Positions 1 through 64,000 of a stretch of 64,000 bases of DNA are shown here, one piece after another. Origin of the DNA: Alphaproteobacteria bacterium HGW-Alphaproteobacteria-18. GTDB taxonomy: Bacteria > Pseudomonadota > Alphaproteobacteria > Caulobacterales > Hyphomonadaceae. Below the pieces are notes generated by a model. It searched no databases. It worked only from the letters and a program-made list of their open reading frames with translations, and was not told the origin of the DNA. Position 1 is the stretch's first letter. The number at the start of each line of letters is the position of its first letter. Made by a program: the position numbers and the translations under genes. The stretch lies in the NCBI GenBank assembly GCA_002841155.1, contig PHEH01000014.1:124001-188000 (forward strand), written 5' to 3'.

Positions 1-858
1 GCTGCCGTCATCATCGGCCCAATACTGGTCGTCGAGGCGTTCGCCCTTGCGGCCGAGGGTGCCGAAGGCCGGTTCGACGCCTTCCCGGAGCAGGCGCGCG
101 AAGGCCGGCGGGTCGGGTTCTCTTGTGCCGGTCCAGGCGATGACATTGGTGCGGTCGACGCCGAGGGCTTCGAGGGTTTCGATGTCGCGGCTGCCGCGGG
201 CGGACGCGGTCATCATGGCGGTGGGGGCGACGCGGGCGATTTCGGCGGCTTCAGCGTCTGAATAGGAAATCATGATGACGTTGTTCTCGGCGCCGGCGGC
301 TTTCACGGCGGCCCAGATATTGGCGAAGGAGGTGGTCTTTTTCCGGTCCAGCTCGACGATGGCGCCGGTCTCCTTTGCCCAGAGCAGCACGTCAGTGAGT
401 TTGGGGGGATGGAAGGCGGTGACCTTGCCGTCGATATCTTTCAGGCGCTTGGCCGCGATGGCGGCCCAGTCGGTGTCGGAGTTATAGCCTTCGCCCTCGA
501 TGGTGCGGCCGAAGCGGTCGTCATGATGGAGGAACAGCACGCCGTCCCGGCTTTCAGCAACATCGATCTCGAACACGCGGATGCCGCGCTCGAAGGTGTA
601 TTGCATCGTTTCCAGCGAATTTTCCGGATAGCCGGGCGCAAAGCCGCCGCGATGGGCGGCGACCACGACGCCGCCGGTTTCACGCAGGCAGTCGAACAGA
701 TCGGGCAGGCTGGAGGTCAGCGCGGCGGCCGGACCTGCCGGCGCAGAGCTTTCGGGCAGCGCGGGCGCTTTGGCGCTGTCAGCCGGAGCGTCTGCAACGG
801 TTTCAGAACAGGCAACCAGGACGAGAGCTGAGACAGCCAATAAGAGAAGTCGGGTCAT
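1..858 (-). CDS. Glycerophosphodiester phosphodiesterase lipoprotein (partial, C-terminus off the left edge)
   Basis: The gene reads leftward from the ATG at 858 and is still open at base 1, so 286 N-terminal residues are visible. GDPD enzymes hydrolyse glycerophosphodiesters to glycerol-3-phosphate and an alcohol. The family signature is clear: AHRGG, then PENS, FEIDV and LHHDD, which hold the catalytic histidines and the metal-binding acidic residues. The N-terminus is a lipoprotein signal peptide ending in the lipobox LVAC, followed by a linker of about 30 residues rich in Ala and Pro, so the enzyme is probably anchored in the periplasm. AAGGA lies just upstream of the start. It is divergent from the acyl-CoA ligase at 974. 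The family is certain; substrate preference cannot be read. Confidence 0.9.
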   Translation of the reverse strand, partial: MTRLLLLAVSALVLVACSETVADAPADSAKAPALPESSAPAGPAAALTSSLPDLFDCLRETGGVVVAAHRGGFAPGYPENSLETMQYTFERGIRVFEIDVAESRDGVLFLHHDDRFGRTIEGEGYNSDTDWAAIAAKRLKDIDGKVTAFHPPKLTDVLLWAKETGAIVELDRKKTTSFANIWAAVKAAGAENNVIMISYSDAEAAEIARVAPTAMMTASARGSRDIETLEALGVDRTNVIAWTGTREPDPPAFARLLREGVEPAFGTLGRKGERLDDQYWADDDGS

Positions 859-973
859 GGGGCTTGTCCTTTCCTTGCGTCAGCGCAAATGCCCGAATAG
901 ACAGGGCGTTGATAAATCACAAGACAAACCCAACGCGGCAGGACCAACAAGAACCGTTCCGGAGGAGAATTAC

Positions 974-2599
974 ATGAAGGGTATTATGCAGGACTGGCCG
1001 CTGACCGTGGACAAGATCCTCGAACATGCGCGCCTGCAAAACGGGGATCGCGAGATCATCACCCGCCGCGTGGAAGGCAATATCACGCGCATCACCTATT
1101 CGCAGCTGTATGACATGGCCAAGCAGGTTTCGACCGCGCTGAAGGATGAGGGCATTGGCCTTGGCGACCGGGTGGCGACGCTGGGCTGGAACTCCGAGCG
1201 GCATATGGCCAGCTGGTATGGCGCGATGGGCATGGGCGCGGTGCTGCACACCATCAACCCACGCCTGCACCCTGAACAGATCGCCTGGATCGCCAACCAT
1301 GCCGAAGACAAGATCCTGATCTTCGACAAGACCTTCCTGCCGATCGTGGAAGCGATCAAGGACAAGCTGGAGACGGTCAAAACCTTCGTGATCTATGCCG
1401 GCGCCGACACGATGCCGGAGAATACGCTCGGCGCGATTGCGTTCGATATCTGGATTGACGGGCGCTCGAAGAATGTCCGCTGGGGCGACTTTCCCGAAGA
1501 TACCGCCTGTGGGCTCTGCTATACCTCAGGCACGACGGGCAACCCCAAGGGCGTGCTCTATTCCCACCGCTCGAACGTGCTGCACACGCTCGTCACCATG
1601 GGCAAGGACGCGATGGGCATGGGCGCCTCGGACTCGGTGATGCCGGTGGTGCCGATGTTCCATGCCAATGCCTGGGGGCTGGCGATGTCCTGCCCGGCGA
1701 CGGGGGCCAATATGGTGATGCCCGGCGCGCAGATGGACGGGGCCTCGATCTATGAACTTCTCGATACAGAGAAAGTGTCGATCACGGCGGCCGTGCCGAC
1801 CGTCTGGCTGATGCTGCTGACGCATCTCCAGCAGAACAATCTGAAATTGCCCTACCTGAAGAAGGTGCTGATCGGCGGCTCGGCGATCCCGGAGAAGATC
1901 CTGCGGGCGTTTGAGGAAGAGTATGAGGTGGATGTGGTCCATGCCTGGGGCATGACCGAGACCTCGCCGCTGGGCACGCTGGGCGCGCTGCCGCCGCATC
2001 TGGAGAATGCGCCGGTGGACGCGCGGATGAAGCAGAAGCTGAAACAGGGACGCCCGCCCTTTGGCGTGGAGCTGCGCCTGGTGGATGATGACGGGGTGGA
2101 ACTGCCGCGCGATGGCACCACATCCGGGCGCCTGCTGGTGCGCGGCGCGGCGATTGCGGCAGGCTATTTCAAGGGCGCGGGCGGACATGTTCTGGACGCG
2201 GATGGCTGGTTTGACACCGGCGACGTTGCCACCATCGACGAGATCGGCACGATGACCATCACCGACCGCGCGAAGGATGTGATCAAGTCTGGCGGGGAAT
2301 GGATTTCCTCCATCGACATCGAGAATATCGCTGTGGGCCACCCGAAGGTGGCGAACGCTGCGGCGATTGGCATCTATCACCCGAAATGGGATGAACGCCC
2401 GCTGCTGATCGTTCAGCCAGCGGCCGGAGAAAATCCGACCAAGGAGGAAATCCTGAAAAGCCTCGAGGGCAAGATCGCCAAATGGTGGACGCCCGATGAT
2501 GTGCAGTTCGTGGACAACATTCCGCTGGGCGCGACGGGCAAGATCAACAAGCTCGCCCTGCGGGAGACGTTCAAGGACTATAAACTGCCAACCGCCTGA
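974..2599 (+). CDS. Medium/long-chain acyl-CoA ligase (AMP-forming)
   Basis: A 541-residue ANL-superfamily enzyme that activates a carboxylic acid to acyl-AMP and then acyl-CoA. The P-loop-like motif [12 protein letters not shown] is followed by the A5 motif GMTETSP and the hinge and C-terminal motifs WFDTGD and GEWISS, with the catalytic lysine near the end in GATGKINK. Length and sequence fit the AlkK/medium-chain group, which also contains enzymes named 3-(methylthio)propionyl-CoA ligase, so the substrate is open. An upstream reading frame extends to 770, but the start at 974 is preferred because GGAGGAG sits at 961-967 and family similarity begins there. The DUF3088 gene follows after 8 bases and is probably co-transcribed. 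Confidence 0.93.
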
Positions 2600-2607
2600 G
2601 GCACGCC

Positions 2608-2955
2608 TTGCAAAGAGATGTCCTGTTTCTGCTGAAGCCTGGGTTTCACGACCCGGACCTGCCGGAACAGGACTTCTATTGCTGGCATTGCGCGCTGATG
2701 GAGGGGGTGCTGGCGTCCTTCCCTGAAATCAGGCCGGACCTCGACGTGCGGCGGATCGGCTTCGCGCGCCCTCGCGAAGATGTGATTGCCCTGATCGGGG
2801 CGGAGAACCAGTCCCTTCCCGTGCTGGTGCTGGCCGATGACGCGCCTGATGATCTGGCTGTCGCTGTGTATCAGGGGCGGCGGTTCGTGAATGAGCCGAT
2901 GGCGATCCTGGATGTCCTGCATCGGCGGCATGGATTCCCGCCGGCCCATCCCTGA
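2608..2955 (+). CDS. DUF3088-type small protein
   Basis: A 115-residue protein with the conserved opening LFLLKPGF followed by YCWHC, the hallmark I associate with DUF3088 proteins. They resemble the thioredoxin fold with a Cys-x-x-Cys pair (here C-W-H-C). No biochemical role is established. A TTG start is used, 8 bases after the stop of the acyl-CoA ligase, which suggests co-expression with it. No signal peptide or membrane segment is present, so it should be cytoplasmic. Assignment to the family is from memory of its motif and is moderately sure. Confidence 0.65.
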   Translation: MQRDVLFLLKPGFHDPDLPEQDFYCWHCALMEGVLASFPEIRPDLDVRRIGFARPREDVIALIGAENQSLPVLVLADDAPDDLAVAVYQGRRFVNEPMAILDVLHRRHGFPPAHP

Positions 2956-3017
2956 CGTGCGCCCATTGCCGGTTTCGCAGAAAGAACTAATTTACTCGAA
3001 AAACCGGGAGACGCTGA

Positions 3018-3926
3018 ATGGTTGGCGAAACAGAGATGAATGCAGCAGCGGCCAGCCCGTCTGCAGGATGGCGTGGCAAGCTGGCAGGCTTTGCGCTCGG
3101 GCTGTCTGTGTTTTCCGTGGCGTGGTTTGCGATTGCCGCGATTGGCACCAAGCTCGGCGCGTGGAGCTGGCAGTTTGGCCTCGGCGTGATGACGGTCCAG
3201 TGGGGGCCGATACTGATCGCGGCGGCGGGTGTTGTTTCGTTGGCCGCGCTGATTGTGGCGCTGATCCGGGCGCCGCGGAAGAAGGCGGCGATGCTGGCCT
3301 TCGCGGCGGTGCTGATTTCCGGTCTCGCGCTGGGCCGGGTGGCCGCATTTGGCGGAACGGCGGAACGCCTGCCGCCGCTGCATGACATTCAGACAGACTG
3401 GGCCGACCCGATCCAGCCGAGTGACGCGCTGCTGACTGAGCGGGAAGCCACCGGCGCGCTGAACGCGATTGAGGACGCGCCTGTGATTCCCGAAGGCGCC
3501 AATGCGCGCTGGCCTGGGCTTGGCGGGCGGCTTGTGTCTGAAGTTCAGGAAGAGGCCGAATTTGTGCCGGGCGAGCAGAAATCACCCAAGGCCGCGCCTT
3601 ATCCCTATCTGGCGCCGCTGATCGCGCCGGGAAGCGTGGAAGACGGCTATGCCGCCGCGCTGGCCGCTGTGGAAGGCAAGGGCTGGAGCATCGTTCTGGC
3701 TGAGCCGGAGGAAGGCCGGATCGAGGCGACGCAGACGAGCTTCTGGTATGGCTTCAAGGATGACATTCTGATCCGTGTACGGCCCGATGAAGCCGGCGTG
3801 CGGATTGATGTGCGCTCGGTCAGCCGCGTGGGATTATCCGATCTTGGCGTCAACGCCCGGCGCGTGCGCGACCTGTTGGACGAACTGGAAGTGCGTCTGA
3901 ACAAGGCCTCGCCTGCGGGAGGGTGA
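3018..3926 (+). CDS. Membrane protein with C-terminal DUF1499 domain
   Basis: A 302-residue protein with three hydrophobic helices in the first 115 residues (about 24-45, 57-83 and 90-110) and a soluble C-terminal half. The C-terminal part carries the DUF1499 pattern: IEATQTSFWYGFKDD, then VDVRSVSRVG-like residues and DLGVNARRVRD. DUF1499 proteins are common in Proteobacteria and have no defined function. The start at 3018 gives MVGETEMN; a second ATG lies six codons later. It converges tail to tail with the TIMP-like gene, the stop codons abutting at 3926/3927 with no spacer. Confidence 0.85.
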   Translation: MVGETEMNAAAASPSAGWRGKLAGFALGLSVFSVAWFAIAAIGTKLGAWSWQFGLGVMTVQWGPILIAAAGVVSLAALIVALIRAPRKKAAMLAFAAVLISGLALGRVAAFGGTAERLPPLHDIQTDWADPIQPSDALLTEREATGALNAIEDAPVIPEGANARWPGLGGRLVSEVQEEAEFVPGEQKSPKAAPYPYLAPLIAPGSVEDGYAAALAAVEGKGWSIVLAEPEEGRIEATQTSFWYGFKDDILIRVRPDEAGVRIDVRSVSRVGLSDLGVNARRVRDLLDELEVRLNKASPAGG

Positions 3927-4403
3927 TCACTCTTCGGCGGCGAAGGGGTCGGCCCAGGTCTGCATCGTATCTTCGGTGATGAGCGACCGGTTTGGCTCTG
4001 CGCCCCAGCACATCTGGGAGCACATGCTTGAACGATAGCTTCCAGCTTCATTGCTTGACACGGCAACGGCGTTCAAGCCTTCAAAACTGAACGTCACACC
4101 GCAAGCCGCCGAATTGGAAGCACTCCGCACCATGACATATTTTGGCATATCGCCCTTCAGGCTGCGCGTTACCTTGAAGAGGTAAACCAGCTCGGCGGGG
4201 TATTCGAAACCACCTTCGGTCTCGGACGGGAAGCTTCCCGAGGCGGGCTTGCGCACCGAGAGCAGCTCGCCGACGAAAGCGCCGTTGATGTATTCGCTGT
4301 CCAGCAGCGGCGGCTGGCTGTCACAGGGCAGGCAGCTGCAGGCGAGGGCGGCGGGGGCAGACAGGGCGGCAAGCGCAGCCAGGGCGGCGAGGGGCTTCAG
4401 CAT
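3927..4403 (-). CDS. Secreted cysteine-rich protein, TIMP/NTR-like
   Basis: A 158-residue protein with a signal peptide predicted to be cut after an Ala, leaving a mature N-terminus that starts C-S-C-L-P. A Cys-x-Cys at the mature N-terminus, a KG about 75 residues later (SLKGDMP) and a later CGV motif are the layout of TIMP/netrin-like domains, where the first cysteine can chelate a protease zinc. About eight cysteines remain in the mature protein, an even set suitable for disulfides. The start at 4403 is chosen because AAGGAG lies 7 bases upstream and the signal peptide begins there. The TIMP-like label is an inference from the cysteine pattern; bacterial members have no assigned target. 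Confidence 0.72.
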   Translation of the reverse strand: MLKPLAALAALAALSAPAALACSCLPCDSQPPLLDSEYINGAFVGELLSVRKPASGSFPSETEGGFEYPAELVYLFKVTRSLKGDMPKYVMVRSASNSAACGVTFSFEGLNAVAVSSNEAGSYRSSMCSQMCWGAEPNRSLITEDTMQTWADPFAAEE

Positions 4404-4491
4404 GGAGGGTCTCCTTTGAGGCGCAGGCTGCCAGAACGCGCTCAACTAAGCCAGAGTTCCAGATCACCGGTTTGAACTGACCTGCCGGGCG

Positions 4492-4574
4492 GCTCATCCT
4501 GAGCGAAGTCGAAGGACGAGCCGGGGCGGGCGTTGCGCTGTGGGGCACATCCTTCGACTTCGCTCAGGATGAGC
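4492..4574. repeat. 27-bp inverted repeat (REP-like palindrome)
   Basis: The arms 4492-4518 and 4548-4574 are reverse complements over 27 bases with one mismatch, separated by 29 bases. Each arm contains CTCATCCTGAGCGAAGTCGA or its complement. Long imperfect palindromes of this kind recur between genes in many alphaproteobacterial genomes. It lies after the thioesterase stop (reading leftward) and upstream of the TIMP-like gene, so it may also act as a transcription terminator or RNA-stability hairpin for the operon ending at 4602. No U-tract follows. Confidence 0.8.
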
Positions 4575-4601
4575 GGTGGTTTGTGTTGCCGGCGCTGCTG
4601 C

Positions 4602-5078
4602 TTACCGCTTCAAATTCAACTCTTCCATCGTGCGGATGGCCTTGGCGGCGGAGACGCGGACGAGGTGGCGGCCTTTTTCGTCGCGCCAGTCGGCCTCGAC
4701 GAAGCCGGAGGTGCGCCCGCGTGAGATCAGCGTGCCCTTGATGGTGATGAGGCCGTTGGGCACCGGGCGGAAGATGCGGGTCTGCAGCTCGGTGGTGGTG
4801 AACCATTCGCCCTCTTCCAGCGCGCTCGCCATCGTCATCGAGACGATGTGATCGGAGAGGCCGGCAACCCAGCCGCCGAACACGCGGTCCGGGCCGATGT
4901 CGCGGCTGCCATCATTGGGCCACTCATAATAGACATGGCCGTAGGACACTTCCTTCAGCCAGTCCTGCGGGCGGATGCCGAGATTGGCGATGCCGGGCGG
5001 CAGTTCCCATTCGCCTGAACGCAGACGCGTGAAGAACGCCTCCTGCTGGGCGGACATTTGCGTGCGGGCGGCGCTCAT
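4602..5078 (-). CDS. PaaI-type hotdog-fold thioesterase
   Basis: A 158-residue protein of the PaaI/hotdog thioesterase group, which hydrolyses acyl-CoA thioesters. The central GGWVAGLSDHIVSMTM stretch matches the hotdog helix with its catalytic acidic residue (Asp), and the following strands (ITIKGTLISRGRTSGFVEADW) fit the fold. It is the last gene of a leftward operon, SDR-csaA-thioesterase, and its ATG overlaps the csaA stop by 4 bases (5075-5078). An alternative start lies 7 codons inside at 5057. The acyl substrate cannot be inferred; the SDR upstream hints at fatty-acyl or polyketide-like metabolism. Confidence 0.82.
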   Translation of the reverse strand: MSAARTQMSAQQEAFFTRLRSGEWELPPGIANLGIRPQDWLKEVSYGHVYYEWPNDGSRDIGPDRVFGGWVAGLSDHIVSMTMASALEEGEWFTTTELQTRIFRPVPNGLITIKGTLISRGRTSGFVEADWRDEKGRHLVRVSAAKAIRTMEELNLKR

Positions 5079-5446
5079 GCGAGCCTCGCGCCATTGGGGA
5101 CGGGCTGGTCGGGCGAGAAGAGGACGATCTCGCCTGCGCTGTCGGCAAAGCCGAGGGTGAGCACTTCAGACATGAATTTTCCGATCTGGCGGGGCGGGAA
5201 ATTCACCACCGCCGCCACCTGACGGCCGATCAGCGCGTCAGGCTCATAATGAGCTGTAATCTGGGCAGAGCTTTTCTTTTCGCCGATGCCCGGTCCGAAA
5301 TCGATGACCAGCCGGAGCGAGGGTTTCCGCGCGCCTTCCAGCGGGGCGGCGGCACGCACCGTCCCGATACGGATGTCCACGGCGCGGAACTCCTCAAAGC
5401 TGATCTCAGGGGCCGGAGGATTTTCCGGCGGATCGACAAGATGCAT
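5075..5446 (-). CDS. csaA: tRNA-binding domain protein CsaA
   Basis: A 123-residue single-domain OB-fold protein of the CsaA family. Visible family motifs are the opening FEEFRAVDIRIGTV, the central LRLVIDFGPGIGEKKSSAQI and the C-terminal VVNFPPRQIGKFMSEVL. CsaA dimers bind tRNA and have been described as chaperones with an effect on protein secretion; the fold is shared with the C-terminus of MetRS. Length is typical. Its start overlaps the SDR stop by one base (TGATG) and its stop overlaps the thioesterase start, so all three genes are translationally coupled. Confidence 0.92.
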   Translation of the reverse strand: MHLVDPPENPPAPEISFEEFRAVDIRIGTVRAAAPLEGARKPSLRLVIDFGPGIGEKKSSAQITAHYEPDALIGRQVAAVVNFPPRQIGKFMSEVLTLGFADSAGEIVLFSPDQPVPNGARLA

Positions 5447-6213
5447 CAGGTAACCGTGGCGCCCCCGTCGACCACCAGCGTCTGGCCAGTCATGTAGGCG
5501 CCTGCCTTCGAGGCGAGATAGACCGCCGCGCCGGCGATCTCTTCGGGCTCTCCGATGCGCTTCATCGGCGTGCCGGCGAGCGAGCGTTTCAGGGTTTCCG
5601 GGTTATCCCAGAGGGCCTTGGCGAAATCGGTTTTGATGAGGCCCGGCGCGATGCAGTTGACGCGGATATTGTCGGGCCCGAACTCGGTGGCGAGGTTGCG
5701 GGCGAGCTGGAAGTCGGCCGCCTTGGAGATGTTGTAGGCGCCGATGACGGGCGTGCCGCGCAGGCCGCCGATGGAGGAGACGATGATGACGGCGCCATCC
5801 TTGCGGGCCTGCATCTGCGGGGCAACCATCTGGATCAGCCAGTTATTGGAGATGATGTTGTTCTGAAGGATCTTGGTGAAGGCATCATCGGAAATGCCCG
5901 ACATCGGCCCGTAATAGGGATTGGATGCGGCGTTGCAGACGACGATGTCGATCTGGCCGAAGGTCTTGTTGGTTTCGTCCACCAGCGCCTGGAGGTCTTC
6001 CTTCGAAGAGATGTTGGCGGGGATGGCGATGGCGGTGCCGTCGCCATGCTTCTGGTTGATTTCGGCGGCGACCTCTTCACACGGGCCAGGCTTGCGCGAG
6101 GAGATGACGACGCGGGCGCCCTGATCGGCCATCGCCTCAGCAATGGCGCGGCCGATGCCACGCGAGGAGCCGGTGATGATGGCGGTTTTGCCGGAAAGAT
6201 CGAATAGGCTCAT
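5446..6213 (-). CDS. SDR-family NAD(P)-dependent oxidoreductase
   Basis: A 255-residue classical short-chain dehydrogenase. The cofactor motif TGSSRGIG is at about residues 12-19, NAAS replaces NNAG at about 90, the catalytic serine is in IVSSIGG and the catalytic pair is in YNISK. The C-terminal GQTLVVDGGATVT is typical. The best match I can recall is the DHRS4-like group of carbonyl reductases or dehydrogenases. The ATG at 6213 is preferred over upstream in-frame starts because AGAGGAG lies just before it and the Rossmann fold begins immediately. It heads the operon SDR-csaA-thioesterase and is divergent from the DUF2946/TonB locus. Confidence 0.92.
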   Translation of the reverse strand: MSLFDLSGKTAIITGSSRGIGRAIAEAMADQGARVVISSRKPGPCEEVAAEINQKHGDGTAIAIPANISSKEDLQALVDETNKTFGQIDIVVCNAASNPYYGPMSGISDDAFTKILQNNIISNNWLIQMVAPQMQARKDGAVIIVSSIGGLRGTPVIGAYNISKAADFQLARNLATEFGPDNIRVNCIAPGLIKTDFAKALWDNPETLKRSLAGTPMKRIGEPEEIAGAAVYLASKAGAYMTGQTLVVDGGATVT

Positions 6214-6353
6214 GGGGCGCTCCTCTTTGGGTTTTATCTGGGTTTTCTTCGCGTTTCTTCGGGCGCACGCTAGGGCGTACCTGTCAGAATCGCTAGGGGT
6301 TCCGTAAGGGAATTTCCGGGCCTGCATTGTCGGCAGGTCGCTTCTGCGGCGAT

Positions 6354-6369
6354 TACGCAACTTTGCGTA
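6354..6369. promoter_or_regulatory. Perfect palindrome upstream of the DUF2946/TonB operon
   Basis: TACGCAA-CT-TTGCGTA is a perfect inverted repeat with 7-base arms, ending 10 bases before the ATG at 6380. A weak sigma-70 type -35 (TTGTCG, 6327-6332) lies upstream at a distance that would put the palindrome over the -10/+1 region, the classic site for a repressor. The bound protein is unknown; a metal-responsive repressor would suit the downstream genes. Confidence 0.55.
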
Positions 6370-6379
6370 TAGGGCCGGC

Positions 6380-6805
6380 ATGATAGATCGCGCGGCGATG
6401 ACGTGGCCCACCATCCCCTCCCTTGCGCGCCTTCTGGCGATGCTGGCCCTGCTGATCCAGGCGGTAATGCCCTGGGCGATGGCGTCAGCCGCCCAGCGCG
6501 CGCCGGAGCTGGTGGCCCATTACTGCTCGACGCCCGGCGAAGCCCCCGGCGCGGTGAGCATCGGCGCGACGCTCTCCAAGCTGCTCGCCGAGAAGGAAGG
6601 CAAAAAGAGCCAGACCGACCCGCCCCATGATTGCGGGGACTGTATGCTCGGCCAGCCTGTTCCGGTGCCGGAAATGGCCGCCCTCAGACCGCCGGCGATG
6701 CAGCCGGTGTCGCAGGATGCGCCCTTCTTTGAGGTGCACTTTGTGGAGACCGCGCGCGGGCCGCCTCTGGGCGCGCGCGCCCCGCCCCAGCCGACAGACA
6801 TCTGA
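6380..6805 (+). CDS. DUF2946-type Cys-rich membrane-linked protein
   Basis: A 141-residue protein with an N-terminal hydrophobic segment (about residues 15-37, signal peptide or anchor), a central HDCGDCM motif and the C-terminal ARGPPLGARAPP stretch that marks DUF2946 proteins. These are frequently found next to TonB-dependent receptors and copper-handling genes, and the Cys-x-x-Cys pair is a plausible metal ligand. A second ATG at 6398 would remove six residues. It is 74 bases upstream of the TonB receptor on the same strand. Function in metal handling is inferred from the motif and context only. Confidence 0.7.
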   Translation: MIDRAAMTWPTIPSLARLLAMLALLIQAVMPWAMASAAQRAPELVAHYCSTPGEAPGAVSIGATLSKLLAEKEGKKSQTDPPHDCGDCMLGQPVPVPEMAALRPPAMQPVSQDAPFFEVHFVETARGPPLGARAPPQPTDI

Positions 6806-6879
6806 TCTGAGCGCTGCTCCTTGCGGGCGGCAATCCCGGGCAATGGCCCGGACATTCTCTGTCTGAAGATCCAAATTCC

Positions 6880-8898
6880 ATGAAAACCAGAATCAAACTG
6901 GGCTCCGCCGTGAGCCTCACCGCCCTGTCGCTTGCGTTCGGGGCCGGGCTGCCCGTCTTTGCGGACGAGGCGCCCGCAGAAGACGCCACCCGTATCGAGG
7001 AAACGATCATCGTCACCTCCGATGAGCGCGCCGCCGCCGCCAGGGCGCAGGCCGCCAGAACGCCGGGCGGCACCGATGTCATCACCCATGAAGACTATGC
7101 CGACCGCTTTCTCGTCTCGATGCGCGACACGCTCGCCTTCTCGCCGGGCGTCTACACCCAGCCGCGCTATGGCCAGGAAGTGCGCATCTCGATCCGCGGC
7201 TCGGGTATCAGCCGGAGCTTTCACATGCGCGGCCTGACGCTGCTTCAGGACGGCGCGCCGATCAATCTCGCTGACGACAATGGCGACTTCCAGGAACTTG
7301 AGCCGATCTTCTTTGATCACCTGGAAGTCTATCGCGGGGCCAACGCCCTGCGCTTTGGCTCAGGCACGCTGGGCGGGGCGGTCAATGGCGTGACGCCGAC
7401 GGGCGAGACGGCGCCGGGCGTCTATGTGCGCGCCGATGTCGGCAGCTTCGAGACCTGGCGCGGCCTCGTCTCGGCGGGCATGGCGCGGGGCAAGCTGGAC
7501 GCCTGGGGCGCCGTCAGCGCCGATACTTCCAACGGAGACCGGAACCATGTGCGCCGCGACTCGGTGCGCTTCCATGGCAATGTGGGGTATGATCTGACTG
7601 ACAGCGTCGAGACACGTTTCTATCTCAGCCTCAACAATATCGACCAGGAACTGCCCGGCGCGCTGACGCTGAGCGACGCGCTGAACAATCCGGAGAAGGG
7701 CAACTTCGTCGGCGATCAGGCCCGCGACATCAAATCAGTCCGTATGCAGAATCAGACGCGCCTTGCGCTGGGCGAGGGTGATCTCGCCATTGGCGTCTGG
7801 GTCAATGACAAGGAACTGTTCCACCCGATCTTCCAGGTGCTCGATTACAGCTCGCTCGATAAGGGCGTGTGGACGCGCTATGACTGGGAAAGCGGCCCCG
7901 TCGCGCTGACGGTGGGCGCCGAGGCCCGCGAGGGCGAGACGGACGCCAAGCGGTTTGTGAACGTCAATGGCGCCAGCGGTGCGCAGACATTCCAGGCCGA
8001 TCAGGAAGCCTGGACGGCGAATGTCTATGCCGAAGGGCGCTATACCGTCACGCCGGATCTGACGCTGATTGCCGGGGCGATCTATGCCGAGGGCGGGCGC
8101 GAGCAGCAGCTGAAACTCAATAACGGCGTGGCAACAGATGTTCTGGGAACGGCAGATTTTTCCGAGTTCTCGCCCAAGTTTGGCGCGCTCTATGATCTGA
8201 CGCCTGATATTCAGCTCTATGCAAACTATAGCCGCTCGGCAGAGTTCCCCGGCTTCAGCGAATTGGCGCAGGTCGCAAACTTTGTGCCGGTGGACGCGCA
8301 GACCGCCTGGACGGCAGAGATCGGCACGCGCGGGCGGGCCGGCATCGCCAGCTGGGACGTGTCGCTCTATTCGGCCGATATTGACGGCGAGATGCTGCAA
8401 TTCACGGTGAACCCGGATATCCCGGCCTCCACCTTCAATGCCGGCAAGACACTCCACAGAGGCATCGAGGCGGGTCTGGAACTTGAGTTCACCGACTGGC
8501 TCAGCCTGCGTCAGGTTTATCAGTATTCGGACTTCAGGTTTGATGGCGACGCCCAGTATGGCGACAATACGCTGCCCGTTGTGCCTGAGCATGTTTACCG
8601 CGCGGAGCTGCGCTTCACGCAGGATCGGTTCACGGTGGCGCCAAACCTCGAATGGGTGTCTGAAGGCGCGTGGGCGGACTATACCAATACCACGCGCACA
8701 GATGGGTATACCCTGCTCGGCGTGACAGGCAGCTACAAGGCGACCGACAAGATCGATCTCTTCCTGGATGCCCGCAACCTGGCAGACGAGAAAGCGGCGG
8801 GTGACATTTCCGCCGCGATCACGGCGACATCTGCCTCAGCGATCTACTATCCAGTCGAGCGCCGGGCCGTCTTCGGCGGCATCCGCGCGCGGTTCTGA
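6880..8898 (+). CDS. TonB-dependent outer-membrane receptor, probably for copper or another metal
   Basis: A 672-residue TonB-dependent receptor with a signal peptide ending near residue 28, a TonB-box-like IEETIIVT shortly after it, a plug domain (about 60-165, with the SIRGSG and LEVYRGANALRFGSGTLGGAVN motifs) and a 22-strand-type barrel ending in the terminal phenylalanine of GGIRARF. The overall arrangement recalls the OprC/copper-receptor group rather than large siderophore receptors, and the DUF2946 neighbour supports a metal substrate. A very strong terminator follows at 8911. Substrate is inferred. Confidence 0.9.
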   Translation: MKTRIKLGSAVSLTALSLAFGAGLPVFADEAPAEDATRIEETIIVTSDERAAAARAQAARTPGGTDVITHEDYADRFLVSMRDTLAFSPGVYTQPRYGQEVRISIRGSGISRSFHMRGLTLLQDGAPINLADDNGDFQELEPIFFDHLEVYRGANALRFGSGTLGGAVNGVTPTGETAPGVYVRADVGSFETWRGLVSAGMARGKLDAWGAVSADTSNGDRNHVRRDSVRFHGNVGYDLTDSVETRFYLSLNNIDQELPGALTLSDALNNPEKGNFVGDQARDIKSVRMQNQTRLALGEGDLAIGVWVNDKELFHPIFQVLDYSSLDKGVWTRYDWESGPVALTVGAEAREGETDAKRFVNVNGASGAQTFQADQEAWTANVYAEGRYTVTPDLTLIAGAIYAEGGREQQLKLNNGVATDVLGTADFSEFSPKFGALYDLTPDIQLYANYSRSAEFPGFSELAQVANFVPVDAQTAWTAEIGTRGRAGIASWDVSLYSADIDGEMLQFTVNPDIPASTFNAGKTLHRGIEAGLELEFTDWLSLRQVYQYSDFRFDGDAQYGDNTLPVVPEHVYRAELRFTQDRFTVAPNLEWVSEGAWADYTNTTRTDGYTLLGVTGSYKATDKIDLFLDARNLADEKAAGDISAAITATSASAIYYPVERRAVFGGIRARF

Positions 8899-8910
8899 TC
8901 TCTGCTTCTG

Positions 8911-8943
8911 CCAGCGCCGGGGAATGCTCCGGCGCTGGTTTTT
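8911..8943 (+). terminator. Intrinsic terminator after the TonB receptor
   Basis: CCAGCGCCGG (8911-8920) and CCGGCGCTGG (8929-8938) form a perfect 10-bp stem with an 8-base loop, followed directly by five T residues (8939-8943). It closes the DUF2946/TonB transcription unit, 13 bases after the receptor stop codon. Confidence 0.93.
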
Positions 8944-9004
8944 CTCCCGCTTGCCAGCCGGGCGCCGAAAGGCGCAGACTGGCGCAAAGTGTGGGAGGAT
9001 CATC

Positions 9005-9502
9005 ATGCAACGCTTACTTCGCGCCGGCCTTGCCGCGCTGTCTTTGGCGGCCCTCTGTGCCTGCGCAAGCGCGGGCGCGCCTCAACCGCAGGCCGTTTCA
9101 CCCCAGACATATGATGCTGCGCTGGCTGAGCAGCTTGGCGCCGATGAGTATGGCATGCGCGCCTATGTGCTGGCGATTCTGAAGACCGGGCCGCAGGACG
9201 CTGTGATCACCGACAAGGACGAACGCGCGGCGCTATTCGCTGGCCACTTCGCGAATATGGGCAAGCTGGCGGAAGAAGGTAAGCTTGTCCTTGCCGGGCC
9301 GCTCGGCGGTGAGGATGGGCGGCGCGGCCTGTTCATCCTCAACACGCCCGATATCGAGGCCGCGCAAGACTGGGTAGCAACCGATCCCACCATCGCGGCA
9401 GGCATCTTTACCGTGGATTACAGCAAATATTACGGCTCAGCCGCGCTGATGCAGGTCAACGAGACCCACGCGCGCATCCAGAAAAAGGGCGTCACCGATT
9501 AG
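9005..9502 (+). CDS. YciI-like lipoprotein
   Basis: A 165-residue protein with a lipoprotein signal peptide whose lipobox is LCAC. The mature part resembles YciI proteins (ferredoxin-like fold): AYVLAILKTGPQ, HFANMGKLAEEGKLVLAGPL and an EAAQDWVATDPTIAAGIF stretch. YciI domains are usually cytosolic and of uncertain catalytic role; an exported lipidated version is a known variant. The ATG at 9005 is preferred because GGGAGG lies upstream and the signal peptide starts there, although the frame is open further upstream. It stands alone between a terminator and a convergent gene. Confidence 0.8.
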   Translation: MQRLLRAGLAALSLAALCACASAGAPQPQAVSPQTYDAALAEQLGADEYGMRAYVLAILKTGPQDAVITDKDERAALFAGHFANMGKLAEEGKLVLAGPLGGEDGRRGLFILNTPDIEAAQDWVATDPTIAAGIFTVDYSKYYGSAALMQVNETHARIQKKGVTD

Positions 9503-9511
9503 GCGCCCGCC

Positions 9512-11176
9512 TCAGATCACAATGCCCCAGGCCTGCATCAGAATGTCGGCGAGTTTCTCCGTACGGCGGCGCACGACATCGGAGGTCCAGGCATCCTGTT
9601 CCATAAGGTCGCGTGTCAGGGCAAATTCCTGCCCGCCGCCGCCATTGAAATAGATTTCCTTCTTGGCGCGGTAGTCGAGCCGGTCGGCCTGCTGGTTCAC
9701 CTTGTTCGTAAGCAGAACAAAATTGCCGATCGTGTCGCACTGTTCGCGGCGTTTCACCGGGTCGGGCCAGGTGACCATCCAGTGGCTGTCCTCGGGCGGA
9801 TTGCGCGGCAGGACATGCTCGACCGTGGCGTCGGATTCCGGGGGGATAGTGCGTCCGCCTTCGATGGCGGCGTTCAGGCGCAAGGCGATGGCGCGGCGCT
9901 GGCCATAGGTGCCAAAGCGCGTGGTCAGACGGTCGCGCAACTTGCGGGCCTCGTCGCGGGTGACCGAGAACGGGCCGGTCTTGGAGAACAGCACGCGGTC
10001 ATTGCGGATCGCGTCGGTGATGCGGGCGAGCTTCTTGTTGCGTGCTTCGCGCTCCTGCACCATCACCTGCGAGATGTAGGAAGTGCGCTCCAGGCTGGCG
10101 AAGAATTCGCCCGCCATCGGGTCGGTCACGCCGCGCTCCACGATGAACTGGATGGCGGGCGCCCGCCAGGTCTTGTGCTCCAGCGCGCGCAGATGGTTGA
10201 TGCTGTCGAGAACACCCTGCGGCGCGCCCAGGCCCGTCGGGTCTTGCCCGCTCTCGGTGACGCGGAAGGCGGTCACATAGTTCGGCAACATGTCATCAAG
10301 GAATTTGCGCGGGTCGATCTTGTTGAGCACCGCTTTCTGGAAACCTGCAAAGAGGTCGCCCTTGGGCGAGCGGTCATGGATCACGCGGATCTGGCGCAGC
10401 AGATCGTCAAACGCTCCCCCGCCGAGGATCGCCTCATGCTCTGCCCAGCGTTCGGCATAGGCGTTCGCCTCGGCCGTGGTGAATTTGGCGCGCTGGAAGA
10501 GTTCGGTCTTGATGATGTCATGGGCGCCGGGTTCCTTCCCGCGTGTGTTCAGAACACGGAATACCTTGAAGCCCTGATCCTTGTTGTCAACAACAACACG
10601 GACCAGCGCGCAGCCGGTGGTGACAACATCCGCCAGCGCGCGGCGGCGTTCGGGCGCCATGTCGCGCAGCTCGCGGTGGAAGGCGGCGGCATTGGCGATG
10701 ATCTTCTGCTGGCTCTCGCTGTCGCCGGGCTCGTTGTCGAGCTTTACGGTGGCGCCGGGCGTCTGGATGGTGTCGCGGAAGAAGGCGCCGACATCATAGT
10801 TGAGCGCGATGCGCCAGTTGGCGCTTTCGCCCAGCATCGGGCGGTCTTCATCGGCGATCAGCTTGTGCAGTTCCTTGGCGCGAACAGGATCGGTTTCCAG
10901 GTCGCGCAGTACGCAGAGAAGGATGGTCAGGGTTGTGAGGCGTTGCTGGCCATCCACGATTTCCAGATGGCCGGCCTCATCGCCGTTCACGAAGACGAGC
11001 GCGCCGATGAAGTGGGCAATCGAGGCGTCCATGGCGTCGATGAGGTCGCCCAGAAGGTCGAGCGCTTCGCGGTCACCCCAGGAATAGCTGCGCTGGTAAT
11101 GGGGCATGCGCAGGCGCTCGCCCGGCGCAAACACTTCGCTCAGAGAACTTTCCTGCGCGCGGACGCCAAGTTGCAT
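9512..11176 (-). CDS. DUF262/DUF1524 protein, GmrSD type (candidate defence nuclease)
   Basis: A 554-residue protein joining an N-terminal DUF262 domain and a C-terminal DUF1524 domain. DUF262 is marked by YQRSYSWG (27-34) and DGQQR (75-79), the nucleotide-binding and hydrolysis motif. DUF1524, a His-Me finger nuclease fold, is marked by EHVLPRNP with H454 and by the later GNFVLLTNKVNQQA stretch. Both halves of the GmrSD type IV restriction enzyme are present in one chain, as in many fused homologues that cut modified phage DNA. No methylase, helicase or integrase is beside it, so it acts alone if it is a defence gene. It is divergent from the FAH gene and converges with the YciI gene. The catalytic residues look intact. 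Confidence 0.88.
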   Translation of the reverse strand: MQLGVRAQESSLSEVFAPGERLRMPHYQRSYSWGDREALDLLGDLIDAMDASIAHFIGALVFVNGDEAGHLEIVDGQQRLTTLTILLCVLRDLETDPVRAKELHKLIADEDRPMLGESANWRIALNYDVGAFFRDTIQTPGATVKLDNEPGDSESQQKIIANAAAFHRELRDMAPERRRALADVVTTGCALVRVVVDNKDQGFKVFRVLNTRGKEPGAHDIIKTELFQRAKFTTAEANAYAERWAEHEAILGGGAFDDLLRQIRVIHDRSPKGDLFAGFQKAVLNKIDPRKFLDDMLPNYVTAFRVTESGQDPTGLGAPQGVLDSINHLRALEHKTWRAPAIQFIVERGVTDPMAGEFFASLERTSYISQVMVQEREARNKKLARITDAIRNDRVLFSKTGPFSVTRDEARKLRDRLTTRFGTYGQRRAIALRLNAAIEGGRTIPPESDATVEHVLPRNPPEDSHWMVTWPDPVKRREQCDTIGNFVLLTNKVNQQADRLDYRAKKEIYFNGGGGQEFALTRDLMEQDAWTSDVVRRRTEKLADILMQAWGIVI

Positions 11177-11288
11177 AAGTCTACCCTTCTATTCCGGGCT
11201 CTCCCTAGCCCTTGCCAAAGCGGTCCACAACGCGAGATGAACACCGCGCAAGGTTCTTTGGGAAGTAGTGTGACAGGAGAGTAACGAT

Positions 11289-12122
11289 ATGCGCCTCGTG
11301 CGATTTGCGGCCGAAGGGCATGTGCGGTTTGGGCATCTGGAAGGCGATACTGTTGTGCCTGTTGCAGGCGACAGCTTCATCGATGCCCTGGAGGGACGGG
11401 AGAAGGGCGCGCCGCTGGCGCTGAGTGTCGTGCATCTGCTCGCGCCGGTGCCCAGCCCTCGAAAAATTCTGGGGATAGGTGTGAATTATGCAGCCCATGC
11501 CGCCGAGAGCGTGAGCTTCATTTCCACAGCCAAACCGGAGGTGCAGAAATGGTTCAACAAGCAGGCCACCGCCGTCAACGGCCCCTATGAACCCGTCCAC
11601 CTTCCGAAGGTGTCATCGCAGCTCGATTATGAGGGCGAACTGGTCGTGGTGATCGGCAAGCATGGCCGGCATGTGCCCGCCAGCCGGGCGATGGAAATCG
11701 TTGCAGGCTTCTGTATCGGTTGCGATTATTCGGTGCGCGACTGGCAGAAGGCCAGCCAGACGATGATCATGGGCAAGGGCTTTGATACCCACGCCCCGTT
11801 CGGCCCGGCGCTGGTCACGCCCGATGAGCTGGGCGACATTTCAGACCTCGAAATCCGCAGCTTCGTGAACGGGCAATTGCGCCAATCCGGACGCCCGCGC
11901 GAGATGATCCATGACATCGCCGCCCAGATTGCGCATCTGACAGCGGCCTTTACGCTGGAGCCTGGGGATGTGATCTTCACCGGAACCCCGGCGGGAGTCG
12001 GGGCAGGGTTTGATCCGCCCAAATGGCTGAAGGCAGGTGACCGTGTACGCATCGAGATCGACAGGCTTGGCTATATCGAGAACGAGATCGTTCCCGAGCC
12101 TGACACAGTGCGAATCGGTTGA
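11289..12122 (+). CDS. Fumarylacetoacetate hydrolase family protein
   Basis: A 277-residue FAH-fold protein. The family core is plain: ILGIGVNYAAHAAE, LDYEGELVVVIGKHGR with the metal-binding acidic residues, GFCIGCDYSVRDWQ, GKGFDTHAPFGPALV and GDVIFTGTPAGVGAG. Members are 2-hydroxyhepta-dienedioate isomerases, acylpyruvases or 5-oxopent-3-ene-tricarboxylate decarboxylases; the sequence alone does not choose between them. AGGAGAG precedes the ATG. It is divergent from the GmrSD-like gene and no pathway partners lie next to it, so the substrate is unknown. Confidence 0.9.
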   Translation: MRLVRFAAEGHVRFGHLEGDTVVPVAGDSFIDALEGREKGAPLALSVVHLLAPVPSPRKILGIGVNYAAHAAESVSFISTAKPEVQKWFNKQATAVNGPYEPVHLPKVSSQLDYEGELVVVIGKHGRHVPASRAMEIVAGFCIGCDYSVRDWQKASQTMIMGKGFDTHAPFGPALVTPDELGDISDLEIRSFVNGQLRQSGRPREMIHDIAAQIAHLTAAFTLEPGDVIFTGTPAGVGAGFDPPKWLKAGDRVRIEIDRLGYIENEIVPEPDTVRIG

Positions 12123-12149
12123 GGGATTGAGCCGGTTGCGGGGAACGAC

Positions 12150-12177
12150 GGGGCCTCGCCTTGTGGGCAAGGCCCCC
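12150..12177 (+). terminator. Possible hairpin terminator after the FAH gene
   Basis: GCCTTG-TGGG-CAAGGC (12158-12173) is a perfect 6-bp stem, and flanking GGGG (12150-12153) and CCCC (12174-12177) could extend it around a small bulge. There is no T tract, so this is a weak or factor-dependent terminator at best. Confidence 0.4.
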
Positions 12178-12446
12178 GTCTCCCCCGAGATCGCCCCCGC
12201 TCCGGCCAGCATTGGCCGCGGACCGGGGGCGCTCACACTTGGGAACACGTCCTGGTTAACCTTTGAAAACACTTGTGTCCACGCGCCTTCTGTAGCCGGA
12301 ACATCAGGAAATGCCCGCTTGTGGCTGAATTGCAACGGTTTAGGGGCCGCTTGCCGGGAGGGGCAAATCAGGACAATTCCGAGCAATTCGTTAACCATTT
12401 TCGCCTTAATTTTAAGATTGATGGGCTGTTTGCGGGTGCTGACCTG
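12178..12446 (+). promoter_or_regulatory. Upstream region of the EAL gene with CtrA-like half sites
   Basis: This stretch holds no convincing gene. It contains GGTTAACC (12254-12261) and TTAACCAT (12391-12398). The second is the preferred CtrA half-site known from Caulobacterales, followed 11 bases later by another TTAA. Spacing is not the canonical TTAA-N7-TTAA, so this is suggestive only. It would fit cell-cycle or flagellar control of the downstream TipF-like gene. Confidence 0.35.
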
Positions 12447-13676
12447 ATGACTTTTTTCTTGTTCCTCCTTTATCTCGCGGTGGGCGCGGGGGCCGGTTAC
12501 GGTCTCTTTTCGCTGACCACGGTGGGCTTGCCGCTATCGATCGCGGGCGGAGCAGTCACCTCGGCCATCCTCACCCAGATCCATGTTCTGGTCCGCACCA
12601 GCCGCACCGAGAAGAAGGTCGAGGCCCGGATCGAAACCGTCGAACGTGAGGTGACTGACACGTCCCGCCGCGTGAACGTGCTCGATGCCCGCGCCGAAGC
12701 CATCGAAGAAACGCTGAAGATCGAGCTGACCGAGCGCCGCGACGCGCTCGTCAACGAGATGCGCCAGCTCGAAGGCCTCATCGACAAGCTGACCCGCAGC
12801 TTCGAGACGCGCTTGTCCGACAGCACCGTCGCGGCGCGTGTCCAGCCGGTGGAAGACGCCGCCCTGCGCGATGTGCGCGATTCGCTCAAAGACGGCCGGG
12901 TGGACCTCCACCTTCAGCCCATCGTGTCGCTGCCCCAGCGCCGGGTGACCTTCTATGAAGGCTTCACGCGCCTGCGACGCCCCGATGGCAGCCACATCAC
13001 GCCTGCTGACTTCCTCGATGCCGCCCGCCGGGCAAACCTGATGGGCGTCATCGACAATTTCATGCTGTTCCGCTGCGTGCAGATCGTCCGGCGCCTGGCT
13101 GAGCGCGACCGCCGCGTCGGCGTGTTCTGCAACATCTCGTCCATCTCGCTGGAAGACCCGACCTTCTTCCCGATGTTCCTCTCCTTCATGACCGAGAACC
13201 GCGACCTCTCCGGCTCGGTGATCTTCGAGATCCGCGCCGACCGGTTCGAGGACCGCTCGCCCACGATGCGCGCCAATATGGACAAGCTGACCGCGCTCGG
13301 TTTCCGCTTCTCCATTGACCATGTGACCGGGCTCGATCTCGACCTGCCACGCCTGCAGGCGGCGGGTGTGCGCTTCGTGAAGGTCAATGGCAGCCAGCTG
13401 ATCGATCAGCTGCGCGATCCCCACGGCCCGCGCCCGGCCACCGCGCTCAACCGCAAGCTCTCGGCCCATGAAGTCGGCGCCGCCTTCTCACGCTATGGCA
13501 TCATGCTGATTGCCGAGAAGATCGAGGATGAGGCCAGCGTGGTTGAAATCCTGGAATACGAAATTCCCTTCGGCCAGGGGCATGTGTTCAGCGCGCCCCG
13601 TCCGATCAAGTCCTCCCTGATGGAAGACACAGCGCCCCCGCGTGAGTTGATCGAGCGTCTTTCGAACTATCACTGA
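12447..13676 (+). CDS. Membrane-anchored degenerate EAL-domain protein, TipF-like
   Basis: A 409-residue protein with two N-terminal membrane helices (about 1-20 and 25-48), a coiled-coil segment rich in Glu and Arg (about 50-140) and an EAL domain (about 145-395). The catalytic signature EAL is replaced by EGF in YEGFTRLR near residue 170, so phosphodiesterase activity is unlikely while c-di-GMP binding remains possible. This architecture matches TipF, the polar flagellar-assembly factor of Caulobacter, whose EAL domain is also a c-di-GMP receptor. The frame is open upstream to 12273, but the ATG at 12447 is chosen because the membrane helix starts there. No strong ribosome-binding site is visible. 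TipF identity is inferred. Confidence 0.82.
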   Translation: MTFFLFLLYLAVGAGAGYGLFSLTTVGLPLSIAGGAVTSAILTQIHVLVRTSRTEKKVEARIETVEREVTDTSRRVNVLDARAEAIEETLKIELTERRDALVNEMRQLEGLIDKLTRSFETRLSDSTVAARVQPVEDAALRDVRDSLKDGRVDLHLQPIVSLPQRRVTFYEGFTRLRRPDGSHITPADFLDAARRANLMGVIDNFMLFRCVQIVRRLAERDRRVGVFCNISSISLEDPTFFPMFLSFMTENRDLSGSVIFEIRADRFEDRSPTMRANMDKLTALGFRFSIDHVTGLDLDLPRLQAAGVRFVKVNGSQLIDQLRDPHGPRPATALNRKLSAHEVGAAFSRYGIMLIAEKIEDEASVVEILEYEIPFGQGHVFSAPRPIKSSLMEDTAPPRELIERLSNYH

Positions 13677-13754
13677 CCCGGCCACGGCGCGGGGGCTTGA
13701 TTCTGCCCAGATTTGAGTGCTCCCTGACCGCTCCACGCCATGCGGAGGGACACC

Positions 13755-14324
13755 ATGCGCCGGGTATTTGCCGTTATTTCCGCCATCTTGCCGGCGGTTG
13801 CCGTCGCCTGTGTGTATGCGCCTGAAGCGGCGCCCCCACCGCCGCCGGTTGCCGCGCTCGCCGCGCCCATGCCAGCTGCCGGCGCCTCTTTCGTCGCGCT
13901 GACCGCCACCCTTCCGCACGGCCCCAGTGAGGGCCTGCCGCCTTCGGTGCTCGACCCCATCGCCGAAGGCACACCGCTGTTGCTGGACCTGACCCTGCTG
14001 CCCCCGCTCACCCCCTCGATCCGCCAGCCGGACGGCACATATGCCCTCGCCGGGACGTGCGATTTCGGGGTGGTGGAGGCGGGCGCCGTCTCCCTGCCGA
14101 CCGGCTCCTACCACATGCTGGTCAATGCCGAGCTCGGCACGCCCGCCGCCAATCCCGCGAGCCTTTTCAGCTGCGAGTATGATCCCGCCCTGATGACCGA
14201 AGACAGCCCCGGCGCCCGCTGGCGCCTGCGGGGGTGTTTCCTGCCTCAGTCCGTGTCGATCCCCACCGCGACGCTCTGGGCGCTCACCCCATTGCCCGCC
14301 AGCGCCTGTGGCATCGGGAATTGA
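13755..14324 (+). CDS. Hypothetical proline-rich lipoprotein
   Basis: A 189-residue protein I do not recognise. It has a lipoprotein signal peptide with the lipobox AVAC at about residues 16-19, a linker with a run of five prolines, and a compact domain with several cysteines (in GTCDFG, FSCEYD, RGCFLP and SACGIG) that could form two disulfides. GGAGGG lies 8 bases upstream of the ATG at 13755, favouring it over the ATG five codons earlier. It lies between the EAL gene and the HAD gene on the same strand, 33 bases before the latter. Confidence 0.65.
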   Translation: MRRVFAVISAILPAVAVACVYAPEAAPPPPPVAALAAPMPAAGASFVALTATLPHGPSEGLPPSVLDPIAEGTPLLLDLTLLPPLTPSIRQPDGTYALAGTCDFGVVEAGAVSLPTGSYHMLVNAELGTPAANPASLFSCEYDPALMTEDSPGARWRLRGCFLPQSVSIPTATLWALTPLPASACGIGN

Positions 14325-14357
14325 CCCGGAGGGCCACCCGGCCTAGCTCGCTCCCCC

Positions 14358-15209
14358 ATGACAGCTCCGCTTTTCCCGCCCGGCCTTGCCGGTCTCGCTG
14401 ACCGCTATGACACCATCCTCTGCGATGTGTGGGGCGTGATCCATAATGGCCGCGCCGCCTTTCCCGAGGCGTGCGAGGCGCTGGTGAAGTTCCGCGCCGG
14501 CGGTGGCCGGGTCTGCCTGATCACCAACGCCCCCGTGCCGGAAGCCCAGGTCGTGCGCTATTTCGAGCCCCTCGGCGTGCCCGCCGCAGCGTTCGACGCC
14601 TGCGTCTCCTCCGGCGATGCCACCCGCTACGAACTCTCCCAGCGCCCCGGCAAGACCGTCTGGCGTCTCGGCGGAGACGAAGGCTGGGAGCATGACCGCC
14701 ACCTCTATGAAGGCCTCGACCTCACCTTCGAGGACAGCGCCCAGGCAGACCTCCTCCTCTGCATCGGCCTGCGCGACATGCAGAACGACCAGCCGGGGGA
14801 TTACCGGGACGAGCTGCGCGAAGGCGTGGAGCGCGGCCTGCCGATGCTGTGTGCCAACCCCGATAAGCAGGTGCGCGTGGGCGGCAAGCTCTACTGGTGC
14901 GCGGGCGCGCTGGCAGACGTTTACGAAGATCTGGGCGGGCAGGTGATCTATCCCGGCAAGCCCTATGCGCCGATCTACAGGCTGGCACTGGAACGGGTGG
15001 CCGCGATGGGCGCCCCGGCAAAGAACATCCTCTGCATCGGCGACAGCCCGGCCACAGATGTGCGCGGCGCCCGCAGCCAGGGCTTTGACAGCCTCTATGT
15101 CGGCACCGGCCTCAAACAGCATGGGGCGAATTTTCAGGCCGAAGTCACCGATCTGCTCGCCGATTATGGTGAAGAGGCCACTTACGCCATGACAGGGCTC
15201 AGATGGTGA
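14358..15209 (+). CDS. HAD-superfamily class IIA phosphatase (TIGR01459 type)
   Basis: A 283-residue HAD hydrolase of the NagD/PGP-like class IIA group. Motif I is CDVWGVIHNG, an Asp-x-Trp-Gly variant of DxDxT typical of the alphaproteobacterial TIGR01459 family. Motif II is LITNAP, motif III is the lysine in YPGKPYAPIY, and motif IV is CIGDSPATDVRGA. The cap domain lies between motifs II and III. The physiological substrate is unknown. It precedes a MaoC hydratase and ribF on the same strand, a neighbourhood I recall from other Caulobacterales. Confidence 0.9.
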   Translation: MTAPLFPPGLAGLADRYDTILCDVWGVIHNGRAAFPEACEALVKFRAGGGRVCLITNAPVPEAQVVRYFEPLGVPAAAFDACVSSGDATRYELSQRPGKTVWRLGGDEGWEHDRHLYEGLDLTFEDSAQADLLLCIGLRDMQNDQPGDYRDELREGVERGLPMLCANPDKQVRVGGKLYWCAGALADVYEDLGGQVIYPGKPYAPIYRLALERVAAMGAPAKNILCIGDSPATDVRGARSQGFDSLYVGTGLKQHGANFQAEVTDLLADYGEEATYAMTGLRW

Positions 15210-15314
15210 GCAAAACTTGCGCCCCGCTGCGCCTTGCAGGCGAGCAGGGGTGACGGCGGCTCCGGCCCCGTGTAACGCACTTCAGGACACAGAATCAGGG
15301 AGTAATCCGGCCGC

Positions 15315-15746
15315 ATGACACAGTTCACCGGTTACAAATACGAAGACCTCCAGATCGGCCAGGCGCACGAGACCGTGCACACGATCACCGAGAATGACAT
15401 CCAGCGCTTCGCCGAAGTGTCGGGGGATTATAATCCGCTGCACATGTCGGACGAATTCGCCGCCAAGACGATCTTCGGCAAGCGCATCGCTCATGGCGCG
15501 CTCACCGCAAGCTACATCTCCGGCATCCTCGGCAACAATCTGCCCGGCCCCGGCGCGATCTTCGTGGGCCTTTCCATGCGCTTCAAACGCCCGGTGCATA
15601 TCGGCGACACGGTCACCGTGCGCGCCGAAGTGGCCGAGAAGCAGGACCGCGGCAATCGCGTCACCCTGAAGATCGAGTGCATCGTTGAGGGCAAGCGGGT
15701 CATCACCGGGGAAGCCGACGTGGTCGCGCCCAGCCGGGAGAAGTAA
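15315..15746 (+). CDS. MaoC-family (R)-specific enoyl-CoA hydratase
   Basis: A 143-residue single-hotdog hydratase similar to PhaJ. The hydratase-2 motif is intact: SGDYNPLHMSDEFAAKTIFGKRIAHG (residues about 37-62) contains the catalytic Asp and His, and HGALTASYISGILG follows. Such enzymes hydrate trans-2-enoyl-CoA to (R)-3-hydroxyacyl-CoA and feed polyhydroxyalkanoate or lipid synthesis. Length is typical. Its stop overlaps the ribF start by one base (TAATG), so ribF translation is coupled to it. Confidence 0.88.
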   Translation: MTQFTGYKYEDLQIGQAHETVHTITENDIQRFAEVSGDYNPLHMSDEFAAKTIFGKRIAHGALTASYISGILGNNLPGPGAIFVGLSMRFKRPVHIGDTVTVRAEVAEKQDRGNRVTLKIECIVEGKRVITGEADVVAPSREK

Positions 15747-16672
15747 TGCCTGTTTTTGCCGGATATCGCGGGCTGCCGGAAACGGCGCGGGGCACGTCCA
15801 TCGCGCTCGGCAATTTTGACGGCCTGCATGCCGGCCACCGCGCCGTGATGGACGCCGCCCGCATCGCCGGGCATGGCGCATTTTCGGTGGCAACCTTCGA
15901 GCCGCCCCCGCGCGCCTATTTCCGCCCCGGTGATCCGCCTTTCCGCATCCTGCGGCCCCAGCGCCGCAACGATCTGATCATTGAGGCGGGCGCAGACCAT
16001 GTGTTCGAGCTGCCTTTCAATGGCGAAATGGCGGGCATGAGCGATGAAACCTTCGTCCGGCAGGTGCTGGTTGAGGGGCTCGGTGTCTCGCACATCTCGG
16101 TCGGCTTTGATTACCGCTTCGGCCGCGGGCGGATGGGCGATGCCCAGCGCCTGGCCAGCCTTGGCCGCGCGCTCGGCTTTGGGGTCACCATCGTTGAGGA
16201 AATCTCCGGCCTCGGTGCCAAGGCCTCTTCCACCGCCATCCGCCAGGCCCTGATGTCGGGCGAACCAGAGCTGGCGGCCGAGCTGCTCGGCGGCCCCTGG
16301 ATCGCCGATGGCATCATTGAGTCTGGCGAGAAAAACGGCCGTACATTCGGTTTCCCCACCGCCAATATGGCGCTGGGAGACCTGATCCATCCCAAAATGG
16401 GCGTCTATGCCGTTCGCCTGCGCATCGAGGGCGAAACGGAGTGGCGCGATGGCGTCGCCAATTTCGGCCGCACGCCCACCACCGGCCTGCGCGACCCGCT
16501 GCTGGAAACCTTCATCTTCGACTTCAACCGCGAGATCTACGGTCAGCGCGTCGAGGTCCAGCTCATCGCCTATCAGCGCCCGGAACTGAAATTCCCCTCG
16601 CTGGACGCCATGATCGAGCAGATGCACAAGGACGCCGCAAAGGCGAAGGAAATCCTCGCCGCCCGCCGCTAG
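15746..16672 (+). CDS. ribF: Bifunctional riboflavin kinase/FAD synthetase
   Basis: A 308-residue RibF that phosphorylates riboflavin to FMN and adenylylates FMN to FAD. The N-terminal adenylyltransferase has the nucleotidyltransferase signature GNFDGLHAGHR (about 22-32) and SSTAIRQAL, and the C-terminal kinase has GRTFGFPTANM and the GVYAVRL strand. Length is normal. In many Proteobacteria ribF is followed by ileS and lspA; here about 4 kb with a LuxR gene, a SEL1 gene and a YbjN gene intervenes. The stop overlaps the convergent LuxR gene by 4 bases. Confidence 0.96.
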   Translation: MPVFAGYRGLPETARGTSIALGNFDGLHAGHRAVMDAARIAGHGAFSVATFEPPPRAYFRPGDPPFRILRPQRRNDLIIEAGADHVFELPFNGEMAGMSDETFVRQVLVEGLGVSHISVGFDYRFGRGRMGDAQRLASLGRALGFGVTIVEEISGLGAKASSTAIRQALMSGEPELAAELLGGPWIADGIIESGEKNGRTFGFPTANMALGDLIHPKMGVYAVRLRIEGETEWRDGVANFGRTPTTGLRDPLLETFIFDFNREIYGQRVEVQLIAYQRPELKFPSLDAMIEQMHKDAAKAKEILAARR

Positions 16673-17898
16673 AGGGGCGGGGTGAGCCTTTCCTTCAGTC
16701 GCGCCACCAGCTGGGCCTGCCGGCGCACGCCGAGTTTTGTATAGATTGCTTGCAGCTGCGATCTGACCGTCGGTAGGGAAACTTTCCGCATACTGGCGAT
16801 CATCTCGACACTCATGCCGCCGGAAAGGGCGCGGGCGATGGCCGCTTCGGCCTGCGTTAGTCCGTATCGCATCCTCAGGACTGCTTCACGCTCGTCGGCC
16901 GTGGCGGCCTCTCGCAGGATCGCCAGCGCCGCTGGTCCGGTGCCCAGCCCGCTCCGCTCTACAGGCAGGGGCTGGAGGTCCAGAATGCACGGGCCAACGG
17001 CGACCGCTACGGGTGCCGCCCTTCCGGAAGGCAGCCTCCGTAACCATGTATCCAGCGCTTCCTGCGCGGCCGCTTCGGCCAGTTTCAACCGTCCACGGCT
17101 GATGCGAAGACCTTCCCCGCGCTCGGCCATACCGCCCGCCCGCGCCGAGGCGCCGATCACCCGCCCGTCAACGCTCAGCAGAAACGCCGCCGCGCTCACC
17201 GCATCCAGCGTCGCCAGGGTGGATTGCACCTGCGCGAGCCCAAGCGCGATGCGGGACTTCACGGCAGCTTGCAGATACGGCGCGAGCGCCATGAAGGCCT
17301 GAAAGGCCGCCGGATCGAAGACGCCCTGCCGTGTGGTCCGGCTGACAGAGGCGCGCACCAGAATGTCCGGGCCGCGCATCAGCACGATCTGGCAATTGTG
17401 GGCAAAGCCGTGGGGTTCGAACATCTCCGTATAGATCGGGGCACGGGCGCGTTCCTCAGGACTGACGAAGTCCTGGTCGGCGCGGGGCACCATGACAGGC
17501 GCGGCCCGCCCGATCCGCAGCCGGGGATTGGCGGTCACGTCCGTCAGGCCGAACGCCTCGACATCCCGGATGAAGTCCTCTGGAGTTTCGGTCAGGCGAT
17601 GCAGCACCACATCGCCTTGGCCGTTCAACGCAATGATCTGCCCGCTACGCCCGCCGCAGGCCTCTGCGAACGCCGCAAGCGCGGCGTTCCAGCGCGCCGG
17701 GGCGGAAATAGTCTCAAGAATCACGTTGCGGGCAGCCGCAACACGGGCTTCGAGACTGGACGGGTATGGCCAGGGCATCATCGCCCAGAATGATGCCCAG
17801 AACGACGCCTTTCGCAAGAGTGCCAAACGTATACGGAAAGCATCAGGCGCCAGGACATCATCAATTTTGATGATGCGTATACTTGCACGGGGTGGCAT
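16669..17898 (-). CDS. LuxR-family transcriptional regulator
   Basis: The open frame gives 409 residues. A C-terminal LuxR helix-turn-helix (about 345-400) is clear: LTQAEAAIARALSGGMSVEMIA, then VSLPTVRSQLQAIYTKLGV. The N-terminal 340 residues may hold a PAS- or GAF-like sensor but I see no diagnostic motif. The start is uncertain. ATG 17898 has GGAAG nearby, but its first 40 residues are unusual and lie over a perfect palindrome; a Met pair at 17781/17778 is an alternative that would leave the palindrome in the promoter. It is divergent from the SEL1 gene, its likely target, and converges with ribF. Confidence 0.8.
   Translation of the reverse strand: MPPRASIRIIKIDDVLAPDAFRIRLALLRKASFWASFWAMMPWPYPSSLEARVAAARNVILETISAPARWNAALAAFAEACGGRSGQIIALNGQGDVVLHRLTETPEDFIRDVEAFGLTDVTANPRLRIGRAAPVMVPRADQDFVSPEERARAPIYTEMFEPHGFAHNCQIVLMRGPDILVRASVSRTTRQGVFDPAAFQAFMALAPYLQAAVKSRIALGLAQVQSTLATLDAVSAAAFLLSVDGRVIGASARAGGMAERGEGLRISRGRLKLAEAAAQEALDTWLRRLPSGRAAPVAVAVGPCILDLQPLPVERSGLGTGPAALAILREAATADEREAVLRMRYGLTQAEAAIARALSGGMSVEMIASMRKVSLPTVRSQLQAIYTKLGVRRQAQLVARLKERLTPPL
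17856..17875. promoter_or_regulatory. Perfect palindrome between LuxR regulator and SEL1 gene
   Basis: CATCATCAA-TT-TTGATGATG has 9-base arms around a 2-base centre. GTATAC hexamers flank it at 17829-17834 and 17877-17882, 48 bases apart. It lies 62 bases upstream of the SEL1 start. A 20-bp palindrome is the size of a LuxR-type operator, and it would be intergenic if the regulator starts at 17781. Confidence 0.5.
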
Positions 17899-17937
17899 GC
17901 ATAGCTTCCAAGCGCGTTTCAGCGGAGAGATTTCGGG

Positions 17938-19878
17938 ATGAACATCATGGCGCGCGGTGGGGCGATTGCCGGTAAAAAGTTTGCTCGCTGGGGGGGCGCG
18001 CTGCTGGCAGGCGCGGCAGCCTGCCTGGTCGTGTTGCCGGCGAAAGCCTCAGCTCAGGTGACGGTAACTTCAACGAGTGAAGACGGCCTCTGGGCGGCGG
18101 TGCAGACCAGCAACTGCATCCTCATCGTGTATGCGGAATACCATCCGATTTTGAACAAGTACGAAACGGAGAAGCAGTTATCCTGGAGCGGGGGGTGCAA
18201 CAGCAATGGCCTGGCCCACGGCTCCGGCATGCTGACACATGCTTCGCGCTTCAATCCATTAAATGCTGCGCCTTACAGACAAAGGACGGAGTGGGAGGTT
18301 ACTTTCCAGAATGGGCTTATGGAGGGAAACGCTATCCGGATGGAGTACAATGATCACTCCGGTGCGATGACGAGGCGTGACGATCCCATGCCTGAATTCT
18401 ATCGCAATGGCTGCTGGTACTTTGTATGGCCTTCCGGTCAAATAGGACCTGACGTTTTCTGGAAAAATTGCGATCTGACGGCCGGCGTCGCCTTTCGTGA
18501 CAAGGTTCGCGGTAATATCCGACAGGCTACTACGCAGGGTGTCACTGTCCCCGCACCGGATGAGCTGACAGAGGTGAAGGCCCGCGCGGAAGCTGGCGAT
18601 GTGACTGCGCAGCTGGATCTCGCCCAGCGCCTTTTGTCCGGTATCGGCGCCGAGCAGAATATCGGCGAAGTGAAGCATTGGTACCTGGCGGCGGCTAAGC
18701 AGGGCAATCTGGAAGGTCAGGTCGCCTACGCGTCGATTATGTTCAGTCTCAAGGAGTTCGAAGACTCGGCGCATTGGTTCGGGATCGCCGCAGAGGCCGG
18801 ACACGCTGTGTCCCAAAGGGTTTACGGGGATTTGCTGCTCTACGGGCTGGGTATTTCCAGCAACGGGGCGGAGGCTGTGCGCTGGTACCGCGCGTCGGCG
18901 CAGCAGGGCGATATTGATGCCCAATGGGCCCTTGGAAACCTCTACAGTCAGGGTTTTGAAGGTGCACAGAACATTGCCGTGGACCTGACCGAAGCCGCCC
19001 GCTGGTTTCTCGCCGCGGCTGAGCAGGGAAATGCCGCCGCACAACGGGAAGTGGGCGCTCTATATTATTACGGGCGGGGCACTCCCCAGGACACACAGAA
19101 GGCTATTCATTGGTGGCAGATGGCGGCGACGCAAGGAGACCAGACGGCCGTCGACAATCTCGCCAATGTGAAACGCCAGCAGCAAGCCGCGCAGCCGGGA
19201 GTGAGCGCGCGGAATGATGCAGCCGAAAACGAAGCCTTTGGAAAACTCGTTACGGGCGGCCTGATCGCCGCGCTTGGCGGCAACACCGAGCAGGTGGTGC
19301 AGGCCATGACGGGGCTGGCGATCACAACGGCGCCGGCGCCCCAGCCTGCTCCGGGTGTGACCGGGGGTGGGCAAGCTGTTCCCGCGCGCGCCTCGTCGCA
19401 GGGAGGTGGCTATGATCGGAACAATGTTCCGTATGCCACCTCAAGCGTCCATGTGCCGGTCTCCAACGACAAAGGCTGTATTTCGTCGAAGTATCTTCGC
19501 CATTCGGCGGGAACACATACCTTCGAAGTATCGAGCTCCTGCTCCACACCGGTCTTTTACGGGATCGGCCCGGCTGATTACAGCCAGCGGTGGAGTGCCA
19601 GCTCTCAATCGGAACGTACCGCCCTCGAGTACAAGAACGAACTCGTCTATGGTATTATCAAGCCCGGAGAAGCACAGCTGGTGTCCCACAATCAGGTTGA
19701 GGGAAATGCCGTCGGGCAACTGCGTACCCCGAAGGTCGTCCTCTATGCCTGCAAGAAGGAAGAATGGGCCTCTCAGGAAGTGGGCATTTCCCTCAGCCAT
19801 GTGTACTTCGATCATACCTTGAACAGCTGCATGGGGCAGCCGGTCATCAGGGGGCCATCGCCTGGCACGGCCAACTAA
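17938..19878 (+). CDS. Secreted SEL1-repeat protein
   Basis: A 646-residue exported protein with a signal peptide ending near residue 40 (ASAQ). After an N-terminal domain with paired cysteines (about 45-190, reminiscent of MORN-like repeats: WSGGCNSNGLAHGSG), at least five SEL1 repeats follow (about 210-405), seen as repeated A-x-x-G-x-x-x-A-Q and W-Y/F-x-x-A-A patterns. The C-terminal domain (about 500-640) has five further cysteines. SEL1 repeats are protein-interaction solenoids. Base composition is lower than in neighbours (about 52% GC by hand count over 18061-18180). It is divergent from the LuxR gene and lies in the segment that separates ribF from ileS. No specific function can be assigned. 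Confidence 0.82.
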   Translation: MNIMARGGAIAGKKFARWGGALLAGAAACLVVLPAKASAQVTVTSTSEDGLWAAVQTSNCILIVYAEYHPILNKYETEKQLSWSGGCNSNGLAHGSGMLTHASRFNPLNAAPYRQRTEWEVTFQNGLMEGNAIRMEYNDHSGAMTRRDDPMPEFYRNGCWYFVWPSGQIGPDVFWKNCDLTAGVAFRDKVRGNIRQATTQGVTVPAPDELTEVKARAEAGDVTAQLDLAQRLLSGIGAEQNIGEVKHWYLAAAKQGNLEGQVAYASIMFSLKEFEDSAHWFGIAAEAGHAVSQRVYGDLLLYGLGISSNGAEAVRWYRASAQQGDIDAQWALGNLYSQGFEGAQNIAVDLTEAARWFLAAAEQGNAAAQREVGALYYYGRGTPQDTQKAIHWWQMAATQGDQTAVDNLANVKRQQQAAQPGVSARNDAAENEAFGKLVTGGLIAALGGNTEQVVQAMTGLAITTAPAPQPAPGVTGGGQAVPARASSQGGGYDRNNVPYATSSVHVPVSNDKGCISSKYLRHSAGTHTFEVSSSCSTPVFYGIGPADYSQRWSASSQSERTALEYKNELVYGIIKPGEAQLVSHNQVEGNAVGQLRTPKVVLYACKKEEWASQEVGISLSHVYFDHTLNSCMGQPVIRGPSPGTAN

Positions 19879-20019
19879 CGGGCAATCAGAGGGGCTGTCC
19901 GGGCGGCGGGATGGAGACGTCGCACCATAAATATTCCGTAATTTTGCCCTGCAGCTGCCCTTCACAGTGCCCGCAAATGGCGCAACACTGCCTGCTGATG
20001 CTTTGGCGGGGGACAAAAA

Positions 20020-20559
20020 TTGCGCAGAATACTCACAACACTGGCCATTCTGTCGGTCGCGGCGCTCTGCGCCCATGCCGATGACAACCGCCTCCTCACA
20101 TCGGTGAAACTGGCCGATCTCCGGTCTCTGGTGACAGAAGAGGGCCATACGATCATCAGCACCGGCGATGACGGCGCCGTGTCGGTCCGCGCCAGAACAG
20201 CCGAAGGCCTGATCTTCAACGTCATCGGCACGGCCTGCGAGACCGAATATGCCGATGGCTGCCTCGGGATCAACATGCAGGTGCGCTATGACGCCGACGG
20301 CGAAGAAACGCTGGAGCGCATCAACGACGTCAACCTGATGTGGCCCGCCACGACCGCCTGGTACTCGGCGGCCGGCTTTGACGGCAAAACGCCCACCGTG
20401 GGCATCACGCGCTATGTCATCCTCGACCGGGGCGCCACGGCGGGCAATATCAAGGAAAACCTCCTCAACCTCCTCTCCATCGCCCCCCAGGCGGCCGATT
20501 ATATCTGGCAGGCGGGGACCTATCTGGACGATGATGACTACTGGTATGACGACTGGTGA
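20020..20559 (+). CDS. YbjN-domain secreted protein
   Basis: A 179-residue protein with a signal peptide (residues 1-20, LCAHA) and a YbjN-like domain: TSVKLADLRSLVTEEGHTI, an ISTGDDGAVSVRA strand, and RINDVNLMWPATTAWY, which matches the N-x-W/I-N conserved region of the family. YbjN proteins have a type III secretion chaperone-like fold and no settled function. The tail is very acidic and aromatic (DDDDYWYDDW). The start is a TTG at 20020 with a G-rich sequence upstream. It is the last gene before ileS on the same strand. Confidence 0.72.
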   Translation: MRRILTTLAILSVAALCAHADDNRLLTSVKLADLRSLVTEEGHTIISTGDDGAVSVRARTAEGLIFNVIGTACETEYADGCLGINMQVRYDADGEETLERINDVNLMWPATTAWYSAAGFDGKTPTVGITRYVILDRGATAGNIKENLLNLLSIAPQAADYIWQAGTYLDDDDYWYDDW

Positions 20560-20654
20560 GCCCGCGCCCGCAGGGGTGACAGGGCCGGGCCAGTCATGCT
20601 AACCGCCCCGGTCATGGAACAGGCTCAGGCAAGCAAAATCATACGAATTAGCGG

Positions 20655-20694
20655 CCCGGCCGCCGGCTGAAGCCTTGCTTCAGCGGTGGCCGGG
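20655..20694 (+). terminator. Long GC-rich hairpin upstream of ileS
   Basis: The arms 20655-20673 and 20677-20694 pair over about 18 bases with one bulge and one G-T or mismatch position, around a CTT loop. It lies 70 bases before the ileS start and 96 bases after the YbjN stop. It could terminate the YbjN transcript or sit in the ileS leader. There is no T-run, and no T-box features are seen. Confidence 0.45.
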
Positions 20695-20763
20695 TAAAGT
20701 TCGTTTGCCCCCGTTTCCAACCCCGCCGCCCCTGGCTGCCCCATTTTCCGAACGACAGACCCC

Positions 20764-23700
20764 ATGACCGATACGACCGCAGACCGCGACTACCGCGACA
20801 CGCTGTTCCTGCCAAAAACCGAGTTCCCGATGCGCGCCGGCCTGCCCAAGGCAGAGCCTGAATGGATCAAGCGCTGGGACGCGCTCGGCCTCTATGAAAA
20901 GCTGCGCGCCGACGCCAAGGGCCGCGACCCCTTCATCCTGCATGACGGCCCGCCCTACGCCAACGGCCACATCCACCTTGGCACCGCGCTCAACAAGATC
21001 ATCAAGGACATCATCGTCCGCTCCCACCAGATGCAGGGCTTTGACGCCTCCTATCTGCCGGGCTGGGACTGCCATGGCCTGCCCATCGAATGGAAGGTGG
21101 AGGAGGAGTTCCGCTCCAAGAACCGCCCGAAGGACTCTGTGCCCCCCGAAGAATTCCGCGCCGCCTGCCGCGCCTATGCCGAGCATTGGGTTGGCGTGCA
21201 GAAAGCCGAATTCCGTAGCCTCGGCATCGAAGGCGAATGGAACGACCCCTACCTGACGATGGCCTTCGAGAGCGAAGCGATGATCGTTTCGGAATTCCTC
21301 GACATGGCCATGAAAGGCGGCCTCGTCCGCGGCGCCAAGCCGATCATGTGGTCGCCCGTTGAGCGGACGGCGCTGGCTGAGGCGGAAGTGGAGTACCACG
21401 ACCGGAAAGTGCCGGTGGTGTGGGTGAAGTTTCCAGTCAAAGGGCTGATCACAGCGGAGTCGGTCCTTAGTCAGATCAAACCCGAAGAGTACGACGGGCT
21501 TTCTCCAGAACAGACTGCTGATCTTGAGAATAAAGTTGCGAAAGAACTACAGAATGATCTGCGGGATTCTAGCGTTGTAATCTGGACAACCACACCTTGG
21601 ACCATCCCGGCGAACCAAGCCGTCAGCTTCAATCCCGACATCACCTACGGTCTCTACGAAGTCACCGATGTGATGACGGAAGAGGAACTTGGCTTCCCGC
21701 CTTATGTTAAGGCGGGCGACAAGCTGATCTTTTCCGACAAACTTGCTGGCGATGCTTTGAGCGCTGCGAAAGTCCGCGAAGGCGGCTTTAAGCGTGTTCG
21801 CGATGTTGATCCTGCCGGATGGGCCCTCGCTCACCCGCTTGCCGGTGTAGACAAATTCTTCCAGCACTCCATTCCGCTATTGGCAGGTTCCCACGTTACC
21901 GATGACGCCGGCACAGGCTTCGTTCACACCGCCCCCGCCCATGGCGAGGACGACTTTGACGTCTGGGTCGCCACCGGCCACACCACCCAGGAAATCCGCC
22001 AGATCGTTGATGCCGATGGCAAGTACACGGACGAAGTACCCGCCCCGCTCGCGGGCCTCGAAATCATCGTCACCTCCGGCAAGAAGCGCGGCGAGGCGGG
22101 CAAGGCCAATAATGAAGTCATCCGCCTGCTGGCCGAGAGCGGAAACCTGCTTGCGCGGGGCGTCACCACGATCCGCGATGCCCATTCCTGGCGGTCCAAA
22201 GCCCCGGTCATCCGCCGCGCCACGCCGCAATGGTTCATCGCCATGGACAAGCCCGTCCACAATGGCAAAACCCTGCGCGAACTCGCCGTCAAGGCCATCG
22301 CCGACACAGAATTTTTCCCCGCGACAGGCCGCAACCGCCTCTCCGCCATGGTCGAGAGCCGCCCGGACTGGCTGATCTCCCGCCAGCGCAACTGGGGCGT
22401 GCCGATCACCCTGTTCGTCAACAAGGAAGGCCAGCCCCACACGGCGGCGCTCTCCAAAGACGAAGCCGAAAAGCTCAACGCCAACATCAAGGCCGCCATC
22501 GAAAAAACCGGCGTAGACGGATGGTTCGCCACGCCGCTCGAAACCTTCTTCGAAGGCACCGGCGTCTCGCCCGAAGGCTGGGAAAAGGTCACCGACGTTC
22601 TGGACGTGTGGTTTGATAGCGGCACCACCCACGCCTTCGCCCTGCGTAAACGCGGCATCATCGACAACGCGACGGGGCAGGCGGACGTCTATATGGAAGG
22701 CTCCGACCAGCATCGCGGCTGGTTCCAGTCCTCCCTGCTGGAAAGCTGCGCCACGCGCGGCATGGCGCCCTATAAAAAGGTCGTCACCCATGGCATGGTC
22801 GTGGACGCCGACGGCAAGAAAATGTCGAAATCCATCGGCAACACGATCGAGCCCGACGACTTCCAGAAACAGCACGGCATCGAAATCCTCCGTATCTGGA
22901 CGGCTTCTGCCGACTATTGGGACGACACCCGCATCTCCGACGAGATCATCAAGGGTACCGTCGAAACCTACCGCAAGCTGCGCAACACGCTGCGCTACCT
23001 GCTCGGCGCCCTCGATGGGTATAGTTCGCAGCAGGAACATGTCGCCCCAGAAGACATGCCCGGCCTCGAACGCTTCATGCTCCACCGCCTCGCCGAACTC
23101 GACGGCCAGGTGCGCGCGGCCTATGCCAGCTTCGACTTCAAACGCGCGATGACCCAGATCGTCAACTTCGTGAATGTCGAGCTCTCGGCCGTCTATTTCG
23201 ATGTCCGCAAAGACTCCCTCTATTGCGATCCGTCTGCCGTCACCGCCGATCACTGGGACGCGGAAACCGCCGTCTACGGAAATCGCCGCCGCGCCGTGCG
23301 CACGGTGATGGCCGAGGTGATGGAGCGCCTGCTCACCTGGCTCGCCCCGGTCATGCCCTTCACCACCGAGGAAGCCTTCCTCGCCAGCCCGCTGGCCCAT
23401 AAGGCGGCCTCCGTCCACCTCCTGCAATTCCCGGAAACCCCCGAAGGCTGGCTCGACAAACCGCTCGCGGCCCGCTGGGAGAAAATCTTCGCCGTCCGCC
23501 GCGTCGTCACCGGCGCGCTGGAAGTCGAACGCCGCGAAAAACGCATCGGCGCCTCGCTGGAGGCCGCCCCGAAAGTCATCATCGCCGACAAGGCCCTGAT
23601 CGACGCCTTCGAGGGCGAAAGCGCCGCCGACATCTTCATCACCTCGGGCGCCGAGCTGACACAAGGGTCAGCAGACCCCGAAGGCGCGTTCACGCTAGAC

Positions 23701-23859
23701 GAAGCCCCCGGCATCTGGGTCGTCCCGGAGAAAGCCCCCGGCATCAAATGCCGCCGCAGCTGGAAATATTTCGACCCCGCCACCGCCGACCCGGCTTTCC
23801 CCGACATCACCCCGCGGGATGCCCTGGCGGTGAAGGCAAGCGACAAGGCGGCGGGGTAG
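20764..23859 (+). CDS. ileS: Isoleucyl-tRNA synthetase
   Basis: A 1031-residue class I aminoacyl-tRNA synthetase that charges tRNA-Ile. The HIGH motif is within PPYANGHIHLG (63-73) and KMSKS is at 686-690. The CP1 editing domain lies between them, with WTTTPWTIPANQA and GTGFVHTAPAHGEDD. WDCHGLPIEWKVE and the anticodon-binding C-terminal half are typical. It lacks the C-terminal zinc cysteines of the E. coli enzyme and ends in the CRRSWKYFDP type common in alphaproteobacteria. The segment coding residues about 205-375 (21380-21890) has much lower GC and different codon use. It is followed by lspA. Confidence 0.97.
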   Translation: MTDTTADRDYRDTLFLPKTEFPMRAGLPKAEPEWIKRWDALGLYEKLRADAKGRDPFILHDGPPYANGHIHLGTALNKIIKDIIVRSHQMQGFDASYLPGWDCHGLPIEWKVEEEFRSKNRPKDSVPPEEFRAACRAYAEHWVGVQKAEFRSLGIEGEWNDPYLTMAFESEAMIVSEFLDMAMKGGLVRGAKPIMWSPVERTALAEAEVEYHDRKVPVVWVKFPVKGLITAESVLSQIKPEEYDGLSPEQTADLENKVAKELQNDLRDSSVVIWTTTPWTIPANQAVSFNPDITYGLYEVTDVMTEEELGFPPYVKAGDKLIFSDKLAGDALSAAKVREGGFKRVRDVDPAGWALAHPLAGVDKFFQHSIPLLAGSHVTDDAGTGFVHTAPAHGEDDFDVWVATGHTTQEIRQIVDADGKYTDEVPAPLAGLEIIVTSGKKRGEAGKANNEVIRLLAESGNLLARGVTTIRDAHSWRSKAPVIRRATPQWFIAMDKPVHNGKTLRELAVKAIADTEFFPATGRNRLSAMVESRPDWLISRQRNWGVPITLFVNKEGQPHTAALSKDEAEKLNANIKAAIEKTGVDGWFATPLETFFEGTGVSPEGWEKVTDVLDVWFDSGTTHAFALRKRGIIDNATGQADVYMEGSDQHRGWFQSSLLESCATRGMAPYKKVVTHGMVVDADGKKMSKSIGNTIEPDDFQKQHGIEILRIWTASADYWDDTRISDEIIKGTVETYRKLRNTLRYLLGALDGYSSQQEHVAPEDMPGLERFMLHRLAELDGQVRAAYASFDFKRAMTQIVNFVNVELSAVYFDVRKDSLYCDPSAVTADHWDAETAVYGNRRRAVRTVMAEVMERLLTWLAPVMPFTTEEAFLASPLAHKAASVHLLQFPETPEGWLDKPLAARWEKIFAVRRVVTGALEVERREKRIGASLEAAPKVIIADKALIDAFEGESAADIFITSGAELTQGSADPEGAFTLDEAPGIWVVPEKAPGIKCRRSWKYFDPATADPAFPDITPRDALAVKASDKAAG

Positions 23860-23874
23860 GGCGCCTTAAAGCCT

Positions 23875-23900
23875 CCTCTCCCACGGGAGAGGGGGCCGCT
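23875..23900. repeat. Short GC-rich palindrome after ileS
   Basis: CCTCTCCC-AC-GGGAGAGG forms an 8-bp stem about 15 bases after the ileS stop. It resembles the palindrome at 27844 in core sequence (CTCTCCC/GGGAGAG). It is probably a REP-like unit or weak terminator between ileS and lspA. Confidence 0.5.
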
Positions 23901-23951
23901 CCCTGCACAGAAACGCTTGATCCGCCCGCCAGCCTCTGCAATCTCAGCGGC

Positions 23952-24488
23952 ATGAAGCTTTCGCCGCAGACAGCCTGGCCCTTCGCGGTGATTCCGCTCG
24001 TTTTCCTGTTCGATCAGGTGACGAAATGGCTGGTTCTGGCAGAGCCGCGCCTGAACGGGTTTGCCTGCCTGTCAGATGGCCGTTTGTGCGGCCGCATCGA
24101 GGTTCCTGGCCCGGTAGACCTCTCGATGGTTTGGAACCGGGGCATGAGCTATGGCCTCTTCCAGGCAGACGGTGTCATGCGCTGGGTGCTCGCCGGGGTC
24201 ATGGCGGCCATCGCCATCGGCTTTTTCTTCTGGCTTCTCCGGGCAGAAGGGCGTTTCCTGAAGCTCTCGCTTGCCCTTGTGGTTGGCGGCGCCCTCGGAA
24301 ACCTGATCGACCGGGTGCGGTTTGGCGCTGTGGTTGATTTCGTTGACGTAAACGAGCTGACCTTTGGCTATTTTCCCTGGGTCTTCAACGTGGCCGACGC
24401 CGCCATCACAATCGGCGCGCTGCTTCTGTTTGTAGACCAGTTCTTACTTTCGCGCCCGAAACAGGCTAACAGCCTGGAACAAGGTTAA
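23952..24488 (+). CDS. lspA: Signal peptidase II (prolipoprotein peptidase)
   Basis: A 178-residue inner-membrane aspartyl protease that removes signal peptides from lipoproteins. The catalytic aspartates are D120 in GNLIDRVRFGAVVDF and D149 in FNVADAAITIG. Four membrane helices and the N-terminal DQVTKW motif (21-26) are present. The frame is open far upstream, but the ATG at 23952 is the family start. It belongs to the ileS-lspA-DUF3035-M16 string. Its substrates would include the many lipoproteins in this window. Confidence 0.96.
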   Translation: MKLSPQTAWPFAVIPLVFLFDQVTKWLVLAEPRLNGFACLSDGRLCGRIEVPGPVDLSMVWNRGMSYGLFQADGVMRWVLAGVMAAIAIGFFFWLLRAEGRFLKLSLALVVGGALGNLIDRVRFGAVVDFVDVNELTFGYFPWVFNVADAAITIGALLLFVDQFLLSRPKQANSLEQG

Positions 24489-24521
24489 ACCACTCCAGTT
24501 CAAGCGGACCTGTAAAGTCAC

Positions 24522-25019
24522 ATGAAAAAGACCCTCCCGCTCCTCGCTGCCGGCCTCGCTCTTGGCGTGACGGCTGCCTGTTCCTCCTCCGGCAATGCCG
24601 GCACGGCGACCCCCAACGAGTTCCGCGTTGTCACCAAGCCGCCCCTGTCGCTCCCCCCGAGCTACAGCCTGCGTCCTCCGGCGCCCGGCACCACCATTCC
24701 GGCAGAAGTCGAAGCGGCCACAACCGGCGGAACGGCCGCTTTTGGCTCTGCGCTTGGCCAGAACGCCAGCGCTTCGGAGCGCGCGCTTGTCGCGGCGGCC
24801 GGCGCGAATGCGGTAAACCCCTCGGTCCGGGCCCAGGTTGACTGGGAAGAGACCAAAGCCATCCGCAAATCGCCTACGGTTGCCGACCGCATTCTTTTCT
24901 GGCGCAAGAGCAATCCTGAAGATCTTGCCTCCGCAGCCAGCGACAACGCGACCGGCGACCAGGCGGTGGTCATCGAGCAGACCGGCGGCAGCAGCCGCAT
25001 CAAGCTGCCCGGCACCTGA
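24522..25019 (+). CDS. DUF3035 lipoprotein
   Basis: A 165-residue lipoprotein with lipobox TAAC. Directly after the lipid-linked cysteine comes the conserved PNEFRVVTKPPLSLPP stretch that marks DUF3035, followed by a low-complexity Ala/Gly region and the KSPTVADRILFWRK motif. I recall this family being linked to BamF, an alphaproteobacterial accessory lipoprotein of the outer-membrane barrel assembly machine whose Pro-rich segment resembles BamC; treat that as tentative. It lies 33 bases after lspA and 60 bases before the M16 pair. Confidence 0.85.
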   Translation: MKKTLPLLAAGLALGVTAACSSSGNAGTATPNEFRVVTKPPLSLPPSYSLRPPAPGTTIPAEVEAATTGGTAAFGSALGQNASASERALVAAAGANAVNPSVRAQVDWEETKAIRKSPTVADRILFWRKSNPEDLASAASDNATGDQAVVIEQTGGSSRIKLPGT

Positions 25020-25079
25020 TTGAGGCCCTCTGGGGGCTGGCAGGCCCCCATTCCTGTCCACTCCTGAACGGAGATCCCC

Positions 25080-26438
25080 ATGAAACGGATACTCGTCGCT
25101 GTAGGGCTGCTCGCCTTTGCAGTTACTGGCGCGTCGGCTGAGCCGGCATCTGCAACCAACCCGCCGAGCACCTTCCAGCTCGACAATGGCATGCAGGTCG
25201 TTGTGGTGCCCGATCATCGCGCTCCCGTTGTCACCCATATGGTGTGGTACAAGGTCGGCGCCGTTGATGAGGCGCCGGGGAAATCCGGCATCGCCCACCT
25301 CTTCGAACATGTGATGTTCAAGGAGACGAAGAATATCGGCCCGGAGGAGTTCACCTCCATCGTCCAGCGTTCGGGTGGCCAGCTCAACGCCTTCACCTCC
25401 TGGGACTACACCGCCTATTTCGAACGGGTCCACAAGGACCAGCTCGGCAAGATGATGGAGCTGGAAGCCGAGCGGATGGTGAACCTCATCATCAATGACG
25501 ATCCCAAGGGCCCGTTCATTTCCGAGCGCGATGTGGTCAAGGAAGAACGCCGCCAGCGGATCGACAACAATCCCGGCGCGCTGCTCCAGGAAATGGTGCT
25601 CTCCGAATTCTGGAAGGGCCACCCTTACGAGATCACCGTCATCGGCCTGATGGATGAAGTGAATGCGCTGACCCCGCAGGACGGGCTGGACTTTTACCGG
25701 GAGTATTACAGCCCGGAGAACGCCATCCTCGTGGTTGCCGGGGATGTGACCGAAGAAGAGGTGCGCACGCTGGCCCAGGTGCATTATGCCCCGATCCAGC
25801 CCACCGGCCAGGCCCATGCCGGGCGCAAATGGCAGCCCGTCGCGCCGCTGGCGGAAACCAAGCTGATCACCCATGCCGATCCCAAAGTGCGCCAGCCTGT
25901 CTGGAGCCGCTACTATATGGGCACCTCGTTCAGCCGCGACCGGGAAACCGCGCTGGCGCTGGAAGTTGGGCTGGAAGTCCTCGGTGGGGGAACCACCAGC
26001 CGCCTCTACCAGGCCCTCGTTGAGCAGCAGAAACTGGCCATCAATGTCGCCACCTTCGCCTGGACAACGCTGCATGATGAAGGCCCTGCCGTGATTTACG
26101 GCACGCCGGTCAGCGGCCTCAGCCTTGAGGCGCTGGACGAGGCTGTCATGGCCGAGATCGAGAAAGTGCTGGCAGAAGGCTTCACCGAAGACGAGGTCCG
26201 CCGGGCGCGTAACAAGCTCGCCGCCTCGGCCATCTATCAGACAGACAGCCAATCCTCGATGGCCAATCATTATGGCGCCAATCTCGTCCTGGGCTTCACG
26301 CTGGAAGAGATCGCCCGGTATCCTGAGGAAGTCCGGCAGGTCAGCGCGGAAGAGGCGCTCGCCGCCGTGCGCGCGGTTTTCGGCGCCGACAGGAACTACA
26401 TCACCTCCCATCTTCTGCCGGCTGAAGGAGACTTCTGA
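25080..26438 (+). CDS. M16-family zinc metallopeptidase (catalytic subunit)
   Basis: A 452-residue pitrilysin/insulinase-type peptidase with a signal peptide (about 1-20), so it acts in the periplasm. The inverted zinc motif HLFEH gives H73, E76 and H77, with the distal zinc ligand in the ERDVVKEERRQR helix about 75 residues on. The C-terminal M16 domain is also present. Bacterial M16 enzymes work as pairs, one with the zinc site and one without; the partner follows immediately, the genes overlapping by one base (TGATG at 26438). Confidence 0.93.
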   Translation: MKRILVAVGLLAFAVTGASAEPASATNPPSTFQLDNGMQVVVVPDHRAPVVTHMVWYKVGAVDEAPGKSGIAHLFEHVMFKETKNIGPEEFTSIVQRSGGQLNAFTSWDYTAYFERVHKDQLGKMMELEAERMVNLIINDDPKGPFISERDVVKEERRQRIDNNPGALLQEMVLSEFWKGHPYEITVIGLMDEVNALTPQDGLDFYREYYSPENAILVVAGDVTEEEVRTLAQVHYAPIQPTGQAHAGRKWQPVAPLAETKLITHADPKVRQPVWSRYYMGTSFSRDRETALALEVGLEVLGGGTTSRLYQALVEQQKLAINVATFAWTTLHDEGPAVIYGTPVSGLSLEALDEAVMAEIEKVLAEGFTEDEVRRARNKLAASAIYQTDSQSSMANHYGANLVLGFTLEEIARYPEEVRQVSAEEALAAVRAVFGADRNYITSHLLPAEGDF

Positions 26439-27838
26439 TGCTCAAGCGCCTGCTTTCCTCCAGCGCCGCTGCGGCCATCTTCCTCGCCGCCTGCGCCACC
26501 CCGCCCGCCACGCACGCTGATCTTGACGGGGTCTCGAAGGCCCCCCCCGCCTTGCTGGAAGTCGCCTTTTATGATGGCGATTTCGTCGATATCCAGCAAT
26601 TCGACACGCCGGGCGGGGTTTCCGTCTGGCTGGTCACCGAACCCTCCATCCCGATTGTCTCGGTACAGATGGCCTGGCGCGGTGGCTCGATTGCCGATCC
26701 CGATGGGCTGGAAGGCCTCGGCCAGGCGGTCGTCTATGGCATGAATGAAGGGGCAGGGGATCTGGACTCCCTCGGCTTCCAGACCGCCATGGAAGACCTG
26801 AATATGAGCTTTGGCTGCTCCAATGGCAGCGAATGGACCAGCTGCTCGGCCACCATGCTGTCAGACAACGCCGCCGCCTCGATGGCGCTGGTCGCCAGCG
26901 CGCTCACCGCGCCCCGCTTCGATCAGGGCCCGTTCGAACGCTTCGTGCGCGAGCAGGAAGTGAGCCTCCGGACGCGGGAAACCTCTGCCGGCTATCTCGC
27001 CTGGCGCGCTCAGTCTCAGGCGCTCTATCCCGGCCACCCCTTTGCCCGCGAAGTTTCGCCCGAAAGCCTGGCCGCGCTGACGCCCGATCTGGCCCGCGCC
27101 CATAAAGACGCGCTGATGACGAAGGACCGCCTCATCGTCACCGCCGTGGGCGCTATCTCGCCGGAAGAACTCGCCGTGCTGATCGACGCGGCAATCGCCG
27201 GTCTGCCGGAGACAGGCGAGGTGCCAGCAGCTGCCCCGGTCAAACTGCCCGAGGTGGCGGCCACAGAGCCGGTCGTCGTATCGCTGCCCCAGCCCCAGAG
27301 CCTGGTGCGTTTCATCGGCCCGGCGATGGACCGGTCAAACCCGGACTTCTTTCCGGCCTTCGTGCTGAACTACACCTTCGGCGGCGGCGGCTTTGAAAGC
27401 CGTCTCGTCAAGACGCTGCGGGTGGAGAAGGGCCTGACCTATGGCGTCAGTTCCAGCATCGATCCTAATCCGTCCTTCACCGTCTGGTCAGGCGGCGGCC
27501 AGACCAAGAATGAAAGCGCCGGGGAGTTCATCACCGGCATTCGGGACGAGATGCAGAAATTCATCGAAGGCGGCGTGACCGAGGCAGAGCTTTCCGACGC
27601 CAAGGCCTATCTGATCGGCTCCTATCCGCTGGGCTTTGACTCCAACGCCAAGATCGCGGGCAATATCATGTCGATCCGCCAGGACGATCTCGGCATCGAC
27701 TATTTCGACCGCCGCAACGCCCTGATCGAAGCCGTCACCCTGGAAGACGTAAACCGCGTTGCGGCAACCTACCTCGCACCGGAACGCTTCAGCTTCTTCG
27801 TTGTCGGCGAACCCGAAGGCCTCGGTCCGGTAGAGTAA
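26438..27838 (+). CDS. M16-family non-catalytic partner, lipoprotein
   Basis: A 466-residue M16 homologue with a lipoprotein signal (lipobox LAAC) where the upstream partner has an ordinary signal peptide. The zinc motif HxxEH is absent: the equivalent position reads GLGQAVVYGMNEG. The C-terminal R/Y motif used by the non-catalytic subunit to hold substrate is present in LRVEKGLTYGVSSS. It should dimerise with the catalytic subunit and tether it to a membrane. The genes are translationally coupled. Confidence 0.92.
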   Translation: MLKRLLSSSAAAAIFLAACATPPATHADLDGVSKAPPALLEVAFYDGDFVDIQQFDTPGGVSVWLVTEPSIPIVSVQMAWRGGSIADPDGLEGLGQAVVYGMNEGAGDLDSLGFQTAMEDLNMSFGCSNGSEWTSCSATMLSDNAAASMALVASALTAPRFDQGPFERFVREQEVSLRTRETSAGYLAWRAQSQALYPGHPFAREVSPESLAALTPDLARAHKDALMTKDRLIVTAVGAISPEELAVLIDAAIAGLPETGEVPAAAPVKLPEVAATEPVVVSLPQPQSLVRFIGPAMDRSNPDFFPAFVLNYTFGGGGFESRLVKTLRVEKGLTYGVSSSIDPNPSFTVWSGGGQTKNESAGEFITGIRDEMQKFIEGGVTEAELSDAKAYLIGSYPLGFDSNAKIAGNIMSIRQDDLGIDYFDRRNALIEAVTLEDVNRVAATYLAPERFSFFVVGEPEGLGPVE

Positions 27839-27843
27839 CCTCC

Positions 27844-27879
27844 TTACTCCTCTCCCGAGCGCGGGAGAGGAGGGGTCCA
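27844..27879. repeat. Palindrome after the M16 pair
   Basis: CTCCTCTCCC and GGGAGAGGAG form a 10-bp perfect stem with a GAGCGC loop, a few bases after the M16 stop codon. The core matches the smaller palindrome after ileS at 23875. It is probably a REP-like unit that may also stabilise or terminate the M16 transcript. Confidence 0.65.
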
Positions 27880-27910
27880 CGCCCGAAGGGTGTGGGAGGT
27901 GAGGGCGGCG

Positions 27911-28000
27911 ACGTCCGAAACTGTCCAGGACTGTCCCAAACTGTCCTGAAGTGTCCTGAAGTGTCCTGAAGTGTCCCGGATGTGTCCCGATCTGTCCGGC
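27911..28000. repeat. Tandem array of 10-bp TGTCC repeats
   Basis: Nine consecutive units of 10 bases (one spacing of 11) follow the consensus STGTCCYGAA, for example CTGTCCTGAA and GTGTCCTGAA. The last unit is followed by TTTGGCGCGG. The array lies between the convergent M16 and NUDIX genes. A shorter array of the same type is at 51721-51780, also between convergent genes. The stretch 27839-28157 holds no gene; beyond the array I see nothing in 28001-28157. Confidence 0.9.
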
Positions 28001-28157
28001 TTTGGCGCGGGTATATCGGGGGACAAGGCGCTCCACTCTCCAACACCGCCGCGCCTGAAAACCCAGCCGCGCAAGGCGTTGCGCGCCGCCCAATCCGCCC
28101 GCACCGCGCAGCGGGTAAACTCCTCCTCATCCGGAAAGGAAACTTTCCCGCCAGAAC

Positions 28158-29108
28158 TCAGTCAGGAGACTTTCGCGGTGTTGCCAGCCCCGGCGCCGCA
28201 AAGCCCCCTGAGGGGTGGCGCCGGTAGGTGAAGAGTTCGGCAGGGCGCCCGCCGGTCGAGGGTTCCATCTGGCCGGTGCCGGTCACAAGCTGCGTCTTTT
28301 CCAGAGCGCGGCGGAAATTCTGTGTGTGCAGCCCGAGGCCGAGGATTGCCTCGACCGCGCGCTGCAGCTCGGTGAGCGTAAAGCGTTCGGGCATCAGCTC
28401 GAACACCACCGGGCGGTATTTGATCTTGCTGCGCAGCCGGGAAAGCCCGGTGGCGAGAATCCGTCTGTGGTCGGAGGTCATGGCCGCGCCGAGGCGGATG
28501 CCTGCCTCGGGCAGGCCGGCATCGCGCGCGCATTCGGCCACAAGGCCCGCCTCATAGAGCAGCTCATAGCGCTCCAGCACCCGCTCCTCGATCCAGCGGG
28601 CACCGTCCAGGCCAAAGGCGATCCGTGCGCGCTCGGCCCGCTGTTCATTGCCCGCTGCCCAGGTCTTGAGGCGCGGGGCAATCTCGCCATCGATCAGGGC
28701 AGGGCGGCCGCCGCGATGATCCTCCCACGGAAAGTATTGATACCAGCTGCGCCAGCGGGCCTCGAAATTGGCCGCCACCGGGCGCTCCTCCGGCGTCAGG
28801 GCAAGATAGCCCACGGAGATGACGTGGGCATTGGGCGGGGCGTCCACCACGGTCGCCTCCGGCGTCTCGCGGTCCTTGTCGCCAAAGGTGTAGAGCTGCT
28901 CGACATAGCCCAGCTCAAAGCCCGTCTGCTCGCGCACCCAGCCCCTCAGCGAGAGGTCGAACGTGCGGTGGTTGACCGGGTCGAACGGGCCGAAGGGCAG
29001 GGCCTCTTCGCCGCTCGGCCGGCGGGTGACCAGCACATGCGGCTCGCCATCCTGAATGGCAACCATCACGGCCGAGAGACCAATCAGCAGCGCCGAGGAA
29101 GCGGGCAT
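28158..29108 (-). CDS. NUDIX-domain winged-helix regulator, NrtR-like
   Basis: A 316-residue protein with an N-terminal NUDIX fold (about 1-150) and a C-terminal winged helix (about 230-300: ERFTLTELQRAVEAILG and TQNFRRALEK). The NUDIX box is degenerate, as in NrtR regulators that bind ADP-ribose-type ligands instead of cleaving them. Alphaproteobacteria have a group of such proteins described as NAD-metabolism regulators, and this fits it. No NAD genes are adjacent in the window. It is translationally coupled to the upstream HD hydrolase (one-base overlap at 29108). Confidence 0.82.
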   Translation of the reverse strand: MPASSALLIGLSAVMVAIQDGEPHVLVTRRPSGEEALPFGPFDPVNHRTFDLSLRGWVREQTGFELGYVEQLYTFGDKDRETPEATVVDAPPNAHVISVGYLALTPEERPVAANFEARWRSWYQYFPWEDHRGGRPALIDGEIAPRLKTWAAGNEQRAERARIAFGLDGARWIEERVLERYELLYEAGLVAECARDAGLPEAGIRLGAAMTSDHRRILATGLSRLRSKIKYRPVVFELMPERFTLTELQRAVEAILGLGLHTQNFRRALEKTQLVTGTGQMEPSTGGRPAELFTYRRHPSGGFAAPGLATPRKSPD

Positions 29109-29734
29109 CAGATTGCCTCCGCCGCGATTACGGCCTGGATATCTTCAAACCGCTTCAGGAACACCCGCTGCGCGTCCGGAGAGGAAAGAGGGGTCAGGCG
29201 GAACGTCATGCCCTCGGGGGGATGGCCAAAAAACCCGTCCGACTCCGCCTCGCTGAAGCCTGCCAGCTGCACCGCCTCAAACCAGGCGCAGATATGATCG
29301 GCCTTCTTGATCGTCTTCTTCAGCCTGGCCGGGGTGACGGGTTTCAGGCCAAAACGGATATGGATCGCCTCCTGAAGGCGCGCCTCCACATCCTTGTAGC
29401 TCTCCCCGAGCAGCGCCTTGAACGGGGAGATCATATCCCCGATCACATATTCCGGGCTGTCATGCAGCAGGGCCGTCAACCAGGCGTCCGGCCCGAGACC
29501 CGGCTCCAGCTTGCGCACGATCTTCTCAACCAGCACCGAATGCTCGGCCACCGAGAAGGCATGCTCGCCCCGCGTCTGCCCATTCCAGCGCGCCACACGC
29601 GCCAATCCATGGGCAATATCCTCGATTTCCACATCCATCGGGGAAGGGTGCGCCAGATCGAGACGCCGGCCAGACAGCATGCGCTGCCAGACGCGAGGGG
29701 GCTTAACAGAACGCTTCAAAGGGTGGGGCTCCAT
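29108..29734 (-). CDS. HD-domain phosphohydrolase, YfbR-like
   Basis: A 208-residue HD-superfamily hydrolase. Metal ligands are visible in GEHAFSVAEHS, ALLHDSPEYVIGDM and the later KKADHICAWFEA. YfbR-type enzymes dephosphorylate deoxynucleoside 5-prime monophosphates, though other substrates are possible. It precedes the NUDIX regulator and shares its transcript. There is no signal peptide, so it is cytoplasmic. Confidence 0.87.
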   Translation of the reverse strand: MEPHPLKRSVKPPRVWQRMLSGRRLDLAHPSPMDVEIEDIAHGLARVARWNGQTRGEHAFSVAEHSVLVEKIVRKLEPGLGPDAWLTALLHDSPEYVIGDMISPFKALLGESYKDVEARLQEAIHIRFGLKPVTPARLKKTIKKADHICAWFEAVQLAGFSEAESDGFFGHPPEGMTFRLTPLSSPDAQRVFLKRFEDIQAVIAAEAI

Positions 29735-29926
29735 CGGGGCATCTTAAGGGATTGGTAGCACGGGTAAATAAACCGGGGCGAAAACGTTACAAACTCGCCT
29801 TGTTTATGCCCCGCTTTGCCAATGACGCATTAAGGGGTCTCAGGCATAACCCTTGCATTACAGGCAGTGGCCCCGGTTTTGTTATGGGCTGCGGCAACAG
29901 GCAAGTAGAGTAACGGTGAACGCCCC

Positions 29927-30076
29927 ATGATCGACATCCTGCACCAATTCGCAACCGGTTCCGGATTTCCTCTGGCCGTCCTGGTGTGTGGTGCCATCAT
30001 CGTCGTCACTGAGGCCGCTCGCGCCAGCCGCCGCGCCCTCTGGGGTGACCTCTTCACAGAAGATTTTGACGAATAG
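29927..30076 (+). CDS. Small single-pass membrane protein (49 aa)
   Basis: A short frame from an ATG at 29927 to a TAG at 30074-30076 codes 49 residues. It opens MIDILHQFATG, has one clear hydrophobic helix (PLAVLVCGAIIVVTEAA, about 15-31), then a basic stretch (RASRRALW) and an acidic end (EDFDE). This positive-inside pattern suggests a real small membrane protein. No family is recognised and the ribosome-binding site is weak. It lies between the divergent HD operon and the convergent KASIII-like gene. Confidence 0.55.
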   Translation: MIDILHQFATGSGFPLAVLVCGAIIVVTEAARASRRALWGDLFTEDFDE

Positions 30077-30091
30077 TCCTCTTCGGGGCGA

Positions 30092-31213
30092 TCAGCCCAC
30101 CTTTTCCAGCACCACAGTTCCCGCCGAATAGCCTGCCCCGAAGGAGCAGATCAGCCCTTTCTGTCCGGAGGCAAAGTCTTCCGAGTGCAGATGGAAGGCG
30201 ATGATCGAGCCGGCCGAGGATGTATTGGCATAGGTGTCGAGCACCGTTGGGCTCTCCGCCTCAGTGGCCTCATGGCCCAGCACTTTCGATGAGATCAGCC
30301 GGTTCATGTTGGCGTTTGCCTGATGCAGCCACATGCGCTTGAGCGTGCCCGCTTCGATCCCCAGTTCGCCCAGATGGCCGTTGATCATCTCGGCCACCAT
30401 CGGCACCACTTCCTTGAACACCTTGCGGCCTTCCTGAACGAACAGCTTGTCGGGCGTGCCAATGCCCTCCGGCGCGGCGCGGTTCAGGAAGCCGAAATTG
30501 TTGCGGATATTGTTGGAGAACTGGGTCTTCAGCCGGGTGCCGAGGATCTTCCAGTGCCTGGCCGGGGCAATGGCTTCGTCTTCTACGAGGATAGCGGTTG
30601 CCACATCACCAAAGATGAAATGACTGTCGCGGTCTGTGAAGTTGAGATGGCCCGAGCAGATTTCGGGGTTCACCACCAGCACGGATTTCGCATTGCCAGA
30701 CCGCACGAAATCGGCCGCTGTCTGGATGCCGAAGGTCGCCGAGGAACAGGCAACGTTCATGTCGAAGGCAAAACCCTCAATGCCGAGCGCCTCTTGAATC
30801 TCGATCGCCATCGCCGGATAGGCGCGCTGCATGTTGGAGGCTGCGCAGATTACGGCGCCGACATCCTTGGGGTCGCGCCCGGCCCGCTTGAGCGCCTCGC
30901 GGGCCGCATGCACGCCCATTTCGGCCAATACGGAGATCTGCTCATTCGGGCGTTCAGGAATGCGCGGCGTCATGATGTCAGGATCAAGGACGCCTTCCTT
31001 GTCGATCACATAGCGCGCCTTGATGCCTGACGCCTTCTCGATGAACTCGACCGAGGAGTGGGTTTTGGGCTCCAGCAGGCCGGAGCTGATATCGGCAGCG
31101 TTCTCGACATTCCAGTTGTCAGCCCAGGCATTGTAGCTCGCGACGAGCTCTGCATTGGAAATCGAGTTGGGCGGGGTCCACAGGCCTGTGGCGGAAATCA
31201 CGGGGCTCGGCAT
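30092..31213 (-). CDS. 3-oxoacyl-ACP synthase III-like (KASIII/FabH family)
   Basis: A 373-residue thiolase-fold condensing enzyme. The catalytic triad is visible: Cys in NVACSSATFG, His in HQANANMN and Asn in NTSSAGS. It is about 50 residues longer than E. coli FabH, as in the FabH-like group often annotated beta-ketoacyl-ACP synthase III in alphaproteobacteria. Extra residues lie near the N-terminus. It would condense an acyl-CoA with malonyl-ACP. The start at 31213 has GGAG upstream; the frame is open further but the family similarity begins with MPSPVISATG. No other fatty-acid genes are adjacent. Confidence 0.88.
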   Translation of the reverse strand: MPSPVISATGLWTPPNSISNAELVASYNAWADNWNVENAADISSGLLEPKTHSSVEFIEKASGIKARYVIDKEGVLDPDIMTPRIPERPNEQISVLAEMGVHAAREALKRAGRDPKDVGAVICAASNMQRAYPAMAIEIQEALGIEGFAFDMNVACSSATFGIQTAADFVRSGNAKSVLVVNPEICSGHLNFTDRDSHFIFGDVATAILVEDEAIAPARHWKILGTRLKTQFSNNIRNNFGFLNRAAPEGIGTPDKLFVQEGRKVFKEVVPMVAEMINGHLGELGIEAGTLKRMWLHQANANMNRLISSKVLGHEATEAESPTVLDTYANTSSAGSIIAFHLHSEDFASGQKGLICSFGAGYSAGTVVLEKVG

Positions 31214-31341
31214 AGGGGTCTCCGGCGGTGCCTGTCCACCCGCAGGCGTCAGGCCCTTCTTGCTATATCCTTGTGAAACAAGCTGTAACGCGCGTTGCAG
31301 GTGTAGCACAAGGCTGACCCGTCACGCCGGTCAACGGCGCC

Positions 31342-31617
31342 TTATCTGTCCACCTGGCCAGGGCCGCCATAGACCTGCCGCAGGCGCTCACGCTCCTCGG
31401 CTTCGCGGATGCTCTCCTGCATCCGGTCGATTTGCTTCTGATGTTCGCCCTTGGCCGCTGCAATCACCATCTCCCGGCAGAGACGGCGTTCTTCCGGATC
31501 GACCTTCTTCTCGCAGGCAACGAGCGCATCCGTCCCGGCCTTGTCCTGCCAGCTGACACAGCCAGCCACAGGCAAGAGGGCCAGCAAGGCGCCGGCGGCG
31601 GCCAGTGCGCGGATCAT
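31342..31617 (-). CDS. Small lipoprotein with a C-x11-C pair (copy 1)
   Basis: A 91-residue lipoprotein with lipobox VAGC. The mature part has a Cys-x11-Cys pair around acidic and arginine residues (VDPEERR) and a charged C-terminal helix rich in Glu, Gln and Arg. The next gene upstream codes a similar lipoprotein with the same C-x11-C spacing, so the two appear to be a diverged tandem duplication. Start and stop overlap by 4 bases with that gene (31614-31617). No known family is recognised. Confidence 0.7.
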   Translation of the reverse strand: MIRALAAAGALLALLPVAGCVSWQDKAGTDALVACEKKVDPEERRLCREMVIAAAKGEHQKQIDRMQESIREAEERERLRQVYGGPGQVDR

Positions 31618-31823
31618 GGGCCCTTCTTGCGGCCTTGTTCCCGCTTGGTCGTCAGGGCTACGTCTGCCACGATGTTCTGGACGCATCTGGCGCGGTCTTC
31701 CTCGTCCTGGATGCTGGCGCAGGCATCAAGCGGATTGGCGTAGGCATTGGAGGGCGCGCTGCTCTGGCAGCCCCCGGCAACAGACAGCAATCCCGCCGCC
31801 GTCAGAAACATAATCGCTTTCAT
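31614..31823 (-). CDS. Small lipoprotein with a C-x11-C pair (copy 2)
   Basis: A 69-residue lipoprotein with lipobox AGGC and, like its neighbour, a Cys-x11-Cys pair enclosing an acidic/Arg run (IQDEEDRAR). It ends in a basic stretch (TKREQGRKK). ATGA overlaps link it to tag on one side and to the other lipoprotein on the other, so it belongs to the ygfZ-tag-lipoprotein-lipoprotein operon. Function unknown. Confidence 0.7.
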   Translation of the reverse strand: MKAIMFLTAAGLLSVAGGCQSSAPSNAYANPLDACASIQDEEDRARCVQNIVADVALTTKREQGRKKGP

Positions 31824-32401
31824 GATACCTCCCGCACACCCTTGTGGCGGGGACATCCTAGCTCATGATCGTTCACCATGCCAACGGCCTGAGCCCAGGC
31901 ATAAACGATCGTGGGGCCAACAAATTTAAACCCGCGCTTCTTGAGGTCTTTTGACATGTCTGCCGACCAGTCCGTGCTGGTAGGGGCCTCGCGGTAATTC
32001 TTCCAGCGGTTCACAATCGGTTTGCCGCCCACAAAGCGCCAGCAGTAACGGGAAAAATCCTCGCCCGCCTCCATCATCGAGAGGTAGACCTGAGCATTGC
32101 CGATCACCGCTTCGATCTTTTTTGGGCTGCGGATGATGCCGGGATTGGTGAGGGCTTTCTCGGCGCGCTTCGGCGTCCAGCGGGCGAGCCTTTCCGGGTC
32201 GAACCCGTCAAACTCCTCCCTTATGCTCTCGCGTTTGCGTAGGATGGTGATCCAGCTGAGGCCTGCCTGCATTCCGTCGAGCTGCAACTTCTCCCACAGC
32301 GCGCGCGGGTCGCGCTCGGGTACGCCCCACTCTTCGTCATGATAGGCCCGGTAGAGCGGATCGGTCAGCGGCGCCCAGCCGCAGGAATGGGGTTCACTCA
32401 T
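31820..32401 (-). CDS. tag: DNA-3-methyladenine glycosylase I
   Basis: A 193-residue Tag glycosylase that excises 3-methyladenine from alkylated DNA. The zinc snap of the family is intact: C7 and H21 near the N-terminus and H179 and C183 near the C-terminus. YHDEEWGVP and the LDGMQAGLSWITILRKRE helix match the family. It starts inside the end of ygfZ (8-base overlap, 32394-32401) and its stop overlaps the next lipoprotein start. The link with ygfZ and small lipoproteins does not change the inferred repair role. Confidence 0.94.
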   Translation of the reverse strand: MSEPHSCGWAPLTDPLYRAYHDEEWGVPERDPRALWEKLQLDGMQAGLSWITILRKRESIREEFDGFDPERLARWTPKRAEKALTNPGIIRSPKKIEAVIGNAQVYLSMMEAGEDFSRYCWRFVGGKPIVNRWKNYREAPTSTDWSADMSKDLKKRGFKFVGPTIVYAWAQAVGMVNDHELGCPRHKGVREVS

Positions 32402-33209
32402 CGGCCATGGCCTCCAGATGGGCTTTGACTTCGGCAATCAGCCAGGGCGCGCCGTCGATATCTGCGGGCGCGTCATTGACCGTTACCGGCTGTTTGTCGG
32501 CAATGGATTTGGCAAACCGGTCGGTGCGGATCAAGGCGAGGGCTTCACCCGTTGCGGCGCTGGTCACGGTGCCAAGGAGGCCAGCCGTCCCGGCGCGCAC
32601 TTCGGCGCCGGTCACCAGGCCCTCGCCTTTCAGGCGCACGGTGCGCTTGCGGATCAGGCCCTTGCGCTTCATCCGGCTGGCCACTTCCTGGCCGACGAAA
32701 CACCCCTTTTTGTAGTCGATGCCGACCATCAGATCCATGTTGATGTCGGTGGGGAAGACCTCGGCGGCGCGGTAATCGCGGCCCCATTCGGGAATGCCCG
32801 CCGCGATGGCGAGCGCGTCCCAGCCGGGCAGCGGCTCGGCAACGTCGCCCGCAGGCGCAATCGACCGGCGAGGCAGTTTCGGTGTGCGCGGATCGGCCGC
32901 CCCGTCCACATGGATGGCCGGAACCAGCATCTCATCGCGCCCGATCTCCACCGCCGAGCGCAGCCGGAACATTTTCAGGCGTTTCATCAGATCGTCGGCG
33001 GCGTCTTCATGCACATCAATCAGCACGCCCCCAGCGGTGCGGTGGGCGATGTAATCGGCAATGATCTTCCCCTGCGGGGTCAGCAGCGCGCCGTAGCGCG
33101 CCTCACCTTCTGCCCAGTCGGCCACCTTGTGTGTCACCGTCCGCTCCAGCAGGGCGAGCGTGTCAGGGCCGGTCAGGCGGAGGATGGCGCGGTCAGGAAG
33201 GCGGTGCAT
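32394..33209 (-). CDS. ygfZ: Folate-binding protein YgfZ
   Basis: A 271-residue GcvT-like protein with the family signature KGCFVGQEVASRM (K-G-C-x-G-Q-E), whose cysteine is essential in the family. YgfZ/IBA57 proteins use tetrahydrofolate and help maturation or repair of certain Fe-S enzymes. The N-terminal part (LTGPDTLALLERTVTHKV) is typical. It heads a four-gene leftward operon with tag and two lipoproteins, and is divergent from pyrC at 33314. Confidence 0.92.
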   Translation of the reverse strand: MHRLPDRAILRLTGPDTLALLERTVTHKVADWAEGEARYGALLTPQGKIIADYIAHRTAGGVLIDVHEDAADDLMKRLKMFRLRSAVEIGRDEMLVPAIHVDGAADPRTPKLPRRSIAPAGDVAEPLPGWDALAIAAGIPEWGRDYRAAEVFPTDINMDLMVGIDYKKGCFVGQEVASRMKRKGLIRKRTVRLKGEGLVTGAEVRAGTAGLLGTVTSAATGEALALIRTDRFAKSIADKQPVTVNDAPADIDGAPWLIAEVKAHLEAMADE

Positions 33210-33313
33210 GAGGCTGATCTAAGCCCGCTGACGCCCTGCCGCAATGGCCACCCCCATCGCGCCAGCCGTCTCGGCCCTCGTGACTTTTCCTCAAAGCGGC
33301 GCGATAACACGCC

Positions 33314-34654
33314 ATGACCCAAGTTTACGACCTCATCCTGCGCGGCGGCACCGTCGTCACCCCCGGCGGCCAGGCTCAGACCGATATCGGCATCATCGGC
33401 GAGCGCATCGCTTATATCGGCGACCTGTCAAAGGCCTCCGCGGGCGAGATCTACGGCGCCGCTGGCCTGCACATCCTGCCGGGTGTCATCGACACGCAGG
33501 TCCACTTCCGCGAGCCAGGCCTCGAACATAAGGCAGACCTCGAAACCGAGGCGCGCTCGGCTGCGCTCGGCGGGGTTGTTGCCGTGTTCGAGATGCCCAA
33601 CACCAACCCCTCGACCATCACGCCCGACGCGATGCTGGACAAGCTCAGCCGCGCCAAGGGAAGGATGGACATCGACCACGCCTTCTATGCCGGCGCCACG
33701 CATGACAATGTGAGACTGCTGCCCGAGATGGAGCGGATGCTCGGTTGCTGCGGTGTCAAGGTGTTCATGGGCGCCTCGACTGGCGACCTGCTGATTAAGG
33801 ACGACGCCGGCGTGGAAGCCGTGCTGCGCGCCATCAAACGCCGCGCCGCGTTCCATTCCGAGGACGAATACCGCCTTGAGGAGCGCCGGCACCTCGCGGT
33901 TACGGGCGACTGGAACAGCCATATCGTGGTCCGCGATGTCGAAGCGGCGGTCTCCTCCACGCGCCGCCTGTTGCGCCTTGCCCGCAAGACCGGCAAGCGC
34001 ATCCATGTGCTGCACATCTCCACGGCCGAGGAAATGGAGCTGCTGCGCGACGCCAAGGATGTGGCGAGCGTGGAAGTGCTGCCCAACCACCTCACCCTGG
34101 CCGCGCCGGACTGCTATGACCGGCTGAAAGGCTTTGCCCAGCAGAACCCGCCCGTGCGCGAAGCCCGCCATCGCGAGGCGCTCTGGCGCGCGCTGAACGC
34201 CGGCATCGTCGATGTTCTGGCGACCGACCATGCCCCGCACACGATTGAAGAGAAACAGCGGCCCTATCCCGCCTCGCCGTCTGGCATGCCCGGCGTGCAG
34301 ACGCTGGTGCCGGTGATGCTGACGCATGTGAATGATGGAAAGCTCAGCCTGCAACGCTTTGTGGAACTCACCAGCGCCGGCCCGCAGCGCGTCTTCGGCC
34401 TCGCCGACAAGGGCCGCATCGCTGAAGGCAATCATGCCGATTTCACGATTGTGGACCTGAAGCACAAGCAGACGATCACGAACGACTGGTCGAGATCGAA
34501 ATGCGGCTGGACCCAGTTTGACGGCTTTGAAGCCACCGGCTGGCCGGTCGGCACCGTCGTGCGCGGCGGCTTCGTCATGCGCGATGGCGAGATCGTGAAG
34601 AAGGGCGGCGGCAAGCCCGTCCGCTTCAACGAAACGCTGGAGCCGGCGGGTTGA
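33314..34654 (+). CDS. pyrC: Dihydroorotase
   Basis: A 446-residue amidohydrolase that forms dihydroorotate from carbamoyl aspartate in pyrimidine synthesis. The zinc-binding VHFREPG motif, MPNTNPSTIT and the late DVLATDHAPH motif are present, as are LHISTAEEM and the EVLPNHLTL strand. It is of the class I / DHOase-allantoinase group by length. pyrE lies far away at 55123. Its stop overlaps the TTG start of the ion channel gene by 4 bases (TTGA), an unexpected coupling. Confidence 0.92.
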   Translation: MTQVYDLILRGGTVVTPGGQAQTDIGIIGERIAYIGDLSKASAGEIYGAAGLHILPGVIDTQVHFREPGLEHKADLETEARSAALGGVVAVFEMPNTNPSTITPDAMLDKLSRAKGRMDIDHAFYAGATHDNVRLLPEMERMLGCCGVKVFMGASTGDLLIKDDAGVEAVLRAIKRRAAFHSEDEYRLEERRHLAVTGDWNSHIVVRDVEAAVSSTRRLLRLARKTGKRIHVLHISTAEEMELLRDAKDVASVEVLPNHLTLAAPDCYDRLKGFAQQNPPVREARHREALWRALNAGIVDVLATDHAPHTIEEKQRPYPASPSGMPGVQTLVPVMLTHVNDGKLSLQRFVELTSAGPQRVFGLADKGRIAEGNHADFTIVDLKHKQTITNDWSRSKCGWTQFDGFEATGWPVGTVVRGGFVMRDGEIVKKGGGKPVRFNETLEPAG

Positions 34655-35451
34655 ACGAGACTGCAGAGAAAAAAAACCTCGGCCCGCGTCGGACTCTGAT
34701 CTGGCTTTATGAGGGGGTCGGCAAATGGCCGCTGACTTTCCGCTGGTCGATCCTTGTCTTCGACATGCTGACGATCAGCTATTTTCTCATCTCGCCCTTT
34801 GTCGGCGAGGAGGGACGTCATTACTGGCTCGACTATGTGATCGGGGCGATCATCGCCGCCGATCTGGTGGCCCGCTTCTACATCTCCCCCAAACGGCAGC
34901 GCTTTTTCCTGCGCTTCATGAATATCGCGGACCTGATCGTGGTGTTCACCATGCTCGCCCCGCTGGTCTCGCAGAATTATGCCTTCCTGCGTATCATCCG
35001 TGCCGTGAGGATCGCGCGCGCCTTCAGCTTCCTGCGGACCGAAAGCCCGCTCGCCCGTTATCTTCAGCTCCACCGCGTCCTGATGGAGCGGGCGATCAAT
35101 CTCGTGGTTTTCCTCTTCATCATGTCGGCCCTCGTCTATGCCGATCAGGTCGCCAAAAGCCCGGATGTCAGAAACTATCTCGACGCCTTTTACTTCACCG
35201 TCACCAGCCTGACGACCACAGGCTATGGCGATATCGAGCTTGTCGGCTGGACCGGCCGCGTGCTGCCGATCATCATCATGCTGCTGGGCGTCACGCTGTT
35301 CCTGCGCCTCCTGCGGGCGCTCGTCACCCCGGCCAGCAAGGCCGAAGTCGAATGCACCAATTGCGGCCTCACCCGCCATGAGCGCGACGCCGTTCATTGC
35401 AAGCATTGCGGCGAAGTCATCTACATTGAAAATGAGGGCTTCGAGCCCTGA
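34651..35451 (+). CDS. Voltage-gated-type K+ channel with C-terminal zinc ribbon
   Basis: A 266-residue ion channel with six membrane helices. S4 carries regularly spaced arginines (RIIRAVRIARAF, about 115-126), the pore filter reads TTTGYGD (near 190), and S6 follows. After S6 a short cytoplasmic tail has two Cys-x-x-Cys pairs, CTNCG and CKHCG, 14 residues apart, which form a zinc-ribbon knuckle. The K+ selectivity is supported by TxGYGD. Translation starts at TTG inside the pyrC stop. The zinc-ribbon tail is unusual for channels and may act in assembly or gating; that is inference. Confidence 0.88.
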   Translation: MNETAEKKNLGPRRTLIWLYEGVGKWPLTFRWSILVFDMLTISYFLISPFVGEEGRHYWLDYVIGAIIAADLVARFYISPKRQRFFLRFMNIADLIVVFTMLAPLVSQNYAFLRIIRAVRIARAFSFLRTESPLARYLQLHRVLMERAINLVVFLFIMSALVYADQVAKSPDVRNYLDAFYFTVTSLTTTGYGDIELVGWTGRVLPIIIMLLGVTLFLRLLRALVTPASKAEVECTNCGLTRHERDAVHCKHCGEVIYIENEGFEP

Positions 35452-35467
35452 CCGGAGGCTGGCCAGG

Positions 35468-36541
35468 TCAGGGGTCAACCCGGTAGCCGTGAACCACCAT
35501 ATCGACATAGGTACCGGGCGGCAGGTCGCGCCATTGCCCGCACCATTCCGCCCAGCGGCAGCGCCACAGCTCGGTCACCGGAAACATCGCGACCGTCTCC
35601 GGCGGGAAATGCAGGCCTTGCGGCGCGCCATCCTGTTTTGCCCAGGCTTTGACCTTTTCCGGCGTGATGACGAGTTCCTCTTTCCAGCCATCGGTGAGGC
35701 TGGTTGCCCGCATGGTGACCTTGCCGGGGCGGCGTATGATCTCATAGCGCATCCGGTGCCCGGTCAGGTCTTTCTTTACCCGGTGCATGTTGAAGCCGCC
35801 GCGCCCATTGTGCAGGTTGAACTCCAGCGTGCCATTGACCAGTTCGAAGTCATATTCATGACCCCAGGCCTGCGGCCCTTCGGCAAACAGCCACAGCGGG
35901 GCGTAGACTACGCCGGGCCAGACGCGCTCGATGGTCGCTTCGACGGTGTAGTGACCTTGTGTCCGGGCACGCCGCAATTCCCGTTCCCATTTGATGGCGC
36001 CGCCAGCGCGGCTGTCGAGCCTGTGCAGCAATGACCCGTCCGCCTGCGGAATGACCCGGTCGAAACGGAAGGAAAACCCGGACGGCATCTTGGAGGGCTG
36101 GGGGCCAACGATGGGATGGTAGACCTGATCATAGTTCGATCTTTCTACCGCCTTTGAGGGAAAGCGGAGGAGGCCGTTGGCATCGCCTGGGGGCGGCGGC
36201 AATTCCATCAGGGCGCCAAGATCCTGCCAGAGCTGCGCGGCCTGCGTGCGCTGGGTGTGCACGCGCAGTTCCAGAGTTGGAACTTCTCTCTGGTCTTTGG
36301 GGAGGGCGTCACCGAATTTGAGCGTGCTCAGCCGTGATTCGTCGGCATAAAGGTTGCCTGATACCTCCTGGAGGCGCTCTAGTGTCCGCTCGATTGCCGG
36401 ATCGCCGGCAGGCTTGGGCGCGTTTCCGATCCGTGACAGGAAAGCCGCGTCGATGGCCACCAGAGAGGCAACCATCAAACCGCCCAGCAGAAATGGGCCA
36501 GTACGCGAAGAGGCCAGGTCGGTTTTCTTGCGGTCTGTCAT
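35468..36541 (-). CDS. Membrane-anchored protein with GH16-like motif
   Basis: A 357-residue protein with one N-terminal membrane anchor (about 16-36). The C-terminal domain contains WLFAEG, then AWGHEYDFELVNG with E229, D231 and E233, matching the E-x-D-x-E active site of GH16 beta-glucanases, followed by FNLHNGRGGFNMHR, where GH16 enzymes place a beta-strand with aromatic and His residues. I infer a concanavalin-like jelly-roll domain, possibly a glycan hydrolase in the periplasm. No named family was recognised outright. It converges with the ion channel gene (16 bases apart). Confidence 0.6.
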   Translation of the reverse strand: MTDRKKTDLASSRTGPFLLGGLMVASLVAIDAAFLSRIGNAPKPAGDPAIERTLERLQEVSGNLYADESRLSTLKFGDALPKDQREVPTLELRVHTQRTQAAQLWQDLGALMELPPPPGDANGLLRFPSKAVERSNYDQVYHPIVGPQPSKMPSGFSFRFDRVIPQADGSLLHRLDSRAGGAIKWERELRRARTQGHYTVEATIERVWPGVVYAPLWLFAEGPQAWGHEYDFELVNGTLEFNLHNGRGGFNMHRVKKDLTGHRMRYEIIRRPGKVTMRATSLTDGWKEELVITPEKVKAWAKQDGAPQGLHFPPETVAMFPVTELWRCRWAEWCGQWRDLPPGTYVDMVVHGYRVDP

Positions 36542-36778
36542 GGCAGGGCCTTACTGAACAGTGTCCCGAATCGGAACTCATTCCCACGAGATGCCGGGAA
36601 ACTGGACATGCATAAGGCATGCCATGCCGATACTCCGGCCGCCTGCTAAGGCCCCGGACCGGCCTGTGGTGCGCAGGGAGAGGGCTTGCCCTTTCCAGCG
36701 GGCTGGGCAAGCAATCAGGCGAAAAGCAATAATAGATGGTGGCGCCTGCTGCCATGCGGGGAGGAAGAAAGTTCGCCA

Positions 36779-38647
36779 ATGAGCAAGACTGCGCATATTC
36801 CGTTTCGTGAGGTGCCCTACCTGCCGCTGAAGCTGAAGATCGACCGGCGCCCGGATGGCACGGTTTATCTCGACAGCGGCCACCCTTTAAAGGCCCACCC
36901 GCCGCACATGCTCGCCCCGCTGGTGAAGTGGGGCGCCGAGCGCCGCGATCAGGACTGGCTGGCCGAGCGCTGGCCCCAGGCCCCCGCCGCCGATGACTGG
37001 CGCCGGCTGACCTATGGCGAAGGCCTCGCTTCCGTCCAGCGTATCGCCGCCGCCTTCCTCAGCGAGGGCGCGGGCCAGGACACGCCGGTGATGATCCTCT
37101 CCCGCAACTCCATCGATAATGCGCTGATCATGTATGGCGCCATGTGGGCGGGGTGTTCCGTCGTTCCGGTCACGCCCGCTTACGCCACGCTCAGCCAGGA
37201 TCTCCTGCGCTTCCGATACATCGACGAGCTGACCACGCCGAAATTCATCTATGTCGAAGACGGCAACGAATATCAGCGCGCGCTCGACAGCCTCGACCTG
37301 ACCGGCCGCCTTGTCATCTATTCGCGCAACCCGCCGAACGTGCCCCGCGCCGTCAGCATCGAGGAATTTTCCGGCCAGATGGGCCCGGCGGTCGAGGCCG
37401 CCTATAAGGCGCTGACGCCGGCAACGGTTGCCAAATACATGCTGACCTCCGGCTCCACCGGCGAGCCCAAGGCCGTGATCAACACCCATGGCATGGTTGC
37501 GGCCAACGCCAAGATGATCCGCTCGGTCTGGGACGAGGAACGCCTCGACGCGATCACCGGCGGCCCGCAGGTGATGGTGAATTTCCTGCCCTGGAGCCAC
37601 ACCTACGGCACTCATTCCATCCTGCACAACATGCTCGACTGGGGCGGCACGCTGTATATCTGCCAGGGCGCGCCGACGCCGGCACGCCTTCTCGAAATGA
37701 TCCGTAACCTGAAGGAAATTCCCAGCACCCAGCATACCACCGTGCCCCAGGCCTGGGCGGCGCTGGCCACGGCGCTGGAGCAGGATGATGCCCTCGCCGA
37801 CGTGTTCTTCTCCCGGCTCATCTCCATGGCCTATGGCGGCGCTTCGATGGGGCAGGATATCTATGAGCGCATTCAGGAAGTGGCCGTGCGGGTGACCGGC
37901 GAGCGCATCTCGCTGTCGGCGGGCTATGGCGCCACCGAAACCTCGCCGACCGCATCCAATGTGCATTGGCCGAACGACAAGATGGGCCTCATCGGCCTGC
38001 CGCTGCCGGGCAACACCTTCAAGCTGGTGCCGGCGGGCGACAAGCTGGAGCTGCGGGTGAAGGGCGTCAACGTCACGCCCGGCTATTTGCGCAACCCGGA
38101 GAAAACCGCCGAAGCCTTCGATGAGGAGGGCTATTACAGGCTCGGTGATGCGGTGAAGTTCGTCGACCCTGACCAGCCCGAACGCGGCCTCGCTTTTGAT
38201 GGCCGCACGGTGGAGGAGTTCAAGCTCGCCAGCGGCACATGGGTCTCGGCGGGCGCTGTGCGCGTGGCCGCTGTGGCCGCCTGTGGCGGGGCGCTGTCAG
38301 ATGCTGTCGTCTGCGGCCTCAACAAGGATGAGATCGGCCTGCTCGGCTTCCTCAATCTTGCCTGGTGCCAACGTCTGGTGGGTGAGGCTCTGCCCGCCGA
38401 TCAGCTGATTGCACACCCCAGGGTTCAGGAGGCCGTCAGGGCCGGGCTTGAGGCTCACAACAAGGCCCATCCCAATGCAGCGGCCCGCATCACGCGGATA
38501 CTTCTGCAATCGCTGGAGCCACGTGCAGACCTCGGAGAGATCACTGAAAAAGGTTACCTCAATCAGTCGCGGACGCAGTCTCTCCGGGCCGATCAACTGG
38601 AGCTTCTTTATGCAGTTGAAAATGCAGTCGGGAAAATCCTGATTTAA
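36779..38647 (+). CDS. Feruloyl-CoA synthase-like acyl-CoA ligase
   Basis: A 622-residue ANL-superfamily ligase of the feruloyl-CoA synthase (Fcs) type. Visible motifs: YMLTSGSTGEPKAV (P-loop), PWSHTYGTH, YGGASMGQD, GYGATETSP and YYRLGDAVKFVD. Fcs activates ferulate and related hydroxycinnamates for degradation to vanillin-type products. The usual partner, a feruloyl-CoA hydratase-lyase, is not in the window. The start at 36779 has a GGAGGAAG-type sequence upstream. A possible hairpin (GACAC-TTTTT-GTGTC, 38649-38663) follows the stop. Confidence 0.85.
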   Translation: MSKTAHIPFREVPYLPLKLKIDRRPDGTVYLDSGHPLKAHPPHMLAPLVKWGAERRDQDWLAERWPQAPAADDWRRLTYGEGLASVQRIAAAFLSEGAGQDTPVMILSRNSIDNALIMYGAMWAGCSVVPVTPAYATLSQDLLRFRYIDELTTPKFIYVEDGNEYQRALDSLDLTGRLVIYSRNPPNVPRAVSIEEFSGQMGPAVEAAYKALTPATVAKYMLTSGSTGEPKAVINTHGMVAANAKMIRSVWDEERLDAITGGPQVMVNFLPWSHTYGTHSILHNMLDWGGTLYICQGAPTPARLLEMIRNLKEIPSTQHTTVPQAWAALATALEQDDALADVFFSRLISMAYGGASMGQDIYERIQEVAVRVTGERISLSAGYGATETSPTASNVHWPNDKMGLIGLPLPGNTFKLVPAGDKLELRVKGVNVTPGYLRNPEKTAEAFDEEGYYRLGDAVKFVDPDQPERGLAFDGRTVEEFKLASGTWVSAGAVRVAAVAACGGALSDAVVCGLNKDEIGLLGFLNLAWCQRLVGEALPADQLIAHPRVQEAVRAGLEAHNKAHPNAAARITRILLQSLEPRADLGEITEKGYLNQSRTQSLRADQLELLYAVENAVGKILI

Positions 38648-38906
38648 CGACACTTTTTGTGTCAAAATCGATATTTGCTGGAGATTTCTGTCTTTTGGGG
38701 GCTCGATTCCTTATCCAAAGTGCTTAAAACTACCCCTGAAGTCCTCGGGCAACCGGAGGCTTCAGCCATTCCCCTTTGGCTTCGGCGGGTCGCAGATAGT
38801 CGGGAAGCTCCCCTTGCTTTCCAGCTGCCTGCGGCCCGCTTTGGTTTTGCGCCCGCGCCGAAACCCGCTAGGGAATGCCAGCAGAATATTTTGGGGAGTT
38901 TCGTGT

Positions 38907-40493
38907 ATGCCCGACACTGATAGCGGCGCCACCACCACCACCACCATGACCGGCGCCGAGGCGCTCGTATCCACCCTGGCGGACCATGGCGTCACCGCCT
39001 GTTTTGCCAATCCCGGCACCTCGGAGATGCACCTTGTCACCGCGCTCGACCGCGAGCCGCGCATCCGTTCGGTGCTCTGCCTGTTTGAAGGCGTGGCAAC
39101 CGGCGCGGCCGATGGCTATGCCCGCGTCACCGGCCGGCCGGCGATGACGCTCCTGCATCTGGGCGCCGGCTTCATGAATGCCGGGGCAAACATCCACAAC
39201 GCCAAGCGCGCCTGGACGCCGATGATCAATGTCATCGGCGATCATGCCGTGCCGCATCTGCGCTATGACGCCCCGCTCACCTCCAACATCATGGGGCTTG
39301 CCGGGCCAAACTCGGTCTGGATCAAATCGGCCGATCATGTCTCCGCCACCGGTGAGCTCGCCGCCGAAGCCTGGGCGGCCAGCTTTGGCCCCGTGCCCGG
39401 CCCGGTCTCGTTGATCCTTCCGGCAGACTCCGCCTGGACCGAAGGCGCGCGCCCCGGCAAGACCCGCGCCCAGCCTTTCCTATACGCCCCGGACGTGGCC
39501 CGTATCGAGGCCGCCGCAAAGGCGGTGAAGTCGGCGAAGAAACCGATGATCCTGATCAGCGGTACCGCGCTCACCGGCCCCGGCCTCGGCCATGCCGCGC
39601 GCCTGAAAGCAGCGGGCATCCGTGTGCTGACGGATACGTTCTTCCCGAGACAGGTGCGCGGCGCAGGCATCTTCGCGCCCGAGCGGATGCAGTATTTCGC
39701 CGAAGGCGCGATGGCAGACCTTGAAGGCACAGACCTGATGCTGGTCGCCGGCACGCAGGTGCCCGTCGCCTTTTTCGCCTATCCCGGCAAGCCGAGCCTG
39801 CTGCTGCCTGAAGGCTGCACGCCGCTTATCCTCGGCGGCCCGGAAAGCGACAGCGCCGCCATCCTCGAAGCCCTCGCCGATACGCTTGGCCTCACCGAGG
39901 CAGCGCCTGTGCCGACGCTGGACATTCCCGATGCCCCCACCGGCGGGCTGAACGCCGCCACCATCGGCGCCTCCATTGCGCGCCATATGCCCGAAGGCAC
40001 ATTCGTCTCTGATGATGGTGTCTCCAACGGTCTGCCATCCTTCCTGATGACCGGTCGCGCCCGCCCGCATGACTGGATGATGCTGACCGGCGGGGCGATC
40101 GGGCAGGGCATGCCGCTGGCGCTCGGCGCGGCCATCGGCGCCAAGGGCCGCAAGGTGCTCTGCCTGACGGGCGATGGCGCAGGCATGTACACCAACCAGG
40201 CCCTCTGGAGCATGGCGCGCGAGAAGGTTGACGTCGTCACCGTTGTCTTCGTCAACCATTCCTACCGTATCCTGAATATAGAGCTTGCCCGTACCGGCGC
40301 GGGAAACCCCGGCCGCGTGGCCGCAGACCTTCTCGGCCTCGGCCGCCCGGAGATCGATTGGGTGAAGCTCTCAGAAGCGCAAGGCGTCCCGGCGGTTAAC
40401 GCCACCACAGCCGAAGAGTTCGACACAGCCCTCGCCCGCGCCTTCAGCGAGCCGGGTCCGCACCTCATCGCGGCGCACGTGCCTGCGCGTTAG
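38907..40493 (+). CDS. Thiamine-diphosphate enzyme, acetolactate synthase-like
   Basis: A 528-residue ThDP-dependent enzyme of the acetolactate synthase / benzoylformate decarboxylase type. The catalytic glutamate is E61 in LFEGVATGAADGYAR, and the ThDP-binding motif begins at GDGAGMYTNQALWSM (about residue 421) and ends at VFVNHSYRIL. Residues 8-12 are five threonines coded by an ACC run (38930-38944). The start at 38907 has GGGGAG upstream. Substrate unknown; the upstream Fcs-like gene, 259 bases away, suggests aromatic acid metabolism but the genes need not be linked. The stop overlaps the convergent ArsR gene by 4 bases. Confidence 0.85.
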   Translation: MPDTDSGATTTTTMTGAEALVSTLADHGVTACFANPGTSEMHLVTALDREPRIRSVLCLFEGVATGAADGYARVTGRPAMTLLHLGAGFMNAGANIHNAKRAWTPMINVIGDHAVPHLRYDAPLTSNIMGLAGPNSVWIKSADHVSATGELAAEAWAASFGPVPGPVSLILPADSAWTEGARPGKTRAQPFLYAPDVARIEAAAKAVKSAKKPMILISGTALTGPGLGHAARLKAAGIRVLTDTFFPRQVRGAGIFAPERMQYFAEGAMADLEGTDLMLVAGTQVPVAFFAYPGKPSLLLPEGCTPLILGGPESDSAAILEALADTLGLTEAAPVPTLDIPDAPTGGLNAATIGASIARHMPEGTFVSDDGVSNGLPSFLMTGRARPHDWMMLTGGAIGQGMPLALGAAIGAKGRKVLCLTGDGAGMYTNQALWSMAREKVDVVTVVFVNHSYRILNIELARTGAGNPGRVAADLLGLGRPEIDWVKLSEAQGVPAVNATTAEEFDTALARAFSEPGPHLIAAHVPAR

Positions 40494-41179
40494 CGACCCG
40501 CGCCGTCCAGCCAGCGGCGGAACCGTGCCTCGCCATTGGCCGTGAACAGCACGGCGCGGCTCGCCGTATCGCGGCGGGCCCAGCCCTGCGCGTATATCTG
40601 GTCGAGCACCGCGCTGCCGATGCTGCCTGCCAGATGATAGCGCCGCATGCTCCAGTCGAGACAGGTCCGGCATTGCGGCCGCCGGGAGCGGGGCACATGT
40701 TCCGGATCAATACCGATGGCTTTCAGGCGCTGCCAGCCGAGCGTGGATACAGACAGGGCGTTCGCCTTTGTGCCGATCCAACCGCCGGTCATCATCTGGT
40801 CAAACATCAGTACACCGAGTTCTCCGGCGAGATGATCATAACAGGCACGCGCCTTGCGCATCGCGGGGTCTTTCGGGCCTGCGCGCAGGCGGCGCCCGGC
40901 CCCCACATCTGCAAGGGTCATCAGGGCTTCCAGAGCGGCGGCCACATCACGGCCAGCCAAGCGGTAATAGTGGTGGCGTCCCTGAACGTCCCTGTGCAGA
41001 AGGTCTGCTCCCAGTAACTGGGATAGGTGCGAACTTGCCGTCTGCTTGGTGACGCCCGCCTCCTCGGCCAGCTCTCCGGCAGTGCGCGCGCGCTTGTCCA
41101 TGAGAGCGTTCAGCATGTTGGCGCGCGCGGGGTCGCCGATCAGGGCTGCAATGCGCGAGATGTCAGGGCCTTCTTTCAT
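40490..41179 (-). CDS. ArsR-family transcriptional regulator with C-terminal extension
   Basis: A 229-residue regulator. The first 85 residues are an ArsR winged helix (AALIGDPARANMLNALMD, then AGELAEEAGVTKQTASSHLSQL). The remaining 140 residues form an extension that contains a CRTC motif followed by LDWSMRRYHLAG (about 169-181), a potential sensor or metal site. It is divergent from the NIPSNAP/ABM pair, and a perfect inverted repeat covers its own start codon (41178-41201), which suggests autoregulation. This ArsR type recurs beside NIPSNAP and ABM genes in other proteobacteria as I recall. Confidence 0.9.
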   Translation of the reverse strand: MKEGPDISRIAALIGDPARANMLNALMDKRARTAGELAEEAGVTKQTASSHLSQLLGADLLHRDVQGRHHYYRLAGRDVAAALEALMTLADVGAGRRLRAGPKDPAMRKARACYDHLAGELGVLMFDQMMTGGWIGTKANALSVSTLGWQRLKAIGIDPEHVPRSRRPQCRTCLDWSMRRYHLAGSIGSAVLDQIYAQGWARRDTASRAVLFTANGEARFRRWLDGAGR

Positions 41180-41201
41180 GGTTCGATCTTAACCGAACCA
41201 T
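41178..41201. promoter_or_regulatory. Candidate ArsR operator between divergent genes
   Basis: ATGGTTCG (41178-41185) and CGAACCAT (41194-41201) are perfect 8-base inverted arms with an 8-base spacer. The left arm overlaps the start codon of the ArsR gene and the right arm lies in the 74-base gap to the NIPSNAP gene. The place and symmetry fit an autoregulatory repressor site controlling both directions. Confidence 0.65.
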
Positions 41202-41253
41202 CAGCGCCAGCCAACAGGCTAGAAAGGCGGTGTCCAAAACAAAAGGCGCGCGC

Positions 41254-41586
41254 ATGATAACCTGTTTCATCACCTACCAGATCGACCCCTTCCGGAAGGA
41301 GCTCTTCGAACAATATGCCCGCAATTGGGGCGAAGCGATCCCGCGTTGCGGGGCAGACCTCTATGGCTATTTCGCGCCTCATGAAGGCTCTGCCACAACC
41401 GCCTATGGCGTCTACACGCTCCCGTCGCTGGCAGACTACGAAGCCTACAAGGCGCGCCTGGCCACCGATCCGCTTGGCCGCGAGAATTACGAGTTTGCCC
41501 GGCGCGAGCGTTTCATCCTGAAGGAAGACCGCATCTTTTTGAAAAATGCGTCTGCGCCCCATGGGCCGTTGGGAGGGGGGCGATGA
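41254..41586 (+). CDS. NIPSNAP-family protein
   Basis: A 110-residue ferredoxin-like-fold protein of the NIPSNAP family: MITCFITYQIDPFRKELFEQYARNW, then RCGADLYGYFAPHEG, YGVYTLPSLADYEAYK and a C-terminal RERFIL stretch. The biochemical role of bacterial NIPSNAP proteins is not settled. The ATG at 41254 is preferred to an in-frame GTG eight codons upstream. It overlaps the ABM gene by 4 bases and is presumably repressed by the divergent ArsR protein. Confidence 0.85.
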   Translation: MITCFITYQIDPFRKELFEQYARNWGEAIPRCGADLYGYFAPHEGSATTAYGVYTLPSLADYEAYKARLATDPLGRENYEFARRERFILKEDRIFLKNASAPHGPLGGGR

Positions 41587-41939
41587 TCGCCGTCATCTTC
41601 GAAGCGATCCCCCATGACGGGCAGTGGGACACCTATCTCGAAATCGCCGCCTCCCTGCGTCCGAAGCTGGAATTGATCGACGGCTTCATCTCCATCGAGC
41701 GCTTCGAAAGCCTGTCGGTCCCGGGCAAGGTGCTCGCGCTCTCCTTCTGGCGGGACGAAGCGGCGGTTGCCGAATGGCGGCGTCTGACAGCACATCGCAA
41801 GGCGCAGGCGGCCGGGCGCGCCAGTATATTCAGGGATTATCGATTGCGTGTTGGTGCAATTGTGCGCGACTATGGCGCCGAGGACCGCTCCGGGGCGCCA
41901 GAAGATAGCCGCCAGCTGCATGATCGCGGGGCTCAATAA
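41583..41939 (+). CDS. Antibiotic biosynthesis monooxygenase (ABM) domain protein
   Basis: A 118-residue ABM-fold protein: the VIFEAIPHDGQWDTYLEIAASLRP opening and the DGFISIERFES and KVLALSFWRDEAAVAEWR strand-helix units are typical. ABM domains include quinol-type monooxygenases and heme-degrading enzymes. It starts in the stop of the NIPSNAP gene (ATGA). Together these form a two-gene unit divergent from ArsR. The substrate is unknown. Confidence 0.85.
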   Translation: MIAVIFEAIPHDGQWDTYLEIAASLRPKLELIDGFISIERFESLSVPGKVLALSFWRDEAAVAEWRRLTAHRKAQAAGRASIFRDYRLRVGAIVRDYGAEDRSGAPEDSRQLHDRGAQ

Positions 41940-41987
41940 TTCCGCGATTCATCAGCAAGGGGACTATCTTGATTGGTGGGGCTCAGG

Positions 41988-42015
41988 GGCCAGGCGGTAT
42001 CCAGCCCGCCTGGCC
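41988..42015. terminator. Bidirectional hairpin between convergent genes
   Basis: GGCCAGGCGG and CCGCCTGGCC form a perfect 10-bp stem with an 8-base loop. It lies between the ABM stop (41939) and the S9 peptidase stop (42035), which face each other, so it can serve both transcripts. No T tract is present on either side. Confidence 0.7.
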
Positions 42016-42034
42016 TTGATGAAGGTGGCGCGGT

Positions 42035-44116
42035 TCAATCCGCCGGTTCTTTGTCCTTCTTCGCCGGATCATATTTCGCAAACCAGCCCATGATGTTGTC
42101 CGTCTTGGCAATCAGGCGGCTTGGGCGGGCGGCGATATAGTGCGGTGAGCCGGGAATGCGGATCAGCGCGGTGTCGACCCCGTTCATCTTCAGGCCGGTA
42201 TAGAACTGCTCGGCTTCCCATGTGGGTGTACGGAAGTCTTCCTCGCCCACCATCATCAGGGTCGGCGTCGTCACCTTGTCGACATAGCGGATCGGCGAGC
42301 GCTCAAGGAACGCTTCCGGGTTTGACCAGGGGTCTTCGCGTATCCAGTGGCGGCGCACGAATTGTGCAATATCGGCTGAAAGCGCCATCGTCATCCAGTT
42401 GATCACTGGTTTCACCGAGGCGGCCGCTGCAAACCGGTCCGTCTTGGTTACAATCCAGGCGGTCAGGATGCCGCCGCCCGAACCTCCGGTCACGAACAAC
42501 CTGTCTTCGCTGACGTAGTTTCGCTTCACCAGTTCATCAACAACGCTCATCAGGTCATGATAATCATTGCCCGGATAGGCCCGGTCGATAGCCAGAGCGA
42601 ACTCTTCGCCATAGCCGGTCGAGCCGCGCGGATTGCTCCAGACAGTGACATAGCCTTCCGCCGCAAATCGCTGGATCTCGCTGGCGAAATAAGGTCCATA
42701 CATGGCGTAAGGTCCGCCATGAATTTCCATGATCATCGGAAAGCTGCCATCGGCCGTGAAACCTGGCGGCAGGGCCACCCAGGCCTCAATCTCCAGCCCG
42801 TCATAACTGGATGGCACCTTGATCTCCTCGATACGTGCCATCTCCAGATAGGGCAGGATGTCGTCATTGAGCGCGGTGAGGACTTTCACGCCCTTGCCAT
42901 CAATCCCGGCCGAGGCCACCTCGGACGGGCGATCTGCAAACCCCGCAGTATAGGTGATCACAGGGTTTTTCCCTCCGCTGACGGAGAAGCTTCCCGAAGC
43001 ATAAGGGCGGCCGATGGAATCGCCGCCGATATCGGTGATCAGTTTCGTTACCCGGCCATTCAGGCCAATGCGGAAGAGGCTCAGTACGCCGTGATCTTCA
43101 GACAGGACCAGCAGGCTGTTTCCGTCCGGCGCCCACAGGGTCTGGCCGATGCTGCCGGGGAAGTCAGCGGCAATCTCGCGTCCGCCGCTGCCATCGGCAT
43201 TCATAAGGTAGAGATTGTCCTGCTGGTAGGAGAGCACCTTGTCGTCAAATCCGCGATAGGCGATTGTCTTGCCGTCCGGGGAAACGACCGGCCCATAGTC
43301 GGGTCCATCCCGGTTCGTCAGGGGGCGGATCGACAGGTCGGCAAGGCTGACGGCATAGATCTCGCTCTCCACCGGGTCGAGGTCTGCGTCCTCGGCAAGA
43401 TTGCCCGAGACGAGCAGGGTCGAATTGCCCAGCCAGGCCGGGCCGGCCATGTCCGTGTTCTCAAACGTCACCTGACGCGGCGTGCCGCCATCCACAGGCA
43501 GGACGAAAATCTGCGAGGTGCCATCCTTGAGATAACCTGCCCCGTCAAACCGGAAGGTGAGGCGGTCATACACCTTCACCGGATCGCTCCATGTACCGCC
43601 TTCGGGCGTCGCAGGCGCCTTGGCAAAGCTCGGCGTCTTGCCGGGTACGAACATCGAGAAGGCGATGAACTTGCCGTCCGGAGACCAGACCGGCTGGGAA
43701 GGCCCTTGCAGGAACTGGGCGAGCGGGTGGCTGCGGCCGGTGTCGGGGTAATAGACGCGCAGCTCCGGCTTGCCGCCGGTGGCCGTGGCATAGATCAGGC
43801 GCGTGCCATCGGGCGACCAGCGCGGATTGGACGCGCCCTCGGGGCTGACGACCAGCGGGCGGTGATTCCCGGTGCCCGTGTCGATGCTCCAGAGCTGGCC
43901 CACATCGCGGTCGGTCAGCCTGTCCATCGACCGGCGGACATAGACGATGGTTTTCCCATCGGGGGAAACCTGCGGGTCGGTGGCGTATTCCATGTCGAAG
44001 ACGCGCTCGGCGGTGAACCGCTTGGACGGCGTCTTGTCTTTCTTCGCCTCGGCCATTGCCGGTGTGGCCGCCAGCAGAAGCGACAGGCTTGCTGCGGCCA
44101 GTATGCGCAATTTCAT
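42035..44116 (-). CDS. S9-family prolyl oligopeptidase-like peptidase
   Basis: A 693-residue exported serine peptidase: signal peptide (about 1-22), an N-terminal beta-propeller with WD40-like PD repeats (PQVSPDGKTIVY, PRWSPDGTRLIY, PVWSPDGKFIAF, PVVSPDGKTIAY) and a C-terminal alpha/beta hydrolase. The catalytic triad is S546 in GGSGGG, D627 in GEEDFRTP and H659 in GSPHY. The family includes dipeptidyl and acylaminoacyl peptidases. The ATG at 44116 is used because the signal peptide begins there. It probably takes part in periplasmic peptide breakdown. Confidence 0.94.
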   Translation of the reverse strand: MKLRILAAASLSLLLAATPAMAEAKKDKTPSKRFTAERVFDMEYATDPQVSPDGKTIVYVRRSMDRLTDRDVGQLWSIDTGTGNHRPLVVSPEGASNPRWSPDGTRLIYATATGGKPELRVYYPDTGRSHPLAQFLQGPSQPVWSPDGKFIAFSMFVPGKTPSFAKAPATPEGGTWSDPVKVYDRLTFRFDGAGYLKDGTSQIFVLPVDGGTPRQVTFENTDMAGPAWLGNSTLLVSGNLAEDADLDPVESEIYAVSLADLSIRPLTNRDGPDYGPVVSPDGKTIAYRGFDDKVLSYQQDNLYLMNADGSGGREIAADFPGSIGQTLWAPDGNSLLVLSEDHGVLSLFRIGLNGRVTKLITDIGGDSIGRPYASGSFSVSGGKNPVITYTAGFADRPSEVASAGIDGKGVKVLTALNDDILPYLEMARIEEIKVPSSYDGLEIEAWVALPPGFTADGSFPMIMEIHGGPYAMYGPYFASEIQRFAAEGYVTVWSNPRGSTGYGEEFALAIDRAYPGNDYHDLMSVVDELVKRNYVSEDRLFVTGGSGGGILTAWIVTKTDRFAAAASVKPVINWMTMALSADIAQFVRRHWIREDPWSNPEAFLERSPIRYVDKVTTPTLMMVGEEDFRTPTWEAEQFYTGLKMNGVDTALIRIPGSPHYIAARPSRLIAKTDNIMGWFAKYDPAKKDKEPAD

Positions 44117-44287
44117 CGGAAACCCCTCCGTCAGTCGTGTGCAGAGGGCGTAACATGCTGAAAGCATGGAGGATAGCGCAGCGGTAATCCGGGCTTGCGA
44201 TTCGGCGTCGGGCTGCGCATATAGCCCTCGGAGGCAGGCGGCGGACGGGCCGCTCGCCAATCGGGTCAGGCGGGGAACCGAGCAGCC

Positions 44288-44929
44288 CTAACGAGCTTCA
44301 GTCCGGGTCGTTTGCCTGTCTCCACCCTTTCCTTCATTCTCCGCCGATACCGCCCGCACGATGGCGGCCTCCGTCAGCAGGGGATGCTCCGCCAGATCCG
44401 ACACCGATATATAGACCGCGCCGAGCCGCGTGCTCTTGGCGGGCAGCGCGTCTTCGCCCAGCGCCTCAGACATCGCCCGCCAGACCAGCTCGGTGCAATA
44501 AAGGCTCGCGTCGGAGTCCAGCGAGAAGGCGCGGTCGAACGGGCGCCCCACGGCGGCTTCGGCATAGGCCAGATAGGCGGCGCGGGCCGGCCCGGTGAGG
44601 TCGATCTGGTAGAGGCCAAGCTCGCTGACATCGGAGAGGTAGGCCGTCAGGGGCGCGCGCACGACCTTGCCCGCCTGCCTTGGCGCGCCGGTATCGGCAT
44701 GGATCACGGAGAGGCTGCCATCGGGATTAGCCACCGCGATGCCCACATGGCCCCAGCGTTTGTCGCCCTGAGACCAGATGGCCGCAATCTGGGTGCCCGT
44801 GCCGGTGGCCGCGCCCTTGAACAGGAGGTCACCCGGCTGGACCGGGGGCAGGGCAGAGGGGAGAAGCTCAGCGCAGGCCATGCCCGCGATCAGCAGGCAG
44901 CCGAGCGCAGAGCTTACTTCGCGAAACAA
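44288..44929 (-). CDS. YiiX-like permuted papain-fold enzyme
   Basis: A 213-residue exported protein with a signal peptide (about 1-20). The YiiX/permuted NlpC-P60 pattern is clear: QPGDLLFKG, the catalytic histidine in WGHVGIAV and the catalytic cysteine in LYCTELVWRAM. In this circularly permuted fold the His precedes the Cys. Family members act on amide or ester bonds of lipids or peptidoglycan-like substrates; none is assigned here. It overlaps the upstream gene by 16 bases (44914-44929). Confidence 0.85.
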   Translation of the reverse strand: MFREVSSALGCLLIAGMACAELLPSALPPVQPGDLLFKGAATGTGTQIAAIWSQGDKRWGHVGIAVANPDGSLSVIHADTGAPRQAGKVVRAPLTAYLSDVSELGLYQIDLTGPARAAYLAYAEAAVGRPFDRAFSLDSDASLYCTELVWRAMSEALGEDALPAKSTRLGAVYISVSDLAEHPLLTEAAIVRAVSAENEGKGGDRQTTRTEAR

Positions 44930-45297
44930 TTTGAGAGAACCGCGCTGCCCGGCACAGAGATCGATTCATAAATGATCTGCATCGCGTGATCGATCGTCGG
45001 CGCAGAAGACAGCGTGTCGGCCACCAGCATCGCATCGGCCTCCGACATGTAGTCGCCGGTGCCTTCCATCGTGTATTCATCCCAGCCTTCCCAGGTGATG
45101 GAATCGGCGATGCAGCTGCAGTCTTCGCTGAAGTAGAGGCTGTCTCTGCCGGCGGCGATGGCGGCGTCATGGCGGGCCACCAGCGCCGGGCAGGCAGAGT
45201 GGGCCCGCGCCTGCTGCGCGGTGTGAACATCGGTCAGCTGGGCAAAGGCGGGCAGCGCAAGGGCAAGGCCCGCCAGGAAAGCGGTCAGGTGTTTCAT
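44914..45297 (-). CDS. Hypothetical secreted protein, partner of the YiiX-like enzyme
   Basis: A 127-residue protein with a clear signal peptide (about 1-19, ALPAFAQ) and four cysteines in the mature part, two of them in EDCSCIAD. I do not recognise its family. Its stop lies 16 bases inside the YiiX-like gene, so the two are co-translated; it could be an inhibitor, chaperone or partner of that enzyme, which is inference from position. No membrane segment beyond the signal peptide. Confidence 0.62.
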   Translation of the reverse strand: MKHLTAFLAGLALALPAFAQLTDVHTAQQARAHSACPALVARHDAAIAAGRDSLYFSEDCSCIADSITWEGWDEYTMEGTGDYMSEADAMLVADTLSSAPTIDHAMQIIYESISVPGSAVLSNCFAK

Positions 45298-45328
45298 GTG
45301 GTCGTCCCCGGTCAGTGGTGGGTTGAGG

Positions 45329-46429
45329 CTACACCTGAGCGGCGGCCGGGCGCAATTGACCGAACATCCGCTGGCCGAGTTTCTTGGATTGGTTGATCAT
45401 CGGCTGTTCAAACAGGGTGAAGCTGGCCCAGGCGACCAGGGTGCAGCCCAGCATGATGGCCGGCAGGGCAATGGCATTGTCCAGAAGGCCCGGCATCGCC
45501 ACCTGGCCCCAGACGAGGCCGAAGAAGTTGGCTGACAGCATGTGCGTCAGATAAAGGGAGTAGGACCAGTCGCCCAGCCGCACGGGCAGGCCGGTCATCT
45601 TCCAGCCCTGGCGCAGCTCGATGGAGGCGGCGCCATAGGTCAGCAGGGCCGCGCTCGGCAGGAAGAGAATGACGCGTGCCCGGTCAAACGTCATGAAGCC
45701 GCCGGTATCTGCGCCCAGCGCGCCGTTCACATAGAGTGTCATGCCGATGATGAGGGCGACGACGCCCGCTGCCAGCGCCGGCACGCCCATCGCGCCTTTG
45801 GTGGACCGCCACAGCAGGGCCGCTACGGCGCCGGCCACGAATTCCAGCGTCATGGGATGGGTAACCAGCCGCAGGATCGGTTCCTCACCGCGCGAGGGGC
45901 TGAGAATCAGGCCGATGCCGACGGCGACCGTGCCCCAGAGAATCAGAAGCGGCACGCGGCGGCGCTCGCCCAGCGGTATCATCAGCAGCACCGCAAAGAA
46001 GATGTAGAAATACATCTCGTGGATCAGCGTCCAGCCAGTTTGGAGCAGCGGGCTCTCGGATTTGGGAATCAGCAGGTAGTCCTTGAGTAGGCTGATCTCC
46101 TGCTGGGTGCCGCCATAGACGAGTTCCGGGCGGAACAGCCAGATCGGGACAAGGGCCGACAGGCAGAGCCACCACAAGGGGTAGATACGGGTGGCCCGCG
46201 ACCACAGGAACTTCCCGGCGTCCTTCACGCTGCCCAGCGTGTTGTGGGATACCAGCACCATCACGAAGCCGGACAGCACGAAAAAGAGATCCACGCCCCA
46301 GTCGCCGATATCGGTCCATGGCCCAAGGATACGGCCCATGCCGCGCTTGGCCTCAATGTCCTCGATATGCGCCAGCAGCACCATATAGGCGGCAATCGCC
46401 CTGAGTACTTGCAGGTTATTGAGCTTCAT
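45329..46429 (-). CDS. Acyltransferase family 3 membrane protein
   Basis: A 366-residue integral membrane acyltransferase of the OafA/NodX type with about ten membrane helices. It opens LQVLRAIAAYMVLLAHIED, containing the conserved His, and has the GVDLFFVLSGFVM motif and the RATRIYPLWW arginines. Such proteins O-acetylate sugars of exopolysaccharide, lipopolysaccharide or peptidoglycan. Its target cannot be told. A small inverted repeat GTTAC-TGGCT-GTAAC (46465-46479) lies upstream. Confidence 0.9.
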   Translation of the reverse strand: MKLNNLQVLRAIAAYMVLLAHIEDIEAKRGMGRILGPWTDIGDWGVDLFFVLSGFVMVLVSHNTLGSVKDAGKFLWSRATRIYPLWWLCLSALVPIWLFRPELVYGGTQQEISLLKDYLLIPKSESPLLQTGWTLIHEMYFYIFFAVLLMIPLGERRRVPLLILWGTVAVGIGLILSPSRGEEPILRLVTHPMTLEFVAGAVAALLWRSTKGAMGVPALAAGVVALIIGMTLYVNGALGADTGGFMTFDRARVILFLPSAALLTYGAASIELRQGWKMTGLPVRLGDWSYSLYLTHMLSANFFGLVWGQVAMPGLLDNAIALPAIMLGCTLVAWASFTLFEQPMINQSKKLGQRMFGQLRPAAAQV

Positions 46430-46763
46430 TCGAAGAATCCCCGGAGGCGGCCTGCGCCCGTTTTGTTACTGGCTGTAACTGGGTTAAAAGTGCAATAGTC
46501 ATGCCATCGCCAGCGTCAGCGTGCTCAGACTGATCGCGCTGGCCAGGCCGTTCGGAATGGCCTGTAAACACAGGCGAAGTCAGGGCGTGTTAATGTTTTG
46601 TTTACCCGATTTCCACGTCTTCTTGACGGATTTGCGAATTGAGGCGTTGACCGGAAATTAACCTTCAGACACTATATCTAGTGTCGGGGCAAAGGAGTGA
46701 GACCACATCTGGTTTAACTCCCGCGATATCCCTATATCCGCAGGAACATCGAGGAGGGTGGCC
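46430..46763 (+). promoter_or_regulatory. nrdA promoter region with two NrdR boxes
   Basis: The gene-free stretch between the acyltransferase and nrdA carries an NrdR box, ACACTATATCTAGTGT (46669-46684), close to the consensus ACACWATATATWGTGT. A weaker second box at 46700-46715 keeps the central residues C-A-AT-T-G. The starts are 31 bases apart, about three helical turns, as in known tandem NrdR sites. A -35 element TTGACC (46647-46652) puts the first box over the -10 region. Upstream, TTAA-N7-TTTA (46590-46604) is close to a CtrA site. NrdR-ATP/dATP repression of nrdA is the expected control. Confidence 0.85.
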
Positions 46764-48632
46764 ATGTCGGCAACCAACGCTAAATCCGTCGCCAGTGAAG
46801 CCGCCCGCAAAGGCAAGCCGAAAGCTGGCGCAGGCGCGAAAGTGGCGCTCGTGCCGGTCAGCCAGGTGGTGACCGATCCGGCTCGCGATTCGCTGCTGAC
46901 CGATTTCGGCAAAAAGACGCTCGATGACCGGTATCTGCTGCCGGGCGAAACCTATCAGGACATGTTTGCCCGCGTCGCCACCGCGTATGCGGACGATGCT
47001 GACCACGCCCAGCGCATCTATGACTATATCTCGCGCCTCTGGTTCATGCCGGCGACGCCTGTGCTGTCGAATGGCGGGGCGGATCGCGGCCTGCCGATCT
47101 CCTGCTTCCTCAACCAGGTTGGCGATTCGCTTGACGATATCGTCGAGACCTGGACTGAAAACGTCTGGCTCGCCTCCAATGGCGGCGGCATCGGCACCTA
47201 TTGGGGCAATGTCCGCTCTATCGGTGAGAAAGTCGGCCAGAACGGGCAGACCTCCGGCATCATCCCTTTCATCCGCGTGATGGATTCGCTCACCCTTGCG
47301 ATCAGCCAGGGCTCGCTGCGCCGTGGTTCGGCCGCCTGCTATCTCGACATCCACCACCCGGAAATCGAAGAGTTCCTGGAAATCCGCAAAACCTCGGGCG
47401 ACTTCAACCGCAAATCCCTGAACCTCCATCACGGTATCAACATCACCGATGAGTTCATGGAAGCGGTCCGAAATGACGAAGAGTTCGGCCTCATCAGCCC
47501 GAAATCCGGCGAAGTGCTGAAATACGTCAACGCCCGCAAGCTGTGGCAGAAACTGCTCGAGCTGCGCATGCAGACCGGCGAGCCCTACCTCCTGTTCACC
47601 GACACGGTGAACAATGCCCTGCCGGCCCACCAGAAGCGCCTCGGCCTGAAGGTCACCCAGTCGAACCTCTGTTCGGAGATCACCCTGCCGACCGGCATCG
47701 ACCATCGCGGCGCTGACCGCACGGCCGTCTGCTGCCTGTCGTCAGTGAACGCCGAAACCTTCCTCGAATGGTCGAAGGAGCCGATGTTCCTGGAAGACAT
47801 CTTCCGCTTCCTCGACAATGTTCTGGAAGACTTCATCCAGCGCGCCCCGCCGGAAATGGCCCGCGCGGTCTATTCTGCCAAGCGTGAGCGCTCGGTTGGC
47901 CTCGGCGTCATGGGCTTCCATTCTTTCCTTCAGGCGATGAACGTCTCGCTGGAAAGCGCGACCGCCAAGGCGCTGAACCTCAAGATCTTCAAGCACATCC
48001 GTCAGGGCGCAGACGCCGCTTCGGTCAAGCTCGCCAAGGAGCGCGGCCCGTGTGAGGATGCCCGCGATGTCGGCATGATGGCCCGCTTCTCCAACAAGCT
48101 TGCCGTTGCCCCCACCGCCTCGATCTCGATCATCTGCGGGGGCACGTCCGCTGGCATCGAGCCGATCCCGGCCAACGTCTACACCCACAAGACCCTCTCG
48201 GGCTCCTTCACGGTGAAGAACCAGCAGCTCGAAACCCTGCTCGACTCGAAAGGTCTCAACAGTGATGAGATCTGGAATTCGATCCTCGAGCATGAAGGCT
48301 CGGTTCAGCACCTCGATTGTCTCGACGCGCAGGAGAAGGATGTCTTCAAGACGGCCTTCGAACTGGATCAGCGCTGGATCATCGAACTCGCCGCTGACCG
48401 CACGCCGTTCATCTGCCAGTCTCAGTCGCTGAACCTCTTCCTGCCCGGCGATATCAACAAGTGGGATCTCCACATGCTGCACTGGACGGCATGGGAGCGC
48501 GGCCTGAAATCGCTTTACTATTGCCGCTCGAAGTCGGTGCAGCGCGCCGCCTTTGCGGGTTCTGAAAAGGCTGAGGCTGTGAATCTGGAAGTTGAGAGCA
48601 CCGACTATGACGAGTGCCTTGCCTGCCAGTAA
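46764..48632 (+). CDS. nrdA: Ribonucleotide reductase class I, large subunit
   Basis: A 622-residue class I alpha subunit that reduces ribonucleotides to deoxyribonucleotides. The redox cysteines are in PISCFLNQVGDSLDDI and AVCCLSS, the thiyl-radical cysteine is in SNLCSEI, the radical-path tyrosines in LYYCRSKS, and the C-terminal relay pair is C618 and C621 in ECLACQ. It is shorter than E. coli NrdA (761) and lacks the N-terminal ATP-cone; the first 60 residues are an Ala/Lys tail. No nrdB lies beside it. A GTG six bases upstream is possible, but GAGGAGGG fits the ATG at 46764. A terminator follows. Confidence 0.93.
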   Translation: MSATNAKSVASEAARKGKPKAGAGAKVALVPVSQVVTDPARDSLLTDFGKKTLDDRYLLPGETYQDMFARVATAYADDADHAQRIYDYISRLWFMPATPVLSNGGADRGLPISCFLNQVGDSLDDIVETWTENVWLASNGGGIGTYWGNVRSIGEKVGQNGQTSGIIPFIRVMDSLTLAISQGSLRRGSAACYLDIHHPEIEEFLEIRKTSGDFNRKSLNLHHGINITDEFMEAVRNDEEFGLISPKSGEVLKYVNARKLWQKLLELRMQTGEPYLLFTDTVNNALPAHQKRLGLKVTQSNLCSEITLPTGIDHRGADRTAVCCLSSVNAETFLEWSKEPMFLEDIFRFLDNVLEDFIQRAPPEMARAVYSAKRERSVGLGVMGFHSFLQAMNVSLESATAKALNLKIFKHIRQGADAASVKLAKERGPCEDARDVGMMARFSNKLAVAPTASISIICGGTSAGIEPIPANVYTHKTLSGSFTVKNQQLETLLDSKGLNSDEIWNSILEHEGSVQHLDCLDAQEKDVFKTAFELDQRWIIELAADRTPFICQSQSLNLFLPGDINKWDLHMLHWTAWERGLKSLYYCRSKSVQRAAFAGSEKAEAVNLEVESTDYDECLACQ

Positions 48633-48662
48633 TCTGGGCGGGCCAATACAGGCAATTCCATC

Positions 48663-48697
48663 AAGGGCGTCCACCGGTTCCGGTTGGCGCCCTTTTT
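48663..48697 (+). terminator. Intrinsic terminator after nrdA
   Basis: AAGGGCG (48663-48669) pairs with CGCCCTT (48688-48694), and the inner CCGG pairs extend the stem with two mismatches. Five T residues (48693-48697) follow. It closes the nrdA transcript. Confidence 0.85.
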
Positions 48698-48958
48698 CTT
48701 GCGGGAAGTAAACGGCGCCTTTGCCGCTTTTTCGCCAACTTTCTCAACACGTTAATTATAAATCCCTGCCTTTCTGAGGGGCAGGTGTGGAAAAAATATT
48801 TTTAGAATCTGGAATCTGTAGCGGCTTCTACACAAGCTGGCGGCGGCGCAATCAGTTAATCAATTTGGGCGAGAATCCGTGTTGGGCCGAATTTCTCTTC
48901 ATGATATTGGAACTGATAGGGAAGAACTTCGTTAGGAATAATGTGACGAGGAACGACC
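48698..48958 (+). other. AT-richer intergenic region before the outer-membrane-type gene
   Basis: The stretch between the nrdA terminator and 48959 has lower GC than its surroundings, with an A/T-rich piece around 48785-48810. A short 61-codon frame exists at 48787-48972 but has no family resemblance or ribosome-binding site. It probably carries the promoter and leader of the next gene. Confidence 0.4.
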
Positions 48959-49840
48959 TTGAGAGGCGTTAGACTTATGATCATTGCATTTGCAACAAGT
49001 CTTGCATCACTGGCTTGCCAGGGCTGTGTCTCTGGTGAAGCGTTGGATGACGCGCGCTACCGCTCCGCAGCGGCTGAGCCTTCTCTTGGAATGACGCTGG
49101 CCGTACCCGGCCTTTTGGGCGGTGGTCCGCTGAACACGCCCTCCGAAGAATCGTCAGCGGCTCTTGCCGCATCGGCGGCCTCTATGGGACAGGTCGTCAC
49201 CCAGCTTTCGAGCCCGGATTCGCCGGTCACTGTTTTTGCCGTCTCTGGGCCGCCATCGGCCTTCAGTCTGACGGGCACGGGCATACCGGGCGTATCGGTG
49301 GTTGATTCCAATCTTGCCTGGAGCAGCAGCCCTGCGCTGGCGCGGGTTGCCGCTGAGCTCTCCACGCGCCGCTACGGCCAGCCGGTCAATGTGGCTCAGG
49401 ATATGTCGATCGGTGTTTCTATCGCCGCCCCGGCCTCCCGCACAGGTCTTGGCTTTGATGTCGGGGTCGCTCCACGCCTCGCGATCCGCGATGAGGGTGA
49501 TTTGACCAGCCAGCGGCTCGGCGGTGAAGTCCGCTTCGGTCAGGGCCTCAATCTTGTGAACAATAAGGGCCAGCCTGAAGGCTGGTATCTGTTTGTCGGC
49601 GCCGATGGCGAAGCCCTCGTCTGGGACAATGACGGCATGCCCTCTATCGGTGACGTGTTCGATGTTCAGATGACGGATCAGGTCACGGTGGGAGACCTTC
49701 AGGCAGGCCTCTCGATACAGCGCGCAGGGGGTGAGTTGTCCTTCAGCTACATCCGCCGCGAAATGAAGTTCGATGATCGCAATCGCAGCCTCAAGGACAC
49801 TGAGGACTTCGCCGGCATCACCTTCACAATGCGCCGCTGA
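48959..49840 (+). CDS. Hypothetical outer-membrane-type protein (LpxR-like end)
   Basis: A 293-residue protein with a hydrophobic export signal (about 5-25). The second half is built of alternating strands typical of a beta-barrel and ends with ELSFSYIRREMKF and FAGITFTMRR, which recall the C-terminus of LpxR/DUF2219 lipid A deacylases. The catalytic Asn/Asp/Ser-His set of LpxR cannot be identified with certainty. The TTG start at 48959 has GAGGA at a good distance; an ATG six codons later is also possible. Family assignment is weak. Confidence 0.55.
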   Translation: MRGVRLMIIAFATSLASLACQGCVSGEALDDARYRSAAAEPSLGMTLAVPGLLGGGPLNTPSEESSAALAASAASMGQVVTQLSSPDSPVTVFAVSGPPSAFSLTGTGIPGVSVVDSNLAWSSSPALARVAAELSTRRYGQPVNVAQDMSIGVSIAAPASRTGLGFDVGVAPRLAIRDEGDLTSQRLGGEVRFGQGLNLVNNKGQPEGWYLFVGADGEALVWDNDGMPSIGDVFDVQMTDQVTVGDLQAGLSIQRAGGELSFSYIRREMKFDDRNRSLKDTEDFAGITFTMRR

Positions 49841-50012
49841 GCGGCCCCGGCCAAAGCGCCTCGCGATTACAGAAACTCAACCGGTCGCGCGCGCTCGATA
49901 GAAAATCTTCAAACATGTTTGCCCTTTGATCCTGGGCTGCCATTCTGCCTCGGCGCCGCATATTGTTAGCGGTAAGGCAATCAGGGTGTAGGCGCTTGAA
50001 GGGCGGCTGACG

Positions 50013-51725
50013 ATGGCAACTAAGGCGCAGGCAGAGGCGGCCGGGCAACCCCAGGACGACCTTCTGGCCACCCCGCGCAGTGGCGCGTTTGGCTGGCAGA
50101 TATTTGTCGATGCAGCGGTGCCGCCGATATCGGCGATCCTGTGTTTTGCGGGCGGCGTTCTGCTGCTCCTGTCTGCCTCTCAGCCCAGCATTTCAGGCCG
50201 GATGGCAGAGCTGCTGACAGTGCTGCCGCTGCCGCTGGTCGAGATATCCCACTTCGTTGCGTCCCTTTTGGGCATGCTGCTCCTCTTCCTCGCGGCGGGT
50301 CTCTGGCGCCGGATTGATGCGGCCTGGGGCGCGGCCCTGCTGGTTCTGCTGGCGGGTGCAGCCGTCTCCATGCTGAAGGCATTGCATTGGGAAGAGGCGC
50401 TTGTCCTGCTGCTGGCTGCGGCGGCGCTCCTGCCATTCCGCAGGTCTTTCTACCGGCGGGGCCATATGTCGGGCGGGCTTCTGTCGACGCCCAGCCTCAT
50501 CGCCATCTTTGCTGTCACCGGGCTCGCGGTCTGGGGGCTGTTGGCGGCGTATGATCATGTTCCGTATCAGGATGACCTCTGGTGGACATTTCTGCGCGAT
50601 TCAGATGCCCCGCGTTCCATGCGGGCGCTGGCCGGAGCCGTCATGCTCGGCGCGCTCATTGCCGCCTGGCAACTCGCCGGTTTCCGGCAGGGCCGGAAAG
50701 CGCAGGATGAAGCTGGCGCAGATCTGGCCAGGGCAGAGGCCATCTTCGCCGCCGCGGGGGAGGGGCATCCCGATGCCAATCTGATGTTTTCCGGCGACAA
50801 GTCCTTCGTCTTCACGCCCTCGGGAAAATCCTGCGTCATGTATGGCCGGCGCGGCGGCCTCTGGATCGCGATGGGCAATCCTGTCGGCCCGCCCGAAGAC
50901 CAGGCCGAGGCGCTGACCGCCTTCCATGAAGCCGCAGACCACGCCGGCAAGTCGCCCGTCATCTATGCGGCCAGCGGTGATCTTCTCCCGGCGCTTGTCG
51001 AGCTTGGTTATACCATCCGCAAGATCGGCGAGACTGCCTGTATCGATCTGCCTGCCTTCAGCCTTGAAGGCCCGGCCCGCGCCCGTCTGCGCCAGGCCCG
51101 CAACCGGGCCCACCGGGATGGCTGGCGGGTCGAAATCCTCGCCCCCGGGGCCGATGTGCCCTGGCCCGCCCTGAAGCAGATTTCAGACGCCTGGCTGAAA
51201 AGCCATGCGGGTCGCGAGAAAGCTTTCTCCCTCGGGCGCTATGACCCGGCCTTTCTTGCTCGCTTTCCCATCGCGCTGGTTACGCAGGAAGCGACCGGCG
51301 CGCCTGTCGCCTTCGCCTCCCTCTGGCTGGCGCCCGGCGGTAAGGAACTGGCGGTCGATCTGATGCGCCATGGTCCCGGCGCGCCCAATGGCGTTATGGA
51401 CGTCCTCTTCATCGAGGTCGCCCTTTGGGCAAAGGGGCAGGGCTTTGAGGTCTTCGATCTGGGTATGGCCCCGCTCTCGGGCCTCCGGCCGGGCCGCTAT
51501 TCACCCGCCCTCACCAATGTCGGCCATATCGCCTATGACCGGGGGGAGAGCCTTTACGGCTTTCAGGGGCTGCGGGCATACAAGTCCAAATTCGCGCCGG
51601 ACTGGAAACCGCTCTTCATCGCCGCCCCGCCGAGGGTCTCTCTGCCGGTCGCGCTGATGGCTGTTGCCTTGCTGACATCTGGCGGAGTCTTGGGTCTGCT
51701 GGTGCCGAAACAGGCTGCAAACTGA
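50013..51725 (+). CDS. MprF-like phosphatidylglycerol lysyltransferase
   Basis: A 570-residue membrane protein with about six N-terminal helices (to residue 230) and a C-terminal DUF2156/LysX-type GNAT-like domain (about 240-540). The domain shows KSFVFTPSGKSCVMYGRRGGLWIAMGNP, ARLRQARNRAHRDGW, SLGRYDP and GFEVFDLGMAPLSGL motifs. MprF proteins add lysine or alanine from charged tRNA to phosphatidylglycerol and flip the lipid, giving resistance to cationic peptides. It is shorter than MprF (about 850), lacking most of the flippase helices, so it may be a synthase-only form. The stop is followed by the TGTCC array. Confidence 0.85.
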   Translation: MATKAQAEAAGQPQDDLLATPRSGAFGWQIFVDAAVPPISAILCFAGGVLLLLSASQPSISGRMAELLTVLPLPLVEISHFVASLLGMLLLFLAAGLWRRIDAAWGAALLVLLAGAAVSMLKALHWEEALVLLLAAAALLPFRRSFYRRGHMSGGLLSTPSLIAIFAVTGLAVWGLLAAYDHVPYQDDLWWTFLRDSDAPRSMRALAGAVMLGALIAAWQLAGFRQGRKAQDEAGADLARAEAIFAAAGEGHPDANLMFSGDKSFVFTPSGKSCVMYGRRGGLWIAMGNPVGPPEDQAEALTAFHEAADHAGKSPVIYAASGDLLPALVELGYTIRKIGETACIDLPAFSLEGPARARLRQARNRAHRDGWRVEILAPGADVPWPALKQISDAWLKSHAGREKAFSLGRYDPAFLARFPIALVTQEATGAPVAFASLWLAPGGKELAVDLMRHGPGAPNGVMDVLFIEVALWAKGQGFEVFDLGMAPLSGLRPGRYSPALTNVGHIAYDRGESLYGFQGLRAYKSKFAPDWKPLFIAAPPRVSLPVALMAVALLTSGGVLGLLVPKQAAN

Positions 51726-51780
51726 CCTGATCTGTCCTGATCTGTCCCAATTTGTCCCGGTTTGTCCGGCTTTGCCGCGC
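51721..51780. repeat. Second tandem array of 10-bp TGTCC repeats
   Basis: Six blocks of exactly 10 bases, four with TGTCC at the same phase (TCTGTCCTGA, TCTGTCCCAA, TTTGTCCCGG, TTTGTCCGGC). The first and last are degenerate. The end, TTTGTCCGGCTTTGCCGCGC, closely matches the end of the array at 27991 (TGTCCGGCTTTGGCGCGG). It fills the 56-base gap between the convergent MprF-like and NYN genes and overlaps the last codons of the former. Confidence 0.88.
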
Positions 51781-51781
51781 C

Positions 51782-52351
51782 CTAATCGTCCTCATCGAGG
51801 GGCGGCGCGTCGGCCGTATCGCGGCGGGGGCGGGCCACCAGATCGCCCAGATCCGTCAGCTCGATAAAGGTGTCGGCCTCCCGGCGCAGATCGTCTGAAA
51901 TCATCGGTGGGGTTGCATTCATGGTCGAGACGACCGACACGCGCACGCCCTTGGTCTTGACCGCTTCCACCAGCCTGCGGAAGTCGCCATTGCCGCTGAA
52001 AAGAACGATGTGATCGCAGTAGGCAGCCGCTTCGAGCATGTCGACCGCCAGCTCCACATCCATGTTCCCGCGCACGCGCTTACGCCCTTCGCGGTCCACG
52101 AATTCGCGCGCTGGTTTCTTCACGACGTTGAAACCGTTATAGGCCAGCCAGTCCACCAGCGGCCGGATCGGGCTGTATTCGTCGCTCTCCACCAGCGCGG
52201 TGTAATAGCTCGCCCGCACTAGCCGCCCACGCGACTGGAACTCCTTGAGAAGTTTACGGAAATCAATCTCCAGCCCGACCGCCCTGGCCGCCGAATAGAG
52301 ATTGGCGCCATCAATGAAGAGCGCCAGACGTTCATCCTTGTAAAAAGCCAT
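51782..52351 (-). CDS. NYN-domain (LabA/DUF88) ribonuclease-like protein
   Basis: A 189-residue PIN-like NYN-domain protein. The metal-binding acidic residues are in LALFIDGANLYSAAR, MDVELAVDMLEAA and VLFSGNGDFRRLV, a full LabA-type set. LabA/Limkain-type NYN proteins are considered ribonucleases. The C-terminus is acidic and disordered (ADAPPLDEDD). The start at 52351 is favoured by AGAGGA just upstream; an ATG at 52393 is possible. It is divergent from rpoZ. Confidence 0.88.
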   Translation of the reverse strand: MAFYKDERLALFIDGANLYSAARAVGLEIDFRKLLKEFQSRGRLVRASYYTALVESDEYSPIRPLVDWLAYNGFNVVKKPAREFVDREGRKRVRGNMDVELAVDMLEAAAYCDHIVLFSGNGDFRRLVEAVKTKGVRVSVVSTMNATPPMISDDLRREADTFIELTDLGDLVARPRRDTADAPPLDEDD

Positions 52352-52425
52352 TGGCTTTATCCTCTTCTTCAAATAGGGAAGGGCCAAATTCATGCCCAGA
52401 CGCGTTTACGTCCGGAATACCGAGC

Positions 52426-52444
52426 CCTTGCAGACTCTGCAAGG
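52426..52444. promoter_or_regulatory. Perfect 19-bp palindrome upstream of rpoZ
   Basis: CCTTGCAGA-C-TCTGCAAGG has 9-base perfect arms around one base. It ends 5 bases before the rpoZ -35 element, where an activator would bind, and lies 75 bases upstream of the NYN start. The bound factor is unknown. Confidence 0.6.
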
Positions 52445-52449
52445 ACGGG

Positions 52450-52478
52450 TTGCCGTGGCGTGTTGCAGCGCATATAAA
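52450..52478 (+). promoter_or_regulatory. Sigma-70 type promoter of the rpoZ operon
   Basis: TTGCCG (52450-52455) and TATAAA (52473-52478) are separated by 17 bases, a good vegetative promoter. Transcription would start near 52485, giving a leader of about 22 bases with AGGAG before the rpoZ ATG at 52507. Confidence 0.72.
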
Positions 52479-52506
52479 GGGCGGTTCTTCAGGAGAATAA
52501 CCCCAT

Positions 52507-52857
52507 ATGGCCCGCGTTACCGTAGAAGACTGCATCCAGAAGGTTCCCAACCGCTTCGAGCTCGTTCTGCTCGCGTCTCATCGTGCGCGCATGATCCGCG
52601 AAGGATCACCGCTGACGATTGATCGGGACAATGACAAGGACCCAGTCGTTTCCCTGCGTGAAATCGCCGAAACTTCGGTGGATCTGAAAGTCATCAAGGA
52701 AGCTCTCATCTCCAACCTTCAGGATATCCGTCCGGGCGAAGAGACCGAGCGCGAAGCCGACCGCATGGCGCTTCAGGCTGCTCCGGCGGCGACGGAAGAA
52801 GATGTCCTGCGCGCCTATCAGGCTGAACTCGAATCCGGGCGCGACGACCGGCTCTAG
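52507..52857 (+). CDS. rpoZ: RNA polymerase omega subunit
   Basis: A 116-residue omega subunit. The conserved N-terminal half reads [27 protein letters not shown], with the expected [11 protein letters not shown] segment. Omega assists assembly of the beta-prime subunit and forms part of a ppGpp-binding site in E. coli, which suits its place directly before rsh (8 bases). It heads a long operon through to recO under the promoter at 52450. Confidence 0.96.
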
Positions 52858-52865
52858 GAGACTCA

Positions 52866-55133
52866 ATGGACGGCAGCGCCCTTTCCGGACCGGAAAAAGG
52901 GGCTGGCACAGGGGCTGGCACACCAGCCCCTGCCAGTGATCCTGCGTCTGGCCTGCCACCTGTCTTGTCGCGCGAAGAACTGATTTCCAAGGTCCGCGCC
53001 TATCACCCTCGGGTAAAGTCTGAGCTGCTCGGCCTCGCCTATGACTTCGCCAAGAAGCATCATGGCGAACAGTCCCGCGATTCCGGCGAGGCCTATTATT
53101 CCCACCCCGTTCAGGTCGCCAGCCTCCTGGCCGACATAAAGCTCGACGAAGTCACCATCGTCGCCGGCCTCCTGCATGATGTGGTCGAGGATACCGAGAT
53201 CGACATCGGCGACATCGAAGTGCGCTTTGGCCCGCAGGTCGCCGAACTCGTCGATGGGGTCACCAAGCTGGACAAGCTGGAATTCACCTCCAAGGAAACC
53301 GCCCAGGCCGAGAACTTCCAGAAGTTCATCCTGGCGATGACTGGCGACCTCCGCGTGCTGCTGGTCAAGCTCGCTGACCGAATGCACAATATGGAGACGC
53401 TGCACTTCCGCAAGAAGCCGGAGAGCCGGCAGCGGACGGCGCGCGAAACAATGGACATCTACGCGCCGCTGGCGCGCCGGATCGGCCTTTATGACCTCGC
53501 CGCCCGTATGGACGACCTTGCCTTCAAGGAGCTGAACCCTGAAGCGCGGCGCGCCATCATCTTCCGCCTGGAAGAACTTGAGCGCGAAAACAAGGACGAC
53601 CTCGGACGCATTCGCGCAGACCTGACGCGGATATTGAACGAAGCGGGCGTGCGCTGCCGGATCAAGGGTCGCCGCAAACAGCCCTATTCGCTCTGGCGCA
53701 AGCTGGAGCGCAAATCGATTTCCTTCCGCGATGTGGCAGACATCTTCGCCTTCCGCGTCATCGTGCCGGACGTGCCCGACTGCTACCGGGTGCTCGGCGT
53801 TCTGCACACGCACTGGGCCTGCATTCCCGAACGCTTCCGGGATTTTATATCCGTGCCCAAACCAAACGGATATGCCAGCCTGCACACCACGGTCCGCGCC
53901 TCGGGAAATCGCCGGGTGGAGTTACAGGTCCGTACAGAAACAATGGACATGACCGCAGAGTACGGCGTTGCCGCGCACTGGGGCTACAAGAACCGTGCTT
54001 ACGGCTTTGACGTGGACTCCGCCCGCGCCGCCGGCCTTGACCCGGAAGCCAACCTCAAGGCCTTCGCCGAGCTGCTGCGGGACGGCGCCGAGCCCGGCGA
54101 GTTCCTCGAGCACGCCAAGCTGGAGATGTACCGCGAGCACGTCTTCACCTTCACGCCGAAGGGCAAGCTGATCATCCTGCCGGCCGGCGCCATGCCGCTC
54201 GACTTTGCCTATGCCGTCCACTCGGCCGTAGGGGATACGACGATTGGTGCGCGGATCAATGGCGAGGAGAAATCCCTCCGCCGCCCACTGAAGAATGGCG
54301 ATGTAGTCGATATCATCCGGGGCAAGACGGCAGAGCCGATCCGTGGCTGGGAAATGCTCACCCATACCGGGCGCGCCAAATCTGCGCTTCGCCGCTTGGA
54401 GCGCGAACGCGAGATCGTTGAATTCCGCCGCCTCGGTGAAGGCCTGATCAACCAGGCGCTGCGCCGGGCCGGCGCTGATCCGGTTGATGTCATGCTCATG
54501 GATGTGGCCAAGAAATTCGGCTTCAAGAGCGTCGATGAGATGCGCGAAGCCGTCGGCCGCGGCCGGTTCAAGACCTCCATGGTCATCCAGACCGTCTTCC
54601 CCGGCTACCAGCCTGAGCGCACCGATGACGCCGCCAAGACGCCGATCGACAGCGATCACGTTCCCCTCTTCGTCGAGGGCCGCACGCTGACGCCCGGCGT
54701 CACCCTGCATCTGGCCACCTGCTGCCACCCGCTGCCCGGCGATCGGATCATCGGCGTCCAGGTGCCCGATAAAGGCCTGATGGTTCACATCTCCAGCTGC
54801 CCACGCCTTGCCGAATATGATGACCGGCCAGAGCTGTGGCACGATCTGAAATGGACCGAATTGGCGCGCACCGATGCCGTCGCGGTCGGGCGGGTGCGGG
54901 TCAATGCGTCCAACCAGCGGGGCGTGCTCGCCAAGCTCTGCGCGGCGGTGGCTGAATCCAACGGCAACATCATCGGGATTTCCACAGCCTCGCGGCATCC
55001 TGATTTCATTGAGCTGATGATGGATATTGAGGTTGAAGACCTGAAGCGTATGACGCAAATCCTTGCGGCACTGCGGTCCTTGGCCGTGGTAGACCGCGCC
55101 GTACGCGACCAGGAGGGACAATATGACCAGTGA
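52866..55133 (+). CDS. rsh: Bifunctional (p)ppGpp synthetase/hydrolase
   Basis: A 755-residue RelA/SpoT homologue that makes and degrades the alarmone (p)ppGpp. In order: a low-complexity N-terminal tail (Gly/Ala/Pro), an HD hydrolase ([10 protein letters not shown] and DRMHNMETL), a synthetase ([29 protein letters not shown]), TGS ([20 protein letters not shown]) and a C-terminal ACT domain. The intact HD residues indicate hydrolase activity. Alphaproteobacteria usually have a single long Rsh. It sits 8 bases after rpoZ and overlaps pyrE by 11 bases. Confidence 0.96.
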
Positions 55134-55704
55134 AGACGTGCTCGCCCTATTCAAGCAGGCGGGCGCATTGCTGGAGGGGCATTTCATCCTCTCCTCCGGG
55201 CGGCGCAGCTCTGTATTCCTGCAGAAGGCGCTCGTCTTCTCGCGGCCAGACCTGTCGGAGAAACTCTGCAAGGCGCTCGCCGCCAAACTCACCGCAGATT
55301 TCGGCAAGATTGATGTGGTCGCTGGCCCTGCCGTGGGCGGCATCATTCCGGGCTATGAGCTTGCCCGCCATCTGGGCGCCCGCGCCATCTTTGCCGAGCG
55401 CGTCGATGGCCAGCTCCAGTTCCGCCGCGGCTTTTCCATTGCGGCAGGCGAGCGCGTGCTGATCGCCGAAGACATTGTCACGACAGGCCTTTCCTTCCGC
55501 GAGACGGTTGAGGCGCTGGCAAAACTCCCCGGCGAAGTGGTCGGCGGGGCCTGCATCATTGACCGTTCGGGCGGGCGCGCCGATGTCGGCTGCAAGCTGA
55601 TCTCGCTCGCTCAGGTGAACTTCCCGGACTATGCGCCCGATGATCTGCCTCCGGAGCTTCAGGCGATCGACGCCATCAAGCCCGGCTCGCGGGGCCTTGC
55701 CTGA
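55123..55704 (+). CDS. pyrE: Orotate phosphoribosyltransferase
   Basis: A 193-residue PRTase that converts orotate and PRPP to OMP. The PRPP loop is [15 protein letters not shown], and the [13 protein letters not shown]-terminal segment and [15 protein letters not shown] are typical. It begins 11 bases before the rsh stop and its own stop overlaps pdxJ by one base. Its pathway partner pyrC is at 33314. Confidence 0.95.
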
Positions 55705-56447
55705 TGAGCGGCCGTCTCCGCCTCGGGGTCAATATCGATCATGTGGCAACCATCCGCAATGCGCGCGGCGGGGCCCATCCTGATCCGATGCGCGCGGCGG
55801 AAATCGCCGCCGCCGCCGGCGCCGATGGCATCACCATCCATTTGCGTGAAGACCGCCGCCATATCCGCGACGGAGACCTTGAAGCCGTCCGCGCAGCAAC
55901 GCATCTGCCGATCAATCTGGAGATGGCCGCCACTGACGAGATGACCGGCATTGCCGTCCGGTTCCGTCCGCAGGCGGCCTGTATCGTGCCCGAGCGGCGC
56001 GAGGAACGCACCACCGAAGGCGGCCTCAATGTCGCCGGCCTGCATAACCAGATCGCCCCGATTGTCAGCCGTCTGAAGGATGTGGGCGCGCGCGTCTCGC
56101 TGTTCATCGAGCCCGACCCGGTTCAGATCGCCGTGGCTGAAGTGCTCAGGGCGCCCGTGGTGGAGTTGCACACGGGCCGCTATGCAGAGCTCTGGATCGA
56201 GGGTGGGGCAGAGGCCGCTGCGCCGGAACTGGAGCGGCTGAAAATCGCCGCTGCTGATGCGCGCCGCCGCGGCATCGAGCCCCATGCCGGCCACGGCCTG
56301 ACCTTTGAAAATGTCGGCCCCGTTGCCGCTATCACGGAGCTTGCCGAGCTCAATATAGGCCACTTTCTGGTCGGGGAGGCGATCTTTATCGGCCTCGACG
56401 CCGCCATCCGCGAGATGCGCCGCCGCATGGATGAGGCTCGGCGATGA
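55704..56447 (+). CDS. pdxJ: Pyridoxine 5-phosphate synthase
   Basis: A 247-residue PdxJ TIM barrel that condenses 3-amino-2-oxopropyl phosphate with 1-deoxyxylulose 5-phosphate to pyridoxine phosphate. Typical segments: [19 protein letters not shown] at the start, [24 protein letters not shown] and the C-terminal [12 protein letters not shown]. It is coupled on both sides by short overlaps (TGATG with pyrE and ATGA with acpS). Together with acpS this is the usual pdxJ-acpS pair. Confidence 0.96.
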
Positions 56448-56857
56448 TCATCGGCATCGGCAACGACCTCTGCAATATCGACCGCATCCAGCGCTCGCTC
56501 GACCGCTTCGGAGATCGGTTCGAGCAGCGGGTATTTACGCCCCACGAGATCGCGAAGGCCAGAGGCCGCCGCCGCGTCGCCGAAACCTATGCCAAACGCT
56601 TTGCCGCCAAGGAAGCGATGGCCAAGGCGCTGGGCACCGGCGTGCCGCGCGCCGGCGTCCACTGGCAGCATCTGGGCGTCATCAATCTGCCCTCTGGCAA
56701 GCCCGGTTTTGAACTCACCGGCGGCGCCGCCACGCGCCTGGCAAAGCTCACCCCGCCGGGCCACCGCGCCGTCGTGCATCTGACGCTCACGGACGATCAC
56801 CCCTGGGCCGAGGCGCAGGTCATCATCGAAGCCGTCCCTGTGGGGGACGCGCCATGA
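56444..56857 (+). CDS. acpS: Holo-acyl-carrier-protein synthase
   Basis: A 137-residue phosphopantetheinyl transferase that activates acyl carrier protein. The metal-binding motif [12 protein letters not shown] and the second motif [16 protein letters not shown] are present. Start overlaps the pdxJ stop and stop overlaps the rnc start by 4 bases each. In several alphaproteobacteria lepB (signal peptidase I) lies between acpS and rnc; here rnc follows directly. Confidence 0.95.
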
Positions 56858-57612
56858 AACCCGCCCGTCCCAAGCGCACGCGCCTGCGCGCAGCCGTCAA
56901 GGCGGTCAGGCCCTCCCTGCCGCCCGAAGCGCTGAAAGAAGCCCAGGACCTCATTGGATTCAAATTCAAGGACGCGACCAGCCTTGAGCGCGCGCTGACC
57001 CATCCGAGCGCCATCCCGCCCTCGGGCGATACCGTGAAACTGTCCAACCAGCGCCTTGAATTTCTCGGCGACCGGGTGCTGAACTTGCTGATCGCCGAAC
57101 GTCTGATCGAGCGGCGCCAGTCTGACAGCGAGGGCGATCTCGCCCCGCGCCTCAACCGGCTCGTCAAGAAAGGCGCCTGCGCCGAAGCGATGCGCCATCT
57201 CGGCTTGCAGCCCTTCATCCTCCTCTCCGACAGCGAGATCGCCGCCGGCGGGCGCGAGCGCGAGTCAACGCTGGGCGACACCTGCGAAGCGATCATCGCG
57301 GCGATCTATCTGGAAGGCGGGCTCAGCGCGGCGCGCAAATTCGTCGAGCGCGCCTGGGCGCCGCAATTTGAAAATGTGCCGGCCGAAACCAGAGACCCCA
57401 AGACGCTGCTTCAGGAGTGGGCGCAGGGGCAGGGACATCCGCTCCCGGATTATGTCGTCACCGGCCGCTCTGGCCCCGATCACGCCCCCCAATATGAGGT
57501 GGAAGTCCGTCTTGCCCATGGCAAGGCCGCTGCCGCTACCGGACCTTCAAAACGCGAGGCGGAGCGTCATGCGGCCGCCCTGATGCTCAGAACACTGACA
57601 GGAACAGAATGA
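56854..57612 (+). CDS. rnc: Ribonuclease III
   Basis: A 252-residue double-strand RNase that processes rRNA precursors and other RNAs. The signature [11 protein letters not shown] (where E. coli has NERLEFLGD) is near residue 67, and the metal-binding [15 protein letters not shown] helix follows. The C-terminal dsRNA-binding domain (about 180-250) ends in [17 protein letters not shown] basic N-terminal extension of about 20 residues precedes the catalytic domain. It overlaps acpS and era by 4 bases each. Confidence 0.95.
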
Positions 57613-58556
57613 CCGAAACAGAAATCCGCCGGGCAGGTTTTTGCGCCGTTATCGGCGCGCCCAATGCCGGCAAGTCCACGCTGACCAACCGCCTCGTCGG
57701 GGCCAAGGTCGCCATCGTCACCCACAAGGTGCAGACGACCCGCTTCCCCGTGCGCGGTGTGGCGCAGGTGGGCGATACGCAGATCGTCATCGTCGATACG
57801 CCCGGCATCTTCGCCGCCAAGCGCCGGCTGGACCGTGCCATGGTGAAGGCCGCCTGGGGCGGGGCCGATGAAGCCGATTGCGTCGTCCATCTGGTAGACG
57901 CCTCCGCCTGGGTCGCTGAACTCGCCGGCCGGCCGAGCGGCGCGCAGCGCCATTCCCTCGAGGATGACCGCCGCGTGATCGAGCAGCTGAAGGAAGCGGG
58001 CAAGCGCGTCTTCCTCGCCCTCAACAAGATTGATCTCTTCCCGCACGATCAGGTGCTGCCCGTCATCGCCGCGCTCAGCGAGGCAGGCGTCTATGACGAG
58101 ACCTTCCTGATCTCGGCGGAAAACGGGGAGGGCGTCGACAAGCTCGAAGCGGCCATCGCCGCGCGCATGCCCGAGGGCCCGGCACTCTATCCGCCTGATC
58201 AGATCGCAGACCTGCCGATGCGCCTGCTGGCGGCGGAGGTGACACGCGAGAAACTGATGCTGCGCCTGCATCAGGAGCTGCCCTACCAGCTGATGGTCGA
58301 TACCGAATCCTGGGAAGAACGCGCCGATGGCTCTGTCCGTATACAGCAGGTCATCATTGTGGGCCGCGATGGCCACAAGGCGATGGTCCTCGGCAAGGGC
58401 GGCAGCCTGATCAAGGAAATCGGCCGTCAGGCCCGCCTTGATCTGACACAGATGCTGGACCGCCCGGTGCATCTTTTCCTCTTCGTCAAGGTCGATGAGC
58501 GCTGGCAGGAAAAGCGCGAGCGCTATCAGGGGATCGGCCTGGAGTTTGATGTCTGA
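57609..58556 (+). CDS. era: GTPase Era
   Basis: A 315-residue GTPase needed for 16S rRNA maturation. G1 is GAPNAGKST (16-24), G3 is VDTPG, G4 is LNKIDL, and the C-terminal KH domain shows GKGGSLIKEIGRQAR. It follows rnc with a 4-base overlap, the normal pairing, and precedes the broken recO by 6 bases. Confidence 0.96.
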   Translation: MTETEIRRAGFCAVIGAPNAGKSTLTNRLVGAKVAIVTHKVQTTRFPVRGVAQVGDTQIVIVDTPGIFAAKRRLDRAMVKAAWGGADEADCVVHLVDASAWVAELAGRPSGAQRHSLEDDRRVIEQLKEAGKRVFLALNKIDLFPHDQVLPVIAALSEAGVYDETFLISAENGEGVDKLEAAIAARMPEGPALYPPDQIADLPMRLLAAEVTREKLMLRLHQELPYQLMVDTESWEERADGSVRIQQVIIVGRDGHKAMVLGKGGSLIKEIGRQARLDLTQMLDRPVHLFLFVKVDERWQEKRERYQGIGLEFDV

Positions 58557-58562
58557 GGGTGC

Positions 58563-59247
58563 ATGAACTGGTCCGATGACGGAATAGTGCTGGGAGGGCG
58601 CCGCTTCGGGGAAGGCGGTCTCATCCTTGATGTGCTCACCCGTGAAAAGGGCCGCCGCTCCGGCCTCGTCTATGGCGGGGCCGAGTTGGACCGGCCGCCT
58701 CGACGACCAGCTCGGCCGTTTCGACGTGGCCGAAGCCCGCCAGGACCGCGCCTCCCGCCTGCTCGATGACGCCGCCGCCCTCGCCGCGCTCTCGGCCATC
58801 ACATCCCTGGTGCGTGGGGGCCTCAATGAGGGCGACGCTGCCGGCTCCAGCCTCTATGAGGCCACCACCCTGCTGCTTGATCAGCTCACCCAGCCCGATG
58901 TCTGGCCCGCGCTCTATGTGCGCTGGGAGATGGGCCTCCTCTCCGCGCTCGGCTTCGGGCTCGACCTGCAGGAATGCGCCGTCAGCGGCGCCAATGACGG
59001 CCTCACCCACGTTTCCCCGCGCACAGGCCGCGCCGTCCGGGGCTCAGAGGCCGAGCCCTATGTCGACCGCCTGTTCGCGCTGCCCGCTTTCCTGATTGAT
59101 CCGAAAGCGGACGTTTTCCCTGGCGACATCGCCGCCGGCCTGCGCCTCACGGGCCATTTCATCGAAAGCCGCCTCTTCGCCTCTGTCCATCGTGGCCTCC
59201 CGCCCGAGCGCGAGCGGTTGCTGAGGCGCATCAGCGCGCTCGGCTGA
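58563..59247 (+). pseudogene. recO: recO with internal deletion and frameshift
   Basis: The gene starts normally with [19 protein letters not shown] (RecO OB-fold) and reads in frame 1 to LVYGG at about 58679, after which the frame becomes meaningless and stops at 58769. From TGG at 58687 a second frame continues as [17 protein letters not shown] to the normal RecO C-terminus at 59247 with the HVSPRTGRAVRG and LFALPAFLID motifs. Between GG and the W of W-T-G-R-L, homologues usually have about 18 residues; here only 7 bases remain, so about 47 bases are lost. RecO loads RecA with RecF and RecR. A sequencing error is possible. Confidence 0.85.
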
Positions 59248-59333
59248 AGCAGGCCGTTCAGAAAGTATTCAGGCTTGGCTCTGATATGTCCGGCCGGGGA
59301 GTTGAGTTACATCAACACAAGAAGGCTGATGAC

Positions 59334-59522
59334 ATGAAATCCGTACTGACCCTCGCCAGCGCCGCGCTGGCACTGGCCCTCACAGGCTGCATCTCTGTGT
59401 CCGACACTTCGGCGGCCTCCACCAAGGTTCAGGAGAATACCGACATTGCCATCCGCGTTTGCGGCGGGGCGGACAATGTGGCCGAGGTCAACCGCGAAGG
59501 CTATCGCTGCAAAGCGAGCTGA
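59334..59522 (+). CDS. Small lipoprotein, 62 aa
   Basis: A 62-residue protein with a lipoprotein signal peptide and lipobox LTGC at about 16-19. The mature part has two further cysteines (RVCGG and YRCKAS), 15 residues apart, and no recognisable domain. The start at 59334 is chosen because the signal peptide begins there. It stands between recO and the convergent extensin-like gene. Confidence 0.68.
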   Translation: MKSVLTLASAALALALTGCISVSDTSAASTKVQENTDIAIRVCGGADNVAEVNREGYRCKAS

Positions 59523-59586
59523 TCTGGCGATCCATGGGACTTGAAGGAGGGCTGGGAGGCCATGCTTCCCGGCCTTTCCGGCCGGC

Positions 59587-60270
59587 TCACCGGCACACCA
59601 TCCCCCGCCCCATATCCATATGAAAATGGTCGGCATGCGCGGCGTTATACTCCGGCCCCAGTGTCACCGAGAACAGCCCGCACGCCCCCTCATGCACACG
59701 CTTCAGGAACTTCTCTTCCTTGCCGCCCTTGCCCCAATGGGTCTCCACATCAATCACCCGCCCATCCTCCAGCCGGAAGCCGGAAATATCGATGGCATTG
59801 CCAAAGGCATGCTGCGAGAGGCGCCGCGAGCCGGCAATGTTGCGGCAGGAAAAGCTGCCATAAGTCTCGATCCGCGCCAGCGGCGAGTCAAAGATTTCCA
59901 CAGCCGCCGGGCGCACCACATGGCGCTCCCACATATACACAGCGGCGCTCTGCGCGCAGGTCATCTGCAGTGTGCCCGAATAGGGCGTCAGGCTCTGGTC
60001 CAGCGTCAGGGCGTCAAACAGGCCGCATGTCTCGCCATGGGGGGTGTCTTCCAGCGGCGTATAGGCCACCCCGGCCTCATCCAGCGCGATGAAACAGGCC
60101 TCCCGGTTACCCTTCAGCCGCAACAGCTGCGCATAGGTGGCAATTCCCGGCTTGTAGGTCAGGTCAATCGGCGCAAACGGGTTATGCCGCTGCGGCAGCG
60201 CATAGAGGAACACCCCGGCAATCGCGGCAATCAGGATCGCATACGCCAAGAAGATACTGATTCCACGCAT
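59587..60270 (-). CDS. Extensin-like C-terminal domain protein (M15-like)
   Basis: A 227-residue protein with an N-terminal membrane anchor (about 6-26) and an extensin-like domain. Metal ligands of the D-Ala-D-Ala-type fold are visible in SQHAFGNAIDISGF and AHADHFHMD, and the CGLFDALTL and FSCRNIAGS segments match the family. These proteins resemble M15 peptidoglycan peptidases; some are described as LD- or DD-carboxypeptidase-like without firm data. Periplasmic location facing the cell wall is expected. It is divergent from parC. Confidence 0.85.
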   Translation of the reverse strand: MRGISIFLAYAILIAAIAGVFLYALPQRHNPFAPIDLTYKPGIATYAQLLRLKGNREACFIALDEAGVAYTPLEDTPHGETCGLFDALTLDQSLTPYSGTLQMTCAQSAAVYMWERHVVRPAAVEIFDSPLARIETYGSFSCRNIAGSRRLSQHAFGNAIDISGFRLEDGRVIDVETHWGKGGKEEKFLKRVHEGACGLFSVTLGPEYNAAHADHFHMDMGRGMVCR

Positions 60271-60403
60271 ATATGCAGCAGATGCCTTCTAGGTTTCTTA
60301 ACCAAACGCCAGTTTCTGTTAACCTGAGCCGGTTCGTGAGTCGGGGCCCATCCTGACCCGCAAACCCGCACCAGAATGTGGCGAGACCTGCAACGAGGCC
60401 AGA

Positions 60404-62638
60404 ATGTCCAAATCTACCGCCGAGCCCCCAGCCGACCGGATCATCAATGAACCGATGAGCGAAGCGCTGTCCAAGCGCTATCTCGCCTATGCGCTCTCCA
60501 CGATCACGTCCCGCGCGCTGCCCGATGTGCGCGATGGCCTCAAGCCCGTTCAGCGCCGCATCCTCTACGGCATGCGCGTCCTGCGGCTCGATCCCGAAGG
60601 CGGCTACCGCAAATGCGCCAAGATCGTCGGCGATGTCATGGGTAACTACCACCCCCATGGCGACAGCTCGATCTATGACACGCTGGTCCGCCTCGCCCAG
60701 GATTTCAACGTCCGCTATCCCCTCGTCGATGGTCAGGGCAACTTCGGCAATATCGACGGCGACAGCGCCGCCGCCTACCGCTACACCGAAGCGCGGATGA
60801 CACGCGGCGCCGAGCTGCTGATGGAAGGCCTTGACGAAAACGCCGTCGATTTCCGCCCCAACTATGCCGAAAATGACGAGGAGCCCGTCGTCCTGCCGGC
60901 CGGCTTCCCGAACCTTCTGGCCAATGGCGCCACCGGCATCGCCGTCGGCATGGCGACCTCCATCCCGCCACATAACGTTGCCGAAATCATCGATGCGGCC
61001 CGCCACCTGATCGAAAAGCCAAAGGCGACCACTGAAGAACTCATGGAGTTTGTTCAGGGGCCGGACTTTCCCACCGGCGGCGTCATCGTCGAAGACCGCG
61101 CCTCCATGCTGGAAGCCTATGAGACCGGCCGGGGCGCCTTCCGCATGCGCGCCCGCTGGCATGTCGAGGATACCGGCCGGGGCACTTACCAGATCATCGT
61201 CACCGAGATCCCGTATCAGGTCCAGAAATCGCGCCTCCTGGAAAAGCTCTCAGAGCTTCTGGAAGCCAAGAAGGTGCCGCTCCTGGAAGATGTGCGGGAT
61301 GAGTCCGCCGAGGATGTCCGCCTCGTGCTGATCCCGCGCGCCAAGACGGTCGAGCCCGGCGTGCTGATGGAAAGCCTCTTCCGGACCTGCGATCTGGAAA
61401 CGCGCTTCAGCATGAACATGAACGTGCTCCATAAGGGCGCGCCCCAGGTCATGGGCCTGCGCGACGTGCTCCAGGCCTATCTCGACCACCGCCGCGAAGT
61501 CGTCGTGCGCCGGGCCGAGTTCCGCCTCGACAAGATCGAAAAGCGCCTCCACATCCTGGAAGGCTTCCTGAAAGCCTATCTCAATATTGATGAAGTCATC
61601 CGCATCATCCGCACCGAGGACGAGCCCAAGCCCGTCCTGATGAAGCGCTTCAAGATTTCCGATATTCAGGCCGAAGCGATCCTCAATCTCCGCCTGCGCG
61701 CCTTGCGCAAGCTCGAAGAAATGGAGATCCAGGGCGAGCATACCAAACTCACCGAAGAGCGCGACGAACTCGTCCAGCTGATCGGCTCGGTCCGCCGCCA
61801 GTGGACGCGCGTCTCGAAGGAGCTCAAAGCCGCCCGCGACGAATTTGATCCGTCCACCGCGCTCGGCCGCCGCCGCGCCACCTTTGAACAGGCGCCCACA
61901 GTTGACCTCGCCGCTGCGCTGGAAGCCACCCGCCCGAAGGAGCCGGTCACGGTCGTCCTCTCTGCCCAGGGCTGGATTCGCGGTATGAAAGGCCACGGCC
62001 TTGATCCTGATACGATCAAGTTCAAGGAAGGCGACGGGCCGAGCTTCACCGAAGAAGTGATGACCACAGACAAGCTCGTCTTCATGTCGTCGGATGGGCG
62101 CGCCTTTATGCTTTCGGCTGATAAGCTGCCTGGCGGGCGCGGGCATGGCGAGCCGATCCGCATTTCGATCGAGCTTGAAGACAATGTCGCCATCGTCAAC
62201 ATGTTCAAGTTCGAGCCCGAGCGCAAACGCGTGATGGCATCGTCTTCGGGCTATGGCTTCGTTATTCCGGAGGCGGAGCTTGAGTCAAACCGCAAGGCGG
62301 GCAAGCAGATCGTCAATACCGGCGGGGGCCATCTCAATGTCTGCGTCCCGGTGCTGGGTGATATGATCGCCGTCGTCGGCACCAACCGGAAGATGCTGAT
62401 CTTCCCGCTCAAAGACCTGCCCGAAATGCCGCGCGGCAAGGGCAACAAGCTCCAGTCCTATAGCGGCGGCGCCGAACTCGCCGACCTCATCACCTTCGAC
62501 AAGCGCGACGGCCTGATCGTCGTCACCGGCGGCCGCTTCCGCGCCTTCGAAGACTGGAAAGACTGGAAAGGCCAGCGTGCCCAGGCCGGCAAAGTCGTCC
62601 CCAAGGGCTTCCCGCGCACAGGCACGTTCAGCGGGTAA
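60404..62638 (+). CDS. parC: DNA topoisomerase IV subunit A
   Basis: A 744-residue type IIA topoisomerase subunit that decatenates daughter chromosomes. The catalytic tyrosine is Y127 in YRYTEARMT. The quinolone-determining region reads [10 protein letters not shown] with S88 and D92, equivalent to S80 and E84 of E. coli ParC. Length and the lack of a GyrA box favour ParC over GyrA. parE is not in the window. A pair of REP-like repeats follows the stop. Confidence 0.93.
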
Positions 62639-62659
62639 TCCCGAACGCTTGATTTCTGC

Positions 62660-62792
62660 TGTGAGCCACCCCACCCCATCCCTCCCCATAGTCATGGGGA
62701 GGGAGCAAGTCGTGCAGATCGAGAACTCACCCCTCCCCACAAAGCAACACGTCCCCTCCCCATGACTATGGGGAGGGCTAGGGTGGGGCTGC
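62660..62792. repeat. Pair of inverted REP-like units after parC
   Basis: Two units of about 40 bases, at 62664-62705 and 62753-62790, are inverted copies of each other. Each contains the small palindrome CCTCCCCA-TAGTCA-TGGGGAGG (or its complement) next to a run CCACCCCACCC. The spacer is about 47 bases. This is the form of a BIME-type repeat cluster. The rest of 62793-62926 is C-rich and has no gene. Confidence 0.82.
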
Positions 62793-62926
62793 TCTCAATT
62801 CCGGAACAGCCTATCCAACCATTCCCACCCCCGCCGCTCCAAAAATCTCCAATTCTGCCAACCCCTTGCAAATAATCCCCCAAAATCCTCCCCACCCCCT
62901 CCGCGGGCGGACATATACTCCTCCCC

Positions 62927-63343
62927 ATGCCGAGCTTCACGCGCTTCCGCAGACATCCAGACTTCGCCGGGTTCTTTGACCTGGTGCATCCCTTCTTCTG
63001 GCCGGTGCTGTTCTGGCAACTCATCCGCGCGTCGAAATACATTGCCACGCTCGGCTGCCGCGAAGCCCTTGTGGATGTAAACTGGTGGGGCCAGGTCACC
63101 ATCGCCTTCCTCGGCGACCGCGATCCCAGCCCCTCCGCCTACAGACCACTTGAGCCCGCGCGGGCGCACTGGAGCGATCCCTGTTGGTCCACCTCTGTTC
63201 CCGCAGACCTTCTCCCCGAAACGCAACGCCTCATCTGCCCCCGCACTTGCGGGGGCTTCGAGAGAAAAGCGTTTGCACGTCAAACGCCCCGAGAAGGAAT
63301 GAAGGGGGCCTTCACCCCCAAGGCGACCGCCGACACCTCCTAG
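62927..63343 (+). CDS. Hypothetical protein with repeat-derived C-terminus
   Basis: The frame codes 138 residues. The first 100 form a plausible small protein: FFDLVHPFFWPVLFWQLIRA, then CREALVDVNWWGQV and AYRPLEPARAHWSDP. I have a weak memory of related Caulobacterales proteins but no family name. From about residue 103 the sequence is coded by hairpin-rich DNA (63237-63320), so the ancestral C-terminus may have been lost and replaced by intergenic repeat sequence. No signal peptide; one hydrophobic stretch may be membrane-interacting. Confidence 0.5.
   Translation: MPSFTRFRRHPDFAGFFDLVHPFFWPVLFWQLIRASKYIATLGCREALVDVNWWGQVTIAFLGDRDPSPSAYRPLEPARAHWSDPCWSTSVPADLLPETQRLICPRTCGGFERKAFARQTPREGMKGAFTPKATADTS
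63237..63320. repeat. Cluster of perfect hairpins at the end of the hypothetical gene
   Basis: GCCCCCGC-ACTT-GCGGGGGC (63237-63256) is a perfect 8-bp stem. GCGTTTG-CACGT-CAAACGC (63269-63287) is a perfect 7-bp stem. GGGGG-CCTTCA-CCCCC (63304-63319) is a 5-bp stem. The three stand in a row within 84 bases, as in composite REP elements, and lie inside the reading frame. Confidence 0.75.
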
Positions 63344-63419
63344 TTTTCAATGCGCCCCGAATTCAGCCCCGCACACCGGCCAGCCCAAGCTGCGTCCGGC
63401 CAAAACGGCTGCGCGTTTC

Positions 63420-64000
63420 TTAAAGCCGCTCCATCACCGCGCGCATCAACGGCCCGATATCCGTATTCAGCACCAGATCCGCATACGGATCTTGCTCCGT
63501 CGCCTCGCGGTTCACAATAGCGAGGTCCGATCCGGCCTTCTTGGCCACCAGAGGCAGGCTCACGGCCGGATACACCACGAGGGACGAGCCGAGCACCAGG
63601 AACAGGTCTGCCAGCAGCGCCTCCTCGGTTGCCCGCGCCATCTCGTCTTCGGGCATCGGCTGGCCAAAGGAAATCGTCGCGGTCTTCACAAGGCCGGTGC
63701 AGAAGATGCAGGTGATGTCGTCATCGGCTTCCCAGCGGTGGCGCAGCGCTTCGAGTTCATACCGCTTCCCGCAATTGAGGCATTTGGCATAGCTCGCATT
63801 GCCGTGCACCTCGATCACCTTGCTGTCCGGCACGCCGGAATCCTGGTGGAGATTGTCGACATTCTGCGTGATGACGCTCGTCACCTTGCCCGCCTCCACC
63901 AGCTGCGCGACGGCAAAATGCCCGGCATTGGGCGAGGCGCCGGTCCAGCCGGCGGTGCGGTTGAACACGCGCGTCCAGGCTTCGCGCCGCGCATCGCGTG
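63420..64000 (-). CDS. Sir2-family NAD-dependent deacylase (partial, N-terminus off the right edge)
   Basis: The C-terminal part of a sirtuin. It shows TQNVDNLHQDSG, EVHGNASYAKCLNCG, the second zinc pair CIFCTG, the SFGQPMPEDE strand and LGSSLVVYP. Zinc is held by C-x-x-C and C-x-x-C. The reading frame is open beyond base 64000, so the NAD-binding N-terminus (GAGxS motif) is not visible. CobB-type enzymes remove acetyl, succinyl or related groups from lysines and control acyl-CoA metabolism. Confidence 0.92.
   Translation of the reverse strand, partial: RDARREAWTRVFNRTAGWTGASPNAGHFAVAQLVEAGKVTSVITQNVDNLHQDSGVPDSKVIEVHGNASYAKCLNCGKRYELEALRHRWEADDDITCIFCTGLVKTATISFGQPMPEDEMARATEEALLADLFLVLGSSLVVYPAVSLPLVAKKAGSDLAIVNREATEQDPYADLVLNTDIGPLMRAVMERL

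Follow-up and report, generated by a model that had tools for sequence, protein, structure and literature searches.

Helically phased TGTCC arrays dispersed over the chromosomes of a clade within the Hyphomonadaceae as candidate docking sites for a DNA-binding protein

The TGTCC array found in the window, i.e. the whole stretch of 64,000 nucleotides analysed here, belongs to a set of arrays dispersed over the chromosome, in which a short word recurs on one strand at steps of 10 or 11 bp and is kept in relatives better than the bases around it. The sets sit at orthologous places in these relatives—a feature missed by the initial annotation of the window—and, in a sister species, a different word occupies the conserved places. 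The array of the window is probably one of about 70 docking platforms for a single sequence-specific DNA-binding protein of the clade.

The features of the window are listed in Table 1. The source genome (G000) is a draft of 3.88 Mb in 48 contigs, the relatives having been sampled as stretches. The array had initially been described as nine units of the consensus STGTCCYGAA, repeated at exactly one helical turn. The number nine applies if the imperfect CGTCC is counted, the exact TGTCC words being only eight; most of the steps are indeed of 10 bp, except for one of 11 bp; and the consensus is too narrow, since the spacers vary, being AGGAC, CAAAC, TGAAG (three times), CGGATG and CGATC. The location between convergent genes, those of the M16 peptidase and the protein with the NrtR-type winged helix, holds at this locus, and the second array of the window is flanked by convergent ORFs, too. 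CRISPR loci have repeats of about 21–40 bp, unique spacers of similar size and cas genes. The TGTCC arrays, composed of a 5-base word and a 5–6-base spacer, with spacer words recurring among the arrays, are not CRISPRs, as was already recognized at the beginning.

Table 1 Arrays of the window and their surroundings
Feature	Position	Strand	Remark
Core array, eight exact TGTCC words	27922..27997	+	words start at 27922, 27932, 27942, 27952, 27962, 27972, 27983 and 27993 (steps 10, 10, 10, 10, 10, 11, 10); orthologous TGTCC arrays at the same place in G016, G008 and G034
Imperfect outer word CGTCC	27912..27916	+	one 10-bp step ahead of the core
Second TGTCC array, four exact words	51733..51767	+	step 10
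Imperfect outer word TGACC of the second array	51723..51727	+	the ORF 50013-51725 terminates in the TGA of this word
Left neighbour, M16-family peptidase (context only)	26438..27838	+	
Right neighbour, protein with NrtR-type winged-helix domain (context only)	28158..29108	-	

The G016 ortholog of the window array exhibits both 10- and 11-bp steps. The same site has a degenerate form in G064 and at most a remnant (one TGTCC with a TGGCC 10 bp on) in G030, there being no array in G029 or in the five non-clade relatives examined. Nothing similar to the window positions 27839–28157 was found in plasmid and phage records, so that a plasmid or phage copy was rejected as the origin of the array. The view that no element of this form has been described was upheld by the open PMC literature, in which, as judged from search listings, no report of such an element of phased words was found.

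Concerning the whole genome, 183 places in G000 match three in-phase TGTCC words, compared with none for the reversed control; the genome search for TGTCC with a 10-bp periodicity, suggested along with the initial annotation, has yielded a large set. The 61 distinct arrays examined cover 160 of the 183 places, from which the chromosome is estimated to hold about 70 arrays; the density corresponds to about one array per ~55 kb, i.e. ~70 per 3.9 Mb. The longest in-phase run comprises three to nine words per array. Neighbouring words in the 61 arrays are 10 bp apart in 228 cases, 11 bp in 9 and 20–21 bp in 11; there is a single case each of 19 and 22 bp, and none of 9 or 12 bp. It should be borne in mind that the selection of arrays required three words spaced by 10 bp and is thus biased towards this distance.

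The phase is also seen in a systematic sample of 800 kb from G016, taken without regard to arrays. Same-strand TGTCC pairs occur there at distances of 10 (64 pairs), 11 (8), 20 (42), 21 (9), 30 (22), 31 (10), 40 (9), 41 (10), 50 (4) and 51 bp (6), against a background of 0–5 pairs at the remaining distances from 5 to 60 bp and, near the first peak, of 0–4 at each distance of 5–9 and 12–19 bp. The drift to 31, 41 and 51 bp would fit a helical repeat slightly above 10 bp. The opposite-strand (inverted) pairs exhibit no peak or enrichment in the same 800 kb. Among all 5-letter words, TGTCC (and its complement) ranks first for the excess at distance 10, and a word-free autocorrelation of the sample revealed 15 stretches of period 10, 14 of them being TGTCC arrays, versus 0–1 stretches for each of eight other periods. 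As far as the composition of the spacers is concerned, their first two bases in G000 are CG, TG or CA—CpG and its two deamination products—in 187 of 224 cases, TA not being among the ten commonest pairs.

The G016 sample was matched by 22 of the 61 G000 arrays, 13 of which were used for evaluating conservation; A5 and A8 (one-sided) as well as A4, A11, A12, A26, A36, A42 and A53 (weak, partial or repeat-only) were dropped, and A9 was retained, though its G016 array is gone. The identity reaches 95% in the words (239/251), 64% in the spacers (126/198) and 85% in the flanks (7444/8719), with flanks taken 60–400 bp away, columns with a G016 gap excluded, the words exact in G000 by choice and the G016 side taken without selection for TGTCC; for word versus spacer, p = 4.5e-18. 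The word is held above the flanks, and the spacers change faster than the flanks. Both the early impression that TGTCC stays fixed while the bases beside each word vary and the expectation that it is conserved in relatives above its flanking bases are thus borne out.

Two of the genes carrying arrays, trmD and tilS, allow the comparison to be extended to further genomes. In trmD, the seven nearest genomes have 30 bp (51 bp in G064) inserted in frame, which the other 23 of the 30 aligned lack; the array there has the word TGTCC in G000, G016 and G008 and TGCAA in G029 and G034, its form in G030 and G064 being decayed or mixed. The tilS gene has two arrays without any change of length in comparison with relatives, except for three of 30 with 3 bp more at the second one. 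The first array, on the antisense strand, carries TGTCC in just two genomes, G000 and G016, besides what may be a remnant in G030, and the second exhibits TGTCC in G000, G016, G034 and G008 and TGCAAC in G029. The G030 arrays at both genes appear decayed. In this coding DNA, the word is kept in every frame of the 10-bp step. The insertion in trmD, taken together with the unchanged length of tilS, indicates that arrays can arise or change in place by substitution or same-length replacement and also by insertion.

The sister species G029 uses TGCAAC in place of TGTCC at conserved sites. The pattern TGCAAC-N4-TGCAAC is present at 20 places in G029 (reversed control 0) and at 0–3 places in each of 40 other genomes of the genus, a three-word search with TGCAA giving only one match in G029 and one in G020. 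Thirteen of about 19 G029 TGCAAC arrays were examined, and 12 of the 13 lie at a TGTCC array site of G000 or G016, the match of L524 being judged by adjacency and the G016 array being lost at L437; L536 has no homologue in the compared G000/G016 sequence and stands, therefore, outside the site comparison. The compared G000 sequence consists mostly of array neighbourhoods, i.e. the test is of G029 places that land there, and at the array. The comparison set covers 19 places from other genomes (two loci twice), of which 15 are without a homologue in the compared sequence; from the remaining four, three are without an array and one, in trmD of G034, is at an array site. In the ungapped alignments, the best being that of L545 and L109, TG and part of the spacer are kept, with TCC and CAA swapped; other alignments are gapped. 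Position 6 is G in 91% of 53 G034 spacers and C or T in 86% of 224 G000 spacers. Among 20 G034 arrays examined, 14 are located at G000/G016 array sites, one at an array-free place and five have no homologue in the compared sequence. Identity tables, used without a tree, suggest two groups, one of G000, G016 and G030 and one of G008, G034 and G029, to both of which G064 is external. Given this grouping, the simplest history would be that TGTCC is the older word and that the switch occurred in G029.

With regard to the taxonomic distribution, three-word TGTCC matches were found in five of 61 genomes, the source included: 183 in G000, 150 in G016, 146 in G008, 74 in G034 and three in G030. There were none in the other 32 of the 37 genomes of the genus, nor in any of the 24 genomes of other genera, G061–G064 being outside this search. 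Many copies are thus present only in G000, G008, G016 and G034, i.e. four of the 37 genus genomes searched. Among 385 genomes sampled from the class, six match, the five others with 1–3 places each. The reversed control, i.e. three CCTGT words at 10-bp steps, has 26 matches in G248 and six in G265, both from other Alphaproteobacteria, where it is possibly another array word. A four-word scan of named genomes gave at least 107 stretches; they come from numerous unrelated taxa, as a rule one in each record, and simple repeats are frequent among them. Hyphomonas sp. DS1.007 appears twice among the stretches listed. A single array alone therefore proves little: what is rare is the dispersed set and not the isolated array, and within the genomes searched the set is confined to one clade. 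The 32 genus genomes without three-word TGTCC arrays imply that the function is dispensable there or that other words are used. In 400 kb of G064, the autocorrelation gave no period-10 match, and single three-word arrays of TGTCA, TGTCC and TGACC, as well as one of GCTGG, are present; from six G000 array sites compared with this genome, A57 keeps two TGTCC plus near-words, A6 is degenerate, and no clear array was seen in the aligned G064 sequence at A8, A30, A39 and A52.

The one-face word, the head-to-tail order, the steps of 10 or 11 bp, the free spacers and the occurrence in both coding and non-coding DNA argue for one protein placing one protomer per turn. The initial suggestion of an array that a cooperative DNA-binding protein would use is supported by the helical spacing, the held word and the varying spacers, and it is from such sequence patterns that we infer the reading of the arrays by a protein, its cooperative binding and a change in the protein driving the change of the word. 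Each protomer would read one short word on one face of the helix, consisting of TG plus three variable bases, the latter being TCC in G000, G016, G008 and G034. The protomers would stack head to tail, 10–11 bp apart, so that three to nine words could load a polar, cooperative filament, leaving the 5-bp spacers mostly free. The word would co-evolve with its reader, with TGCAAC replacing TGTCC at the same sites in G029; a switch of the word at fixed places is best explained by a change of the reader protein. The search for the binder found none: small proteins with Bac_DnaA_C, which became a candidate through three phage loci, are present both in genomes that have arrays and in those that lack them, in G034 there being no Bac_DnaA_C match beyond the long dnaA-type one, and this candidate was rejected as not linked to the presence of arrays.

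Similar arrays are known from phage contigs, where at least 95 TGTCC 10-bp arrays with varied spacers were found among at least 120 stretches, some beside or inside primase genes and four near small-terminase genes. The likeness to phage replication iterons is that some phage contigs carry such arrays at primase genes; the phage arrays can presumably serve as iterons or packaging sites. The phage case differs, however, in having one or two arrays per stretch, some as inverted pairs, in comparison with ~70 on the chromosome here, and the chromosomal arrays are not beside an initiator gene where the genes have been identified (tilS, trmD and the M16 peptidase, a minority of the 61 neighbourhoods). 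Among 125 ORFs nearest to viral arrays—drawn from 145, two of the closest ORFs having been picked for each of 73 array types, with the L226-type repeats excluded—the best 25 of 45 Pfam families include AAA_25 (6), Prim-Pol (5), HNH (5), portal (3), Bac_DnaA_C (3), HNH_5 (3), DnaB_C (2) and terminase entries (1 each). No single protein family accompanies the viral arrays, and the terminase/iteron analogy was therefore abandoned as a guide to the binder. Inverted pairs of 4-word TGTCC arrays were seen in the viral contigs L226, L236, L240, L243, L245, L249, L255, L260, L272, L273, L282, L284, L287, L289 and L293; those of L226 sit in an 816-aa primase-like ORF, resembling a phage replication origin. 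One conserved 4-word array is common to L145, L150, L174, L178, L185, L208 and L215, mostly records of Bacteroidales, with a variant in L118, L148, L172 and L187; judged by eye from the ORFs, it lies near ParA-like, mobilisation or topoisomerase-like genes and is probably a mobile element site.

As to what the docking arrays would be for, the closest analogues are DNA-uptake dialects and Noc sites. Two roles fit about equally, both of them within the docking-array reading and not alternatives to it. The first one, possible albeit rather doubtful, is that the arrays are scattered over the chromosome as places where a chromosome-organising or division-coupling protein is loaded, in the manner of the Noc sites of Bacillus and the SlmA sites of E. 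coli. The arrays share with the Noc (NBS) and SlmA (SBS) sites the occurrence as tens of dispersed sites; their number of ~70, both intergenic and genic, is as for Noc, and the words are strongly held across a long divergence. The Noc sites, however, are palindromes, largely absent from the terminus, whereas the arrays are direct repeats. Noc has been described to assemble into complexes at some 70 places distributed round the chromosome, nucleating there and then spreading (PMC4331003). Against such a role, only a few species of the genus possess the arrays, most of its genomes searched doing without them. Furthermore, the 44 arrays in the first 2.19 Mb of G016 are spaced in a manner indistinguishable from random (CV 1.16), their strands are mixed and no clear origin/terminus pattern was discernible; even spacing or strand polarity along this part of the chromosome was rejected, as neither was seen. 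The gaps between G016 arrays at 727–995 and 1393–1658 kb were chosen after the fact, and the region of 1.39–1.87 Mb, with two arrays, was likewise picked post hoc, the position of the terminus being uncertain; for H. neptunium, the GC skew was reported as failing to place the origin clearly (PMC6650430). Two G016 samples without three-word arrays, G016:C1:2586001-2606000 and 2678001-2698000 (L467 and L468), have a GC content of 0.55–0.56 versus ~0.62 and are probably an acquired island.

The second role, to be regarded with the same reserve, is that of a self-DNA tag, in which a receptor or packaging protein would prefer arrays of its own dialect. Biased transfer and recombination would spread and repair them at any place of origin, genes included, and the dialect would follow the receptor. 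It is favoured by the species dialects at conserved places, by the arrays within core genes with random-like spacing, and by the G034 trmD array in the G029 dialect, as would be expected of a cross-species transfer or a relic. The DNA uptake sequences (DUS) of Neisseriaceae are similarly short words spread over the whole chromosome, with species-specific dialects around a conserved core (PMC3630211), and the arrays have a species-specific word recurring genome-wide, with TGTCC and the TGCAAC of G029 sharing TG as the common core. The DUS are, however, 10–12-mers in thousands of copies (PMC3630211), unlike the ~70 helically phased arrays here; single copies of TGTCC are not over-represented, with 1401 on both strands of the 800 kb of G016 versus ~1720 expected from 62% G+C. 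With roughly one array per 55 kb, the density would also be low for a tag on small fragments, and uptake or packaging genes have so far not been tied to the arrays here. Moreover, the small terminase of the Rhodobacter gene transfer agent was described to bind DNA weakly, with the identity of the DNA hardly mattering (PMC6854486).

Two further groups of repeats should be mentioned. The REP/BIME elements are dispersed and often located 3' of genes, REPs being palindromic and extragenic. The arrays resemble them in being dispersed and often 3' of genes, and differ in being direct repeats, a third of which are inside genes. A second dispersed repeat, TCACCG(C/T)GCCCCACCC, follows several arrays (L001, L009, L036; contig starts C2, C3 and C7 of G000), and a REP-like hairpin of the CCCTCCCCAT...ATGGGGAGGG type occurs in L009 and L036. 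The TAACTGA heptamers of Beggiatoaceae, cyanobacteria and Bacteroidetes are likewise abundant short direct repeats of one fixed word, reported in 169 sets in one genome; unlike the arrays, they run head to tail and, in the genome under study, lie for the most part immediately ahead of start codons (PMC4679880). The arrays, for their part, are not built of a fixed heptamer but of a 10-bp unit in which a 5-base word is followed by a free 5-base spacer, they are phased at 10 bp, often genic or post-stop, and have dialects.

Apart from docking, copying without function is an improbable explanation, according to which mobile or templated decamers have been spread and homogenised, so that the shared word would only reflect the donor. 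The spacer vocabulary is indeed reused, the exact spacer words recurring above independent expectation (e.g. CGGTT 18 times versus 4.1), which suggests some copying of units; local duplication, exemplified by the TGATC run of L009, and the 30-bp insertion in trmD point in the same direction. On the other hand, the spacers outpace the flanks in divergence while the word is held, and the phase is held through both 10- and 11-bp steps. Both tilS arrays, with the 3-bp exception in three of 30 relatives, and the array cores of the G000/G064 pairs A52 and A57 align without gaps with array-free or degenerate homologues, and no donor element carrying arrays was seen in the loci examined.

The placement of the arrays relative to genes was assessed with an own codon-based gene caller, which scored the window as 90% coding. 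Twenty of the 61 arrays are inside genes and 41 between them, the latter being a strong excess over the intergenic share of 11% in the G016 sample. Genic arrays are antisense in 15 and sense in five of the 20 cases (p = 0.04), a bias that may be due to stop codons in the sense core: read antisense, the core is free of stops in all three frames in 54 of the 61 arrays, and read sense in 18. Both neighbours could be called for 36 of the intergenic arrays, their arrangement being tandem in 24 cases, convergent in seven and divergent in five. Since convergent gaps represent 13% of the gaps and 17% of the intergenic length in the G016 sample, 7/36 is no enrichment (p = 0.32 by gap number and 0.65 by length). 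The preference for convergent genes proposed at the beginning, which would also be expected of a transcription terminator, is not found in the set, and the convergent-transcription barrier was rejected. A third of the arrays are inside genes. An element acting at the level of RNA, such as a Rho-type terminator or the barrier just mentioned, is very improbable: all 16 arrays between two plus-strand genes do begin 2–93 bp past the upstream stop codon, and the window array, as RNA, has a fold slightly superior to that of shuffled sequences (z -1.9 for the plus and -2.6 for the minus strand), but that folding is only modest, no Rfam match was found in the window positions 26500–29500, the antisense bias can be explained by stop codons, and RNA would hardly need an exact phase of 10/11 bp.

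Returning to the docking arrays, a possible, although still tentative, proposal is that they constitute a chromosome-wide barcode, in which the phased arrays stay at fixed places, also within core genes, and their word is rewritten over the genome as a lineage changes its reader, for recognition of the chromosome of each species as self in transfer or segregation. If this is true, the barcode would be a new dispersed recognition system, based on arrays instead of single sites, with one reader protomer per turn and with dialect switches visible site by site. The arrays would record the co-evolution of a protein and its whole set of genomic sites cleanly, the positions being conserved, the phase held and the word changed. 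Within genes such as trmD and tilS, the results suggest that a constraint at the level of DNA may shape the protein sequence.
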